56,455 nucleotides of DNA, from the NCBI GenBank assembly GCA_903885665.1, contig CAISJL010000163.1:1-56455 (forward strand). The letters are read 5' to 3'. How positions within the stretch are numbered: the first letter of the stretch is position 1; each line of letters begins with the position of its first letter. This stretch comes from an uncultured beta proteobacterium. Its GTDB lineage: Bacteria; Pseudomonadota; Gammaproteobacteria; Burkholderiales; SG8-41. The notes beneath the pieces were generated by a model that had not been told where the DNA came from, made no database searches, and saw only the letters and a program-made list of their open reading frames with translations. Of the stretch, positions 1 to 56,455 are shown piece by piece. Position numbers and translations under genes: made by a program.

Positions 1-632
1 AACAGCCCTGCAACGCGGCCTAAGCTTAGTCGAATTAGTCGCCGTGCTCGCCATTATTGGCGTGCTCACCAGCATCTCAGTGCCCATGTATTCTGAATAC
101 ATTACCCGTAGCAAAGTCATGACGGCGTATGAAATCTTGACAGGCCAATCTAAAGTGCTAGCTAATTATTTTGCTGATAACGGCACATATCTTAATGCGA
201 GTGTGTGTAGCGCTACCGTAGGCAAAGCAGTCCTTACAAAACTTTCAACAGCTGACTGGCAGATTTCTTGCAACCCATCAAGCTCCACTGACTTTGAATT
301 AAGAGCAATAGGCACTTCTCCAGCACTCAAAGATAGTAGTGGCGGCAATCCGGTAGATATTGGAATAAAGAATAACTCCGAGCGTGCTTTTAATGGTTAT
401 TCTATAGGTTGGATGGGAACCTCGACTCAAAATGGCATAACAGCATTTGCAGATTGCTGGCCAACTCAAAAAAATCAAACCAAATGCACGGGAAGTTAAC
501 CAACCTTACAATAAATATGCACACCCTACCACCACTTAAACCAAAGACACCCTCAGCCATGACTGTCACCCCTAAATCATTGCCCCTCAAATCAACAGCC
601 CTGCAACGCGGCCTAAGCTTAGTCGAATTAGT
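1..632. repeat. 39-bp direct repeat in the heads of pilins 1 and 2
   Basis: Bases 1-39 and 594-632 are identical and cover the prepilin cleavage site. The sequences diverge right after, except for scattered matches along the membrane helix. Confidence 0.9.
2..499 (+). CDS. Type IV pilin-like protein, PilE family (5' end outside window)
   Basis: Major- or minor-type IV pilin, secreted through the inner membrane and processed by the prepilin peptidase. The frame is open to the window edge, so the leader is incomplete. The first visible residues end in the cleavage site RG|LSLVEL, followed by the usual hydrophobic N-terminal helix with Glu at position 5 of the mature protein. The C-terminus has a Cys pair (CWPTQKNQTKC) that fits the pilin disulfide loop. 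It is the first of three tandem paralogues, and its C-terminus closely resembles that of the second. The 39 bases around the cleavage site are identical to those in the second copy. A GTG at 44 is not the start, because it would remove the processing site. Confidence 0.85.
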   Translation, partial: TALQRGLSLVELVAVLAIIGVLTSISVPMYSEYITRSKVMTAYEILTGQSKVLANYFADNGTYLNASVCSATVGKAVLTKLSTADWQISCNPSSSTDFELRAIGTSPALKDSSGGNPVDIGIKNNSERAFNGYSIGWMGTSTQNGITAFADCWPTQKNQTKCTGS

Positions 633-1086
633 TGTCGTGCTCGCCGTTATTGGCATAATTACCAGGATTGCCGTGCCTCAATATAACGACTACATCATCA
701 AATCGAGCATCCATGCTGCGCAAAAAATACTCACTGACCAATCACTGCTCATAGAAGATTATTATCAACAAAAAAATACTTACGTGGGCGGATGTTCGGT
801 CGTTACATTCACTGGAAATAAAGATTGGTCGCCTTTATGTAATGACCCTTTGTTTAAAAAATCAGAGTATCTACTCATGGTTGTGGGAAAAAAGGATACT
901 GTTTTTTCTAAGGATGCCGATCCTTCAACAAACCCATCTAATACAGTTTCGTTACTTATTGGTAACAGTAGACGGAGTTTCGCTCACGGTGAAGTAATTG
1001 GCTGGGCCCATAATCTAAACGGAGATGCGCTCACCTGCTGGCCAACCAGTAAATCTCAAACAACTTGCCAAGGCACAGGCAGTTAA
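559..1086 (+). CDS. Type IV pilin-like protein, PilE family (second tandem copy)
   Basis: Prepilin with an 18-residue basic leader, cleavage site RG|LSLVEL and a hydrophobic helix. The C-terminal Cys pair (CWPTSKSQTTC) matches that of the preceding gene. I chose ATG 559 because it gives a normal leader length. ATG 517 is in frame and would give a 32-residue leader. Neither has a strong Shine-Dalgarno sequence. It lies 59 bases after the first pilin. Outside the N-terminus the globular half differs clearly from copy one, so this is an old duplication with a conserved or recently homogenised head. It could be a minor pilin rather than the main fibre subunit. Confidence 0.85.
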   Translation: MTVTPKSLPLKSTALQRGLSLVELVVVLAVIGIITRIAVPQYNDYIIKSSIHAAQKILTDQSLLIEDYYQQKNTYVGGCSVVTFTGNKDWSPLCNDPLFKKSEYLLMVVGKKDTVFSKDADPSTNPSNTVSLLIGNSRRSFAHGEVIGWAHNLNGDALTCWPTSKSQTTCQGTGS

Positions 1087-1157
1087 TTCATACCATGTAT
1101 TGCATCACATCATCAACAAATCACCACTCCTACACACTTGACGCTAAGGGTCATGCG

Positions 1158-1682
1158 ATGACACACCTAAAACCACACCCCTATAGTCCTCATCTAGCGC
1201 GCGGTCTCAGCATAGTCGAGCTAGTTAGTGTATTGGCTATTATTGGCATTTTAATGGCGGTGGGTTCAGCCCAATATAATCAATATATTGAAAAAAGCAT
1301 ACTGGCGGAAGCGCATGCCGAGCTGAGCGAGCATCAAGCCCGTGCCGAACAATATTTTCAAGTGAATCACAAGTACACTGACATGTGTACAAAGTTACTC
1401 ACAAGCCCGATCACTGTGACCGATAATATCGTCAGCGGAGACGTTAAAGACTATTATGCGGCTAGTAGTAACTTTGCCTATAAGTGCACGGCAGATGCCG
1501 CAACTTACACGCTCACTGCCATCGGCCGCAAAGATCGCAACATGAATGATTTTGAATTCAGAGTCAATCAATTGAATCAGCGCACCACCTACGGCGTACC
1601 CACCAATTGGGAAACCCTAGGGAGCAAACACTTTCCCTGTTGGGTGTTGACTAAACCTGGTGAGTGTACTTCGACCAAGTGA
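1158..1682 (+). CDS. Type IV pilin-like protein, PilE family (third tandem copy)
   Basis: Prepilin with a 16-residue leader, cleavage site RG|LSIVEL and a C-terminal Cys pair (CWVLTKPGEC). The start at ATG 1158 is set by AAGGG at 1146-1150, seven bases upstream. Longer in-frame starts have no ribosome site. It is more divergent from the first two copies than they are from each other. It ends the pilin triplet and is followed by an AT-rich gap before fimT, so it may close its own transcription unit. Confidence 0.83.
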   Translation: MTHLKPHPYSPHLARGLSIVELVSVLAIIGILMAVGSAQYNQYIEKSILAEAHAELSEHQARAEQYFQVNHKYTDMCTKLLTSPITVTDNIVSGDVKDYYAASSNFAYKCTADAATYTLTAIGRKDRNMNDFEFRVNQLNQRTTYGVPTNWETLGSKHFPCWVLTKPGECTSTK

Positions 1683-1899
1683 CTATTTTCTGGATCAGAA
1701 TCCTCATGAGCCGCTGTTGCTGAAATTCTGTTGTGGTGCATGACTGAATGATTTAATTTTTTAATTTTATTTTATTTTTAAAATCATTATTTTTATATGT
1801 TTTGATTTTTATTTTAAATTGCAGTTCCAACCCATATTCACGATCAGCGCTTTTTACCTACAACCTATTGCCATCACAACCCTATTGCCATCACAAGCC
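1683..1899. other. AT-rich intergenic stretch with T/A runs
   Basis: Gap between the pilin triplet and fimT. Bases 1750-1820 are almost only T and A, in runs of T broken by A. No gene is visible. It probably holds the promoter of the fimT-pilV-pilW-pilX group, but no clear -35/-10 pair can be singled out. Confidence 0.5.
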
Positions 1900-2463
1900 A
1901 TGTCCTTAAATGCTCACCGCCTTCACCAGCATCACAATCACCCAGCATCGGGTGCGCTTGGGTTTAGCATGCTCGAGATTATGATCGCCATGGCGGTGTT
2001 TGCCTCGTTAATCGTTTATGGTAAACCGCATTTCAATGACTTTCAAAAAAAAAGCGCGATCCGTGACGCCGCTGCCGCCATAGATGCCGACCTACGGCAC
2101 ACCCGCATGACTGCGATTATTCACAATTCCAAAGCGCGGTATTCGTTTTCGGGCAGCAGCACATACACCATGAGTGACGCAACGAAAACGGATCCTAACC
2201 TTAACACGAGCGGCCCATTTCGTTACATCGACTACGGAAATGGCACCTCCTATACCTTAACCGACACCATCACACCTATCGATCGAGATGTGCGCTTTAC
2301 AGCAGATAGTAGCCAAATCACATTCACCCGCTTCGGCACTAATGACGGGGGTGCAACCCAAATCATTACCATCGGCTATAGCGGTATCGACTGCGCAGTA
2401 TTAAATAACCCCTGCATCCAAGTGCAAGTCGCAGTCAATGGCACCATCTCACAGATCAAATAA
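1900..2463 (+). CDS. fimT: FimT/GspH-type minor pilin
   Basis: Minor pseudopilin of the type IV pilus. The leader is about 21 residues and ends ALG|FSMLEIMIAM, followed by a hydrophobic helix. The next part, DADLRHTRMTAIIHNS, matches the FimT/GspH pattern, in which this helix precedes a beta-rich globular domain. ATG 1900 gives a normal leader. A TTG start at 1819 would add 27 residues without support. pilV follows two bases after the stop, so the two are co-transcribed. Family members help prime pilus assembly, and some bind DNA. Whether this one does cannot be read from the sequence. Confidence 0.8.
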   Translation: MSLNAHRLHQHHNHPASGALGFSMLEIMIAMAVFASLIVYGKPHFNDFQKKSAIRDAAAAIDADLRHTRMTAIIHNSKARYSFSGSSTYTMSDATKTDPNLNTSGPFRYIDYGNGTSYTLTDTITPIDRDVRFTADSSQITFTRFGTNDGGATQIITIGYSGIDCAVLNNPCIQVQVAVNGTISQIK

Positions 2464-2465
2464 CC

Positions 2466-3029
2466 ATGACTGCTCACCCCATATCCAATAACACCCGCAG
2501 CCAATCTAGGGCGCGCTCCGGCCCTAACGCACGCGCGCGCGACCGCCATTGTGGCGCGGTGCTACTAGAGTCTGTGATCGCGATTGTGGTGTTTTCGTTT
2601 GGTTTGCTTGCGATTGTGGGCTTACAAGCCAAAGCGATCACCACCCTCGCCCATGATGAATTACAAACGCGCGCACTCGATCTTGCTCAAGATTATCTAG
2701 ACATCGTGCAAATCTCAGTCGCCCGCACAGGCGGGGTTGTGACAATTAGCGGGCTCACTAAAAGCCTAGACAAATTCTCTTACAATTCAACAAAAACTAG
2801 TGACTGCAATTACAGCGGTGGTTTCACTAAAAGCACCGATACCACATTTAGCGACGCTCTTAGAAATACATGGCTGACTAATTACACGTCATCATTGCCT
2901 GGCGCTAGTGACTCTACAGCTCAAGTCACTATCGACACCACCAATAGTCTAGTCACCGTACGCTTGTGCTGGAAAACCCCCAAAGATAATCAAAATCAAA
3001 TCACCACACGCACCGCCTATGTCTACTAA
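2466..3029 (+). CDS. pilV: Type IV pilus minor pilin PilV
   Basis: Minor pilin with an unusually long basic leader (about 30 residues) and the processing site HCG|AVLLESVIA. It is followed by the PilV-type hydrophobic stretch FSFGLLAIVGLQA. At 187 residues it is in the family range. The frame overlaps the start of pilW by 11 bases, which implies translational coupling. The order fimT-pilV-pilW-pilX is the standard minor-pilin order in Beta- and Gammaproteobacteria. Confidence 0.85.
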   Translation: MTAHPISNNTRSQSRARSGPNARARDRHCGAVLLESVIAIVVFSFGLLAIVGLQAKAITTLAHDELQTRALDLAQDYLDIVQISVARTGGVVTISGLTKSLDKFSYNSTKTSDCNYSGGFTKSTDTTFSDALRNTWLTNYTSSLPGASDSTAQVTIDTTNSLVTVRLCWKTPKDNQNQITTRTAYVY

Positions 3030-4140
3030 ACCCGCCACACCCAGACTCAACCCAACACGCGCACGCGATTATCTCGGCACACGTGCATTGGGGTTTAGCT
3101 TGGTCGAATTAATCGTCGGCATGAGTATTGCGGTGCTTTGTATTGGTGTGATCTACCAAACCATGGCGAACTCCAGTCGCACTGTGTCGTTTGCCGCGGG
3201 CGCTACCGATGCCGACACCTCGGCAAAAATGACCCTCTACATGCTAGAAGAACAGATCAATCGCGCAGGCTTTGGGCTTACGGGCTTTGGTAGCACTGCG
3301 ACCGACCGCTACGGCTGTACTATTACAAATAATACAGACACAGCCCTACCCACTATATTTGCACCCGCCAGCATTACCTCGGGCTCCAGTAATGACACCC
3401 TACAACTTATGGCTTCGGGGTTCGACTACCCTGTTTCCAGACAATTCGTAGGGACAGACAAGCTGGGATTGCCAACCAATCAGATTCTACTTGGTACCAA
3501 CTACGGCATTACCACTGGTGATCTATTATTATTAATATCGTATTTTAGTACTGATAATTGCGGAAAGTTATATCAAGTGAGATCAGTTTCATCTCATACG
3601 TTCGCCCATGATGGCAGTCCTACCGACACGGTCACCCTCGACAATACAGTTTCTTTCAGCGGCCGCCTCTATCATATGGGCTCAACAGCCAAAGCAGGGA
3701 AACTCAGCCAGCAACCGTTCTCAACGACCTGGCAAGTCGATAAAGATGGTCTTTATGTTACCAACCACACCAAAACTGGCACACCGGCAACACCCACTGA
3801 AATTTATCGCGACCGCAACACCGTTGGCTTTAAAGTTGAATATGGTGTAGATACCGACGCCGACACCACAGTCGATGCATGGCAGAACGGCAGCACCACC
3901 CCGACGTGGGCGAATGTTGTTGCGATTCGCGTTGGCTTACTGGTGCGCAATTCCAATTACGAAAAAACGGCAGACAGCACCACCTACAGTTGGGCTGGCG
4001 GCGATTTTACGATGCAACACTTAGATGGCACCGATGGTTCCGGTAACCATGTAGACCCGACTAAGGATTGGAAACACTATCGCTACCGTACATACCAACG
4101 AATTTATTTGCTACGCAATGTGGTGTTAGGTCAAGATTAA
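3019..4140 (+). CDS. pilW: Type IV pilus assembly protein PilW
   Basis: Large minor pilin (373 residues) with cleavage site ALG|FSLVELIVGM and a long beta-rich C-terminal part, as is usual for PilW. It is thought to act in the priming complex at the pilus tip together with PilV and PilX. Paired Cys residues in the globular part (for example near residues 99 and 180) could form disulfides in the periplasm. Its start overlaps the end of pilV. Confidence 0.85.
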   Translation: MSTKPATPRLNPTRARDYLGTRALGFSLVELIVGMSIAVLCIGVIYQTMANSSRTVSFAAGATDADTSAKMTLYMLEEQINRAGFGLTGFGSTATDRYGCTITNNTDTALPTIFAPASITSGSSNDTLQLMASGFDYPVSRQFVGTDKLGLPTNQILLGTNYGITTGDLLLLISYFSTDNCGKLYQVRSVSSHTFAHDGSPTDTVTLDNTVSFSGRLYHMGSTAKAGKLSQQPFSTTWQVDKDGLYVTNHTKTGTPATPTEIYRDRNTVGFKVEYGVDTDADTTVDAWQNGSTTPTWANVVAIRVGLLVRNSNYEKTADSTTYSWAGGDFTMQHLDGTDGSGNHVDPTKDWKHYRYRTYQRIYLLRNVVLGQD

Positions 4141-4162
4141 TCAATCACTGTCTAGATAACCC

Positions 4163-4873
4163 ATGCCTAAGTATTCAATGCTCAACCAACCACAGACCTT
4201 TTCACAGCAGCCCGCACGCGCATTCCACAGGCGCCAGCGCACCCACTTACCATCGGGCAGTCTCACACACAACCCCCTCTCTAAAGCCCACTCACCCGCC
4301 TCAAGGCAGCACGGTATCGTATTGATGGTGAGCTTATTTGCACTCATGGTGATGGCGTTTACCGCACTCACTGTGTGGCGTAGCATGCAAGACCAAATCA
4401 TGCTCTCTAAAAATATCGCAATAGGTCAATACGTAGACGCGCAAACCAATCTCGGGATAGAGAAAGCGCGTGCATGGCTTGCCAGTACGATAGATACCAC
4501 CCTCTATAATACTGATTGTAGCAAGGGCTACCACTCTTCTAAAATTGATCCGATGTCGGATCCTGCTTTTAAATGGGAAGGCGGCAGCGACGACTGTAAA
4601 AAGGGGTTCAAAGTCAGTGGAACACCCGCTGATGTGGGTGTACACTACGTGATTGAGCGCCTATGTTTAGAGAAAGACAAAAGCCCTTATGAGAATATAG
4701 CTCCCACACAGCGCTGTATTTACTCAGACCTTAATGGTAGCATGATAATGACAACAGATTATCGAGTTACGGTTCGCGTATCAGGCCCTAACAATACCAT
4801 CTCGTATACTCAGATTGGCTTACATAAAAACGACATCCTAATTAAAGCATTTAGTTGGCAAAAAATACGGTAA
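4163..4873 (+). CDS. pilX: PilX-like pilus assembly protein
   Basis: Single N-terminal membrane helix preceded by QHGIVLMVSLFALMVMA, the PilX_N pattern (a non-canonical prepilin-like segment), then MQDQIMLSKNIA, which matches the usual 'qermagN' stretch. From ATG 4163 the segment before the membrane helix is about 50 residues, longer than normal, so the true start may be further in. No better start with a ribosome site is visible. It is the last gene of the pilus group. pilY1, which often follows pilX, is absent here and the convergent ispH comes next. Confidence 0.75.
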   Translation: MPKYSMLNQPQTFSQQPARAFHRRQRTHLPSGSLTHNPLSKAHSPASRQHGIVLMVSLFALMVMAFTALTVWRSMQDQIMLSKNIAIGQYVDAQTNLGIEKARAWLASTIDTTLYNTDCSKGYHSSKIDPMSDPAFKWEGGSDDCKKGFKVSGTPADVGVHYVIERLCLEKDKSPYENIAPTQRCIYSDLNGSMIMTTDYRVTVRVSGPNNTISYTQIGLHKNDILIKAFSWQKIR

Positions 4874-5016
4874 CATTGACATTGCTCAAACCGCTATGAG
4901 CACCTGGTGATGATTGCCCAGCAGTCCATGAATCCCTAGGCGCCAAGCACCGCTCATATAATTCATGTAGTCCGTGACGTTTATTCTTTTTTAATTTCTA
5001 TGTCGCCTACATCGGT

Positions 5017-5982
5017 CTACATCGTTTGCGCAATACCCGTGAGCTCTTTGGGCACTTGAAACATAATGTTTTCCTCTGCACCCGTGAGTTGATCCACTCG
5101 CGTGATACCCAGTTGCTGTAAGAGCACCAGCACCCCATCGACCAAGATATCAGGGGCAGAGGCGCCAGCGGTCACACCAATGCTGTGCTTGCCGTCTAAC
5201 CAAGCGGTATCTATCTCGTTGGCATCATTAATCAAGTACGCATTAACCCCGAGTTGATTCGCCAGCTCACGCAAGCGATTCGAGTTAGAACTGTTCTGCG
5301 CGCCGACCACCAACACCACATCGCACTCAGCCGCCAATGCGCTCACGGCATCTTGGCGGTTTTGGGTGGCGTAACAAATGTCGTCTTTCTTTGGGCCTAC
5401 AATCTGCGGGAAGCGGGCACGTAAGGCGCTGATAATCCGCGAAGTATCATCCACCGACAACGTGGTTTGGGTGACATAAGCGAGGCGCGTAGGGTCTTGC
5501 ACTTTCAAGGTTGCGATGTCGTCAATAGTCTCGACTAAATATAGGCCTCCAGACACTTGCCCCATGGTGCCTTGCACTTCAGGATGACCACGATGACCAA
5601 TCATCACTACTTCATATCCGCGCTCGCACATTTTGACAACTTCTACATGCACCTTGGTCACCAATGGACATGTGGCATCGAAGACCCGCTGCCCCAACGC
5701 GGCTGCTTGTAGTCGCACCGCTTGCGATACTCCATGTGCGCTAAAAATCACCACTGCCCCGGTGGGTGCATCGGTAAGCTCGTTAATAAAAATTGCCCCT
5801 TTATTGCGCAGATCATTGACTACAAATTGGTTATGCACAATTTCATGACGCACGTAGATCGGGGCGCCAAATTGACGCAAGGCGCGCTCAACAATATCAA
5901 TCGCGCGCACCACGCCCGCGCAAAATCCACGGGGATTAGCCAGCACGACGCGCCGCGTTTTTGTTACTGTAGTCATTTTCAT
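5017..5982 (-). CDS. ispH: 4-hydroxy-3-methylbut-2-enyl diphosphate reductase
   Basis: Last step of the MEP isoprenoid pathway: reduction of HMBPP to IPP and DMAPP with a [4Fe-4S] cluster in the cytoplasm. The three cluster cysteines are visible at Cys21 (NPRGFCAGV), Cys105 (DATCPLV) and Cys203 ([11 protein letters not shown]). The substrate motif GHPEV, which carries the catalytic Glu, is near residue 134. At 321 residues it has the normal length. It stands alone, convergent with pilX. Other MEP genes in the window are dxs and, downstream in the pathway, ispA. Confidence 0.96.
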
Positions 5983-6259
5983 GCCCCCTAATTAGAATCA
6001 AATCAAAATCATGTAGCGGTGATCATGCTGGCAGTGAATCTTCTCATTGAATCAAATTATTCAATCAAATTATTGAATCAACTCAATGAATAATCTGCAC
6101 GCGTCAATTCAATAGGTTAATGAAGTCAATCAACCACGTCAGTCAACTCACTGAATCAGCTCACTCATTCTGCTCACTCAGCCAACTTACTCAGCAAACT
6201 TACTCAGCCAACGCACCCAGCCAACTCGGCAAGCTCACTCAGTAAGCCAACTCAGTCAG
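5983..6259. repeat. Intergenic degenerate short repeats (ATCAA / CTCAGCCAA type)
   Basis: Between ispH and lspA the sequence is a run of imperfect copies of short words. The first half repeats tcaatcaaattatt-like units (about 6040-6160). The second half repeats actcagccaa-like units (about 6170-6260). No gene or clear terminator is seen. It looks like slippage-expanded spacer DNA of the kind found in several other gaps in this window. Confidence 0.6.
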
Positions 6260-6769
6260 TCAACCAGGTGATTTATCTTGACGCCGCAAGCTATCGATAA
6301 TCAATAAACCCGCCCCCACACAGATTGCACTGTCTGCAATATTAAATGCGGGCCAATGCCAACCGTACGCATGTACATCTAAAAAATCTACTACTGCACC
6401 GATCCGTATGCGATCGATCACATTACCCACTGCACCCCCTAAAATACTACTCAAGCCCCAACACAACAGACGTTGTTGGGGTTGTTGGTAGATCATCACC
6501 ACCAACCATACTGCAGCTGCAATTGCCAAGCCGCTTAATAGATGGCGCTGCCACCCCCCCGCATCGGCTAACACACTAAAAGCCGCACCCGTGTTATAGG
6601 CCAACACCAAATTAAAGTGGGCGTTCACCACCAGCGGTAGTTGCGCTGAGAGTTGTGCTACGGCCCAAGCCTTACTGAGCTGATCAAGCACTACAATGAC
6701 CACCGCAACCCCATACCAATGTAGTGGCTTTCTCAACATCTGACTAAACGAATTTAGCTGCATACTCAT
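6260..6769 (-). CDS. lspA: Lipoprotein signal peptidase
   Basis: Inner-membrane aspartic peptidase (signal peptidase II) that cleaves the signal from diacylated prolipoproteins. It has four hydrophobic helices. The catalytic pair is Asp119 (GNVIDR) and Asp146 (FNIADS), with the conserved YNTGAAFS segment near residue 58. At 169 residues it has the typical length. Its ATG overlaps the ileS stop as ATGA (6766-6769), so it is translationally coupled to ileS, the common arrangement in proteobacteria. Confidence 0.95.
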
Positions 6770-9657
6770 GCGTGGTGACGGATCTCACCCGCGCCATAGA
6801 GGTTGGCGTGGCATCTGCCACATAACTGCGGGTGGTCACTATTGCTACCAACATCGGCCCGATAATGCCAGCACCGCTCGCACTTGGTGTGACTGCTCGG
6901 GTTCACTTGCACCCACACATTGGGCAGTGTTGTCGCTTGCGCATCAGCCGGGGCCGCTGAGGCATGCACGGTGGCACGCGAGGTAATAAACACAAAGCGC
7001 AAATCATCAGCGACATGTTGTAGGCGCTGTAGAGCGTCTCCTTCGGCATACACATCGAGTTCGGCCGCCAATGAAGACCCAATTTTGCCAGCCGTACGCA
7101 GCGCTTCGAGTTGGCGCATGACTTCACCACGGATATGACGCAGCTCGCCCCAGCGCTCGCGCAACTGCGCGGCATCTGCAGGCTCGGTAATGGGTAACCA
7201 GGTATGCTCAAACACGCTATCTGATTGATCCGACAACAAGCTCCATACTTCTTCAGCAGTGAACGATAAAATAGGCGCCATCAGTCGAGTCAGTGCGTGG
7301 GTCATGGTGTATAAGGCATTTTGTGCTGAGCGCCGTGCCAGTGAATTCTCGGGCGCGGTATAGAGCCGGTCTTTTAAAATATCTAAGTAAAAGCCGCCTA
7401 AGTCCTCAGAGCAAAACGCTTGCAGTCGTTGTACGACTTGATGAAATTCATACTCGCCATAATGTCCTACAGAGGCGCTTCGTTTATCTCCTGGTGTGGC
7501 TGGCGTAAGCGCGCTTTGTAAGTCGCTCAACATCACTAGCGCATAGCGATCAATCTCTAGCCATTGCGCCACCGGTAGGGCGTGTTGTTGCGGGTTGTAG
7601 TCCGCAATATTTGCGAGTAAAAAGCGTAAGGTGTTACGAATACGCCGATAGGATTCAACCACGCGCTTGAGAATTTCTTTAGAGATCGACAACTCTCCAG
7701 AGTAATCGGTGCTCGCCACCCATAGGCGCAGAATATCTGCACCAAATTCATTCATGATCTGTTGCGGCGCGATGACGTTGCCTTTGGATTTACTCATCTT
7801 GCGACCCTGACCATCGACCACAAAGCCGTGGGTGAGCAAGGCCTTATACGGTGCGTGGCCATCAATCATGGCGGCAGTGAGTAACGAGGAGTGAAACCAT
7901 CCGCGATGTTGATCTGAGCCTTCAAGGTATAGATCAGCCGGATAGGCACTTTGCGCAGCGTGTGAGCCGCGTAGCACGGTGTAGTGGGTGGTGCCTGAGT
8001 CAAACCACACATCTAAGGTGTCTTTGATTTTGACGTAGTCTTGAGCATCTGCCCCCAGCAATTCGGCTGCATCGAGTGCTTGCCATACTTCTAGTCCTCC
8101 CACCGCAACGCGCGCAGCCACTTGTTCGATCAGTTCACTGGTGCGCGGATGGAGTGCGCCGGTTTCTTTGTGCACAAATAGGGGCATAGGCACACCCCAT
8201 TGGCGTTGGCGTGACAGCGTCCAATCAGGACGATTGGCAATCATGCCGTGTAAGCGCGCCTTACCCCACGCCGGATAGAACGTGGTGGCATCGACTGCAC
8301 GTAGCGCCGTGTCTCTGAGGCTGGGGGTGTTCTGGCTGGGAGGCTGCTTGCCCACCGGATGCCCGCTCTTCACCCCATCCATAGATGCAAACCACTGATT
8401 TGTCGCTCGCAGAATGATTGGTGTTTTATGGCGCCAACAATGCATGTAACTATGCAGATAGGCTTCACTCGCAAACAATGCGCCACAGGCCTCGAGATGC
8501 GCCACAATTTTGGGGTTTGCCTTCCAGATCATCTCACCACCAAAGAGCGGCAGTGATTGGGCATACTTACCATCGCCTAATACCGGTGTCAGAATGGCAT
8601 CGTCGGCCATGCCATGTTGGCGGCAGGATTGAAAGTCCTCTACTCCATAGGCGGGCGCCGAATGCACAATGCCGGTGCCAGTGTCTAGCGTGACGTAGTC
8701 ACCTAAATAAACCGGTGAGACGCGGTCATAGAAGGGGTGTTGAAATGCAATGCCTGCGAGTTGTTCGCCGCGGCACACTGCCAGCGTGCGGCCTTCTAAA
8801 CCATAGCGGGCAAGACAGTATTCTTGGCGCTCGGCAGCCAGTATGAGCATGCCGCGGCTAGTGGCTACTAAGTGATATTCAAATTCGGGATGCAGATTGA
8901 GCGCTTGATTAGCGGGTAGCGTCCAGGGTGTTGTGGTCCAGATCACTGCATAGCCTGGGCCTTCTGGCAGAGTAGCCAGACCAAAAGCCTGCGCCAGTGG
9001 CTGGCGTTGGCGGTCTATAAAGCCAAAGCCCACATCTACAGTGGTATCTTTACGGTCTTCGTATTCCACCTCGGCCTCAGCCAAAGCGGAGCCGCAATCG
9101 AAGCACCAATTCACGGGCTTCAAACCACGGTAGACAAAACCCTTGTCGATCAACAGCCCAAGGGCGCGAATCTCGGCCGCTTCGGTGGCCGGTGTCATCG
9201 TGAGATAGGGATTGTCCCATTCGCCCAATACACCCAAACGCTGAAAGTCTAGCTTCTGACGCTCAACTTGCGCAGCGGCATAATCGCGGCAGAGTTGCTG
9301 GGTTTGTGCCGCTGGTAGATGCTTGCCGTGGAGCTTCTCGATCTGCACTTCAATCGGCATGCCGTGACAATCCCAACCCGGCACATACGGCGCATCAAAA
9401 CCCGAGAGCGATTTCGATTTGACGATAATGTCTTTGAGGATTTTATTCACGGCGTGACCGATGTGAATATCGCCATTGGCATAGGGTGGGCCATCGTGCA
9501 ACACAAAGCGGGGCCGACCGATACTGGCTTGGCGTATCCGTTCGTACCATCCTCGAGCCTGCCATTGCGCGAGCATTGTCGGTTCGCGCTTAGCTAAATC
9601 ACCGCGCATAGGAAATGGCGTATCAGGGAGATTGAGGGTTTGTTTATATTCAGTCAT
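6766..9657 (-). CDS. ileS: Isoleucyl-tRNA synthetase
   Basis: Class I aminoacyl-tRNA synthetase charging tRNA-Ile. HIGH is at residues 65-68 and KMSKS at 620-624. An editing CP1 domain lies between them. The C-terminal zinc finger has two CxxC pairs (CERC and CGRC). At 963 residues it is slightly longer than usual because of short inserts, one before the second half of the catalytic domain (around residue 435) and one in the anticodon-binding region. It is upstream of and coupled to lspA. The order ribF-ileS-lspA is standard. Confidence 0.97.
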
Positions 9658-9879
9658 GGGACTTCAGTCAGGTGAGTGTTTGCTGATTCTGGTGGAGTAT
9701 ACGGTTTAGCGTTACGGATTAGCGATTAGGTTTAACGATTGCTTGTGGGATTGCTTATGCGATTGTTTTGTAATTATTTATGTGATTATTGGTCTCATTG
9801 TTTGTGCGATTGTTGATGTGATTATTTGTCTGATTGTGTGTGATTGTTTGTGTGGTGACCTGAGAGATGCTCCCACCGT
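9658..9879. repeat. Intergenic degenerate repeat of GATTGTTTGTGT type
   Basis: The gap between ribF and ileS. From about 9715 to 9855 the sequence consists of imperfect 10-14 base units such as gattgtttgtgt and gattatttgtct. No gene is visible and no rho-independent terminator is obvious. Its base composition (T and G on the plus strand) differs sharply from the flanking genes. Confidence 0.65.
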
Positions 9880-10830
9880 CTACGCGGTCACGCCATCGGC
9901 GGCGACTTGCGCGAAGTAGGCACGCGCGGCGCTGACATCAAGAGCGATTTGCTGCTTTAGCGTGTCGAGGTCGACATATTTGGCCTCGTCTCGGAATTTA
10001 TGCCAAAACGCGACATGCACCCGCTCACCATAAATATCTTCATTAAAATCAAATAGATAGACCTCTAACACGGGCGCTGCCCCACGTGCTTTGACGGTTG
10101 GGCGCACGCCTAAGCTGGCCACTCCTTGCAAGGGTTTGCCATCGGGTCGGGTCAGCGTCACGGCAAATATGCCATACAGCGCCGGACGTGCGTCGGGGAT
10201 ATGAATATTGGCGGTGGGGTAGCCCAGTTGTCGCCCCAGTCGATCACCGCGAACCACCTTGCCACTGATGCTGTAGCGCCGGCCGAGCAGTTGCTGGGCG
10301 TGTGTCATGCGACCGGCAGTCAGCGCCGTGCGCACTGCGGTGCTCGAGGCGCGTTCATCGCCCACTAACACTGTGGGCATGGACTCTACGGTGTAATCAA
10401 ACTCTAGGCCTGCACGTTTTAACAAGGCCAGATCACCAGCGCGCCGCGCACCAAAGCGAAAATCATCCCCCACTTGCAGCCAACGCACGCCCAGACCACG
10501 CACCAAAATGCGCTCGATAAAATCTTGGGCAGTGACTTGGGCTAGTGCAAAGTTAAAGCGACACAGTTGAACGCGGTCTACGCCGTGGGCGGCCAGTAGT
10601 TCGAGTTTTTCGCGCAGACTGGTGAGTCGCGCTGGAGCTTGATCGGGAGCGAAGAACTCACGCGGATGTGGCTCAAAAGTCATCACGCACGCCGGCAGGC
10701 CACGTGCTTTTGCGGCAGCGCGTAGCTTGGAGAGCATGGCCTGATGACCTAAATGTAGCCCGTCGAAATTGCCAATGGTCAGCGCGACGGGACTGTTGGC
10801 AACGTCTGGAACGCTGCGGAATATTTGCAT
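9880..10830 (-). CDS. ribF: Bifunctional riboflavin kinase / FAD synthetase
   Basis: Converts riboflavin to FMN and then FAD. The N-terminal nucleotidyltransferase domain has the motif TIGNFDGLHLGH (residues 18-29). The C-terminal kinase domain carries the GYPTANI substrate motif near residue 205. At 316 residues it has the normal length. It lies 33 bases downstream of cobA, separated by a strong hairpin, and upstream of ileS on the same strand. Confidence 0.95.
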   Translation of the reverse strand: MQIFRSVPDVANSPVALTIGNFDGLHLGHQAMLSKLRAAAKARGLPACVMTFEPHPREFFAPDQAPARLTSLREKLELLAAHGVDRVQLCRFNFALAQVTAQDFIERILVRGLGVRWLQVGDDFRFGARRAGDLALLKRAGLEFDYTVESMPTVLVGDERASSTAVRTALTAGRMTHAQQLLGRRYSISGKVVRGDRLGRQLGYPTANIHIPDARPALYGIFAVTLTRPDGKPLQGVASLGVRPTVKARGAAPVLEVYLFDFNEDIYGERVHVAFWHKFRDEAKYVDLDTLKQQIALDVSAARAYFAQVAADGVTA

Positions 10831-10842
10831 GACACCCGAATT

Positions 10843-10873
10843 AACACGCTAAAAGTCTGAATTTTAGCGTGTT
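10843..10873 (-). terminator. Perfect 12-bp hairpin at the cobA stop
   Basis: The arms at 10843-10854 and 10862-10873 are perfectly complementary over 12 bp with a 7-base loop. The cobA stop codon (10864-10866) lies inside the second arm. On the minus strand the T-tail is short, so this may be a weak intrinsic terminator or an mRNA 3'-end stabiliser for the cysI-DUF934-cobA unit. Confidence 0.55.
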
Positions 10874-11721
10874 TTGCGGATCGGGGCGAGGCGTGTTGTG
10901 CCCACGCGAGACGAAAGCACGCCCAACCCATGCGCTTGATCCAGTTCAGCCGCCTGCGTGCGTGCTTGTTCGAGCACCCGGCCAATGATGATTAAGGCTG
11001 GCCCGGTGAGCGCTTGCTGCGCTACCGCCACTAAACTAGCCACCGTGCACCAGGTCTCGCGGCACGTGGGGAGCGTGGCGTTTTCAATGACAACTACGGG
11101 AGTGTGACCGGTGACACCTCGTGCCAAGAGTTGCTCGACCACTTCGGGCGCTTTGCCCATGCCCATATACACCACCACAGTGTTACCCGCGTCAATGCCG
11201 GCTGCCCATTCGCCTGCAGGTTCGTCCACACCAACCCTTGGCGTGGTGAGCACCACATTACGGGCAACACCGCGTTGGGTGAGAGATACGCCAAGCTCTG
11301 CACTGGCAGCAAGTGCCGCCGTAATGCCGGGCACTACCGCATAGGGCACACCAGCGGCATCAAGTGCGGCGATTTCTTCTTGGGCACGCCCAAATAACAT
11401 GGGGTCACCACCCTTGAGGCGTACCACTACGGGATAGCGGGCGGCGGCTGCAATCAGTTGTTTATTGATAAAGCGTTGCGCCGTTGAGTGCCGACCACAG
11501 CGCTTACCCACGGCAATGCGCTGTGCCCGCGGGGCATAGTCAAGAATCGCCGGGTCGATCAAGGCATCATGAAATACCACGTCAGCTTGCGCTAACAGCT
11601 TTAAGGCGCGCAGCGTTAGTAAGTCGGCGGCACCAGGTCCCGCGCCCACCAAATACACTGTGCCTGGTGTTTGAGGCTGACCTTCTGTTTGCAGCTGCGG
11701 ATGCAAAGGGGGCTTGCTCAT
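10864..11721 (-). CDS. cobA: Uroporphyrinogen-III C-methyltransferase
   Basis: SAM-dependent methylation of uroporphyrinogen III to precorrin-2, the first step towards siroheme, the cofactor of the sulfite reductase encoded just upstream. Motifs include VYLVGAGPGAADLLTLRA near the N-terminus, the GGDPMLFGRA substrate segment and VVPGITAA. It has only the methyltransferase domain (285 residues), with no CysG-type dehydrogenase/ferrochelatase half. Oxidation and iron insertion must therefore be encoded elsewhere. The start overlaps the end of the DUF934 gene by four bases. Confidence 0.93.
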   Translation of the reverse strand: MSKPPLHPQLQTEGQPQTPGTVYLVGAGPGAADLLTLRALKLLAQADVVFHDALIDPAILDYAPRAQRIAVGKRCGRHSTAQRFINKQLIAAAARYPVVVRLKGGDPMLFGRAQEEIAALDAAGVPYAVVPGITAALAASAELGVSLTQRGVARNVVLTTPRVGVDEPAGEWAAGIDAGNTVVVYMGMGKAPEVVEQLLARGVTGHTPVVVIENATLPTCRETWCTVASLVAVAQQALTGPALIIIGRVLEQARTQAAELDQAHGLGVLSSRVGTTRLAPIRKTR

Positions 11722-12272
11722 GCTGCTGCAGTGGGATTGAGTGGGCGCCGCCGAAACAGTGGTTGTGGACGAGCAACCGAGTTCTGGTAGGCTTCGCTAA
11801 AGTCGGCGGCAGCAGTTAGCGCCACTTGCAAAGCACGGTCTTCGTCTTGGGTAGTGGTCGTGCGTAACAAAAACGCATCAAAGCCGCATTGCGCCAAATA
11901 ATAGAGCTGGTCGCGCTGCACATCACCCATCGCCCGCAACTCGCCTCGCCAACCATAGCGCTCGCGCAAGAGTCGACCAATCGAGTAGCCACGGCCGTCG
12001 GTGAATTGCGGAAACTCTACTGCAATCAGACTGAATACTTCAAAGTCCTCAGCAATCTGCGCAGGATCATCCGCTGGCGCTAAGCACACGCCCAAGCGCC
12101 CACTCGGACGCGCGATGAGTGCGGCGCGCGCAGCTTGCCATAGCGGCAAAGACACCAACACATCACCACTGGGCAATGACGGCACCGGGACTAGCGTTTC
12201 ACCCGTGTTTTCAATACTAAGCAGTTGCCACAGATTCTCGGCGCGTTTGGCGTTTTTGATGAGCAGTGCCAT
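11718..12272 (-). CDS. DUF934 family protein, sulfite reductase partner
   Basis: Family of unknown biochemical role, found almost only next to ferredoxin-type sulfite reductase genes and often called oxidoreductase-associated. The central segment runs from GRGYSIGRLLRERYGW to the ELRAMGDVQRDQL motif, typical of DUF934. I chose ATG 12272 because AAGGAG at 12280-12285 lies seven bases upstream. An earlier start at 12302 has no such site. It overlaps the 3' end of cysI by 56 bases and the start of cobA by four, so the three genes form one coupled operon. Confidence 0.88.
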   Translation of the reverse strand: MALLIKNAKRAENLWQLLSIENTGETLVPVPSLPSGDVLVSLPLWQAARAALIARPSGRLGVCLAPADDPAQIAEDFEVFSLIAVEFPQFTDGRGYSIGRLLRERYGWRGELRAMGDVQRDQLYYLAQCGFDAFLLRTTTTQDEDRALQVALTAAADFSEAYQNSVARPQPLFRRRPLNPTAAA

Positions 12273-13917
12273 AGACGGTCTCCTTAAAGGGGTCAGTACC
12301 AATGCGGCGCACTAAGTCGATGAATCGCTCGACTTCGCTATCGCGCAAGGCTAAGTAAGTGTGGATAATTTTTTCAATAATTTCAGGTACTTCGTCTTGG
12401 GAGACAGAGGGGCCAATGACTTTACCCAAGGCCGCTTGAACGCCTTGATCGCCACCGATCGAGATCTGGTAGAACTCGGCACCGTGCTTGTCTACGCCCA
12501 AGATCCCAATGTGTCCGACATGATGATGACCACAGGAGTTCATACAGCCGGAGATATTTAAATCTAATTCACCGATATCAAACTGATAATCTAAATCATC
12601 AAAGCGCCGCGCAATGGCCTCTGCTACCGGAATTGATTTGGCATTAGCCAAGGAGCAGAAATCACCGCCAGGGCATGCAATGATGTTGGTGAGTAGCCCT
12701 ACATTAGGGGTGGCTAACTCGAGTGCCACCGCCTCTTGCCACAACTGATGCAGTTCACTGTGCCGCACATCGGCCAAGATCAAGTTTTGTTCGTGCGAGA
12801 CGCGCAACTCTCCAAAGCTGTAGCGGTCAGCTAAGTCGGCAATTGCGTCCATTTGCGCGGCCGTCACATCGCCTGGGGGGACACCGGTTTTCTTCAGCGA
12901 CAAGGTCACTGCAGCATAGCCAGCAACCTTGTGCGGATGCACGTTGCGACGGGCCCATCGCCCAAACGCGGGCTCGCGCGCCAAGGCTTGGGTGTATTGG
13001 ACCGGCAGTGCCTCTAGGTGTTGGTATTGAGGGCGAGTAAAGCGCGCTGTGACGCGCTCGACTTCTTGCGCAGTCAAGGTGGCTGGGCCATCGCGCAAGT
13101 GCGCCCACTCTGCACTCACCTGTTCGGCAAACACCGCCGGCTTGAGTTCGCGCACCAATATTTTAATGCGCGCTTTATACTTGTTATCACGCCGACCGTA
13201 GCGGTTGTAGACGCGCAAAATAGCCTCTAAATACGTTAGCAAATGTTGCCACGGCAAAAACTCGTTAATCACCACACCAATGACTGGTGTGCGTCCAAGT
13301 CCGCCGCCGACCAACACTTTAAAACCAATCTCACCTTGAGCATTTTTGAGTACTTGTAAGCCAATGTCGTGGACTTGGATTGCGGCCCGATCTTGAGTTG
13401 CACCAGACACGGCAATTTTAAATTTACGCGGTAAGTAGGCAAACTCGGGATGCAGTGTCGACCATTGACGGATCAACTCACACCATACCAACGGATCCAC
13501 AATTTCATCGGCCGCCACACCGGCAAAATGATCAGTGGTGGTGTTGCGAATACAATTCCCGCTGGTTTGAATAGCGTGCATTTGAACTTTTGCTAAGTGC
13601 GCCAAGATCTCCGGCACATCTTCTAACTTAGGCCAATTAAATTGGATGTTTTGGCGAGTGCTGAAATGGCCATAACCACGATCCCAGCGCCGCGCAATCT
13701 CGGCCAAGGCGCGCATCTGGCGAGAGGCCAATAATCCGTAGGGAATCGCCACCCGCAACATGGGGGCGAAGCGTTGCACGTACAAGCCATTTTGGAGGCG
13801 CAAGGGACGGTAGTCGTCCTCGGCCAACTCACCAGCTAAGAATCGCTGGGTTTGGTCGCGAAATTGCGCTACCCGCTCATCCACAATACCCTGATCTATT
13901 GCGTCGTAAATATACAT
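12217..13917 (-). CDS. cysI: Sulfite reductase hemoprotein (siroheme / 4Fe-4S)
   Basis: Assimilatory reduction of sulfite to sulfide. It shows two ferredoxin-like half domains and the siroheme-Fe4S ligands Cys415, Cys421, Cys458 and Cys462 (CPGGDFC and SGCMNSC). The substrate-side basic motifs TSGNCIRN and GHFSTRQNIQFNW are also present. At 566 residues it fits the nitrite/sulfite reductase family of Betaproteobacteria. No cysJ flavoprotein lies beside it, so ferredoxin or another donor is likely. The cysH, cysD and cysN genes that often share this operon are not in the window. It is divergent from cysB, its probable activator. Confidence 0.93.
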   Translation of the reverse strand: MYIYDAIDQGIVDERVAQFRDQTQRFLAGELAEDDYRPLRLQNGLYVQRFAPMLRVAIPYGLLASRQMRALAEIARRWDRGYGHFSTRQNIQFNWPKLEDVPEILAHLAKVQMHAIQTSGNCIRNTTTDHFAGVAADEIVDPLVWCELIRQWSTLHPEFAYLPRKFKIAVSGATQDRAAIQVHDIGLQVLKNAQGEIGFKVLVGGGLGRTPVIGVVINEFLPWQHLLTYLEAILRVYNRYGRRDNKYKARIKILVRELKPAVFAEQVSAEWAHLRDGPATLTAQEVERVTARFTRPQYQHLEALPVQYTQALAREPAFGRWARRNVHPHKVAGYAAVTLSLKKTGVPPGDVTAAQMDAIADLADRYSFGELRVSHEQNLILADVRHSELHQLWQEAVALELATPNVGLLTNIIACPGGDFCSLANAKSIPVAEAIARRFDDLDYQFDIGELDLNISGCMNSCGHHHVGHIGILGVDKHGAEFYQISIGGDQGVQAALGKVIGPSVSQDEVPEIIEKIIHTYLALRDSEVERFIDLVRRIGTDPFKETVYGTAHQKRQTRRESVATA

Positions 13918-14254
13918 AAATTGTTCTCTACTCTAATCCACAGATGAAGTGATTCGATGATATAGTGCTTTCTTTATATCTCCAATCAATAAATTATTGG
14001 TTCTTTAGAAGATTTAGTTATATGATTATTCAAATTTCTGCGTAACCAAGAGCGGCGATTGGCCTCATCAGCAACTAACATCCTGAGTAGCAGGCCTAAT
14101 TAGCCGCCTCATAACCACCCCCATAACTACCCCCATAACCGCCCCGTTACCGATTAAAAAACCAATTCAAAACTAATTAAACCCTATGTAAGCACCCCTT
14201 CAGATGAGCATCCGTCATCATCAAAATTAAGGTAACTAGTTTTAAGGTAACCAA
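13918..14254. promoter_or_regulatory. Divergent cysI / cysB control region
   Basis: A 337-base gap between divergently transcribed cysI and cysB, where a CysB-responsive promoter would be expected (established for the family, not shown here). An AT-rich block lies at 13960-14040, next to the cysI start. Around 14108-14150 there is a small degenerate repeat of ataaccaccccc-type units. No coding sequence is visible. Confidence 0.5.
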
Positions 14255-15208
14255 TTGAATTTAAAGCAATTAAAATATCTGCGTGAAATTGCTCACAACG
14301 GCTTAAACCTATCGAGTGCGGCCGAGACGCTGTTTACTTCGCAACCCGGCATTAGCAAGCAACTGCAACTGCTGGAAGAAGAACTGGGTGTGACTATCTT
14401 GGTGCGCAACGGTAAGCGCGTCACCGACCTGACCGAGCCTGGACAGATTATTTTGCGCATAGCCGAGCGCATGCTGCAAGACGCCGAGAACTTGCGCGCT
14501 GTAGGCCAAGAGTTCAACGAAAGCAACACCGGTAATCTGGTAATCGCTACTACCCATACCCAAGCCCGCTACGCCTTGCCGCCGGTTGTCGCACGGTTTA
14601 CCCAACGCCATCCGCACATCCGCCTGACCCTACGCGAAGGCAGCCCTCAGCAAATTGCCGAACTCCTGCTCTCTGGCAGCGCTGATCTGGGGATTGCGAC
14701 CGAATCTGACGCGAGTTTTAGCGCGCTCGTGACCCTACCTTGCGCACAGTGGACACGCAGTGTCATCACCCCGCTCAAACACCCTTTGCTCGAGGCCGGA
14801 CCATTGACCCTAGAGGGCATTGCCGCCTACCCGCTGATTACCTACGATTTTGCATTCACCGCCGACTCACCGATTAAGATGGCCTTCGATGCCGCTGGCA
14901 TCCAACCCAATGTCGTGCTCACCGCCATTGCTGCAGACGTCATCAAAGCCTATGTCGAACAAGGTATGGGAATTGGTATTTTGGCGAAAATGGCGTTTGA
15001 TCCAGCGCGCGATCAAGGGGTGCGTTTAATTAACGCGGATCACTTATTCGCCCCTAGCACCACTCGCATCGCGCTTCGCCGCAACACCTATCTAAGAAGA
15101 TATCTTATTGATTTTATTGAACTATTTTCACCGCAACTGAAACGCGCTGCGATTTTTGAAGCGCTTCAAAACGCACCCGAAGCAGACGACTCCCTCGAAT
15201 CACCTTGA
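14255..15208 (+). CDS. cysB: LysR-type regulator CysB
   Basis: Transcriptional activator of sulfur assimilation that senses acetylserine-type inducers. The N-terminal winged helix-turn-helix contains AAETLFTSQPGISKQLQLLE (about residues 22-41), the CysB signature. The start of the effector domain, IATTHTQARYALP, matches Escherichia coli CysB closely. The start is TTG 14255, with AAGG at 14244-14247 as ribosome site. At 317 residues it has the usual length. It is divergent from cysI-DUF934-cobA, which it very likely controls. Confidence 0.93.
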   Translation: MNLKQLKYLREIAHNGLNLSSAAETLFTSQPGISKQLQLLEEELGVTILVRNGKRVTDLTEPGQIILRIAERMLQDAENLRAVGQEFNESNTGNLVIATTHTQARYALPPVVARFTQRHPHIRLTLREGSPQQIAELLLSGSADLGIATESDASFSALVTLPCAQWTRSVITPLKHPLLEAGPLTLEGIAAYPLITYDFAFTADSPIKMAFDAAGIQPNVVLTAIAADVIKAYVEQGMGIGILAKMAFDPARDQGVRLINADHLFAPSTTRIALRRNTYLRRYLIDFIELFSPQLKRAAIFEALQNAPEADDSLESP

Positions 15209-15232
15209 GCGCTATACATCACGAGCCTACGC

Positions 15233-16768
15233 CTAACTGGCACGCCGACTAAAGTCGTTCAGGCGGAAACCGAGTGTAAACAAGGTCAGAAAATACACTG
15301 CACTCCCAGCCACCACCAATAGCATCAACCACAACACCCGATACAGACCAGAGGCTGCAAACCACGCAGCTGGCGCCCCCATTAGCGCCCACAACACCGC
15401 TGCCATCACCATCACCGCTAGCAAGAGCTTGAGACTAAAGCTCATCCACCCGGGTTGCGGCTGATAGACCCCGCGCTGACGCAAGCCGCGCAGAAGCATC
15501 AGCGCATTCAAGGTCGCGCCCAAGCTAATCGCTAGCGCCAAACCGGCATGCTGCAAATCTCCGATCAAGACTAAGTTCAGTAACTGCGTGAAGACCAAAG
15601 TAATCAAGCCCATTTTCACTGGGGTGCGAATATCTTGGCGCGCATAATAGCCCGGGGCTAGTACTTTTACCGCAATCAAGCCCACCAGACCTACGGCGTA
15701 GGCCGTCACCGCATTACAAGTTTGAGTGACATCGTTTGCGGTAAACGCACCGTAATAGAACAGCGTCGTCACCAAAGGCACTGACAATACCGCAAGGGCG
15801 ACAGCAGAAGGAATCGCTAATAACAAGGTCAGGCGCAAACCCCAATCGAGTAGCGCTGAGTAGGTTTGTAGATTTTCATCGGCATAACTTTTTGCCAAGC
15901 TCGGCAATAAGATGGTACCCAAGGCCACACCCAACATGCCAGACGGAAACTCCATCAACCGATCAGCAAAATACAACCAACTCACGCTCCCTGTGATCAG
16001 AAAAGACGCAAAAATATTATTAATCACCAAGCTAATTTGACCGACCGACACACCAAAAGCCGCCGGCGCCATTTGACGCAGCACCCGTCGCACGCCAGCA
16101 TCGTGCCAATCCAAACAAAACCGCGGCAACATACCAATTTTGGCCAAAAACGGAATTTGCAGCGCCAATTGCAGTAATCCTCCCAAACACACTGCCCATG
16201 CAAGTGCTTTCACTGGTGGGTCAAACCAAGGGGCAGCAACTACTGCACCAAAAATAAACGACAGGTTTAACAACACCGGGGTGACCGCAGGGACTGCAAA
16301 ACGACTCCAGGTATTTAAAATACTGCCTCCGCAAGCGGTTAGCGCAATAAAAAATATATACGGAAAAACAATCCGCAACAGTTCAACGGTGAGGGCGAAT
16401 TTTTCGGGTTGCGCCTTAAAACCTGGCGCCGTGAGCCCAACAATCCATGGTGCTGCCAGCACGCCAAGTAGGGTCACCACCACCAGGGCCAGTGTGAGTA
16501 GCGTCGCCACACGGTCGATCAAGGCACGAGTTTCCTGTTCCCCTTGCCGATTTTTATATTCAGCCAGAATCGGCACAAAAGCCTGCGAAAAAGCGCCTTC
16601 GGCAAATAGACGTCGCAGTAAATTAGGGATTTTAAAAGCCACAAAGAACGCATCGGTCATGATTCCGACCCCAAAAACCCGCGCAATTACCGCATCGCGC
16701 ACAAATCCTAAGACCCGGGAGATCAGGGTCATACTACTAACCATCGCTAACGCTTTGAGAAGATTCAT
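15233..16768 (-). CDS. murJ: Lipid II flippase MurJ
   Basis: Inner-membrane MOP-superfamily flippase that moves lipid II across the membrane for peptidoglycan synthesis. Many hydrophobic helices are visible, with the N-terminal signature [17 protein letters not shown] and the conserved [15 protein letters not shown] loop. ATG 16768 gives 511 residues, the same as the Escherichia coli protein. The upstream TTG at 16798 is less likely. It is divergent from rpsT with a short shared promoter region and convergent with cysB. Confidence 0.94.
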
Positions 16769-16810
16769 ATTTTTCTTAAATTGTGGCGAAATCGCCAAAC
16801 ATCATTATAC

Positions 16811-16839
16811 TTGCAGAAGTGGCCAAGTTTCATTATGAT
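16811..16839 (+). promoter_or_regulatory. Sigma-70-type promoter of rpsT
   Basis: TTGCAG at 16811-16816 and TATGAT at 16834-16839 are separated by exactly 17 bases. This predicts a transcript start about 27 bases before the rpsT start codon. It is the clearest vegetative promoter in the window, as expected for a ribosomal protein gene. Confidence 0.7.
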
Positions 16840-16873
16840 TACGCCCTTTTTCTGCACAAAACTCGGAGTTTAC

Positions 16874-17137
16874 ATGGCCAATACTGCTTCAGCCAAAAAA
16901 GCCGCTCGTCAGGCCGTCAAACGCCGCGCTCGCAACGTTGCGCAACGCTCTGCGCTACGCACTGCCATTAAGGATGTTCGTAAAGCCATCGCCGCTGGCG
17001 ATAAGGTCGCTGCGCGCTCGGTATTTCAAAATTCTGTGAGCAAAATCGACTCAATCGCTGACAAAGACATTATGAGCAAGAACACTGCCGCTCGCCACAA
17101 AAGCCGCTTGTCTGCTGCTGTAAAGGCAATGGCCTAA
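16874..17137 (+). CDS. rpsT: 30S ribosomal protein S20
   Basis: Small, very basic 87-residue protein binding 16S rRNA. It begins [18 protein letters not shown], the S20 signature, and ends with the conserved [11 protein letters not shown] helix. ATG 16874 is chosen by homology and by CGGAG just upstream at 16864-16868. A start at 16781 would add 31 non-homologous residues. It is monocistronic and divergent from murJ, the usual betaproteobacterial arrangement. Confidence 0.97.
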
Positions 17138-17534
17138 TACAGCCAGCGTTGTTTGGGGCTGGCGCCACTCCACCAGCCCAGATTGTTCAGATTGCCCCAG
17201 CGCATTGCGCTCAGCCTCCTTGAATGTGCTGAATATGGCACTGTGTTGGGTTCGATTGCGTAGAACATCAGTGATTAGATCATGGGTGCTTTGATAATGA
17301 GCACCTGAATCACGACCAGAACACAGCTTGAATCAAATGTAGTCACATTAGCCGTTGAGCGATTCCGTGGTGACTCGATCAAGAAGCTACACTAAAGAAG
17401 CTAATGGCGCCCAAAGCGGCAACGTTGACAGCAACTGTCTCATAAATTTCACTTGCCAAGTAAAAGCACCTTGGCTGAGAATAGTTTTTTGCGGCGGCTA
17501 GGGTCGCCGTCTGTTTTTGTGGAGAGCTTGAATC
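17138..17534. other. 397-base gap rpsT to argD with two hairpins
   Basis: No gene is visible. A 6-bp inverted repeat at 17142-17163 just after rpsT lacks a T-tail. A second, terminator-like hairpin is at 17492-17509: seven pairs including one G-U, a 4-base loop, then TCTGTTTTT. It sits directly before the argD ribosome site. It could end readthrough from upstream or act as a leader attenuator of argD. Confidence 0.45.
17492..17517 (+). terminator. Terminator-like hairpin just before argD
   Basis: Arms CGGCGGC (17492-17498) and GTCGCCG (17503-17509) pair with one wobble. They are followed by a T-rich tail ending 17 bases before the argD start codon. It is either a plain terminator of an upstream transcript or a conditional attenuator for argD. 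Confidence 0.4.
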
Positions 17535-18725
17535 ATGTCGCATGTAATGAATACCTATGCGCGTCTACCCGTGAGTTTTACTCGGGGTGAAGGCGTTTGG
17601 CTGTGGGATACCGAAGGTAAGCGCTATCTTGACGCCCTCTCGGGCATTGCGGTCTGTGGCTTAGGTCACTGCCACCCGCGCTTCACGGCCGAGCTCCAGG
17701 CCCAGGTTGCGACCTTGGTGCACACCTCCAACCTGTACGGCATTCCGCATCAAGAAACCCTGGCTGATCGACTCGCCACGCTATCTGGTATGGATCGTGT
17801 GTTTTTCTGCAACTCGGGCTGCGAAGCCAATGAAGCCGCCATCAAGTTGGCGCGCTACTACGGACACCAAAAGAGTATCGACTCACCAGCCATTGTAGTG
17901 ATGGAACATGCGTTCCATGGACGCACCATGGCCACGCTATCTGCCACCGGCAGTCGCAAAGTACAAGCAGGATTTGAGCCTCTAGTCTCCGGTTTTGTGC
18001 GCGTCCCCTACGATGATCTCGAGGCCGTGCGTCGTGTGGCCGAGAGCAACCGCCAAGTGGTTGCTGTACTGGTAGAACTGATCCAAGGCGAAGGCGGCAT
18101 TCACGTCTGCAGCGAAGGCTATCTCAAAGGGTTGCGCGAAATATGCGATGCCCATGGCTGGTTACTCATGCTCGACGAAGTACAAAGCGGAATGGGCAGA
18201 ACTGGTCAGTGGTTTGCCTTTCAACATGCCGGCATTAAACCCGATGTCATGACCTTGGCCAAGGGTCTGGCCAATGGGGTGCCGATTGGCGCTTGCTTGA
18301 CTGCAGGCCATGCCGCTGAGTTATTTAAGCCTGGTAACCACGGCTCGACCTTCGGTGGTAATCCCCTCGCTTGCGCGGCAGCATTGTCTAATCTCGCGAT
18401 CATCGAAGACGAACGCTTAATGGCTAACGCCACGACCGTGGGCGACTATATTCGTGACCAGTTACGTCAACGTTTTACTGGCGTCAATGGTGTGCGCAGC
18501 GTGCGCGGGCGCGGCCTGATGATTGGTATTGAATTAGATCGGCCTTGCAAAGGAATTGTCGAGACTGCGCTTGCTGCGGGTTTATTGCTCAATGTGACAG
18601 CTGACACCGTGATACGACTCTTGCCACCTTTGATTTTTAGCCGCAAAGATGCTGATCACTTGTTAGAAATAATCATTCCATTAATTCAACAAGTGCTGGC
18701 CACACCACAACCAGTAGCCGCTTAA
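17535..18725 (+). CDS. argD: Acetylornithine aminotransferase
   Basis: PLP-dependent class III aminotransferase of arginine synthesis (N-acetylglutamate semialdehyde to N-acetylornithine), and possibly succinyldiaminopimelate transamination in lysine synthesis. The motif FFCNSGCEANEAAIKLAR is near residue 93. The cofactor Asp is in LMLDEVQSGMGRTG and the Schiff-base Lys in TLAKGLANGVPIGA. At 396 residues it has the normal length. GGAGAG precedes the start. argF follows 100 bases later on the same strand, so arginine genes are clustered. Confidence 0.93.
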   Translation: MSHVMNTYARLPVSFTRGEGVWLWDTEGKRYLDALSGIAVCGLGHCHPRFTAELQAQVATLVHTSNLYGIPHQETLADRLATLSGMDRVFFCNSGCEANEAAIKLARYYGHQKSIDSPAIVVMEHAFHGRTMATLSATGSRKVQAGFEPLVSGFVRVPYDDLEAVRRVAESNRQVVAVLVELIQGEGGIHVCSEGYLKGLREICDAHGWLLMLDEVQSGMGRTGQWFAFQHAGIKPDVMTLAKGLANGVPIGACLTAGHAAELFKPGNHGSTFGGNPLACAAALSNLAIIEDERLMANATTVGDYIRDQLRQRFTGVNGVRSVRGRGLMIGIELDRPCKGIVETALAAGLLLNVTADTVIRLLPPLIFSRKDADHLLEIIIPLIQQVLATPQPVAA

Positions 18726-18825
18726 ACTAAAGCCCGCATCGCACCACCCTTGTCCAAACAAAGCCAACCGTTCACAGATCCCTACCCGTCTCCTCCCGTT
18801 CGCATTACTTTCTCTGGAATTGCAT

Positions 18826-19746
18826 ATGTCTTTGCGCCACTACTTACAGTTTAATGATTTTAGTGCTGAGGAATATCACCATTTATTTGAGCGGGCTGCC
18901 ATCATTAAAGCGCGCTTTAAACGCTATGAGCCTTATCTGCCACTGCATGATCGCACGCTGGCAATGATCTTTGAGAAGCAATCAACCCGCACCCGTGTCT
19001 CGTTTGAGGCCGGCATGTTGCAGATGGGCGGCTCAGTGATTAATTTAGCTTCGCACGAAACACAAATTAGCCGTGGCGAGCCGATTGAAGACGTCGCACG
19101 CGTGATTACCCGCATGGTTGATTTGGTGATGATACGCACCTATGAACAAACTATTATCGAACGCTTTGCAGAGCACTCTCGGGTGCCGGTAATTAACGGG
19201 CTCACTAACGAATACCATCCTTGCCAAATCTTGGCAGATATCTTCACCTTTATCGAGCATCGCGGCAGCATGAGCGGTAAAACCGTAGCTTGGATTGGCG
19301 ACTCAAATAACGTCTGCAATACTTGGCTGCAAGCCGCTGAAGTGCTGAACTTCAATGTCCACGTCTCCACCCCTCCAGACTACGCAGTCGAACCCGAGCG
19401 TGCTGGTCTGTATGGTCGACTGCACTACGAAGAGTTTAGCGATCCCATAGATGCGGTGCGTAATGCCGACCTTGTGACTACCGATGTCTGGACTAGCATG
19501 GGATTTGAGGCCGAGAACGAAGAGCGCAAGCGTGACTTCGAAGACTGGTGCGTAGATGCCGAGATGATGCGAGCAGCTAAACCTGACGCCCTGTTCATGC
19601 ATTGCTTACCTGCCCATCGCGGCGAAGAAGTCACAGCAGAGGTGATCGATGGCCCCCACAGCGTCGTCTGGGATGAGGCTGAGAATCGCCTACACGCCCA
19701 AAAAGCATTGATGGAGATGTTACTCCTTGGGCGCATCAAAGATTAA
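18826..19746 (+). CDS. argF: Ornithine carbamoyltransferase
   Basis: Forms citrulline from ornithine and carbamoyl phosphate. The carbamoyl-phosphate motif STRTR is near residue 50, with the HPCQ-like segment as YHPCQILAD. The ornithine/catalytic motif HCLPAHRGEE is near residue 260. I chose ATG 18826 over TTG 18820 because the family begins MSLRHYLQF-like and TGGAA sits at proper spacing. At 306 residues it has the typical length. Confidence 0.96.
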   Translation: MSLRHYLQFNDFSAEEYHHLFERAAIIKARFKRYEPYLPLHDRTLAMIFEKQSTRTRVSFEAGMLQMGGSVINLASHETQISRGEPIEDVARVITRMVDLVMIRTYEQTIIERFAEHSRVPVINGLTNEYHPCQILADIFTFIEHRGSMSGKTVAWIGDSNNVCNTWLQAAEVLNFNVHVSTPPDYAVEPERAGLYGRLHYEEFSDPIDAVRNADLVTTDVWTSMGFEAENEERKRDFEDWCVDAEMMRAAKPDALFMHCLPAHRGEEVTAEVIDGPHSVVWDEAENRLHAQKALMEMLLLGRIKD

Positions 19747-19972
19747 TCGGCAGTCGAAACCGACCCGACTTTGCTCTACAATATCGCCTGTTTACAATCT
19801 AATATTTTTATCGGTTTTCTTATTGTTACTCTGCCTCTTAATCTAACTCTTACACTTACTCTATTACTCTAGTTTTCTTTATTACTTATTACTTATTACT
19901 TATTACTCATTATTCATTACGCATTGACAGCAACCGAGCGCGGCGCGCTGTCGTCTTCACTGGAAATACATT
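19747..19972. repeat. Intergenic tandem ATTACTT repeats before argG
   Basis: The argF-argG gap contains at least four consecutive near-perfect copies of the 7-mer attactt (about 19880-19915), preceded by looser ttactct units. No gene is seen. Changes in repeat number here would alter the distance between any argG promoter and its start. Confidence 0.6.
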
Positions 19973-21202
19973 ATGAAAAAATCAAACAAAATAAATAAAG
20001 TAGTGCTAGCTTACTCCGGCGGCTTAGATACTTCAGTAATCCTGAAGTGGCTCCAAGATGTCTACGACTGCGAGGTGATCACCTTTACAGCAGACATTGG
20101 TCAAGGTGAGGAAGTCGCGCCAGCTCGTAAAAAAGCCAAGCTCTTAGGTGTGAAGCAAATCTTTATCGAAGACTTGCGCGAAGAATTTGTGCGTGATTAT
20201 GTATTCCCTATGTTTCGTGCCAATGCCGTCTACGAAGGTGAATACTTGCTCGGCACCTCGATTGCACGCCCCTTAATTGCCAAGCGTATGATTGAGATCG
20301 CACGCAAAACTGGCGCTGATGCGGTGTCTCATGGCGCTACCGGCAAAGGCAACGATCAAGTCCGCTTTGAGCTAGGCGCTTATGCCTTAATGCCTGATGT
20401 GAAAATCATTGCGCCGTGGCGCGAGTGGGATTTACTCTCACGTGAAAAACTCTTAGCTTATGCCGATAAAAACGGCATCCCCGTTGATTATAAAAAACGT
20501 AAAGGTGGTGCGCCTTATTCTATGGACGCCAACTTGCTACATATCTCCTATGAAGGTGGCATTCTCGAGGACCCCAACTTTGAGCCTGAGGCCTCCATGT
20601 GGCGGATCACCAACTCCCCAGAAAAAGCACCAGGGCGTGCTGAATATATTGAACTCGGTTACCGCCATGGCGATATTGTTAGTATTAATGGCAAAGCATT
20701 AAGCCCAGCGCAAGTACTCACCAAGCTTAACCAAATCGGTGGCAAGCACGGCATTGGTCGACTCGACTTAGTAGAGAATCGATATGTTGGCATGAAGTCG
20801 CGCGGGTGCTACGAGACCCCTGGTGGCACTATCATGTTACGCGCCCATCGTGCAATGGAATCACTCACGCTGGATCGCGAAGTGCTCGCCCTCAAAGATG
20901 ATTTAATGCCACGCTATGCCCGCCTAATCTACAACGGTTATTGGTTTAGCCCAGAGCGTGAACTCATCCAATCGCTGATCGATCAATCACAACGGAATGT
21001 CAATGGAAGCGTACGCCTGAAGCTTTATAAAGGAACGGTCACCACCGTTGGTCGCGTCTCCAAAACAGATTCGCTGTTCGATGCGACAATCTCGACCTTT
21101 GAAGATGACAAAGGTGCATACAACCAAGCCGATGCGGCTGGATTCATTCGTCTCAACGCGCTACGTCTGCGAATTGCAGCACGCCGTCGGAAGCCACGCT
21201 AA
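19973..21202 (+). CDS. argG: Argininosuccinate synthase
   Basis: ATP-dependent joining of citrulline and aspartate. The N-terminal PP-loop is [14 protein letters not shown] (about residues 10-23). Conserved substrate segments [12 protein letters not shown] and [15 protein letters not shown] follow. At 409 residues it has the usual length. The N-terminus carries a short Lys/Asn-rich extension. ppnP follows 17 bases downstream with its own AAGGA, so the two are probably co-transcribed. Confidence 0.96.
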
Positions 21203-21219
21203 ACTATAAGGATTTTAAT

Positions 21220-21528
21220 ATGCCTCAATTTGATCAAGTCTCCGTCGTCAAAAAAGCAAATGTGTTCTTTGACGGTCGCTGCGTGAGTCATACCGTGATT
21301 TTGGCTGATGGTTCACGCAAATCAATCGGAGTGATTATGCCTAGCACCTTAACCTTTAATACCGCCGCTGCTGAACGTATGGAAATCATCGCAGGCACTG
21401 GGCGCTATCAATTACCTGGTGACGCTTGGCAATCGATCAGTGCTGGCCAGCACTTTGATGTGCCAGCAGACTCACAATTTGAAATTGAAGCGACTGAGCC
21501 GCTACACTACGTATGTCACTTTGCTTAA
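21220..21528 (+). CDS. ppnP: Pyrimidine/purine nucleoside phosphorylase PpnP (DUF1255)
   Basis: Small cupin-fold phosphorolytic enzyme of 102 residues with broad nucleoside specificity in the characterised Escherichia coli homologue. Matching features include SIGVIMPSTLTFNTAAAERM, the VISG-like turn EIIAGTGRYQLPG and the C-terminal FDVPADSQFEIE. It lies directly after argG, which has no obvious metabolic link. The pairing with argG is seen in other betaproteobacteria to my knowledge. Confidence 0.88.
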   Translation: MPQFDQVSVVKKANVFFDGRCVSHTVILADGSRKSIGVIMPSTLTFNTAAAERMEIIAGTGRYQLPGDAWQSISAGQHFDVPADSQFEIEATEPLHYVCHFA

Positions 21529-21774
21529 ATTTATTCTGAAACAACGCGCTGGTTGTTATAAAAAAATGTCAGCGTACTTTTCACAATTAATCCATTCAAA
21601 CATTACCAAAAAATAATCTCATTTAATTTGATTATTTTATTTTATTTTATCTTCTATAATCATCTATACACTACGCGCTTAATCAAATTTCGCTTAATTT
21701 CAACCTCAGCCCCGCCTCATGGTGTCTGGTAACGCGTATAATACAACCTTGTTGTTACTGTTAGGATTGTTACC

Positions 21775-22266
21775 ATGCCTTCATTCGATATAGTTTCCGA
21801 AGTCAATCAAGTCGAAGTGCATAACGCTGTCGACCAAGCGAACAAAGAAGTGTCTACTCGATTCGACTTCAAAGGATCTGATGCGCGAATCGAGATCAAC
21901 GACAAGGATAAAATACTGACCTTATTTGGTGATGATGATTTCAAATTATCCCAAGTACGTGATGTGCTTACCGCTAAGCTCGCTAAGCGTGGCGTAGATA
22001 CCCGTTGCCTAAAGTTTGATAATGGCGAATCAATTAGCGGTAATAAAATGAAGCAACCGGTGACCGTCCGCGAAGGCATTGAACAAGACCTCGCTAAAAA
22101 AATTATCAAGCTACTCAAAGACAGTAAAATGAAAGTACAAGGTAGCATTCAAGGTGATGTGGTGCGTGTCACTGGCGCCAAAAAAGATTTGCTGCAAGAG
22201 GCGATTGCATTGATTCGTAAATCAATCAATGATTTTCCACTGCAATATAAAAACTTCCGTGATTAA
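21775..22266 (+). CDS. yajQ: YajQ family nucleotide-binding protein
   Basis: 163-residue protein of the YajQ family, which binds nucleotides. Some members are cyclic-di-GMP effectors in xanthomonads, but the role here is unknown. It starts [11 protein letters not shown] and contains [11 protein letters not shown] and the C-terminal [12 protein letters not shown]-like end, all family signatures. A TATAAT at 21737-21742 precedes it without a good -35. It is monocistronic and convergent with ribBA. Confidence 0.92.
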
Positions 22267-22296
22267 ACGAGCGGTCTAAGCGCTGACGCTGTGTGG

Positions 22297-22352
22297 TGGT
22301 TGCCGCGCAGTGGTTGCCGCGCAGTGGTTGCTGCGAAATAGTTGCAGAGCCG
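22297..22352. repeat. Tandem 14-bp repeat downstream of yajQ
   Basis: Two perfect copies of tggttgccgcgcag (22297-22310 and 22311-22324) are followed by two decaying copies (22325-22352). It lies between the convergent ends of yajQ and ribBA. Confidence 0.75.
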
Positions 22353-22441
22353 TAATATTCGGGCAGTAGTAGCCGACCAGCAGCAAGCCGGTAATCTGCT
22401 GAAATTAATAATTAGCTTTGATTGTGATCGCTATTAGATTA

Positions 22442-22458
22442 CGCGACTATTCGTCGCG
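22442..22458 (-). terminator. GC-rich hairpin after ribBA
   Basis: Arms CGCGAC and GTCGCG form a 6-bp stem with a 5-base loop just past the ribBA stop. The tail is only weakly T-rich, so its role as terminator of the xseB-ispA-dxs-folE-ribBA unit is tentative. Confidence 0.35.
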
Positions 22459-22468
22459 GGCGCGAGGC

Positions 22469-23764
22469 CTACTTCCGCGGAAGCTCTTCGACAGCACCGC
22501 CAACCATCGATAACAAATGGCCAAACTTGCTGCGTTTAGTCTCTAAATAATATCGATTAGCTTGGCGCGGCGCCACTTCAACCGAGACCCGTTCGACCAC
22601 TTGCAAACCAAAGTCCTCGAGTGCAGCAACCTTTTCTGGATTGTTGGTCATTAAGCGTAAATGGCGCACGCCAAGGTCAAACAAGATATGCGCCCCTGCA
22701 CGATAGTCGCGCATATCAGCCGCAAACCCCAGCGCATGATTAGCCTCTACTGTATCGTGACCTTGATCTTGCAGTGCATAGGCACGAATCTTATTTAACA
22801 GGCCAATACCGCGCCCCTCATCAAACATATAGACCAGCACACCACTACCCGCGTCCTCGATCATTTTCATTGCGGCATCGAGTTGCTCGCCGCAATCGCA
22901 ACGCTCAGAGCCAAACACATCACCAGTGAGGCATTGCGAATGCATACGTACCAAAACGGGTTGCTCAGGCTTAATCTCACCCTTAACTAGAGCAACATAC
23001 AAATTCGATTCTAAATGATCCGCATAGATAATCATTTGAAACTCCCCAGCCTTGCTAGTGGGCAACACTGTTTGCGCACGTCGCCGAATCATGCGTTCAT
23101 TGTTACGATATGCCACCAGATCACTAATTTGGAGTATTTGAATACCATGGGTTGCTGCAAACTGTTCGAGATCAGGCAAGCGTGCCATCGTACCGTCGGC
23201 ATTCATAATTTCACACAATACGCCAGCCGGTTTTAAACCCGCTAAACGCGCCAAGTCAACCGCAGCTTCAGTGTGACCGCGCCGCACCAACACACCACCA
23301 TCTAGCGCGCGTAATGTTTGCAAGCGGCCCGGACGAATTAAATCATTTGCTTGGGTATCGTCTGCAATCGCCACTGCTATGGTATGTGCTCTATCGTACG
23401 CAGACATACCAGAACCAACCCCTTGGCGAGCATCGATTGGCGTGGCAAAAGCAGTGCCAAATTTAGTTTGATTGCCAGTGTCGTCGGTAATCAACGACAA
23501 GCCTAAGTGACGCATACGCTCTTCAGTGAGCGCCAGTGAAATCAAACCTCGCGCAGAACTGGCCATAAAGTTAATTGCGGGCGCTGTTGCCCGCTCTGCG
23601 GCAATAAACAAGTCACCCTCGTTCTCGCGATCTTTATCATCAAATAAAATCACCATCTGACCACGCCGCACATCAGCCAAGATTTGCTCAACCCGGTATT
23701 CGCTTGTTTTCTCGGTAACGTTTGGTATCGCTTGATGCGCGGTGTTGCTTGACTGATTACTCAT
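22469..23764 (-). CDS. ribBA: RibBA: DHBP synthase / GTP cyclohydrolase II
   Basis: Bifunctional entry enzyme of riboflavin synthesis. The N-terminal DHBP synthase domain has the metal motif DDKDRENEGD (residues 42-51), RRGHTEAAVDL (His164) and VLCEIMNADGTMAR (Glu185). The C-terminal cyclohydrolase II domain has zinc cysteines 278, 289 and 291 (CLTGDVFGSERCDC) and LGFAADMRDY. Odd points: the usual RPGH reads RPGR (Arg147) and is followed by LQT instead of FPL-type residues. The usual ARGLICL reads ARGLISL (Ser76). The usual YLRQEGRGIG reads YMFDEGRGIG. DHBP synthase activity is therefore less certain than cyclohydrolase activity. It is the last gene of the operon, 21 bases after folE. Confidence 0.9.
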   Translation of the reverse strand: MSNQSSNTAHQAIPNVTEKTSEYRVEQILADVRRGQMVILFDDKDRENEGDLFIAAERATAPAINFMASSARGLISLALTEERMRHLGLSLITDDTGNQTKFGTAFATPIDARQGVGSGMSAYDRAHTIAVAIADDTQANDLIRPGRLQTLRALDGGVLVRRGHTEAAVDLARLAGLKPAGVLCEIMNADGTMARLPDLEQFAATHGIQILQISDLVAYRNNERMIRRRAQTVLPTSKAGEFQMIIYADHLESNLYVALVKGEIKPEQPVLVRMHSQCLTGDVFGSERCDCGEQLDAAMKMIEDAGSGVLVYMFDEGRGIGLLNKIRAYALQDQGHDTVEANHALGFAADMRDYRAGAHILFDLGVRHLRLMTNNPEKVAALEDFGLQVVERVSVEVAPRQANRYYLETKRSKFGHLLSMVGGAVEELPRK

Positions 23765-23785
23765 TTGACTGATGACTCATTATTG

Positions 23786-24409
23786 TTATCTTGAATGACG
23801 ATCAGCAATCAATCGTAAAAATTCAGCGCGTGTGACTGCTTGATTGAACTCACCGGTAAACGCTGAAGTGAGTGTTGTTGAATGTTGCTTTTGAATACCG
23901 CGCATAATCATGCATAAGTGCTGCGCTTCAATCACCACAGCCACCCCGGCCGGTTGCAAGGTCTCGTCGATACAGTCGCGAATTTGCACCGTTAAGCGCT
24001 CTTGCACTTGCAAACGTCTAGCAAACGCATCCACAACTCGCGGCAATTTCGACAAGCCAACAATCCGACCTTTGGGAATATAAGCAATATGTGCCTTACC
24101 AAAAAAAGGCAGCATATGATGTTCACACATCGAATAAATTTCAATATCGCGGACAATCACCATCTGTTGATATTCTTCAGTGAACATCGCAGAGCGCAGA
24201 ATTTCTGCGGGATCTAAATCGTAACCATGGGTCAAATACTGTAGCGCCTTTGCTACACGCTCAGGTGTCTTGAGCAAGCCCTCGCGTTGCGGATCTTCGC
24301 CCAGATCGGTCAATATGCTCGAGTAGTGCGCGGCAATTCGTGCAATCGCTTCAGGTTCATAGGATTCAGTCTTAGAGTACGGCTCCATCCTGTGATCAGC
24401 TTTCATCAT
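23786..24409 (-). CDS. folE: GTP cyclohydrolase I
   Basis: First enzyme of folate (tetrahydropterin) synthesis. Zinc ligands are visible in [11 protein letters not shown] and in [11 protein letters not shown], with the family end TRAEFLRLI. At 207 residues it has the usual length. Its ATG follows the dxs stop with no gap, so it depends on dxs translation. With ribBA next, two enzymes competing for GTP are made from one transcript. Confidence 0.95.
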
Positions 24410-26329
24410 TTACCTTTTAATCCAGCGCACGCTATCATGGCTAGGCTGGGCCGCAGTAGTTGTGGTCAGGCCCGCTAAGCGGTTTTTAATCGATTCAATA
24501 ATACTTACCGGATCAAGTCCTGCGTCTTTCAGTTGCAAGGCGGTATCGCCTTGGTCAATAAAGCGATCTGGCAAACCCAATTGCAACACATGCACTAAAC
24601 AACCATGAGCCTGCAATGCTTCTAGTACCGCACTGCCTGCACCACCCATAACCACGTTTTCTTCAATCGTGACCAAAAGCCTATGCTGTGCGGCTAATTG
24701 CTTCACTAAAGCTTCATCTAGCGGCTTAACAAAACGCATATTCACTACCGTAGCGTCTATAGTCTCGGCCGCCGCTAGCGCCGGTGCGAGCATAGAGCCA
24801 AAAGCCAATATCGCCACGCCAGACTGCCCAGTGCGGCGGATTTCACCGCGACCAATTGGCAATGCTTGCATCTCGCGTGCAATCGCCATACCGGGCCCTG
24901 TGCCGCGGGGGTAGCGTACAGTCACGGGACTATTCATGGTGTAGGCAGTGTAGAGCATTTGCCGACATTCGTTTTCATCAGACGGGGTCATTACAGTCAT
25001 GTTTGGCAAGCATCGCAGAAAGCTCAAATCAAAACTACCATGATGCGTTGCGCCATCATTACCGACTAAGCCCGCGCGGTCAACTGCAAACACAATCGGT
25101 AGATTTTGTATCTGTACATCATGAATTAACTGGTCATAAGCACGTTGCAGAAAGGTGGAATATATAGCCACTACTGGTTTATAACCTTCACATGCAATAC
25201 CTGCTGCAAACGTAACTGCATGTTGCTCAGCAATACCCACATCAAAATAACGTTTGGGATATTGGGCAGCAAACTTCATCATACCCGAACCCTCAGCCAT
25301 CGCTGGAGTGATCGCCACTAAGCGCGGGTCACGCTCGGCCATATCACACAACCAATCACCAAAAATCTGGTTATAGCTAAGCTTGGCAGCGGGCTTAGTT
25401 ATAATGCCACTATCGGGGTCAAACCTCGATACGCCGTGATACAGAATAGGATCTGCTTCAGCAAGCTTATAGCCTTGGCCCTTGCGAGTAACTACGTGCA
25501 AGAACTGCGGTCCTTTGAGTCGCTTAATATTGTGCAAGGTGGGAATCAGCGCATCTAAATCATGGCCATCAATTGGTCCGATGTAGTTAAAACCGAATTC
25601 TTCAAATAAAGTGTTGGGAATCACCATGCCCTTTACATGCTCCTCGGCACGGCGCACGATATCGCCCAACACTCGATGACCAATTCCCTTAGCTGCAGTA
25701 TAGAATCGGCCAGACATCAAGCGCGCCAAATATTTATTCAAAGCACCCACCGGGGGTGAGATTGACATATCGTTATCGTTCAAAATCACCAATACATCGG
25801 TATCCATCACACCAGCATTATTCATCGCTTCAAAAGCCATACCCGCAGTCATCGCACCATCACCAATAATCGCGACCGCACGGCGCGGTTCGCCTTTCAG
25901 TTGCGCGGCCAAGGCCATGCCCAAGGCTGCGCTAATCGATGTGCTCGAGTGCGCAGTCCCAAAGGCATCATAGATTGACTCTTCACGCCGCGGAAAACCC
26001 GACAAACCTTGCCACATCCGCAATGAGTCCATGGCCTCGCGACGACCCGTGAGGATTTTATGCGGATAGGTTTGGTGCCCAACATCCCAAATCAAGCGAT
26101 CATGTGGGGTATCAAACACATAATGCAACGCGACAGTGAGTTCAACAGTACCCAAGTTAGACGAGAGATGACCGCCGGTATGGCTGACCGTCTCTACTAA
26201 ATATTGACGCAACTCATCGGCCAAACCAGGTAGTTGGCTACGCTCCAACTCACGCAAGCTCGCAGGCGAATTAATCGACTTGAGTAACGCATAGGGCTGG
26301 TGATTCTGTGGTGTTTTAGATAAGGGCAT
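24410..26329 (-). CDS. dxs: 1-deoxy-D-xylulose-5-phosphate synthase
   Basis: Thiamine diphosphate enzyme that starts the MEP pathway. It has [11 protein letters not shown] near residue 50. The cofactor motif is [16 protein letters not shown] (about residues 155-170). The transketolase-like segment [16 protein letters not shown] is also present. At 639 residues it is of normal length with a short C-terminal tail. It lies 24 bases after ispA, whose product uses the pathway's end compounds. Confidence 0.96.
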
Positions 26330-26353
26330 ATTTTTGAACTTTTGAACGCCAGT

Positions 26354-27265
26354 TTAATATGTTCGTTTCACTACATAGGTTGCCAACCGTCTTAAATTAT
26401 TGGCAGACTCGTCAAAGCATTCCAAAATTGCTAAGCCTTGATCTAAGAGATTTTCTGCCAAGGTTCTAGCCCCACTTAAGCCTAAAGCACTGACGTAGGT
26501 TGGCTTACCCTGCTTAGCATCTTTTCCGGCCGTTTTACCCAGTATGCTCGTCGGAGCTTCTTCATCTAGCACGTCATCAATCACCTGAAACGCCAAGCCA
26601 ATAATACGTGCATAATCATCTAATAGCGTCAGCTCCGTGAGACTGAGCTGCTGACTGCAACGCGCACCAAGGGCAACAGCACAGCGAATCATTGCTCCAG
26701 TTTTACGGCTATGCATCTGCTCTAAGTCTACAGCATTTAGCCGAAGGCCTACCGCACTTAGGTCAATCGCCTGACCGCCAGCCATGCCATAAGAACCAGA
26801 AGCTTGCGCTAACAGGCTCACCATTTCCAACTGTGTAGCCGCATCTTCAGCAACACAGCGCTCACTCAACACGCCAAAAGCCAAAGATTGGAGCGCATCA
26901 CCTACCAGCAGGGCCATCGCCTCACCATACTTCACATGGCAAGTGGGCATGCCGCGGCGTAACACATCATCATCCATGCAGGGCAAATCATCATGCACTA
27001 AGGAGTATGCATGGATTAACTCGACTGCAATACCAACCCAAGTTGCCCGCTCTATATCCGCATGCGCGATCTCCGCCGCAGCAAAAGCCAATAGTGGACG
27101 CACCCGCTTGCCACCACCCAACACAGCATAGCGCATGGCTCTATGTAGAACTGTCGGTAACTCAGTCGCAGGCGGCAAGCACTCTTCGAGCCGAGCCTCT
27201 GTAGACTTGCGCTGCTTAGTCATCCAACTTCCGAATTCCGACTTAGATACAATTTTTAAGGTCAT
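26354..27265 (-). CDS. ispA: Farnesyl diphosphate synthase
   Basis: Short-chain prenyl transferase making FPP from IPP and DMAPP. The first Asp-rich motif is DDLPCMDDD and the second is DDVLD. GGKRVRP near residue 52 binds IPP. The longer start at 27265 is kept because FGSWM aligns with the F-x-x-WM opening of betaproteobacterial homologues. An internal ATG at 27223 has GGAAG nearby and is possible. The second Asp motif is followed by an acidic stretch before KTAGKDAKQGK. Confidence 0.93.
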   Translation of the reverse strand: MTLKIVSKSEFGSWMTKQRKSTEARLEECLPPATELPTVLHRAMRYAVLGGGKRVRPLLAFAAAEIAHADIERATWVGIAVELIHAYSLVHDDLPCMDDDVLRRGMPTCHVKYGEAMALLVGDALQSLAFGVLSERCVAEDAATQLEMVSLLAQASGSYGMAGGQAIDLSAVGLRLNAVDLEQMHSRKTGAMIRCAVALGARCSQQLSLTELTLLDDYARIIGLAFQVIDDVLDEEAPTSILGKTAGKDAKQGKPTYVSALGLSGARTLAENLLDQGLAILECFDESANNLRRLATYVVKRTY

Positions 27266-27382
27266 GATTACACCGAATCAATCAGCGCTCTTAAACAAAG
27301 AAGCTGCGCATAAGGCAGCTTCATACCAATCACCCCAAATACATTCAAACGAATAATAATCGCTGATGAACGAGTAGCATGG

Positions 27383-27619
27383 CTACTCGATCGCTCCAAA
27401 ATTTTTTAAGTGGTCATTTTCAAGGATTTTAACTTGAGCTTGCGCATCTTGCAGTTGCGACTGACAGATCTTAAGCAACTCAGCTCCTCGTTTGTATGAC
27501 GCTAATGATTGCTCTAGCGTCATTTTGCCGTCCTCCATCGTCGCCACAATAGCTTCCAGCTCGGTTAGCGATTGCTCAAAACTGGGCTCAGAAGTATTTG
27601 TTTTTACAGTTTTTACCAT
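27383..27619 (-). CDS. xseB: Exodeoxyribonuclease VII small subunit
   Basis: Small subunit (78 residues from ATG 27619) of ExoVII, which degrades single-stranded DNA. The coiled-coil core SFEQSLTELEAIVATMEDG followed by LEQSLASYKRGAELLK is the family signature. The start at 27619 fits family length better than the ATG at 27652. Neither has a clear ribosome site. First gene of the xseB-ispA-dxs-folE-ribBA group. xseA is not in the window. Confidence 0.92.
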   Translation of the reverse strand: MVKTVKTNTSEPSFEQSLTELEAIVATMEDGKMTLEQSLASYKRGAELLKICQSQLQDAQAQVKILENDHLKNFGAIE

Positions 27620-28245
27620 GGGGGTTGATGATACGTGTAGCCTGCAGTCCATGCAACACTACAAACATAGCCAATAGACCTGAGCCTGACAAAAACGCAT
27701 CCATTTTGAGTCCACAAATTACAAAACTTCTGCCGACCATTCAGTGGCTGTAAAATTAGTCACCGAATAAAGAATATAAACCATATAAATCAAAAGGTTA
27801 CACTGATTGCCGACCCTAACTCCATGAGTGGTAAAATTATAGTTGCCTTTTAACAGTCACTGGGAAAGAATACGCCCCTTGCTTGATCGAAATATGCGGA
27901 ATAACAGCGCACTGTTAGTTATGCTGAGTATTTACCTCAAAAGCGAGCAGGATGAGATTAGATTTCTTAGCCATGATTGAATGTTCCGTTGTTTGGTTCT
28001 GCTGTTTAGTCCTGCTGTTTAGTCCTATTGTTTGGCCATGTTGTTACTATCCGTTGACCGACTGTATTCATTTTTAACGACCCACATCACACTGATTAAC
28101 GACAAACTTCATTGCCCCTACTCAACAAACCAATACATTCACACTACTTTTACAACCCCGATATCCACCATCACTTATCCATCTTCTTACCCGTCCCCGT
28201 ATCAATCCTCGTATCAATCCTATTACCCACCCTATTACCTGCTGT
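27620..28245. promoter_or_regulatory. Long divergent region xseB / Rieske gene
   Basis: About 625 bases without a convincing gene. Two similar segments, each with tgccgacc and then a taaaatta box (about 27731-27760 and 27808-27840), could be duplicated promoter parts. Further along are degenerate tandem repeats: ctgctgtttagtc units at about 28000-28035 and cgtatcaatcct / ctattacccac units at about 28195-28245, running right up to the Rieske start. The ribosome site of that gene is therefore poor. Confidence 0.45.
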
Positions 28246-29346
28246 ATGACCGTTCTCTCTAGTGTTAGCGCCTTGCGCACCCCCCCCTCACAACTACCAG
28301 TTGCGTGGTATTTCGATCCGCACATCTACGCGACCGAACAAAAACTGCTATTTGCACAAGGTCCGCAATACGTGGGACATCGTCTGATGGTGCCAAATAT
28401 TGGCGACTACCATGTCATTGAGTGGCTGGGTAGCTCGCTAGCGTTGGTACATACCCCCGCTGGCATTCAGTTATTGTCTAACATCTGCAGGCATCGGCAA
28501 GCGATTATTTTGCAAGGGCGGGGGCATACAGAAAACATTATTTGCCCACTCCATCGCTGGACTTACGATTTACAAGGCAAACTGCTAGGTGCGCCTCACT
28601 TCGCTGACAACCCATGTCTAGATTTGGCGAGTACACCGCTACATGAATGGAATGGCCTGCTATTTACTGGCCAGCGCAATGTGGCGCGCGATCTCGCCCA
28701 AATCAGCTCCCGCCACGCCCTTGATTTCTCCGGCTACGTGCTAGACCACATCGAAACCGATGACTACGCTTGCAACTGGAAGACATTTATTGAAGTCTAT
28801 CTAGAGGACTATCATGTTGAGCCGTTTCACCCGGGGCTGGGTCAGTTTGTAAACGTGAATGATTTACAGTGGGAGTTTGGCGACTGGCATAGCGTGCAGA
28901 CCTGTGGTATCAAGAATCGACTCGCCCGTCCCGGAAGTGCGGTGTATCAACAATGGCACAATCAAGTGCTCACGCAAAGCACAGAGCAACCACAGCATGG
29001 AGCGATTTGGCTCACTTACTTCCCAAACTTAATGGTGGAATGGTATCCAAAAGTGTTAGTGGTCAGTACCATTTTGCCAACCGGGCCTGAAACCTGCCGC
29101 AACGTGGTCGAGTTCTACTATCCAGAAGAAATTGTGCATTTTGAACGTGATTTCATTGAGGCAGAACAAGCCGCCTATCGCGAAACTGCAGTAGAAGACG
29201 CTGAAATTATTGCGCGAATGACGGCAGGGCGACGCGCCTTATGGAATCAAGGGCGCTGCGAGACAGGTCCCTATCAAAGTCCGCTAGAAGATGGCATGCG
29301 GCATTTTCACGACTTCCTTCAGCGTACAGTCACACCCCATCTCTAA
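28246..29346 (+). CDS. Rieske oxygenase alpha-subunit-like protein
   Basis: Rieske non-heme iron oxygenase large subunit. The [2Fe-2S] ligands are in NICRHRQ (C-x-H) and ICPLHRW (C-x2-H), near residues 82 and 102. The mononuclear iron motif DYHVEPFH, in NWKTFIEVYLEDYHVEPFH-type context, is near residue 190. At 366 residues it is on the short side. No ferredoxin, reductase or beta subunit lies beside it, so its electron donor and substrate are unknown. A gene of this type divergent from xseB-ispA-dxs is a conserved neighbourhood in Burkholderiales to my knowledge, which argues for a housekeeping or lipid-related role. Confidence 0.85.
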   Translation: MTVLSSVSALRTPPSQLPVAWYFDPHIYATEQKLLFAQGPQYVGHRLMVPNIGDYHVIEWLGSSLALVHTPAGIQLLSNICRHRQAIILQGRGHTENIICPLHRWTYDLQGKLLGAPHFADNPCLDLASTPLHEWNGLLFTGQRNVARDLAQISSRHALDFSGYVLDHIETDDYACNWKTFIEVYLEDYHVEPFHPGLGQFVNVNDLQWEFGDWHSVQTCGIKNRLARPGSAVYQQWHNQVLTQSTEQPQHGAIWLTYFPNLMVEWYPKVLVVSTILPTGPETCRNVVEFYYPEEIVHFERDFIEAEQAAYRETAVEDAEIIARMTAGRRALWNQGRCETGPYQSPLEDGMRHFHDFLQRTVTPHL

Positions 29347-29433
29347 ACGTAGCGCAGCAACTGCTATAAGCCAGCTCTATTACACAGGTCGATCATCAGC
29401 TAACGCTTAACCGATGGTGACCTAACCTTAATC

Positions 29434-30705
29434 TTAAGTGAGCGCATCTGCCCAGATATTACGCGCCCAACCCCAGGCATAAATAGCCTCAGCCGCACTC
29501 GCCTCGACCGAGACTCCACCGCTACCTGCAACCGGTAACAAGGTCTTTTGAGCAGCATCATAACGATGCACAGAAGCCACGTGCATTGCCATATCGCCGC
29601 TGACAAAGCTATAACAGGTGTTCATCATCATGGTATCGGTATTCACCGCCTCGCCTTGCATCAGCGCAATCACACCTGCGGCACAAACCTTGGCTTGCTG
29701 GTTCGCCATGCTGGCAGATTTAGGCATTGCATTTGCGGCCAAAGTACTGTCACCCAAAACATGAACCCCTTTGACGGCCAAGGATTCGCACGAGGTCCAG
29801 TCCACACCGCACCACCGATTATTAGCGGTAATTAAACCACTAGTCGCAGCAATACCAGCCGCCCGCTGCGGCGGAACAATATTCAGAATGTCACCCTTAA
29901 CATCATCAAAGGCGAGCTTCACGGTCATGGTTTTGACATCGACATCGACCAGCTCACTGTTCGGTCGATAATCAATCATGCCTTTGTATAAACCATTCCA
30001 AGCTGCCAAGAACAACCCTTTTTTCGAGACTACATCAGCGTTTGCGTCAAGCACGATAATCTTGGATTTAGGCTTTGCCTCTTTAAAGTAACTGGCAATC
30101 TGACAGATTCGCTCATAGGGTCCAGGTGGGCAACGATAAGGAGCCATCGGAATGTGAATCACGTAAACCCCACCATTGGGCAGGGCTTCCAACTGCTGAC
30201 GCAAAGCAGTCGTCTCTGGACCCGCCTTCCAAGCATGCAGAATACGGCTGCGATTAACGACATCTTGTAGGGCTGGAATTTGATCATACATAAACTCAAT
30301 ACCAGGCGAGACCACTGCCCGGTCGAAGGATAGCACTGCACCGCTCGCGAGACGCACGGTGCGTGTTGCCGCATCAACGGCCAGCGCGGTATCACGGACA
30401 ATCCGCACACCACGCTGCTGCAACTGTTCGTAACTCAGCGAGATGTCCTTCAGTTGTACATGGCCACCCAATACTAAATTACTGATGGGGCATGAAATAA
30501 AATATGGATTGGGCTCAACAATGGTGACGTCGATATTGGGCGCCCATAACTTAATATATTTGGCCGCAGTCGCTCCACCGTAGCCACCGCCAACAACCAC
30601 CACGCGACCTGCTGCGCCACCCGCAGTAGTCGCGCACCCATTCAGCGCGGCCACGCCTGCACTGGCTGCTGTCCATTGCACAAACTGTCGTCTATTCATT
30701 AACAT
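29434..30705 (-). CDS. fccB: Flavocytochrome c sulfide dehydrogenase, flavoprotein subunit
   Basis: Periplasmic flavoprotein oxidising sulfide. The N-terminus has a twin-arginine motif RRQFVQ and then LNGC (Cys24), which looks like a lipobox after a Tat signal. The FAD dinucleotide motif GGGYGG is at residues 39-44. Cys72 in YFISCPISNLVLGG matches the Cys that binds FAD covalently in FccB. The C-terminal FCSD domain is present. At 423 residues it has the normal length. It lies nine bases after the cytochrome gene, with GGAGAG before the start. Together they form the FccAB or SoxEF type pair. Confidence 0.88.
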   Translation of the reverse strand: MLMNRRQFVQWTAASAGVAALNGCATTAGGAAGRVVVVGGGYGGATAAKYIKLWAPNIDVTIVEPNPYFISCPISNLVLGGHVQLKDISLSYEQLQQRGVRIVRDTALAVDAATRTVRLASGAVLSFDRAVVSPGIEFMYDQIPALQDVVNRSRILHAWKAGPETTALRQQLEALPNGGVYVIHIPMAPYRCPPGPYERICQIASYFKEAKPKSKIIVLDANADVVSKKGLFLAAWNGLYKGMIDYRPNSELVDVDVKTMTVKLAFDDVKGDILNIVPPQRAAGIAATSGLITANNRWCGVDWTSCESLAVKGVHVLGDSTLAANAMPKSASMANQQAKVCAAGVIALMQGEAVNTDTMMMNTCYSFVSGDMAMHVASVHRYDAAQKTLLPVAGSGGVSVEASAAEAIYAWGWARNIWADALT

Positions 30706-30714
30706 ATGACTCTC

Positions 30715-31116
30715 CTATCGCGCGAGTGGCGCAGCAATGGCACGCCCTGGACTGACGGCGGCAAAATAAGCTGCAATTAAATCTAACTGTTCATTGGTAT
30801 AGCCCTTGGCGTGCTGATGCATAATCGTAGCTGGGCGCTTGCCCTCACGAAAATCTTGCATTTGCTTGAGCAAATAATCTTTATTTAAGCCAGCCAGACT
30901 TGGTGGTACGCCATTTACGCTCCGCCCCTCAGTGCCATGGCAAGTAAAACACGTGGCCGCTAGACTGCGGGCATATTGGGCATTCGGTGTTTGATGGTTC
31001 AGTGACTGATGATTCCCTAACTGTGCATCGGCTGACCACACTTGAACTGCCGAATTCATTAAGCACAAACCGACGAGCAAATACAGGCACCGCCATAACG
31101 CAGAAACGATCTTCAT
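30715..31116 (-). CDS. Cytochrome c, FccA/SoxE-like electron acceptor
   Basis: Secreted cytochrome c of 133 residues with an N-terminal signal peptide (cleavage near WSA|DA) and one heme site, CFTCH (Cys56, Cys59, His60). A Met near residue 98 (TIMHQHAKGY) may be the sixth ligand. Class I fold with a C-terminal helix LDLIAAYFAAVSP. It is the likely partner of the FCSD flavoprotein encoded just downstream. The single heme domain resembles FccA of the monoheme type rather than the diheme Allochromatium form. Confidence 0.87.
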   Translation of the reverse strand: MKIVSALWRCLYLLVGLCLMNSAVQVWSADAQLGNHQSLNHQTPNAQYARSLAATCFTCHGTEGRSVNGVPPSLAGLNKDYLLKQMQDFREGKRPATIMHQHAKGYTNEQLDLIAAYFAAVSPGRAIAAPLAR

Positions 31117-31315
31117 TGGTTATTCTCCATGAGCAATAGCTTAAACAATAAATGTGTTGCAACCTCCCCAGTAGTCCTACGCGGATGACTAGCCAACACG
31201 CTATATTGACGTATTTTATCCGCTCGTATGGAACTATTCACTCTATTCTTATCACGATTCGATATATAAGTAATAGGCGATACGTGAACGTTCCATAGGT
31301 ACACCGCACAACAAC

Positions 31316-31332
31316 TTCCGCGCGAGGCGGAA
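31316..31332 (-). terminator. Possible hairpin terminator after clpA
   Basis: Arms TTCCGC and GCGGAA with a 5-base loop lie about 40 bases past the clpA stop. The tail on the minus strand is GT-rich rather than pure T, so this is tentative. Confidence 0.3.
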
Positions 31333-31369
31333 CAGGGCAGGGCCTTTACCTATAACATTAAGCTCGCTT

Positions 31370-33631
31370 TTACACTACAGCGACAGGCTCTTCTGCAAAC
31401 TCTAAGACGACTTTTTCTTGATCATCCAGTGTTGCAGTGACCTTGCCACCACTGGCTAGACGGCCGAACAATAATTCATCAGCAAGTGCGCGACGAATCG
31501 TATCTTGAATCAGTCGTGACATCGGACGCGCACCCATCTGCGGATCGAAGCCTTTGTCTGCCAAATGATCACGCAGCGCTTGCGAGAAACTGATCTCCAC
31601 TTTCTTTTCAATCAACTGCTCTTCGAGCTGCATTAAGAATTTATCAACAACGCGCAGAATAATTTCCCGATCGAGCGAGCGGAATGAGATGATGGCATCA
31701 ATCCGATTTCTGAATTCTGGCGTGAACATACGGCGAATCTCAACCATCTCATCACCCACTTGATGACTGTTGGTAAAGCCCATGGCGGCCTTAGATAGCT
31801 CGGCAGCACCCGCGTTCGTAGTCATAATGATCACCACATTACGGAAGTCCGCCTTGCGACCATTGTTATCAGTGAGGGTGCCATGATCCATCACTTGCAA
31901 CAAAATATTAAACACATCGGGATGGGCTTTTTCAATCTCATCGAGCAGCAACACCGAATACGGATTCTTAGTGACAGCCTCAGTCAACAGACCGCCTTGG
32001 TCAAATCCAACATAGCCAGGAGGTGCGCCAATCAAACGCGATACCGCGTGGCGCTCCATATATTCCGACATATCAAAGCGCAATAACTCTACCCCCAAAA
32101 CATAGGCGAGTTGCTTAGCGACTTCTGTCTTTCCCACACCGGTGGGTCCGCTAAACAAGAAACTACCAATGGGCTTGGTGGGACTGCCGAGGCCACTACG
32201 CGCCATTCGAATGGAGGCAGTCAGTGCCTCGATAGCTTTATCCTGACCGAACACCACAGCCTTCAAATCGCGATCCAAGTTACGCAAGGCATTACGATCA
32301 TCCAAAGACACCGTCTGCGCTGGAATGCGTGCGATTTTTGCAATGATCGCTTCAATCTCATGCTTACCAATAATGCGCTTCTGCTTAGACTTTGGCAGAA
32401 TTTTTTGCGCAGCACCCGCCTCATCAATCACATCAATCGCTTTATCTGGCAAGTGTCTATCATTGATAAAACGTGCCGATAACTCCGCCGCTGCACTCAA
32501 GGCTGCTGGTTGATATTTAACGCCGTGATGCTCTTCGAATCTGGATTTCAAGCCTTTCAAAATAGCCACCGTCTCTTCAATCGAAGGCTCGTTCACGTCA
32601 ACCTTCTGGAAGCGGCGTGACAGCGCATGATCTTTTTCAAACACACCCCGGTACTCGTTATAGGTAGTCGCGCCTATACATTTTAATTGCCCGCCAGAGA
32701 GTGCTGGCTTCAATAAGTTCGATGCGTCTAAAGTGCCACCCGAAGCTGCACCTGCACCAATCAAGGTATGGATTTCATCAATAAACAAAATAGCGTGCGG
32801 GTTCTCAGATAATTGCTTGAGCACCGCTTTGAGGCGTTGTTCAAAATCACCCCGATATTTAGTTCCGGCCAACAATGCACCCATATCTAGAGAATATACA
32901 GTCGCTTGCTTGAGAATCTCCGGCACTGCGTTCTCGACAATTTGACGTGCCAAACCTTCAGCTATCGCCGTCTTACCAACACCCGCCTCGCCAACCAGCA
33001 AAGGATTATTTTTACGCCGGCGACATAGCGTTTGAATCACGCGCTCCAACTCGTGAGCGCGCCCAATTAAGGGATCAATCTTGCCGGCTTCAGCCATCGC
33101 ATTAAGATTTAGCGTGTACGCCTCCAAGGCCCCGGTAGACTTGGTCTCAGCCTCAGTCTCCACACCCTCCCCCTCAGCTTTGTTTGGCTGTGGCGACTGC
33201 GGCACTTTACTAATACCATGCGCAATGTAATTCACTACATCTAAACGCGTGAGCCCCTTTTGGGTGAGAAAGAACACAGCGTGTGAATCTTTTTCGCCAA
33301 AGATCGCAACCAACACATTCGCGCCGGTGACTTCCTTTTTGCCTGAAGACTGCACATGTAATATCGCGCGTTGAATTACCCGCTGAAACCCTAAGGTAGG
33401 CTGGGTGTCTACGTCTTCGCCCTCTAGCACGGGGGTATGCTCAGCGACAAAATCAACAAGTTGTTTACGCAGATCATCCAGACTCACCGCACAGGCCCGC
33501 AACACATCTGCAGCCGAGGGGTTGTCCAGCAGGGCGAGCAATAAATGCTCAACTGTAATGAACTCATGGCGCTTATGCCGTGCATCCATAAATGCCATGT
33601 GTAAGCTGACTTCGAGTTCTTGAGCAATCAT
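31370..33631 (-). CDS. clpA: ATP-dependent Clp protease ATP-binding subunit ClpA
   Basis: AAA+ unfoldase partner of ClpP. The N-terminal Clp_N domain begins MIAQELEVSLHMAF. The two ATPase modules have Walker A motifs GEAGVGKTAIAEG and GPTGVGKTEVAKQ, with the second Walker B and sensor regions intact. ATG 33631 is chosen for homology and AGAGGA upstream. The frame's earlier start at 33667 is not supported. At 753 residues it is of normal length. It lies 14 bases after the broken clpS, its usual adaptor gene. Confidence 0.95.
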   Translation of the reverse strand: MIAQELEVSLHMAFMDARHKRHEFITVEHLLLALLDNPSAADVLRACAVSLDDLRKQLVDFVAEHTPVLEGEDVDTQPTLGFQRVIQRAILHVQSSGKKEVTGANVLVAIFGEKDSHAVFFLTQKGLTRLDVVNYIAHGISKVPQSPQPNKAEGEGVETEAETKSTGALEAYTLNLNAMAEAGKIDPLIGRAHELERVIQTLCRRRKNNPLLVGEAGVGKTAIAEGLARQIVENAVPEILKQATVYSLDMGALLAGTKYRGDFEQRLKAVLKQLSENPHAILFIDEIHTLIGAGAASGGTLDASNLLKPALSGGQLKCIGATTYNEYRGVFEKDHALSRRFQKVDVNEPSIEETVAILKGLKSRFEEHHGVKYQPAALSAAAELSARFINDRHLPDKAIDVIDEAGAAQKILPKSKQKRIIGKHEIEAIIAKIARIPAQTVSLDDRNALRNLDRDLKAVVFGQDKAIEALTASIRMARSGLGSPTKPIGSFLFSGPTGVGKTEVAKQLAYVLGVELLRFDMSEYMERHAVSRLIGAPPGYVGFDQGGLLTEAVTKNPYSVLLLDEIEKAHPDVFNILLQVMDHGTLTDNNGRKADFRNVVIIMTTNAGAAELSKAAMGFTNSHQVGDEMVEIRRMFTPEFRNRIDAIISFRSLDREIILRVVDKFLMQLEEQLIEKKVEISFSQALRDHLADKGFDPQMGARPMSRLIQDTIRRALADELLFGRLASGGKVTATLDDQEKVVLEFAEEPVAVV

Positions 33632-33645
33632 ATTGAATCCTCTGT

Positions 33646-33955
33646 TTAATTCTCTTCCATTACACACTGTAACGGATGTTGGTGCTGCTTAGCATACGAT
33701 TTCACCTGCTCTACTTTAGTGGTGGCAATGTCGCGTGAAAATACACCGCACACCCCCATACCCTCACTATGCACCTTTAACATCACTTGCGTCGCCTGTT
33801 CACGACTCAATAAAAAAAAACCGTTGTAATACTAAAACTACAAAATCCATAGGCGTGTAGTCGTCATTGAGCAACATCACCTTGTACATGGGTGGCGGCT
33901 TCGTTTTCGAACGCTGTACCTCTATAACCGTATCAAAATGTTGCTTATTTGCCAT
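33646..33955 (-). pseudogene. clpS: clpS with a frame break at a nine-T tract
   Basis: The N-end rule adaptor of ClpAP. Read from ATG 33955 the protein starts [13 protein letters not shown] and contains [18 protein letters not shown], the ClpS core, up to LQRFF. It then meets a run of nine T on the coding strand (33812-33820). In the plain frame it stops after FIES. Removing one T restores the family sequence [20 protein letters not shown], followed by [17 protein letters not shown] and the end [11 protein letters not shown], stopping at 33646. Everything else is intact, including the total length of 102 residues. It may be a sequencing or assembly error, a recent mutation, or a gene rescued by polymerase slippage on the T run. 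Confidence 0.9.
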
Positions 33956-34399
33956 ACGTCCTGCTTCAGTTTGTAATCATTATCCGTTGCTACTGTGTTT
34001 CCAGACTCATTGACAAGAATTAAGCCATAAATCTGGCCGCTTGTGTTGCATTGCAACGTAAACCACTCAGGCTTTTGATTATATTTCTACAATGCCACAT
34101 CCCAAGCGACTTAGTTTGCAACTATTTTCTACCAAAAGGGGAATTTTTCAAGCATTTCTTTACCCTTTGGTCAAAATATTGCCGAGGCAATGTATTTCTT
34201 TCGATCATAGATCCAAATTAACTAAATCGACGCCGATAACGCACGCACTCTTACGCTTGACATTCATTATCAAATACCCTAAAAATTACACAGGTGTTGG
34301 GGTTTAGCACTGAACAGAAGATCAAAAACAGTCGCTGTGGTGCGCCAAACTCGGACAATTTGCGGATTGCATCCGTTTTTTTATTAAGGTAGGGGAAAT
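33956..34399. promoter_or_regulatory. Divergent clpS / cspA control region
   Basis: A 444-base region with no convincing gene. It holds the outward promoters of clpS-clpA and of the cold shock gene. The second candidate, TTGACA at 34257-34262, lies about 140 bases before cspA, leaving a long leader of about 110 bases, as is usual for cold-shock mRNAs. A 71-codon frame at 34092-34307 has no ribosome site or recognisable sequence. Confidence 0.5.
34257..34285 (+). promoter_or_regulatory. Candidate promoter of cspA
   Basis: Consensus TTGACA at 34257-34262, a 17-base spacer and TAAAAA at 34280-34285. It predicts a 5' leader of roughly 110 bases before cspA. Confidence 0.45.
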
Positions 34400-34603
34400 A
34401 TGGCAACTGGTACAGTTAAATGGTTCAATGATTCTAAGGGTTTTGGTTTTATTACCCCAGATGATGGAAGCGAAGATTTGTTCGCGCACTTTTCTGCAAT
34501 CCAAATGAATGGCTTCAAAACACTGAAAGAAGGTCAAAAAGTATCTTTTGAGGTCACTCAAGGCCCCAAAGGTAAGCAAGCCTCCAATATCCAAGCTGCC
34601 TAG
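34400..34603 (+). CDS. Cold shock protein (CspA family)
   Basis: 67-residue single cold-shock domain that binds single-stranded RNA and DNA. RNP1 reads KGFGFI and RNP2 reads LFAHFSAI, both intact, with the start [22 protein letters not shown] ribosome region precedes the ATG. It is followed by a good terminator, so it is monocistronic. It is next to clpS-clpA as in many betaproteobacteria. Confidence 0.95.
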
Positions 34604-34640
34604 CATTTCCTGCGCTAGCGCGCAGGGCAGCTCCGATTCG

Positions 34641-34673
34641 AGCCCGCGACGCCCAAGGTCAGCGGGCTTTTTT
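34641..34673 (+). terminator. Intrinsic terminator of cspA
   Basis: Arms AGCCCGC (34641-34647) and GCGGGCT (34662-34668) are followed by a run of T to 34673. Confidence 0.8.
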
Positions 34674-34853
34674 ACCTGAATAATGCGATAATTCGCGCCT
34701 AGCCCTCCGCCTGTAATGGAGTGCGGGTCAGATCACGCATAGCCTATTTCGACGATGCATCCCGGTCTGATTAGCACTGCATTAATAACGGTTGGCGGGT
34801 TTTTTGATCGATTTCTTTAGAACATATCCACCTTTGAACGGAGACTGAGAATC

Positions 34854-36230
34854 ATGACTGGCAACCTCGACCTGCTCAAAATCGCGCAAGATGAACAGAG
34901 CGGCGATCTATTTAAAACTCTAGATGGCATCTACAGCCGCTCCAAAATTCAACCCACCGGTTTCTCTGATGCCATTATTTGGGAAGGCGGCAACGCCCAT
35001 GGTGGCGTCAAGCCTGTGGCTCATGCCTTTACTGACATGTTTGCCTTAAACGGCACACTCATGGCACTCGATGTCTTGGGCTTACCGTTCTTAGGCGTAC
35101 CGATGATGGCGCAGTTCCGACACGACACCAAACTAGTATCCCTCGAGTGGTTTGGTAAGCTCGACTACACCGCGCTCAAGTGGTCTACCGCTGGTGACTT
35201 CATGGTAAATGAGAACGGTAAAAAAGTCGTTGTCGCTGGAAAATCAGCGAATGCACCATTGCGCACTGCTGCTGGCGTCTACTGTAACGTGCGGCCATAT
35301 GGCACGATTACCAGCATTCGTTTCATGCCAGGCTTGCCATACTCGCAAGACAAAAAGAAATTCATCATTGATCACAAAACAGGCAATATTCACTCTGAGA
35401 TGAACACCCCAGGTGTGCGTATGGCTTATGCAGCACGTTTATTCCTGAAGATGGTTCACGAGACTGGCCAAATCGGTCGCGTTGCAACCAAACCAACCCA
35501 GGCACAAGAGGACGCAATCAACGCCGGTATTATGCGTTGGTTATTGAAAGACACTAAATTCAAACTCAAGCGCCAATACACTGTGGATGCTTACGAGGAG
35601 CATAAAGAAAATATTGATGCAATTGTGGCCTTGCTACCCAAAGACTTTAAAGCCGGCATGGAAAACTGGGGGGGTGATGTCTACGAGCATATCTCCGACA
35701 CCAACTTTGGCTTGCTACTGCATGACATGATTCGCCAGCGTAAGGCAATTGTTTACGCCACCGACTTGGACGGCGATCGTCTCACCGATTTAATGGCTGA
35801 TGCGCCTGACGTCTTACGCGACTGGGGTCAGCTAGTGCTCGACCAAGCCAAGGTTAAAGTTGACATGGGCCAGATGTGGAAAGACATGGGCTTCACCATG
35901 ACTAACGGTAAAGATATGACCAGCATCATGTATCGCACCGAAGGCGCGCCTATTTACGAACAGACTCTAGGCTCTGCCGATGCCATGTTGTTGCGCTTAC
36001 TCGATGGCGACGAAACCGTTGGCGGCGAGAAACAACCCTACGATCCACGTATCCACTTCGTGTTAATCAACGAGGCCTATAAAGCCGCTAACCCAGGCAA
36101 TGCCGAATTGGCAAAATGGCTAGATGAACAATTGGCGATTTTCGACCAAGTCTACAGCGGCAAGCGGCCACGTTACCTCGATGGTTACGCCAAGCTCAAA
36201 GCTGCAATCAAACCTTGGGGTAGTCACTAA
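34854..36230 (+). CDS. Conserved-looking protein of unknown function, 458 residues
   Basis: I do not recognise this family. The reading frame is clean, with GGAGA before ATG 34854 and a strong terminator after it, so it is a real monocistronic gene. It has no signal peptide or membrane helix and looks like a soluble cytoplasmic protein of about 51 kDa. Visible segments include IIWEGGNAHGG near residue 43, PLRTAAGVYCNVRPYGT near residue 137, NWGGDVYEHISDTNFG near residue 275, the acidic YATDLDGDRLTDL near residue 304, and a C-terminus ending RPRYLDGYAKL. There is no Walker, Rossmann or zinc motif that I can name. It sits between cspA and rluE, a place where icd (isocitrate dehydrogenase) is often found in Burkholderiales. 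It does not resemble dimeric or monomeric Icd. Confidence 0.85.
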   Translation: MTGNLDLLKIAQDEQSGDLFKTLDGIYSRSKIQPTGFSDAIIWEGGNAHGGVKPVAHAFTDMFALNGTLMALDVLGLPFLGVPMMAQFRHDTKLVSLEWFGKLDYTALKWSTAGDFMVNENGKKVVVAGKSANAPLRTAAGVYCNVRPYGTITSIRFMPGLPYSQDKKKFIIDHKTGNIHSEMNTPGVRMAYAARLFLKMVHETGQIGRVATKPTQAQEDAINAGIMRWLLKDTKFKLKRQYTVDAYEEHKENIDAIVALLPKDFKAGMENWGGDVYEHISDTNFGLLLHDMIRQRKAIVYATDLDGDRLTDLMADAPDVLRDWGQLVLDQAKVKVDMGQMWKDMGFTMTNGKDMTSIMYRTEGAPIYEQTLGSADAMLLRLLDGDETVGGEKQPYDPRIHFVLINEAYKAANPGNAELAKWLDEQLAIFDQVYSGKRPRYLDGYAKLKAAIKPWGSH

Positions 36231-36289
36231 GCGCTTACGCACTCATTGCGCCCAGTGATCGCATCTCGACACTTCTCCACGCGCCACCA

Positions 36290-36321
36290 CAACGCCCGCA
36301 GTAGCGGGCGTTGTGTTTTTT
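36290..36321 (+). terminator. Strong intrinsic terminator
   Basis: A perfect 10-bp stem, caacgcccgc (36290-36299) with gcgggcgttg (36304-36313), has a 4-base loop and a following T run. It ends the 458-residue gene and lies just before the rluE start. Confidence 0.9.
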
Positions 36322-36333
36322 AAGTCACACACC

Positions 36334-37020
36334 ATGCCTAGCCTAATTCTTCTCAATAAACCCTATGGCATGATCTGCCAGTTCAGCCCCTCGCCTCCCC
36401 ACGCCACCCTCAGAGACGCGGTCTCCGCACGTGGTTTCTACCCAGCGGGGCGCCTAGATACCGACAGCGAAGGTCTGGTACTACTGACTGATGACGGCAC
36501 GCTCCAGCACCAAATTACTGACCCTCGCCACCATTTACCCAAACGCTATTGGGTGCAGGTCGAAGGTGCACCCAGCAATACCGATCTCCACCCATTGCGT
36601 AACGGCATTCGCATACGAGACTACTACACACGACCTGCAGAAGTACGCATTGCTGATGAGCCCAGCTGGTTGTGGCCACGCAATCCACCCATCCGCAGCC
36701 GCGCTGCGATTCCCACCACTTGGTTAGAACTCACATTACGCGAAGGCCGCAATCGCCAAATTCGTCACATGACCGCTGCGATTGGTTTTCCGACCTTACG
36801 CTTGATCCGTTATCAAATTGGCACTTGGAGTCTTGGACAACTATCCCCTGGTCAGTGGCATACGATTGACTTGCCCGGGAGCAATCCCCAGGCCGCACCT
36901 GCCAAGTCGCCTCGGTTGCCCAAGTCACCCAAGCCACCCAAGTCTGGCAAGCCTGCACATTCGGTCAATACAATAGCCTCACCCCCGAAAAAACTGCGCA
37001 AAAACCATATTGAGATTTAA
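36334..37020 (+). CDS. rluE: 23S rRNA pseudouridine synthase RluE
   Basis: RsuA-type pseudouridine synthase modifying 23S rRNA. The catalytic segment AGRLDTDSEGLVLLTDDG carries the essential Asp (near residue 43). The C-terminal motif LREGRNRQIRHMTAAIG is also present. ATG 36334 is chosen over TTG 36313, which would fall inside the preceding terminator. After the domain ends (about residue 190) there is a tail rich in Pro, Lys and Ser, with repeated PKSP/PKPP steps. This tail is absent from Escherichia coli RluE and may aid RNA binding. Confidence 0.92.
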   Translation: MPSLILLNKPYGMICQFSPSPPHATLRDAVSARGFYPAGRLDTDSEGLVLLTDDGTLQHQITDPRHHLPKRYWVQVEGAPSNTDLHPLRNGIRIRDYYTRPAEVRIADEPSWLWPRNPPIRSRAAIPTTWLELTLREGRNRQIRHMTAAIGFPTLRLIRYQIGTWSLGQLSPGQWHTIDLPGSNPQAAPAKSPRLPKSPKPPKSGKPAHSVNTIASPPKKLRKNHIEI

Positions 37021-37186
37021 TGGTCTTATTTCATTGATATTAATCTGCCTTCTCAATTCAATTAAAAAAATTACACAAAGCTGTCAACGCCCAAAGCGCG
37101 GGCGCCGTTACTGGCTTGACTGGACAGATTCAGTCAAAGTCTCCAAAACACAGTTGTTCAATCTAACTACTTATTGAGGAACGCAC

Positions 37187-37363
37187 ATGAACAAATTTTT
37201 AGCTGCCTTATTAGCTGGTGTTTTTGCTACTGCAACTGTTGCCCCCGCTTTTGCTGCTGACGCCGCAAAAAAGGAAGAGAAGAAGGCTGATGTCAAAGCC
37301 GAGAAAAAAGCAGACGTAAAAGCAGATGCGAAAGTTGAAAAGAAAGAAGACAAAAAGCATTAA
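37187..37363 (+). CDS. Small secreted Lys/Ala/Glu-rich protein
   Basis: 58 residues, with GAGGA at 37176-37180 before ATG 37187. A clear signal peptide ends PAFA|ADAAKK. The mature part of about 35 residues is made only of charged and Ala residues, in repeated KKxDVKAE and KADVKADAK steps. It is predicted to be disordered, periplasmic and highly charged. It has its own promoter space upstream and a strong terminator downstream. I know of no function. Similar short Ala/Lys-rich secreted peptides occur in Burkholderiales. Confidence 0.8.
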   Translation: MNKFLAALLAGVFATATVAPAFAADAAKKEEKKADVKAEKKADVKADAKVEKKEDKKH

Positions 37364-37397
37364 TCGATTAAGCGCTTGCACCCTCAAGCGCTCCTAT

Positions 37398-37425
37398 AAA
37401 AGCAGGGCAAACGCCCTGCTTTTTT
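37398..37425 (+). terminator. Intrinsic terminator after the small secreted protein
   Basis: Stem GCAGGGC (37402-37408) and GCCCTGC (37413-37419) has a 4-base loop. It is flanked by an A run on the 5' side and a T run on the 3' side, so it could work in both directions. Confidence 0.85.
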
Positions 37426-37579
37426 ACATCGACAAACCCAAGCGCTTTAATCGCGATCGCTCAGCCGCCACACCACACCAATCTATAATTTGCTGTTTTA
37501 ATGATTATTTTAATTGCTCTACCTAGAAGCGTTGTTATCCCATGCTGTGCGTAGCACGCAAGAGCGGTAAAATAGCGTT

Positions 37580-38044
37580 ATGACCCATGCAGATAATCGT
37601 CCTTGGCTACCCCACGTTACCGTTGCAGCGGTAGTCGCCCAGAATGATCAATTTCTCTTAATTGAAGAGTCGACTGCACGCGGCTTGCGTCTGAATCAAC
37701 CGGCAGGTCACTGGGAGCCCGGCGAGACTTTGATTGAAGCAGTGATTCGCGAAACTCTAGAAGAGTCCGCTTGGCATTTTGAACCCGACAGCTTAGTCGG
37801 CATCTATCGCCACCGCCCACCAACAAGTGATGTCACTTACTTACGCTTTGCGTTCACCGGGAAGCTGCTCAGTCATGCGCCCGAACAGGCACTTGATGTG
37901 GGCATTATTCGCACTTTATGGCAGTCAATAGATACTCTGCGCGCACACCCAGAACAACATCGCGGCCCCATGGTGCTACGCTGCGCCGAAGACTACCTAG
38001 CAGGTCAGCGCCACCCCTTATCTCTCATTCATGAGTTCGAATAA
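37580..38044 (+). CDS. nudJ: Nudix phosphatase NudJ
   Basis: Nudix hydrolase of the NudJ group (pyrophosphate release from nucleotides and HMP-PP in the characterised homologue). The Nudix box runs from Gly56 as GHWEPGETLIEAVIRETLEE, with an Ala in place of the last Gly. The N-terminal HVTVAAVV opening and the 154-residue length fit the group. It lies just upstream of mnmA (28 bases), the same order as in many proteobacteria. Confidence 0.88.
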   Translation: MTHADNRPWLPHVTVAAVVAQNDQFLLIEESTARGLRLNQPAGHWEPGETLIEAVIRETLEESAWHFEPDSLVGIYRHRPPTSDVTYLRFAFTGKLLSHAPEQALDVGIIRTLWQSIDTLRAHPEQHRGPMVLRCAEDYLAGQRHPLSLIHEFE

Positions 38045-38072
38045 AAACTCAAATATTTTAGGAACTTAACTC

Positions 38073-39230
38073 ATGAGCGTTAAAAAAACTGTGGTGATTG
38101 GACTGTCAGGCGGCGTGGATTCTGCAGTGGCTGCCATGCTCCTCAAAGAGCAAGGCCATGAGGTCATTGGCCTGTTCATGAAGAACTGGGAGGACGACGA
38201 TAGCGAAGCACATTGCTCCACTCGTCAAGACCTCATCGACGCGGTGGCCGTGGCCGATCACCTCGGCATCGAAATCGAAGCCGTCAACTTTAGCGCCGAA
38301 TATAAAGATCGAGTGTTCAAGCAGTTCTTGAGCGAATACGCGGCTGGACGCACACCTAACCCCGATGTATTGTGTAATTCAGAAATTAAATTTAAAGCAT
38401 TTCTTGATCATGCACTCCAGCTAGGCGCCGACCATATTGCCACAGGTCACTATGCAAAAGTACGCGAAGTGGACGGTCGCTATCAGCTATTAAAAGCCGA
38501 TGATGGTACGAAAGATCAAAGTTACTTTCTCTATCGCTTAAACCAACAACAACTGGCAAAAACTTGGTTCCCACTTGGTCAACTCTACAAACGCGAGGTG
38601 CGTGAAATAGCCACACAAGCAGGGCTACCTAATCACGACAAAAAGGACTCCACCGGTATTTGCTTTATTGGTGAGCGTCCATTTCGCGAATTTCTCAACC
38701 GCTACCTACCCGCCAATCCTGGACGTATTGTCGATGCCGATGGCCATGTCGTCGGTAAACATATGGGACTCACCTTCTACACCCTAGGACAGCGCCAAGG
38801 CTTAGGCATTGGTGGCACCCGGGGTGGCGATGGTGACGCTTGGTATGTGGCGGCCAAAGACATGGCGCGCAACGAACTGGTGGTCGTGCAAGGCCATAAC
38901 CATCCGCGCCTGCTCTCTGATCAAATCAATGCCATTCAGCTCAATTGGATCAGCGGTGAGGCGCCACATTGTGCTTGGGTCTACAGCGCCAAATCGCGCT
39001 ACCGCCAAATCGATAGCGCCTGCGCACTGTCTGCGCTCAGCCCGGATCACTGTGTGGTGGAATTCTCGCAAGCCCAATGGGCGGCAACGCCCGGACAGTC
39101 GGTGGTACTCTATGAGAGCAATGTCTGTCTTGGCGGGGGTGTTATTGAAAGCACGCGCCCTGCTCAAGCGCCAGCAAGCGACCTGGCCTGCCAGCCACAC
39201 ACTGACGGCATTGCGCCTGACGAACAGTAA
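38073..39230 (+). CDS. mnmA: tRNA-specific 2-thiouridylase
   Basis: Makes 2-thiouridine at position 34 of tRNA-Lys, -Glu and -Gln. The PP-loop is [10 protein letters not shown] (from residue 10). The catalytic pair is Cys101 (VLCNSEIKF) and Cys197 (STGICFIG). At 385 residues it is of normal length, with a short variable tail. It forms an operon with nudJ. Because 2-selenouridine synthesis starts from this modification, it can also matter in a selenium-using cell, though no selU is seen here. Confidence 0.96.
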
Positions 39231-39251
39231 GCGCTGTTCCAACCAATCGAC

Positions 39252-39866
39252 TCACTGCGGTTGAGCGTTGGTATCTCGGAACGAGGGCCGTAACGCAAGC
39301 TTGTCTGCTAGCCGCGCTAACTGTGGATAATCATTGCGCCAATCAGTCGCTGGCAGACGCAACGCTAAAAATCCCAAGCAGCAACCGGTTGCGATATCCG
39401 CCAAGTTAAAAAAGTCACCGGTACACCAAGGCTTATTCCCTAAGTCATCAGCCATTGTCAGTAGAGCACTATTTATTTTTTCATGTTGACGGCGCAGTAG
39501 CGATTCATCTTGATGGGCCGACTCACGCCGCAGCTCCATCAATACCGCCACTGCTGCATCAGTACAGCCATCCGCCAAAGCCTCCCACCGCCGCACTTGG
39601 GTGCGCGGGCGATTGTCATCGGGAATTAAACGGTGCCCGGGGCTAGCATTATCCAAATGCTCGACTATGACACGGGAGTCGTAAATCGCCGTCTCGTCAT
39701 CAAGCACTAAAACAGGAATCTTACCCAATGGGTTAAAGGTCTTGACGTGCGAGCCTGGCGTATGAGGCGCCTCGATCACAAACTCACACTCCATGCGCTT
39801 CTCGATCAACGCTACCCGTACTTTTCGCGTATACGGACTTGTGAGTGTTCCAAACAGCTTCATCAT
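39252..39866 (-). CDS. Glutathione S-transferase family protein
   Basis: Two-domain GST fold. The N-terminal thioredoxin-like domain starts MKLFGTLTSPYTRKVRVAL, with Ser/Thr near residue 10 as probable catalytic residue and KIPVLVLDDETAIYDSRVI as the cis-Pro and glutathione-binding part. A helical C-terminal domain follows. I chose ATG 39866 by homology. The frame runs open to 39920 without support. At 204 residues it is typical. It is convergent with mnmA and divergent from the selenoprotein gene. Confidence 0.85.
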   Translation of the reverse strand: MMKLFGTLTSPYTRKVRVALIEKRMECEFVIEAPHTPGSHVKTFNPLGKIPVLVLDDETAIYDSRVIVEHLDNASPGHRLIPDDNRPRTQVRRWEALADGCTDAAVAVLMELRRESAHQDESLLRRQHEKINSALLTMADDLGNKPWCTGDFFNLADIATGCCLGFLALRLPATDWRNDYPQLARLADKLALRPSFRDTNAQPQ

Positions 39867-40059
39867 GACCCAGAGTGCTCGATTCAACGTTAAACAACAA
39901 TTTAAAAACAACGTCGCCAACGCAGATTGCTGATCAAACTGCTGATCATGGCACCTGCTATTAACGATCCGTGGATAACTACGCTAAAGTACACTAAACC
40001 AACTGAGCAAATGAACGCTAACCATTGGCGAAGATTAAGGGATTATTCTACCATTATCC

Positions 40060-40089
40060 TTGACGCTACGACCCAAATCCGATTACGCT
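40060..40089 (+). promoter_or_regulatory. Candidate promoter of the selenoglutaredoxin gene
   Basis: TTGACG at 40060-40065, an 18-base spacer and TACGCT at 40084-40089. The -35 is good and the -10 is weak. It would start transcription about 40 bases before ATG 40136. Confidence 0.35.
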
Positions 40090-40135
40090 TGCACGCATCT
40101 CATCTCTTTCTCGTCCGCTCACAAAGGATCCCCCC

Positions 40136-40909
40136 ATGGAAGTCTTACCACAGCAATTTATTTTATTTACCCAACCTGGTTGAAGCAGCTGTCTACGGGC
40201 GAAAGAGTTTCTTTCGCGCAAAAGTATCGATTTTGTCGCTATTGACGTCTTAAACGATCCCCAAGGTCGGGAGCGCTTACTGACTTATGGGGTACGCAAT
40301 GTTCCAGTGATTGCCAAAGGCGAGCAGTTTGTGTTTGGTCAAAACCTCGAAGACGTCGCCGAATTTGTTGGCCTCCAAGGTACTGGTCACAAACCACTGC
40401 CACCTGAAGTTTTGATCCAAAAATGGGTGATGGTATTGCGTGCCGCGCAACGCTTTATGCGGCAACTGCCAAACGAGGCTATTCTCGAGCGCGTCATTCC
40501 TAATCGTGATCGCTCTATCCGCTACATGTGCCACCACGTGTTCCGGATCGGTGAAGCGTTTTTAGAGTCTGTTGAAGGTCAAACCGAATATGCCGTACAG
40601 CTGGCCAATATACCGCCCGCAGAAGGCACGTATATGACTGGCGCCTCTATTGCCGAATATGGCGAAGGCATCATTGCACGCCTACAGCATTGGTGGGATC
40701 ACCTCGAAGATAAAACTTGCCAACAGAAAATTAAAACCTTCTTTGGGATGCAGCCGATTTATATGCTCTACGAACGCTCGACTTGGCATAGCGCCCAACA
40801 CGCCCGCCAGCTGACTGCAGTACTAGAGCGCCTAGGCATAGAGCCCGAGCAGCGCCTGACGGCTGAAGATTTGGCAGGCTTACCGCTTCCAGAGCGCTTG
40901 TGGGAGTAG
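40136..40909 (+). CDS. Selenoprotein: glutaredoxin-like domain (Sec16) fused to DinB-like domain
   Basis: The start at ATG 40136 has AAAGGA at 40123-40128. The frame runs MEVLPQQFILFTQPG, then an in-frame TGA at 40181-40183 read as Sec16, then SSCLRAKEFLSRKS and on to TAG 40909, 257 residues in all. U16-S-S-C19 is placed exactly as the redox pair of a glutaredoxin. The cis-Pro is Pro57 (RNVPVIAKG) and the GQNLED stretch matches the glutathione-side turn. Residues 90-257 are helical, with HH at 133-134 and HSAQH (His218, His222), the DinB/YfiT-like metal-binding pattern. A SECIS-like hairpin follows the TGA, and selA, selB and selC are in the window. A conventional call would begin at GTG 40307 and miss the redox domain. 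Probable thiol/selenol reductase; substrate unknown. Confidence 0.88.
40184..40217 (+). promoter_or_regulatory. Bacterial SECIS-like element
   Basis: Downstream of the TGA, GCGAAAGA (40199-40206) pairs perfectly with TCTTTCGC (40210-40217) around the loop GTT (40207-40209). The apical loop begins with G and lies 23 bases after the TGA. This fits the general bacterial SECIS description: a short upper stem, G among the first loop bases, and a loop some 16-37 bases from the UGA. SelB would bind it to recode the UGA. Confidence 0.75.
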
Positions 40910-40964
40910 TGTCGAAAACATCTTATTTTTCAGTTAGTTATATAACTACAAAGCAGTAACTTAG

Positions 40965-41009
40965 CAATGGCCACGGATCTCTGATTCATGGCCATTGGTT
41001 TATCTTTTT
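40965..41009 (+). terminator. Terminator after the selenoprotein gene
   Basis: The 9-bp perfect arms CAATGGCCA (40965-40973) and TGGCCATTG (40989-40997) have a 15-base loop and a T-rich tail ending in TTTTT. Confidence 0.65.
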
Positions 41010-41072
41010 GATGTGTTTGATGTGTTTGATGTGTTTGATGTGTTTGATGTGTTTGATCTATTTGATCTATTT
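41010..41072. repeat. Perfect 9-bp tandem repeat (gatgtgttt x5, gatctattt x2)
   Basis: Seven uninterrupted 9-base units follow the terminator. The first five are identical and the last two share a variant. The unit keeps reading frames open, but no ribosome site or homology suggests a gene. Confidence 0.9.
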
Positions 41073-41229
41073 AATATATGCAATCCCTATAACCTATCTT
41101 ATCTCAACAAATTGGTCTCGAGCCCCACAGCTCACCCGCAAGCCTCTACAATTCACACATCGCGACCACCACAGCCGCGCTCATAACAATACTGCACAAC
41201 ACTGCAGCCACAGCCGGAGCACCTTGAAG

Positions 41230-41538
41230 ATGACCACTGCACTCATAGACATTGCCCGCGTTATTCGCAGCAAAAATGCCGGGCCGACGACTCTCACCCT
41301 AGACTTACTGTTTAATGACGCCGCCGGCTTTGACCTGGCGCGCCAATCTCCCGCACTCAGTGCAGCCAATATTGCGAGTTTGTATAGACTAGCGCCTAGC
41401 CAAGTCGAGATCATTAGCTACCCACCGGCGCAAGCGATCAAAATCGTGCTAGACCGTGCCATTGTGGCTGGCACGCCTGGCGACCGTGATGTCTACGGCG
41501 CACAGCAACACGGACCACTACTCAACCTCAGCCTTTAA
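41230..41538 (+). CDS. DUF4387 family protein
   Basis: 102-residue protein beginning MTTALIDIARVIRSKNAGPTT. It contains LDLLFNDAAGFDLA and the YPPAQAIKIVLDR segment, a pattern of DUF4387. This family is usually encoded beside AtuA-like (DUF1446) proteins, as here, so the two probably form a complex or a two-part enzyme. ATG 41230 follows a CGGAGC region. The biochemical role is unknown. Confidence 0.8.
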   Translation: MTTALIDIARVIRSKNAGPTTLTLDLLFNDAAGFDLARQSPALSAANIASLYRLAPSQVEIISYPPAQAIKIVLDRAIVAGTPGDRDVYGAQQHGPLLNLSL

Positions 41539-41545
41539 CACCAAT

Positions 41546-41590
41546 AATAAATCTAATAATAATAATAATAATAATAACAATAACAATAAC
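41546..41590. repeat. AAT / AAC trinucleotide repeat
   Basis: A run of (aat) units passing into (aac) units fills the gap between the DUF4387 gene and the AtuA-like gene. If read through from an upstream GTG at 41456 it would encode poly-Asn, which is not credible as protein. Confidence 0.85.
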
Positions 41591-41629
41591 GCTAACAATC
41601 ACCACAACACCCAGTCACAGGAGACGCAG

Positions 41630-43030
41630 ATGACTGCACTCGACCAATTACGCGCTGAACTAGTAACCCCTCAAGGACGCAAACCACTACGCGCCCTAGC
41701 CGCTTCTGGCCAACTCGGTTACGGTGTGCCGGATGCCGCATTCCAAGCCGGGCTTGCTCAGCAACCGCACTTCATCGGTTGCGACATGGGATCTGTCGAC
41801 CCTGGGCCTTTTTATTTAGGCAGTGGTGAGCTGGCAACCAGCATCGAAGTCACCCGTAGCGATTTGCGCAAAGTCCTCTGTGGTGCACGCGCCATTGGTG
41901 TGCCCTTAATCATTGGCACTGCCGGCACTGCTGGGGCCGCACCACACTTGGCGCAAACTCTAGCTATGGTGCGCGACATTGCCCAATCTGAAAACCTACA
42001 CTTTCGTCTAGCCAGTATTAGTGCTGATATGCCACGCGACACCCTCAAAGCCGCAGTCACTGCCGGCCGCACTCGGGCACTGGGTGCAATTGCCCCACTG
42101 ACCACCACCGACATCGACGAGGCAAGCCATATCGTCGGACAAATGGGCATCGAAGCCTTTCAGCGCGCGCTCGAAGCGGGTGCCGATGTGGTGATTGCTG
42201 GGCGCGCCTGCGATACCGCGGTATTTGCTGCGATACCAGCGGCATTAGGCTATCCCATTGGACCAGCAATGCACATGGCAAAAATTATTGAGTGCTGCTC
42301 GATTTGCACCATTCCCGGCGGTCGCGATGCCCTCTTAGGCACGCTAGACGATGAAGGTTTCACCATCGACAGCATGAACCCAATACGCCAAGCCACACCG
42401 ATGTCGGTAGCTGCCCATAGCCTCTACGAACAAGGCGACCCCTACCGCGTCTATGAACCCGAAGGTACTTTGCACACCGATGGCGCGCAATACACCGCCA
42501 TCGATGACCATCGCTGTCGGATCAGCGGCGCACGCTGGGAGCCTGCAACCCAATTTACTGTCAAAATTGAAGGGGCAACCCAAGTTGGTGAACGTGCTGT
42601 ATTGCTAGCGGGTTGTGGCGACCCGCGAGCGATTGCCGCCATGCCCGAGATTCTCACCGCAGTCGAAGCGATTGTGCGTGAACTAGTCGCCGGATCAGTG
42701 AGTGCGCCGTTTCAGATTTATCCTAAAGTCTATGGCATTGATGGTGTTATCAATTGGCCAACCCCCGCACCCCAACAAAGTCGCGAAGCATTTGTGATGG
42801 TAGAAGTGATTGCTGCCACCCGTGCCGATGCAAAGTCAGTAGCCACCGTATTTAAGCAATACCTGTTGCATCACGGTTTTCCAGGACGTATCTCAACCGG
42901 TGGTAACTTAGCCTTCCCCTTCACCCCACCAGAAGTCATGGCGGGCACAGCCTATCGCTTTAGTGCCTATCATGTAGTGGAAGTCGATGCGCTCGCCCCC
43001 TTGTTCCCTATTCATATTGAAGACCTCTAA
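41630..43030 (+). CDS. AtuA-like (DUF1446) acyl catabolism protein
   Basis: 466-residue protein of the AtuA/DUF1446 family, named for acyclic terpene utilisation in Pseudomonas. Its precise reaction is unsettled. Segments such as FIGCDMGSVDPGPFYLGSGE near residue 50, IGTAGTAGAAPHL and VVIAGRACDTAVFAAIPA fit the family. The start at ATG 41630 has AGGAG at 41619-41623. It pairs with DUF4387 upstream and a Bug receptor downstream. This suggests uptake and degradation of a branched or unusual carboxylate, for example a terpenoid acid (inference). Confidence 0.82.
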   Translation: MTALDQLRAELVTPQGRKPLRALAASGQLGYGVPDAAFQAGLAQQPHFIGCDMGSVDPGPFYLGSGELATSIEVTRSDLRKVLCGARAIGVPLIIGTAGTAGAAPHLAQTLAMVRDIAQSENLHFRLASISADMPRDTLKAAVTAGRTRALGAIAPLTTTDIDEASHIVGQMGIEAFQRALEAGADVVIAGRACDTAVFAAIPAALGYPIGPAMHMAKIIECCSICTIPGGRDALLGTLDDEGFTIDSMNPIRQATPMSVAAHSLYEQGDPYRVYEPEGTLHTDGAQYTAIDDHRCRISGARWEPATQFTVKIEGATQVGERAVLLAGCGDPRAIAAMPEILTAVEAIVRELVAGSVSAPFQIYPKVYGIDGVINWPTPAPQQSREAFVMVEVIAATRADAKSVATVFKQYLLHHGFPGRISTGGNLAFPFTPPEVMAGTAYRFSAYHVVEVDALAPLFPIHIEDL

Positions 43031-43094
43031 ACGCACAATCTCAGGCTAACAACACCCACCCTACACAACACACCTACCTAAAACGACGCCCACC

Positions 43095-44096
43095 ATGCCA
43101 TCACGACAGCGCCCACCCACAATGCTATTCACCTTATTACTGAGTCTGCTCTGTCTGTGGTCTAACACAGGCGCTAGCCAATCTAATCACACCATAGTGC
43201 GCTACCCACAGCGCGTGGTGCGCTTTGTGGTGCCGTTCTCACCAGGCGCCTCTAATGATGTAATTGCCCGTCTGCTCGCCCAAAAACTCACCGAGCGATG
43301 GGGGCAACAAGTGGTGGTCGATAACCGTGCGGGCGCCGGTGGCATGCTTGGCGCCGAGATTGTGTCCAAAGCTCAAGCCGATGGATACACGCTACTGATG
43401 GCCAATCCGGGAGCCAATACCATTAACTATTCGCTGCGACCGCAAATGCCTTATCAAGCCAGCGATTTTGCGCCCGTTATGCTATTAGGCTGGTCGCCCA
43501 TTTTATTAGTGACCGGCGTAAGTCACCCCGCGCGCAACCTCAAAGAACTCATCGCAATGGCTAGAGCGCGTCCCGGTCAATTTAGCGGTGGCTCCTCCGG
43601 TACCGGTGGTAGCAGTCATCTAGCACTGGAGTTATTTAAAATGCTGGCCGGCGTGGATATTTTGCACGTCCCCTACAAAGGTGCTGGCCCTGCGATTAGC
43701 GACCTAGTCGCCGGACAACTCAGCTTGATTTTCACCACCTCAGTCACCGCACAACCGATGATCAACAGTGGCAAATTAAAAGCACTAGCGGTCGCGGGTA
43801 ATCAACGACTCGCAATTTATCCCGACATACCTACCAGCACAGAACAAGGACTACCCGGATTTGAGGTGCCTATTTGGTTTGGTCTCGTGGTGCCAGCACA
43901 AACGCCACGCCCGATTATTGAAAAATTAAATCACGACCTACAAAGCACATTAAATTTAACTGAAATTAAAGATCGTTTTTTTGCGCTCGGTCTAGAACCA
44001 CAAGGGGGCCCTGCCGAGCGTTTTGGTCGATTATTAGAAGAAGATACCGCACGTTGGCGTAGAGTGATTAAATCCGCCAACATTAAACTCGATTAA
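43095..44096 (+). CDS. Bug-family (TctC-like) periplasmic solute receptor
   Basis: Periplasmic receptor of tripartite tricarboxylate transporters, expanded in Burkholderiales. A signal peptide runs to about residue 29 (NTGAS|QS). The mature part has RVVRFVVPFSPGASNDVIAR and the conserved VVDNRAGAGGMLGAEIV near residue 75. GTGGSSHLALELFK and HVPYKGAGPAISDLVAGQ follow. At 333 residues it is typical. No TctA/TctB membrane genes are nearby, a common situation for orphan Bug proteins. The ligand is likely a carboxylate but is not identifiable. Confidence 0.92.
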   Translation: MPSRQRPPTMLFTLLLSLLCLWSNTGASQSNHTIVRYPQRVVRFVVPFSPGASNDVIARLLAQKLTERWGQQVVVDNRAGAGGMLGAEIVSKAQADGYTLLMANPGANTINYSLRPQMPYQASDFAPVMLLGWSPILLVTGVSHPARNLKELIAMARARPGQFSGGSSGTGGSSHLALELFKMLAGVDILHVPYKGAGPAISDLVAGQLSLIFTTSVTAQPMINSGKLKALAVAGNQRLAIYPDIPTSTEQGLPGFEVPIWFGLVVPAQTPRPIIEKLNHDLQSTLNLTEIKDRFFALGLEPQGGPAERFGRLLEEDTARWRRVIKSANIKLD

Positions 44097-44290
44097 TGAC
44101 GCTAGCACTTGATCATAACAAAGCACTAGATCTGACCAACGACTACGTCTTACCCTCTACAAGTTCTTAATCTTAATCAACTCTAACTCATTAATAATTA
44201 ATAATTAATGATTATTAACTACTGATTAGTGATTACTATTTTTAAACAATCCAAGGCTTACCACCAAACCCTACTCATCCGTATTATTTA
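44097..44290. repeat. AT-rich spacer with TAATTAATGATT-like repeats
   Basis: Between the convergent Bug receptor and hydrolase genes, bases 44160-44240 repeat taataattaa / ctgattagtgatt-like words. A TTGATCAT half-site lies near 44109. No gene is visible. Confidence 0.5.
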
Positions 44291-45565
44291 CTATCCCCCA
44301 ACAGTACGCACTGAAGTAACAGTCGTGACTTGCACCTGACCATTGGCTTCAACAAACCAACGCTCACTCTGACATTCCCGACCAGCCAGTCGATCGCTCA
44401 CCCAATCGGCCACCAAAATCCCTGGCGAGGGACCCAAGTGAGTGGCCGGCACATTGCCCACTGAATGGCGACAATCTTGATACACCACTAAATGCTTAGG
44501 TCCAGGCAAGGTGTTAAACATCTGCTCGGTATACGTCAGGGGACATAACTCATCGGCCTCACCAGCCACGCACAAATAAGGCGCATTGATGCGCTCGGCA
44601 TGGCCTTGCCACGTTAAGGTTTGACGAAAACCATCAAAAGCGGCTTCATCCACAAACCCCGCCATATACATAAAACGTTGCTTAAACGTTGGTGAGGCCT
44701 CTTCAAAAATGGTATGGCAGCCCGGCTCTAAGCAAGTTGCAGTCACTGCGCAAGCACGAAAGCGCGGCTCATGGGCACATGCAATCGTAGCGAATAAAGA
44801 ACCAAAGCTCTGGCCCGCAATCGCTATTCGCTGCGGATCAATTTCAGGTCTAGCGACTAACCAATCCATGATGGCCGTGCCCGCCGCCATCCAATTGGGC
44901 GCGCTCACCGGAATCCCTAATATCGCACTTTCGTACTGACCCGGCCCCTCAATACTGAGCACTGCAATGCCGCGACTTAACCACCGATCACCAAACAATG
45001 CGACACTGGCCTCTTTAAAACTATCCATGCCCGGAATCACCACCACCACAGGCATCTGCCCGCCCTGATAGCCTGGCGGTAAATGCAACCATCCGGGTAG
45101 CGCACGCCCCTGAAACGGAATCCATGCCGCTTCTACTCGATGATCGGCAAGCGCTGCATACTCGGTATAGCAATCACGCTTGCGTTGATTCAATGCTAAA
45201 TTCTGCGTGTTATTTTCATCAAACGACCATTGTGCTGCAGCGTATTGCACTGCTGCAATAAAAAAATTCTGGCTGGCAGTCACGCGATGGCCTTGCGCTA
45301 ATGCGGCGCGCGCCTTAGTCTCGCGCCGCCGTGCAGCGGTTGCAAATGCCGGCGAGATATCCGCAAATTTTTTAACACGATCGCGAATCCCAGCAAAATC
45401 AGCATTCGCTTCAGCACCACAAGGCGCGTTGTAATTAATGCTGCGTGGTTGATCCCAATCAATGCCAACCGAACGAATCACGTTATCAACTAACCAACGC
45501 TGCTCACGCCAGCGACGTGTGCTCGGGCCCGTGTGTCCTGTCGAATCTTGCAAACGCTTGTCCAT
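44291..45565 (-). CDS. Alpha/beta hydrolase with helical N-terminal domain
   Basis: Serine hydrolase with the nucleophile in GQSFGSL (about Ser253), the acid in AGEADELCP and His in CRHSVGN. A helical region of about 145 residues precedes the hydrolase core, as in FrsA-like and 2,6-dihydropseudooxynicotine hydrolase-like enzymes that cleave C-C or ester bonds. ATG 45565 is chosen because AGGAG lies eight bases upstream. GTG 45574 would be too close to that site. A perfect palindrome lies about 27 bases upstream. Probably part of the local carboxylate catabolism, with unknown substrate. Confidence 0.85.
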   Translation of the reverse strand: MDKRLQDSTGHTGPSTRRWREQRWLVDNVIRSVGIDWDQPRSINYNAPCGAEANADFAGIRDRVKKFADISPAFATAARRRETKARAALAQGHRVTASQNFFIAAVQYAAAQWSFDENNTQNLALNQRKRDCYTEYAALADHRVEAAWIPFQGRALPGWLHLPPGYQGGQMPVVVVIPGMDSFKEASVALFGDRWLSRGIAVLSIEGPGQYESAILGIPVSAPNWMAAGTAIMDWLVARPEIDPQRIAIAGQSFGSLFATIACAHEPRFRACAVTATCLEPGCHTIFEEASPTFKQRFMYMAGFVDEAAFDGFRQTLTWQGHAERINAPYLCVAGEADELCPLTYTEQMFNTLPGPKHLVVYQDCRHSVGNVPATHLGPSPGILVADWVSDRLAGRECQSERWFVEANGQVQVTTVTSVRTVGG

Positions 45566-45941
45566 CGGTATCACTCCTGAGTATTTATGGATTGATCATG
45601 CGTATGATCAACCCTTATTGCCATTGCGCATCTGCTATGTTGCTGCTCACTGCTCACACTCACGGCAAACCCTTCACTCTAATTCGCGCTATTTAGCTGC
45701 ATCGCCCTCCCAAGACCATACGCATCTAGCGTGATATGGACTTGGTGCCCATGCATTAACAGTCGCCACTACAAGCACTACATTATCATGCGCTATTGTA
45801 GCGATTCTAGCGGCTGTATTTTTACAGAATCAACTTGCGTAAATCCATGCGAGAATAAGCGCCTGTGAAATGTCGCTTATAACCACCCTACAATGCAAGC
45901 CATCTGCAATGGTCCACATTCAACGTTCGGAGATTACCTCT
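45566..45941. other. Divergent region hydrolase / quinone oxidoreductase
   Basis: About 375 bases without a gene between divergent starts. It contains the palindrome at 45592-45611 near the hydrolase. The rest shows no clear motif apart from GGAG at 45929-45932, the ribosome site of the oxidoreductase. Confidence 0.5.
45592..45611. promoter_or_regulatory. Operator-like perfect inverted repeat
   Basis: TTGATCAT, a 4-base spacer and ATGATCAA form a 20-base dyad with 8-bp perfect arms, just upstream of the hydrolase gene. This fits a dimeric repressor site (GntR or TetR type). No regulator gene is next to it. Confidence 0.55.
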
Positions 45942-46931
45942 ATGCAAGCCACCACCATGACCGCTATCGAAATCACACAAGCCGGCGGCCCCGAAGTGCT
46001 GCAAGTCTGCACCCGCCCTGTGCCACAACCCGGTCCCGGTCAGGTCTTAATCAAAGTGGCTTACGCTGGTATTAACCGCCACGACTGCGGTCAACGCAAG
46101 CGCGGCTTTGGCCCCAAAGGTGCAACTGACATTCCTGGCCTAGAAGTCTCAGGCACTGTAGTTGCCACAGGGGCTGGCGTCACGCGTTGGCAGCCCGGTG
46201 CCAGCGTCTGCGCCTTAGTCAACGGTGGCGGCTATGCTGAATACTGTTTAGCACTCGATATTGTCACCCTTCCCATCCCCGCTCGCTTTGATCTGCAATT
46301 GGCCGCAGCCTTGCCAGAGGCCTTGTTTACCGCTTGGCTCAATGTCTTTATGTTGGGTCGACTGCAACACGGAGAATGCTTGCTAGTGCATGGCGGCTCT
46401 AGTGGTGTAGGCTCAATTGCTATTCAACTCGCCCACCTCCACGGCGCGCGCGTCATTACCACTGTGGGCAATGCCACTAAAGCCGCTTATTGCCAAGGCC
46501 TGGGTGCCGAAGTCATCTTGTATCGCGAGCAAGATTTTGTCGCTGAAGTGGCACAACTGACCAAAGGCCGTGGTGTAGACGTGATTCTGGATATGGCGGG
46601 TGCCGAATACGCCAGACGTAACCTCGAAGCCTTAGCCATGGACGGTCGCATCCTCCATCTAAGCTCTGGCGATGGCGAATACAGCGTGCCGTTAAGTGCC
46701 ATTATGGGTAAACGCGCAGTCGTCTCTGGCTCCCAATTACGCGTATCAGCCAATTCAGTCAAAGCTGAAATTGTGCGCCAAACACTAGATCAAGTCTGGG
46801 AGCATCTGGGCACCAAAGTTACCCCAGTCATCGATTCCATCTTGCCGCTCGCCCAAGCAAACGCAGCACATGCACGCATGGAGAGCAGTGCGCATATCGG
46901 CAAAATTCTGTTGACCGTCGCTGGCGCCTAA
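45942..46931 (+). CDS. NAD(P)H:quinone oxidoreductase (zeta-crystallin-like MDR)
   Basis: Zinc-free medium-chain dehydrogenase/reductase of the quinone oxidoreductase class. The GroES-like N-terminal half contains YAGINRHDCGQRKRG. The nucleotide-binding half has LLVHGGSSGVGSIAIQLA near residue 145. ATG 45942 is chosen for GGAG nine bases upstream. ATG 45957 is the alternative. At 329 residues it has the normal length. The true acceptor may be a quinone or an enoyl compound. Confidence 0.88.
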   Translation: MQATTMTAIEITQAGGPEVLQVCTRPVPQPGPGQVLIKVAYAGINRHDCGQRKRGFGPKGATDIPGLEVSGTVVATGAGVTRWQPGASVCALVNGGGYAEYCLALDIVTLPIPARFDLQLAAALPEALFTAWLNVFMLGRLQHGECLLVHGGSSGVGSIAIQLAHLHGARVITTVGNATKAAYCQGLGAEVILYREQDFVAEVAQLTKGRGVDVILDMAGAEYARRNLEALAMDGRILHLSSGDGEYSVPLSAIMGKRAVVSGSQLRVSANSVKAEIVRQTLDQVWEHLGTKVTPVIDSILPLAQANAAHARMESSAHIGKILLTVAGA

Positions 46932-47488
46932 AGAGCAAACCCTGCTGCAGACCATGCAATCATAAAAAACCAAAAAAGCCACAAAAAAATTAACTAATTG
47001 AATTTATTCATAAATTTTAAAATCTCACAACCCACTTCAACATTAGTATTGCTGAAGTGGGTGAAATTTAATGTCCTTTAGAACACCGAGGAGCAGTTAT
47101 TTAGATGCATTACCGGCCACGTCAGACGCCCTAATTAGCGCATAAAAATGAACAGACCATCTGGCACTAGACCACGTTTTCTGGTTCAGCCCTCGCTACC
47201 GCGTCCACATTAACCGACACCCAGAACTAAAAGTCTGTAGGTCGGTTTATAATCATTGGCATTATTTTTATCAAAATGCTGCTAAGCACTAGAGTACGCA
47301 ATCATTACAGCAATAAATCAATGAAACACTCACGGAGATATCGATAAGCTCTTTTAATAGACTCTTTTAATAAGCTCCCATAAATAAGCCCCTTCACAAA
47401 AACCTTAACCAGATACCTTACCTACTGATATCCATTCATTTTAGTCACGCATGCCTTCTAGCCTACACCTAAGCTCTGGTATTCTCCA
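46932..47488. other. 557-base gap before selA
   Basis: No gene is visible. A 9-bp hairpin, CCCACTTCA (47031-47039) and TGAAGTGGG (47053-47061), has a 13-base loop and no T run. Around 47345-47400 there are degenerate repeats of an aagctcttttaata-type unit. Directly before and over the selA start codon a further hairpin can form (47473-47494). Confidence 0.5.
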
Positions 47489-47494
47489 GTGAGC
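47473..47494 (+). promoter_or_regulatory. Hairpin covering the selA start codon
   Basis: GCTCTGG (47473-47479) can pair with CCA plus GAGC (47486-47494), with a 2-base bulge and a 6-base loop. The GTG start (47489-47491) lies in the 3' arm. selA has no Shine-Dalgarno sequence. In Escherichia coli a SECIS-like element before selA is bound by SelB. This one lacks the loop G, so the parallel is only suggestive. Confidence 0.3.
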
Positions 47495-48898
47495 ACTTCG
47501 CAAACCGCGCGTCGCGCGTTACCCTCACTAGACCGTCTACTCAAGCATCCTGCAGTCGCATCGTTATGCGAGTGCTATGGCCGCAGTAACCTCACCACCA
47601 CCTTACGCCAAATCTTGGTCGATGAACGTGGACGACTCGCCCAAGAAACCGCCCACATTACGCCCTTCGATGAAGACGCCTGTATCAACGCGTGTGCAAG
47701 TCGTCTCGCCCGCGCCACAGCACCTTCGCTCAAGCCAGTATTTAACTTAACCGGCACGGTCTTACACACCAATCTGGGTCGCGCAGTGATGCCCCGCGTA
47801 GCGGCTGAAGCGGTCATGGCGGCAATGACGCAAGCCGTCAACCTCGAGTTCGATCTGGACACCGGTCGCCGCGGCGAACGCGACAGTCATATCGAAGGCT
47901 GGCTGCAACAACTCACGGGCGGCGAAAAAGCGGTAGTGGTAAATAACAACGCTGCAGCGGTCTATCTGGTATTAAACACCATCGGCCTGCGCCGTGAAGT
48001 CTTGGTCTCGCGCGGGGAGTTAATTGAAATTGGCGGCTCTTTCCGTATCCCTGACATCATGGCACGCGCCGGCGTCAAACTCATCGAAGTTGGCACCACT
48101 AATCGCACCCACCTCAAAGATTTTGCCGATGCCCTAGGGCCACGCACTGCAGGCATTATGAAAGTGCACACCAGCAACTACGTAGTACAAGGGTTTACCG
48201 CAACCGTACCAGAGACCGCGCTGGCGGCACTTGCACACGAACATCAAATCCCCTTTATCGTCGACTTAGGTGCAGGCTCACTCATCAACCTTGAGCAATA
48301 CGGTCTGCCGCACGAACCCACACCGCGCGAGACCCTAGCCCAAGGTGCAGATATCGTCACGTTTAGTGGTGACAAACTCATGGGTGGCCCGCAATCGGGA
48401 TTAATTGTGGGCCGTAAGGACTTGCTAACGCGCATCGCTAAAAACCCGATGAAGCGAGCGCTACGCTTAGACAAGCTGACACTCACGGCCTTAGATGCTG
48501 TACTTCGCCTATATCTGCACCCTGAACGCTTGCATCTAGAATTGCCCGCATTACAGTTGCTCACCCGCCCCGCTGCTGAGATTGCCGTAGTCGCCGATCA
48601 CCTTCATACCGCGCTACGCGATGCACTAGGCCCACAATGGCCGGTCACCCGCACCGATTGCAGTAGTCAAATCGGTAGTGGTGCATTACCGGTTGACTCC
48701 CTACCCAGTGCTGGCGTGGCCATTAGCGCACTTAAAAAAACCACGGATATTGGCGTGCTGGCCGCAGCATTTCGCGCGCTACCCATACCGGTGATTGGTC
48801 ATATCAAAGATCGTGCACTGGTGTTTGATTGCCGCTGCCTCAACGACGCAGATCGCTTTATTGCGCAACTCGCACAACTACAAGTCCCCACATCATGA
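47489..48898 (+). CDS. selA: L-seryl-tRNA(Sec) selenium transferase
   Basis: PLP enzyme converting Ser-tRNA(Sec) to Sec-tRNA(Sec) with selenophosphate. FNLTGTVLHTNLGRA is near residue 85. The PLP Lys is Lys296 in TFSGDKLMGGPQSG. At 469 residues it has the usual length. The start is GTG 47489 without a ribosome site. Its stop overlaps the selB start (ATGA at 48895-48898). The selenophosphate synthase gene selD is not in the window. Confidence 0.96.
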   Translation: MSTSQTARRALPSLDRLLKHPAVASLCECYGRSNLTTTLRQILVDERGRLAQETAHITPFDEDACINACASRLARATAPSLKPVFNLTGTVLHTNLGRAVMPRVAAEAVMAAMTQAVNLEFDLDTGRRGERDSHIEGWLQQLTGGEKAVVVNNNAAAVYLVLNTIGLRREVLVSRGELIEIGGSFRIPDIMARAGVKLIEVGTTNRTHLKDFADALGPRTAGIMKVHTSNYVVQGFTATVPETALAALAHEHQIPFIVDLGAGSLINLEQYGLPHEPTPRETLAQGADIVTFSGDKLMGGPQSGLIVGRKDLLTRIAKNPMKRALRLDKLTLTALDAVLRLYLHPERLHLELPALQLLTRPAAEIAVVADHLHTALRDALGPQWPVTRTDCSSQIGSGALPVDSLPSAGVAISALKKTTDIGVLAAAFRALPIPVIGHIKDRALVFDCRCLNDADRFIAQLAQLQVPTS

Positions 48899-50913
48899 TC
48901 ATCGCCACTGCAGGCCATATCGATCATGGCAAAACGCTACTCGTCAAAACCTTAACTGGTACTGATACCGATAGACTGCCCGAGGAAAAAGCCCGTGGCA
49001 TTTCAATCGATTTAGGGTTTGCCTACTTACCCCTAGCCGATGGCGGGCTGATCGGTTTTGTAGACGTCCCTGGCCACGAACGCTTCATACGTAACATGTT
49101 AGCGGGAGTTTCTGGTATCGATTTTGCACTACTCATTGTGGCTGCAGATGACGGTGTGATGCCGCAAACCATAGAGCACCTACAGATTCTTGATTTATTA
49201 CAAATCAACCACGGCGCGATCGCCATTACAAAAGCAGACCGCGCTGATGCCGAACAAATTGAATTCGTCAGCACTGAAGTGCGCGAATTGCTCGCTAATA
49301 CGCAACTCGCGAATGCGCCTATATTTCCAGTCTCGGCAATGACTGGTGTTGGTATGCCCGCACTACTCGAGCATCTTAAACACAACGCGCACACCTTGCA
49401 TCGTCGCAATAACGTCGGCCAACATTTGCGCTACGCGATTGATCGCGCTTTTAGTGTAGCCGGCAGTGGCACTGTAGTCACTGGCACCGTGTTCAATGGC
49501 ACGGTTCAAGTCGGCGACAAACTCATTTTGTCGCCTGCAGGTCATGAAGTACGCGTACGCGGCATTCAAATTCATAGCCGTGCTAGTGATCAAGCACGTG
49601 CCGGTGAGCGCTGCGCTTTGAACCTGACCGGCGCTGACGTCGATTCAGTACGACGTGGCGATTGGGTCTTGGCCGCACCAATTCATCACGCCACACAACG
49701 ACTCGATATTCAACTCAATGTGCTAGCTGGAGAGAGTCGCGCACTCAAACACTGGACCCCTGTGCATCTACACCTGGCCACTGCTGCAGTCACTGCCCGC
49801 GTATCCATGCGCCGTGGAGAGTCGATCGCACCAGGGCAAGAGGGTCGCGCACAACTAATTCTCGATGAGCCGATAGCAGCACTGCATGGCGACCGCTTTA
49901 TTTTGCGCGACCAATCGGCAATTCGCACACTGGGTGGTGGCGTCATTATCGACCCCATGCCGCCAGCGATTCGTCGTAGTAGAACTCGGGATGCAGAGCT
50001 CGAAGCGCTCGCCGCACCCGATTTTGAGACCGTACTCGAGCGCCGCGCCAGCCTAAGCCAGCACCCACTCGATATCGCACATCTTGAGACGATCTTCAAT
50101 ATATTGCCTGATGTAGCACTACCCAAATACGTAACTGCAGGGTTTTTTTTATTAGGTAAAGATCGGCGCTGGGCATTGCACCGCGACCGACTCAACGCAG
50201 TCAAATCTACCATCCTCACCAATATCCAAACCTTTCATCGCAACCAACCCCAAGCAGCCGGTCTCGAGCTTGAAGTGCTACGCACCCAAGTGGCCAGCGA
50301 GCTGGATCCTGATGCTTTTGGTCATGTGCTGCGACTGGTTATTGAAGACGGCACACTTGAGTTATCTAGCGGTTTAGTTCGACGTGCAGGCCATAACACC
50401 ACGGCCAACAGTGCTGATGAACGACTCTGGCAGCAGCTAGTCCCCATTCTCAATAGCGCTCAATTTAATGCCCCACCACTGCGCGATCTCGCGCCCCTTT
50501 TAAAACAAAAAGATGCGATCGTGAAAGACTTTGTCTATCGTCAAATGAAAGTGGGTAATTTATATCGAGTGGGTGCTGAGCGCTTTTATCTCAAAGCCAC
50601 CATGGCGACACTTGCCGCTGTAGCGCAAGCCACTGCTCAAGCCCAAGCCAACAGTTTATTCTCTGCGGCACAATTCCGTGATGCCACCGGCTTAGGTCGT
50701 ACCCTAGCGATTGAGATTCTCGAGGCCCTGGATAGTATTACGGTGACTCAACGCATTGGTGACGCCCGTAAAATACGTAAAGATTTTGTACCTCTACTGG
50801 GTGCAGCTACTGCACCGCCACCGCCTGCGCGACCTCCCAACGCCGCTGGAGCGGTGACGGCTAAAGCTACAACGCAGAAGCCACGCCCGCCTTTTCGCAA
50901 CTCTCGTTATTGA
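48895..50913 (+). CDS. selB: Selenocysteine-specific elongation factor SelB
   Basis: GTPase that carries Sec-tRNA(Sec) and binds SECIS RNA. It starts MIIATAGHIDHGKT, with G1 at residues 7-14, then DVPGHERFIRNML (G3) and ITKADRADAE (G4). EF-Tu-like beta-barrel domains and C-terminal winged-helix repeats follow. ATG 48895 is set by the four-base overlap with selA and by homology. After the last winged helix there is a tail of about 35 residues rich in Pro, Ala and basic residues (from about residue 640), which is unusual and could add RNA affinity. Confidence 0.96.
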   Translation: MIIATAGHIDHGKTLLVKTLTGTDTDRLPEEKARGISIDLGFAYLPLADGGLIGFVDVPGHERFIRNMLAGVSGIDFALLIVAADDGVMPQTIEHLQILDLLQINHGAIAITKADRADAEQIEFVSTEVRELLANTQLANAPIFPVSAMTGVGMPALLEHLKHNAHTLHRRNNVGQHLRYAIDRAFSVAGSGTVVTGTVFNGTVQVGDKLILSPAGHEVRVRGIQIHSRASDQARAGERCALNLTGADVDSVRRGDWVLAAPIHHATQRLDIQLNVLAGESRALKHWTPVHLHLATAAVTARVSMRRGESIAPGQEGRAQLILDEPIAALHGDRFILRDQSAIRTLGGGVIIDPMPPAIRRSRTRDAELEALAAPDFETVLERRASLSQHPLDIAHLETIFNILPDVALPKYVTAGFFLLGKDRRWALHRDRLNAVKSTILTNIQTFHRNQPQAAGLELEVLRTQVASELDPDAFGHVLRLVIEDGTLELSSGLVRRAGHNTTANSADERLWQQLVPILNSAQFNAPPLRDLAPLLKQKDAIVKDFVYRQMKVGNLYRVGAERFYLKATMATLAAVAQATAQAQANSLFSAAQFRDATGLGRTLAIEILEALDSITVTQRIGDARKIRKDFVPLLGAATAPPPPARPPNAAGAVTAKATTQKPRPPFRNSRY

Positions 50914-50923
50914 AAGAAAAATT

Positions 50924-51826
50924 ATGTCTACATTTGATGTGATCGTTATTGGTGAAGGTGTGGCTGGTCTGACTGCGGCCGGTCAGCTAGCAGCAGCTGG
51001 GCTACAAGTAGCCACCTTCGAACAACAAATCTTTGGTGGTTTAGTGCTCAATGTCAACGAACTTGACCCTGCACCTGCTGGCGGCGAGGCCGGTGGCGCA
51101 GCATTCGCCGCAGAACTCATTCAAAGCAATGGCGACGCTGGAGTCACCAGCATACAAGAGCCCGTGACTGCAGTAGCCACTAACGCCAGTGGCTTTCAAG
51201 TAACTACCGACAGCGGCAACTACCAAGCACGCCAAGTCATCGTTGCGAGTGGTGCACGATTAAAAAATCTCAATGTCGCCGGAGAGAGCGAATTCGAGGG
51301 ACGCGGTGTATCCAAATGTGCCGACTGTGACGGCCCGATGTTTCAAAATGAAAGCGTGGTGGTGGTTGGTGGCGGTGACTCCGCATTGCAAGAAGCCCAA
51401 GTACTCACGCAATATTGCGGCAAAGTGCACTTAGTACACCGAGGCAACGCCTTTAGTGCTAAAGCTCACTTCATTAAGCACATCACCCATAACGATAAAA
51501 TTGAAGTGCATTTTGGCACTACTGTTGAAGCCATCCTAGGCGGACAAATGGTCGAGCGCGTCAGCCTTAACACCGCGAGTGGCACTACGGAACTCGCTTG
51601 CGCTGGAGTATTTGCTTATATTGGCCTAGAGCCCAATCAAGATTTTTTAGATGCGGCTATCGCACGCGATGCCAATGGTTTTATCACTACCCAAGACAAT
51701 CTCGAAACTTCATGCCCAGGCCTGTGGGCCATAGGTGCAGTCCGTAGCGGCTGTGGCGGCACTCTAGCCGACGCAATGACCGAAGCGCAACAGGTTGCCA
51801 CCACACTCAAACAACGCTTGCAATAA
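50924..51826 (+). CDS. Thioredoxin reductase-like flavoprotein in the sel operon
   Basis: FAD/NAD(P)-dependent disulfide reductase of the low-molecular-weight thioredoxin reductase type, 300 residues. The FAD motif reads IGEGVAG (residues 9-15) where GSGPAG is usual. The redox pair is Cys132-x-x-Cys135 (KCADCDGP). The NADPH motif is VVVVGGGDSALQEAQ near residue 145. IGLEPNQDFL and the C-terminal AIGAVRSGCGGTLADAM replace the usual FAxGDVxD motif in part. It lies ten bases after selB, so it is co-transcribed with the selenium genes. It could reduce the selenoglutaredoxin or supply reduced selenium (inference). Confidence 0.88.
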   Translation: MSTFDVIVIGEGVAGLTAAGQLAAAGLQVATFEQQIFGGLVLNVNELDPAPAGGEAGGAAFAAELIQSNGDAGVTSIQEPVTAVATNASGFQVTTDSGNYQARQVIVASGARLKNLNVAGESEFEGRGVSKCADCDGPMFQNESVVVVGGGDSALQEAQVLTQYCGKVHLVHRGNAFSAKAHFIKHITHNDKIEVHFGTTVEAILGGQMVERVSLNTASGTTELACAGVFAYIGLEPNQDFLDAAIARDANGFITTQDNLETSCPGLWAIGAVRSGCGGTLADAMTEAQQVATTLKQRLQ

Positions 51827-51914
51827 GACACCGTAGCACGTCACAACAAGCAGTAACAATTGACACTGCATCAGTCACCACTACATCAACGCCCGAGTTG
51901 GATTGTAGTAAATG

Positions 51915-52520
51915 TTACGATTCAGTTAAGGGGTCCGGAGTGGTTAGCGTAGGCCAGGTATTTAATGCTTGCCACTCCCGTCTTGTCATTTTTCGCAAGC
52001 GCGCAATATTGCGCAAATATATTTGTGCTGGATCGGGGTAGCCTGCGATCGCTTGCTCGATGCTGTCTTCGCGCAATAGGTGCAGCATTGGAAATGGTGA
52101 GCGATTCGTATAGTGCGCCATATCATCCGGGTCATGCTCAGCAAACTCATACTGCGGATGAAAACTCGCGACTTGTATCACACCCACACAATCCAATTCC
52201 TCTAGCAATTGATCGACTTGCTGCAAAAAAGCGTTATAGCTCAAAAATTCAGTCAATGCTTGCGGATGAATCAATAGCGTAGTTTCAATATCCTGCGGAT
52301 CTGCCGCAACCAAAGCAGCGATCGCTAATTGCAAGTCATGTAACAACGCTGCGCTTGATTGCGCAGCGCTCACCACATAATGCACACGTGCAGACTCCTC
52401 GACCCGTCGAGCAAACGGACACAATTGCAAGCCAATCACCACATCACGCAACCAGTGTTCGGTTTGCGCAATCACCTGTTGCACCCTTGGTCCTGCTGAA
52501 AAATTCAATTCATCACCCAT
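51915..52520 (-). CDS. DUF1415 family protein
   Basis: Protein of unknown function in the DUF1415 family (about 200 residues). Conserved pieces are VVIGLQLCPFARRV near residue 28, TLLIHPQALTEFLSYN and FHPQYEFAEHDPDDMAHYTNRSP-like context, ending with the PDPAQIYLRNIA region. ATG 52520 is chosen because AGAGG lies about nine bases upstream and the family starts there. It is convergent with the selA-selB operon and not obviously linked to it. Confidence 0.85.
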   Translation of the reverse strand: MGDELNFSAGPRVQQVIAQTEHWLRDVVIGLQLCPFARRVEESARVHYVVSAAQSSAALLHDLQLAIAALVAADPQDIETTLLIHPQALTEFLSYNAFLQQVDQLLEELDCVGVIQVASFHPQYEFAEHDPDDMAHYTNRSPFPMLHLLREDSIEQAIAGYPDPAQIYLRNIARLRKMTRREWQALNTWPTLTTPDPLTES

Positions 52521-52716
52521 CGACCAGCACCTCTGCCTTAAAACCACCGATATACTTCCGCATAAACTTCCAGACTCATCACTATATACAAACCCACCAC
52601 ATACAAACCAGATGCCCGAAAAGGGATGCCAGACAGCACACCATCATCATTTTAATCGCACTCACCCAAGCCCTGTGATCTAATCGACGATTTACACCCC
52701 CGTATACAGAAACTCT

Positions 52717-53268
52717 ATGGCACTGAACGCAACCATTTTTAAAGTAGAGCTCACCATTACCGACATGGATCGCGCTTACTACGCCACACATCCACTCGTC
52801 TTAGCCAGACACCCCTCTGAAACCGATGAGCGCATGATGGTCAGACTTGTGGCTTTTGCCCGCCACGCCCAAGACAATTTAAGTTTTGGTCGCGGCCTCT
52901 CGGCTGAGGATGAAGCAGATATTGTGCTAACTGATTTAACCGGCGCGATTAGTCTATGGATAGAAATCGGCCTCCCAGACGAAAAAACCGTGCGCCGTGC
53001 CTGCGGTAAGGCTGACCAAGTCTATGTGTACGCCTACGGGGGACACACCGCCGAACGCTGGTGGCAACAGTCAGCAAGTGCACTGGCTAAACCGAGCAAC
53101 CTCAGCGTGATCGCACTACCGGCTCAAAGCACACGCGAACTGGCCGCCCTCGCCCAGCGCAATATGCAAATTCAATGTACCATCCAAGATGGCACGATCT
53201 GGTTCACCGATGGCCACCAAACTGTTGAGATTACCCCTGCAATCCTACAAACGGCCCGCAAATATTAA
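52717..53268 (+). CDS. yaeQ: YaeQ family protein
   Basis: 183-residue protein of the YaeQ family, with a PD-(D/E)XK nuclease-like fold in known structures but unclear activity. It begins MALNATIFKVELTITDMDR and contains HPSETDERMMVRLVAFA and WIEIGLPDEKTVRRACGKAD, all family signatures. It lies just upstream of selC on the same strand and is separated from it by a likely promoter. Confidence 0.92.
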   Translation: MALNATIFKVELTITDMDRAYYATHPLVLARHPSETDERMMVRLVAFARHAQDNLSFGRGLSAEDEADIVLTDLTGAISLWIEIGLPDEKTVRRACGKADQVYVYAYGGHTAERWWQQSASALAKPSNLSVIALPAQSTRELAALAQRNMQIQCTIQDGTIWFTDGHQTVEITPAILQTARKY

Positions 53269-53347
53269 GTCAAACTACCCACTCGACAACACTGTGTTAA
53301 GGGTAGAGGCGGTAGCGCACAAATACCTCTCACTATTTGGAAATAGA

Positions 53348-53377
53348 TTGTTTTATCGGGCTTGCGCCGATTACAAT
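53348..53377 (+). promoter_or_regulatory. Candidate promoter of selC
   Basis: TTGTTT at 53348-53353, an 18-base spacer and TACAAT at 53372-53377 would start transcription about 30 bases before the tRNA. Confidence 0.4.
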
Positions 53378-53415
53378 GGCAACGCTTGTCAACCGTAGAC
53401 GCTGTAGCAGTCCAT

Positions 53416-53510
53416 GGAAGGGAATCGCTCCCGGTGGGGCGGCCGGACTTCAAACCCGGTAGGGGCCGCGAGCGGTCCTATGTGGGTTCGACTCCCACTC
53501 TCTTCCGCCA
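53416..53510 (+). tRNA. selC: tRNA-Sec (anticodon TCA)
   Basis: A 95-base gene including the encoded CCA. The acceptor arm has 8 pairs (one G-U), as in other bacterial tRNA-Sec. The anticodon loop is CTTCAAA with anticodon TCA. There is a long variable arm (ggggccgc/gcggtcct region) and the T arm carries GGTTCGACTCC. The sequence is close to Escherichia coli selC. It decodes the TGA of the selenoprotein at 40136-40909. Confidence 0.97.
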
Positions 53511-53729
53511 ATCGTCGCATCACCAACATGCTCTAAATTCAAGCCATGTTGCTGACTCTAGCCCATATCACGAGCCGGTTTACACTACAATTAAAATAAC
53601 TATTTTAAAAACAATTATTTCACCCCTTACTGCTTGACCCAAGGACTGATGAACTATTGGACTCATGAACTATTTGACTCATTCGCTTTGACTCATTAAC
53701 CGAACAACCCAAGATCGCGAGGATACGCA
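53511..53729. other. Spacer after selC with GACTCAT-type repeats
   Basis: Between selC and the MmgE/PrpD gene, bases 53640-53700 repeat gactcatgaactatt / tttgactcatt words. No gene is visible. GCGAGGA at 53715-53721 serves the next gene. Confidence 0.5.
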
Positions 53730-55118
53730 ATGTCACTAGCATTAGAATTAGCTCATAAAATCAAACAGTTAACCTATAAGTCACTACCCGCTGCCGCAGT
53801 GCAATGCGCCAAGGCCGGATTGCTCGACACCATTGGCGTGACCCTAGCTGGTGCCTCAGAAGATGCGACGCGTATTCTTCTCGGTGTGACCTCTGGTAGC
53901 GGTAGCGCTCAGGTCATGGGTCATAACCGTCGCGTGAGCGCACTTGATGCCGCAATGATTAATGGCACCGCCTCACACGCACTGGATTTTGATGATTGCA
54001 GTACCACCATGAATGGTCATCCTTCGGCACCCATCTTGTCTGCCATGTTCGCGCTCAGTGATGAAATTGGGGTTAGTGGTGAGGCCTTCATCGCCGCCTA
54101 TGTGGCTGGCTTTGAAACAGCCTGTAAAATTTCTTTAGGCGTCAACCTCTATCAATACACCTTAGGCTGGCATCCCACCGGCACCTTAGGTGTATTCGGT
54201 AGCGCCGCTGCTTGCGCACACTTGCTCCAACTATCCCCCGAAAAAACCGCAACCGCACTATCGATTGCGGCCTCCTTCTCTAGCGGTATTAAATCTAACT
54301 TTGGCTCAATGACCAAGCCCTTGCATGTGGGTCATTCAGCGCGCAACGGATTATTTGCTGCGCTGATCGCGCGCGATGGCTTTACTGCAGGAGCAACCGC
54401 CTTTGAGCACAAGCAAGGCTACTTCGAAGTATTCAATGGCACAGGTAACTATCACGCCGATAAAATTTTAGCGACTTGGGCTGAGCCACTCGACATCCTC
54501 TATCCAGGCATTGCCTTTAAACAATATCCATGTTGCGCCAGCACGCACCCAGCGATTGACTGCATGCTTGATCTGGTGAAGCAACACCAACTCAAACCCG
54601 AGCAAGTAGCGCGCATTGACTCATGGACACATAAGCGCAGACTCGAACACACCAATCGCGCCAATCCACAATCAGCACTCGATGCAAAATTCAGTGTGCA
54701 ATATGTGCTTGCACGTGCACTGATCAACCATGCGGTTAAAGTCGATCAGTTCGAAGGCATTGAGTGGCAAGATCCAGCCACCCGCGCGCTCATGACCAAA
54801 ATTCATGTGGATACTTATACAACAGCACAGTTCCCGGTTGACAATCACTTTGGTGCAGAAGTCAAAGTCACCCTCACCGATGGGCGCGTTGTCAGCACCA
54901 AGGTAGATCAAACGCTAGGCCGCGCTGCCGGCCAACCACTACCCGATGCCCAACTCAAAACCAAATTTGAGCTTTGTGCAGAACGTGTGTTTGACGCTGC
55001 AGCTTCAGCCCGTTTATATGCGCAGATACACCAGTTTGAACAGTTAAAAGATGTGCGTAGCGTCACCGCACTGACTGCAAGCACACCACAAGCGCATGCG
55101 GTAGCGGTAGCGGCATAA
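53730..55118 (+). CDS. MmgE/PrpD family protein
   Basis: 462-residue member of the family that includes 2-methylcitrate dehydratase PrpD, aconitate decarboxylase and iminodisuccinate epimerase. The N-terminal helical domain contains INGTASHALDFDDCS near residue 73 and GHPSAPILSAMFAL. Then come LGWHPTGTLGVFGSAAA and MTKPLHVGHSARNG, the active-site region. It lies outside any prp operon, so methylcitrate dehydration is not implied. Together with the crotonase downstream it probably acts on another carboxylate or CoA ester. Confidence 0.88.
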   Translation: MSLALELAHKIKQLTYKSLPAAAVQCAKAGLLDTIGVTLAGASEDATRILLGVTSGSGSAQVMGHNRRVSALDAAMINGTASHALDFDDCSTTMNGHPSAPILSAMFALSDEIGVSGEAFIAAYVAGFETACKISLGVNLYQYTLGWHPTGTLGVFGSAAACAHLLQLSPEKTATALSIAASFSSGIKSNFGSMTKPLHVGHSARNGLFAALIARDGFTAGATAFEHKQGYFEVFNGTGNYHADKILATWAEPLDILYPGIAFKQYPCCASTHPAIDCMLDLVKQHQLKPEQVARIDSWTHKRRLEHTNRANPQSALDAKFSVQYVLARALINHAVKVDQFEGIEWQDPATRALMTKIHVDTYTTAQFPVDNHFGAEVKVTLTDGRVVSTKVDQTLGRAAGQPLPDAQLKTKFELCAERVFDAAASARLYAQIHQFEQLKDVRSVTALTASTPQAHAVAVAA

Positions 55119-55122
55119 GGTA

Positions 55123-55138
55123 ACCCCTGCTGAGGGGT
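55123..55138 (+). terminator. Small hairpin between MmgE/PrpD and crotonase genes
   Basis: Arms ACCCCT and AGGGGT with a 4-base loop are followed by a C/T-rich stretch. It may be a weak terminator or processing site. Confidence 0.3.
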
Positions 55139-55204
55139 ATATTCCCTCTCTTTTATACCCTTTCTTTTATCTCCCCTCTTTTTTCTCTTAACCCCCGTGA
55201 GTAG

Positions 55205-55927
55205 ATGATGAGCGAATTTGAGTTTGCAGTCACCCGCGATGCCGGCGTTGCCCGTATCGACTTGAATCGCCCCGATCAAGGCAATACATTAACACGCGCA
55301 ATGATGGTGCAATTGGCTGCCACGTTGCGTCTGCTCGGTAACGATTCGACAATCAATGTCGTAGCCTTGGAGGGTCGTGGTGCAGCATTTTGTCGTGGTC
55401 GTGATGGCACCGGTGAGTCGCGAACCGGCATGACGCCTTATGAGATTCGCGTCAACATGATGGGAGCAGTGCTCGACGTCTATCAAGCAATTGCTGATTT
55501 GCCAGTACCCGTAGTAGCACTGGTACACGCTGATGCGCTAGGCTTTGGCGCAGCGACTGCAGTTGGTTGCGATATCACTCTCACGTCTAGCAATGCCCGC
55601 TTTGCCTTTCCTGAAATTGAGCACGACATCCCGCCCACCATGGCGATGTGTGCGGCACAAGGCAAGATTCAAGCAAAAGCACTGACCTACTTAATCTACT
55701 CCGCTGAGTCGATCAGCGCCCAAGAAGCCGTGACCTTAGGACTTGCCAGCAAAGTCATTGCCGAAGAACATTTTGCAGTGGAAGCTCGCGCGTTTCTCAC
55801 CACCTTGGCTAGTCGCCCACGCTTAGTGCTAGAAACTATCAAACGCTATCAGGCAAAGGCTGCACACTTAAGCCCCGAAATGGCTTCTGAATATGCCGGC
55901 ACCCTACTCGCACTGGTACGGACATAA
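55205..55927 (+). CDS. Enoyl-CoA hydratase/isomerase family protein
   Basis: Crotonase-fold protein of 240 residues. The first oxyanion segment reads GAAFCRGRDGTG near residue 60 and the second reads ADALGFGAATAVGCDITL near residue 115. The Glu of FPEIEHDIPP near residue 140 matches one catalytic acid of enoyl-CoA hydratases. The other acid is not conserved, so the reaction may be hydration, isomerisation or C-C cleavage. ATG 55205 and 55208 are both possible, and the ribosome site is weak. It probably works with the MmgE/PrpD protein upstream. Confidence 0.85.
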   Translation: MMSEFEFAVTRDAGVARIDLNRPDQGNTLTRAMMVQLAATLRLLGNDSTINVVALEGRGAAFCRGRDGTGESRTGMTPYEIRVNMMGAVLDVYQAIADLPVPVVALVHADALGFGAATAVGCDITLTSSNARFAFPEIEHDIPPTMAMCAAQGKIQAKALTYLIYSAESISAQEAVTLGLASKVIAEEHFAVEARAFLTTLASRPRLVLETIKRYQAKAAHLSPEMASEYAGTLLALVRT

Positions 55928-56455
55928 CCCAAAACACTCGCCACTCACAAACACTACTCATACAGACTACCCCCTGTACCGGGCAATTTGATCGATTAAA
56001 TTTGTTTTTCAGTCTCGTGAAGACCTACCGCCAACAATAGGCCGAAAGAAGTTACTCGCTTTATCAAGACAGATGTGCATAGAATGACTATAACTATGAT
56101 TAATAGCGCTCATATAGACACTCTTGGAGATCCGTACACAGGAAGCAGTTCTCCACATCAGATTTGCTTTCGCGCTCAATTGGCGACCCCAAGCCATTGC
56201 CACCTATTGCGTCGCTGAAACCACCCGCAGCTCCAGGCTACACTGCACTTCACCACGCCTATTTAACACCGCCACAAGCAACAATTCACCTCGAAATAAT
56301 TGCGTCTTAACTGTCCTAGACATTGAGAAAATTATGACGCTTAACTTATGGTTTTAAGAATGGCATTTACAAAATAAGCCATTTAGCGAATTTTAATATA
56401 TCTTTGATGATTCTAGAATAATGATACTAAAAACTATGCATTAATTTATTAATAA
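55928..56455. other. 528-base end region without a clear gene
   Basis: The short frames here (for example 56124-56357) have no ribosome site or recognisable protein sequence. The last 150 bases are AT-rich and may be the promoter region of a gene beyond the window. Confidence 0.5.

Follow-up and report, generated by a model that had tools for sequence, protein, structure and literature searches.

A predicted selenocysteine glutaredoxin-DinB fusion protein encoded upstream of selA and selB in an uncultured beta proteobacterium

The window analysed here, the 56,455-nucleotide contig CAISJL010000163.1 (assembly GCA_903885665.1) of an uncultured beta proteobacterium, carries on its forward strand a reading frame that begins at ATG 40136, runs for 15 codons, meets TGA as codon 16 and then stays open through 40909 (Table 1). 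An earlier note made from the letters of this DNA had described a ribosome site, an ATG, 15 codons, a TGA and an open frame to 40909, and all of these are present. In a list of open reading frames of at least 80 amino acids that treats UGA as a stop, the sole entry in this frame covers 40307-40909. Other genes (41008-46931) lie between the predicted fusion gene and selA, and selB probably has its true start closer to 48895, the first position of its family match. On the opposite strand, an open reading frame at 39252-39920 was judged by eye to encode a putative glutathione S-transferase, and a short tandem repeat with a unit like GATGTGTTT occupies about 41010-41075, just 3' of the fusion gene.

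Table 1. Features of the window around the predicted fusion gene and the selenocysteine (Sec) genes
Feature	Position	Strand	Basis or remark
mnmA (tRNA 2-thiolation), conserved upstream neighbour	38073..39230	+	Pfam
AAAGGA, Shine-Dalgarno-like	40123..40128	+	7 nt ahead of ATG 40136; read from sequence
Predicted Sec glutaredoxin-DinB fusion gene	40136..40909	+	257 residues, Sec at 16, TAG stop 40907-40909
Glutaredoxin domain, residues 9-66, USSC, cis-Pro57	40160..40333	+	PF00462 E 1e-12; PDB glutaredoxin matches
Predicted Sec UGA, residue 16	40181..40183	+	TGA 138 / Cys codon 14 among 152 loci
Candidate bSECIS hairpin core CGAAAGA-GUU-UCUUUCG	40200..40216	+	loop 40207-40209; 23 nt past UGA
DinB/YfiT-like helical domain, residues 102-226, His134/His218/His222	40439..40813	+	PF12867 E 6.4e-5; Foldseek 1rxq, 6iz2
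selA, selenocysteine synthase	47489..48898	+	TIGR00474 557 bits, above cut-off
selB, Sec-specific elongation factor	48829..50913	+	TIGR00475 434 bits, above cut-off
Thioredoxin-reductase-like flavoprotein with CADC, directly 3' of selB	50924..51826	+	TIGR01292 230.6 bits, below 343.45 cut-off
tRNA-Sec, anticodon TCA	53416..53510	+	ARAGORN; Rfam RF01852 75.6 bits

Relatives of the frame keep the TGA with great regularity. The site codon is readable at 152 loci, a pool that includes the window's own copy and some genomes twice; it is TGA in 138, TGC in 10, TGT in 4 and nothing else, a pattern at predicted residue 16 that is beyond chance. Reduced to members sharing less than 80% nucleotide identity, the 138 yield 58 Sec rows, with a median pairwise protein identity of 55% and a minimum of 19%, and the 14 yield 13 Cys rows. 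In a set of 61 genomes (the window's own and 60 relatives), 42 have a match: 37 carry the UGA form, one (G052) the Cys form, one (G010) a fragment missing the site, and three only weak glutaredoxin matches. A wider survey of 399 genomes of the order found some match at E 0.001 in 95 genomes and 51 near-full-length matches, of which 43 contain exactly one TGA and eight contain no stop; with the TGA recurring in 43 of 51, sequencing error is not its cause. Among 398 genomes of the phylum searched at E 1e-10, one match was found besides the window's own, 35% identical and with one TGA. A scan of contigs from named genomes found 198 relatives, and in the best 80 of these the site is TGA in every case with no other stop. 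The first peptide pattern used in that scan had Cys at the site, and the Sec members were probably recovered through the second pattern; the 118 relatives outside the best 80 may include more Cys forms. As for the homologues that the earlier note regarded as informative, those with Cys at residue 16 were found, and relatives retain the glutaredoxin half in frame rather than starting at the position of 40307 without it. A true stop at the TGA, leaving a pseudogene or a DinB-only protein started at GTG 40307, would fit the single shortened entry in the list of open reading frames, but it is very improbable and we reject it: TGA stays fixed at one codon down to 19% pairwise identity in a frame that is otherwise open, its alternatives are solely Cys codons, alignments of relatives show protein-level conservation of the residues flanking the UGA on either side, and the GTG at 40307 is a variable Val codon that reads GTG in just 31 of the 58 Sec members.

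A hairpin follows the UGA. The bSECIS model, as given in PMC13188914, calls for a loop of 3-9 nt with G in one of its first two positions, a stem of 4-16 bp, a spacing of 16-37 nt and a minimum free energy of at most -7.5; the window hairpin lies within all of these constraints, with a GUU loop that has G first, an 8-bp stem, a spacing of 23 nt and an energy of -12.3 kcal/mol. On its own it stands out only slightly: the z-score against shuffled sequences is -1.25, 25 of 200 shuffles do as well, and an allowed stem of equal length arises in 366 of 20000 synonymous recodings. Our judgement therefore rests on its conservation across relatives. The 17-mer CGAAAGAGTTTCTTTCG is identical in 56 of the 58 Sec rows. 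One of the two exceptions, GGAAAGAGTTTCTTTCC, is a compensatory change of a C-G pair to G-C, and the other changes TTT in the loop to TAT. All 58 Sec rows can form an allowed stem of 7 bp or more, against one of the 13 Cys rows, and the 17-mer is found in none of the 13 Cys representatives. Even two members of a deep second Sec branch (L052 and L158), which are 24-30% identical to the window protein and whose genomes also have closer copies, keep the 17-mer intact or with the same TTT to TAT loop change. A further 35% relative (L179, in genome G560, which has SelB), lying outside the 152-locus pool and the 58 Sec rows, has UGA at the same codon with a different hairpin whose loop is AAG in the lowest-energy fold.

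Codon usage under the hairpin is constrained as well. Where K23, E24, F25 and L26 are present in the 58 Sec rows they are encoded by AAA, GAG, TTT and CTT in 100% of cases (F25 is Tyr in one row), and residue 27 is Ser in all 58, with the codon TCG in 98%; at 69 other conserved positions in the same rows the commonest codon has a mean share of 0.62 and a maximum of 0.85. Cys rows use two or three codons at positions 23-27, and 54% of them have Thr at residue 27. The hairpin RNA thus seems to fix an amino acid, residue 27, as judged from these alignments. Two Cys representatives on Caballeronia and Rhizobium plasmids (L135 and L139; site TGC) keep 14 of the 17 letters of the Sec hairpin, and the other 11 keep 10-13; the remnant in these two looks like a fossil SECIS, although shared protein sequence explains part of the likeness. 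Elsewhere in the window's genome the 17-mer has no other copy at two or fewer mismatches, the remaining matches having three, and its 10 matches (its own reverse reading included) do not exceed the 13 of a reversed-pattern control.

The organism has a complete Sec set, with selA, selB and tRNA-Sec in the window and selD, itself above its cut-off with one TGA, in the genome. The UGSC family (NF041046) has 11 matches in this 3-Mb genome, each with one TGA and one of them above the curated cut-off. These may represent perhaps ten genes, since L173 and L174 have the same sequence in their overlap and could be parts of a single gene lying on two contigs; the expansion of this one selenoprotein family is large. 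Seven of the eight UGSC loci examined (L168-L175) have hairpins with a GUG loop, and the lowest-energy fold of the eighth (L175) is without the shared loop. The selD hairpin has the loop GUU; these seven loci and selD thus have the same kind of loop as the fusion gene, GU(G/U). Spacing, computed for L168, L173 and SelD, is 19-20 nt. Across the 61 genomes, SelB scores above cut-off in 35 of the 37 with the UGA form (the exceptions being G029 and G036, the latter with a partial match below cut-off) versus 5 of the 24 others (Fisher p 2e-9, relatedness ignored), and in a second genome set 14 of 16 UGA-form genomes and 3 of 8 Cys-form genomes have SelB. Decoding of the UGA by some other route, through a near-cognate tRNA or a code in which UGA means Trp, is scarcely credible given this association, the presence of tRNA-Sec, selA, selB and selD, and a bSECIS-fitting hairpin that is missing from the Cys forms; Trp occurs at the site in none of the 152 loci, where homologues have Cys, and on this ground we reject a Trp reading. 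Codon 16 is almost certainly read as Sec.

In the read-through protein PF00462 scores 48.5 bits against a curated 22.9 and spans the UGA, in agreement with the earlier proposal of a single glutaredoxin domain across the TGA with USSC and a cis-proline at residue 57; Pro57 is kept in 100% of the 58 Sec and 13 Cys representatives. DinB_2 (PF12867) scores 23.8 bits on the window protein, 1 bit below its gathering score of 24.8, and is matched at E 0.01 by 33 of 38 members of the fusion family. The earlier note had spoken of DinB-like His pairs. Such histidines are indeed present, and the alignments extend them to a triad, with His134 kept in 100%, His218 in 97% and His222 in 97% of the 58 Sec representatives and all three in 100% of the 13 Cys representatives, which suggests a working metal site in the DinB half. 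An AlphaFold model built from 38 aligned members has a mean pLDDT of 94.5 and a pTM of 0.90. Among the best 50 of 945 Foldseek matches to the PDB, none has E below 0.001 (the best is 1.3e-3), and the DinB/YfiT structures 1rxq, 6iz2, 2qe9, 3di5 and 2f22 match with probability 1.00, TM by target of 0.61-0.79 and E of 1.3e-3 to 4.7e-3; 1rxq is B. subtilis YfiT, which we take to be BstA. Within the same best 50, glutaredoxin/thioredoxin-like structures (3ic4, 3zit, 3zij) are also matched, the target lengths of both groups suit the two halves, and whole-length glutathione transferases reach similar E values with a poor fit (TM about 0.3, rmsd 11-17). We regard it as very probable that the protein combines both predicted folds, glutaredoxin and DinB, and, with the TGA/Cys pattern, the conserved hairpin and the Sec genes, highly likely that the gene encodes a selenoprotein of this identity with a recoded UGA, as had been claimed.

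What is new here is the domain architecture, the fusion with DinB; Sec glutaredoxins are themselves already known. The claim that no such fusion had been described as a selenoprotein held up: we found no report of one in a search that covered mainly open-access literature and not the large protein databases, and the fusion is absent from the table of 119 families and subfamilies in a 2026 review (PMC13188914), as far as that table was available. The term DinB does not occur in the main text of that review, nor in the available portions of PMC9312934 and PMC2398784. The last of these does include, in the part available, a 'Grx-like' selenoprotein class and fusions of other selenoproteins, and pieces of the fusion family could lie unrecognised within its set. 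The selenoprotein glutaredoxin of Table 1 in PMC13188914 (PF00462, UxxC) has the same fold and the same first-position Sec, but is listed there as a single PF00462 domain, whereas the window protein adds a DinB domain. The UXX-star families (NF041114, NF041211, NF047338, NF041212) and the HUGP/GUXX-star fusion (NF045501) are likewise glutaredoxin-like with Sec and match the same part of the window protein, but none has a DinB partner in its name; membership in these NCBIfam families was rejected, with scores of 24-43 bits against curated cut-offs of 66-325.

On the other side of the fusion, the helical fold predicted for the window protein resembles that of the DinB/YfiT superfamily, for example YfiT (1rxq) and YizA/BstH (2qe9). 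Compared by sequence, the BstA triad H67/H160/H164 (PMC5815605, available in part) has three His with the same HxxxH spacing as His134/His218/His222, and metal-dependent thiol-transferase activity is reported there for B. subtilis BstA-H. That source also mentions DinB proteins with other second domains, but in the portion available we saw no glutaredoxin domain or Sec among its DinB/YfiT proteins, unlike the window protein. The same full-length two-domain architecture does occur in Cys-type proteins annotated as 'glutaredoxin domain-containing protein' or 'DinB family protein' on plasmids of Caballeronia, Variovorax, Roseomonas and Rhizobium. The 13 annotated records are 31-44% identical to the window protein, and the six examined at the nucleotide level have TGC or TGT in place of TGA and no intact SECIS hairpin.

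Many uncultured bacteria show the same predicted arrangement, frequently next to the genes for selenium insertion. The titles of the best 80 of 198 relatives comprise 69 Betaproteobacteria, 8 Deltaproteobacteria, one Candidatus Binatia, one plain Proteobacteria and one Chitinophaga. Seven bins titled Bordetella parapertussis (L055, L066, L072, L088, L105, L107 and L109) and one titled Chitinophaga pinensis (L085) carry the gene as betaproteobacterial bins do, and these titles look like wrong labels. Of the same 80, 67 are at least 60% identical to the window protein (closer relatives) and 13 loci are 52-55% identical. Upstream sequence of 2 kb or more is available for 60 of the closer relatives, and 49 of these have mnmA there; none of the 13 more distant loci has it. 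Downstream on the same strand, a thioredoxin-reductase-like gene occurs in 31 of the 44 closer relatives whose sequence extends for 7 kb or more and in none of the nine 52-55% loci with 7 kb; in 35 of the best 80 relatives its match starts 13-188 nt after the SelB match. One closely inspected locus (L055) is without this gene. In several relatives a UGSC-looking gene with an in-frame TGA lies nearby; that of L083 matches NF041046 at 58 bits, below the cut-off of 125.

We propose a mechanism in which SelB would bind the hairpin after the UGA and deliver Sec-tRNA at codon 16, placing Sec at the attacking position of the glutaredoxin UxxC motif. The DinB His triad would hold a divalent metal that activates a low-molecular-weight thiol for reaction with a small organic molecule as substrate; this thiol is probably glutathione, and the window's genome encodes glutathione synthase. 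The selenol of the glutaredoxin half could then attack the resulting mixed disulfide or thiol adduct, and the Se-S bond would be resolved by Cys19 or glutathione, with electrons coming from glutathione or from the co-located thioredoxin-reductase-like flavoprotein, for which a reductase function is possible from its sequence. On this view the protein would work as a glutathione-linked selenol oxidoreductase with an attached domain that is metal-dependent and resembles thiol transferases, a tentative assignment that we place somewhat short of an even chance. Among 20 hand-chosen open reading frames beside paralogues are TctC-type transporter receptors, dehydrogenases, a CoA transferase, DctM, CobW and others; five have no Pfam match at E 1e-6 and no single partner is shared. 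These neighbours are suggestive of organic-acid metabolism, and paralogues beside organic-acid genes could act on several substrates.

Two other roles have to be weighed. The protein might handle selenium, for example by reducing glutathione-selenium adducts to feed SelD, which would explain its place with selA-selB-trxR and mnmA. This is unlikely but far from negligible, and the neighbourhoods speak for it: selA or selB lies downstream on the same strand in 37 of the 44 closer relatives whose downstream sequence reaches 7 kb or more (among the best 80 of 198); the order mnmA-fusion-selA-selB-trxR holds in seven of nine closely inspected loci, from families f1 and f6; a locus of family f13 (L166) shows no more than fusion-selA-selB, the SelA match following that of the fusion by 48 nt; and in 12 of the 14 f6/f13 genomes that carry a UGA copy (the exceptions being G358 and G385) one copy, about 45-51% identical to the window protein, lies 1.4-3.3 kb upstream of selB on selB's strand. 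Against it, the 52-55% loci lie away from the sel genes, with neither selA nor selB in any of the nine that have 7 kb downstream (among the best 80 of 198), and five of the eight Cys-form genomes have no SelB match, so those members at least do another job. The other alternative, a general reductase of protein disulfides or partner of methionine-sulfoxide reductase in which the DinB domain is a binding module only, appears improbable. The closest PDB sequence relatives of the window protein are glutaredoxins, and a known selenoprotein glutaredoxin is reported to reduce a selenoprotein MsrA (cited in PMC9312934), but the near-invariance of the His triad in Sec and Cys members suggests a metal site at work. 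An oxidoreductase coupled to thiol transfer at such a site is the role we prefer.

How the Sec and Cys forms are related can be approached through a quick tree of 28 of the 58 Sec and 13 Cys representatives, which needs two label changes and shows two separate Sec groups with the hairpin common to both. The tool warned of long branches meeting on this tree, and for that reason we only infer that the Sec form is ancestral and the Cys forms came later. Since three of the eight Cys-form genomes do have SelB, losing the machinery cannot be the whole reason for the Cys form.

Taken together, we give about an even chance to the full account: an undescribed, Sec-ancestral family of Burkholderiales and of bins labelled Deltaproteobacteria or Binatia, encoded in a mnmA-fusion-selA-selB-trxR block, that would unite a selenol centre and a metal-thiol transferase centre in one chain, whose SECIS would dictate the residues KEFLS, and whose Cys forms would be later losses, two of them with traces of the hairpin. 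Gene callers that take UGA as a stop cut such genes short, as the list of open reading frames did here. If the reading is correct, the list of selenoproteins gains a two-domain enzyme, and the family offers a natural Sec/Cys experiment in which one protein exists in both forms with an RNA element tied to the codon. The near-invariant SECIS should help to define recognition by this SelB, and the adjoining selA-selB genes allow a direct test of the purpose that the selenium machinery has in these bacteria.
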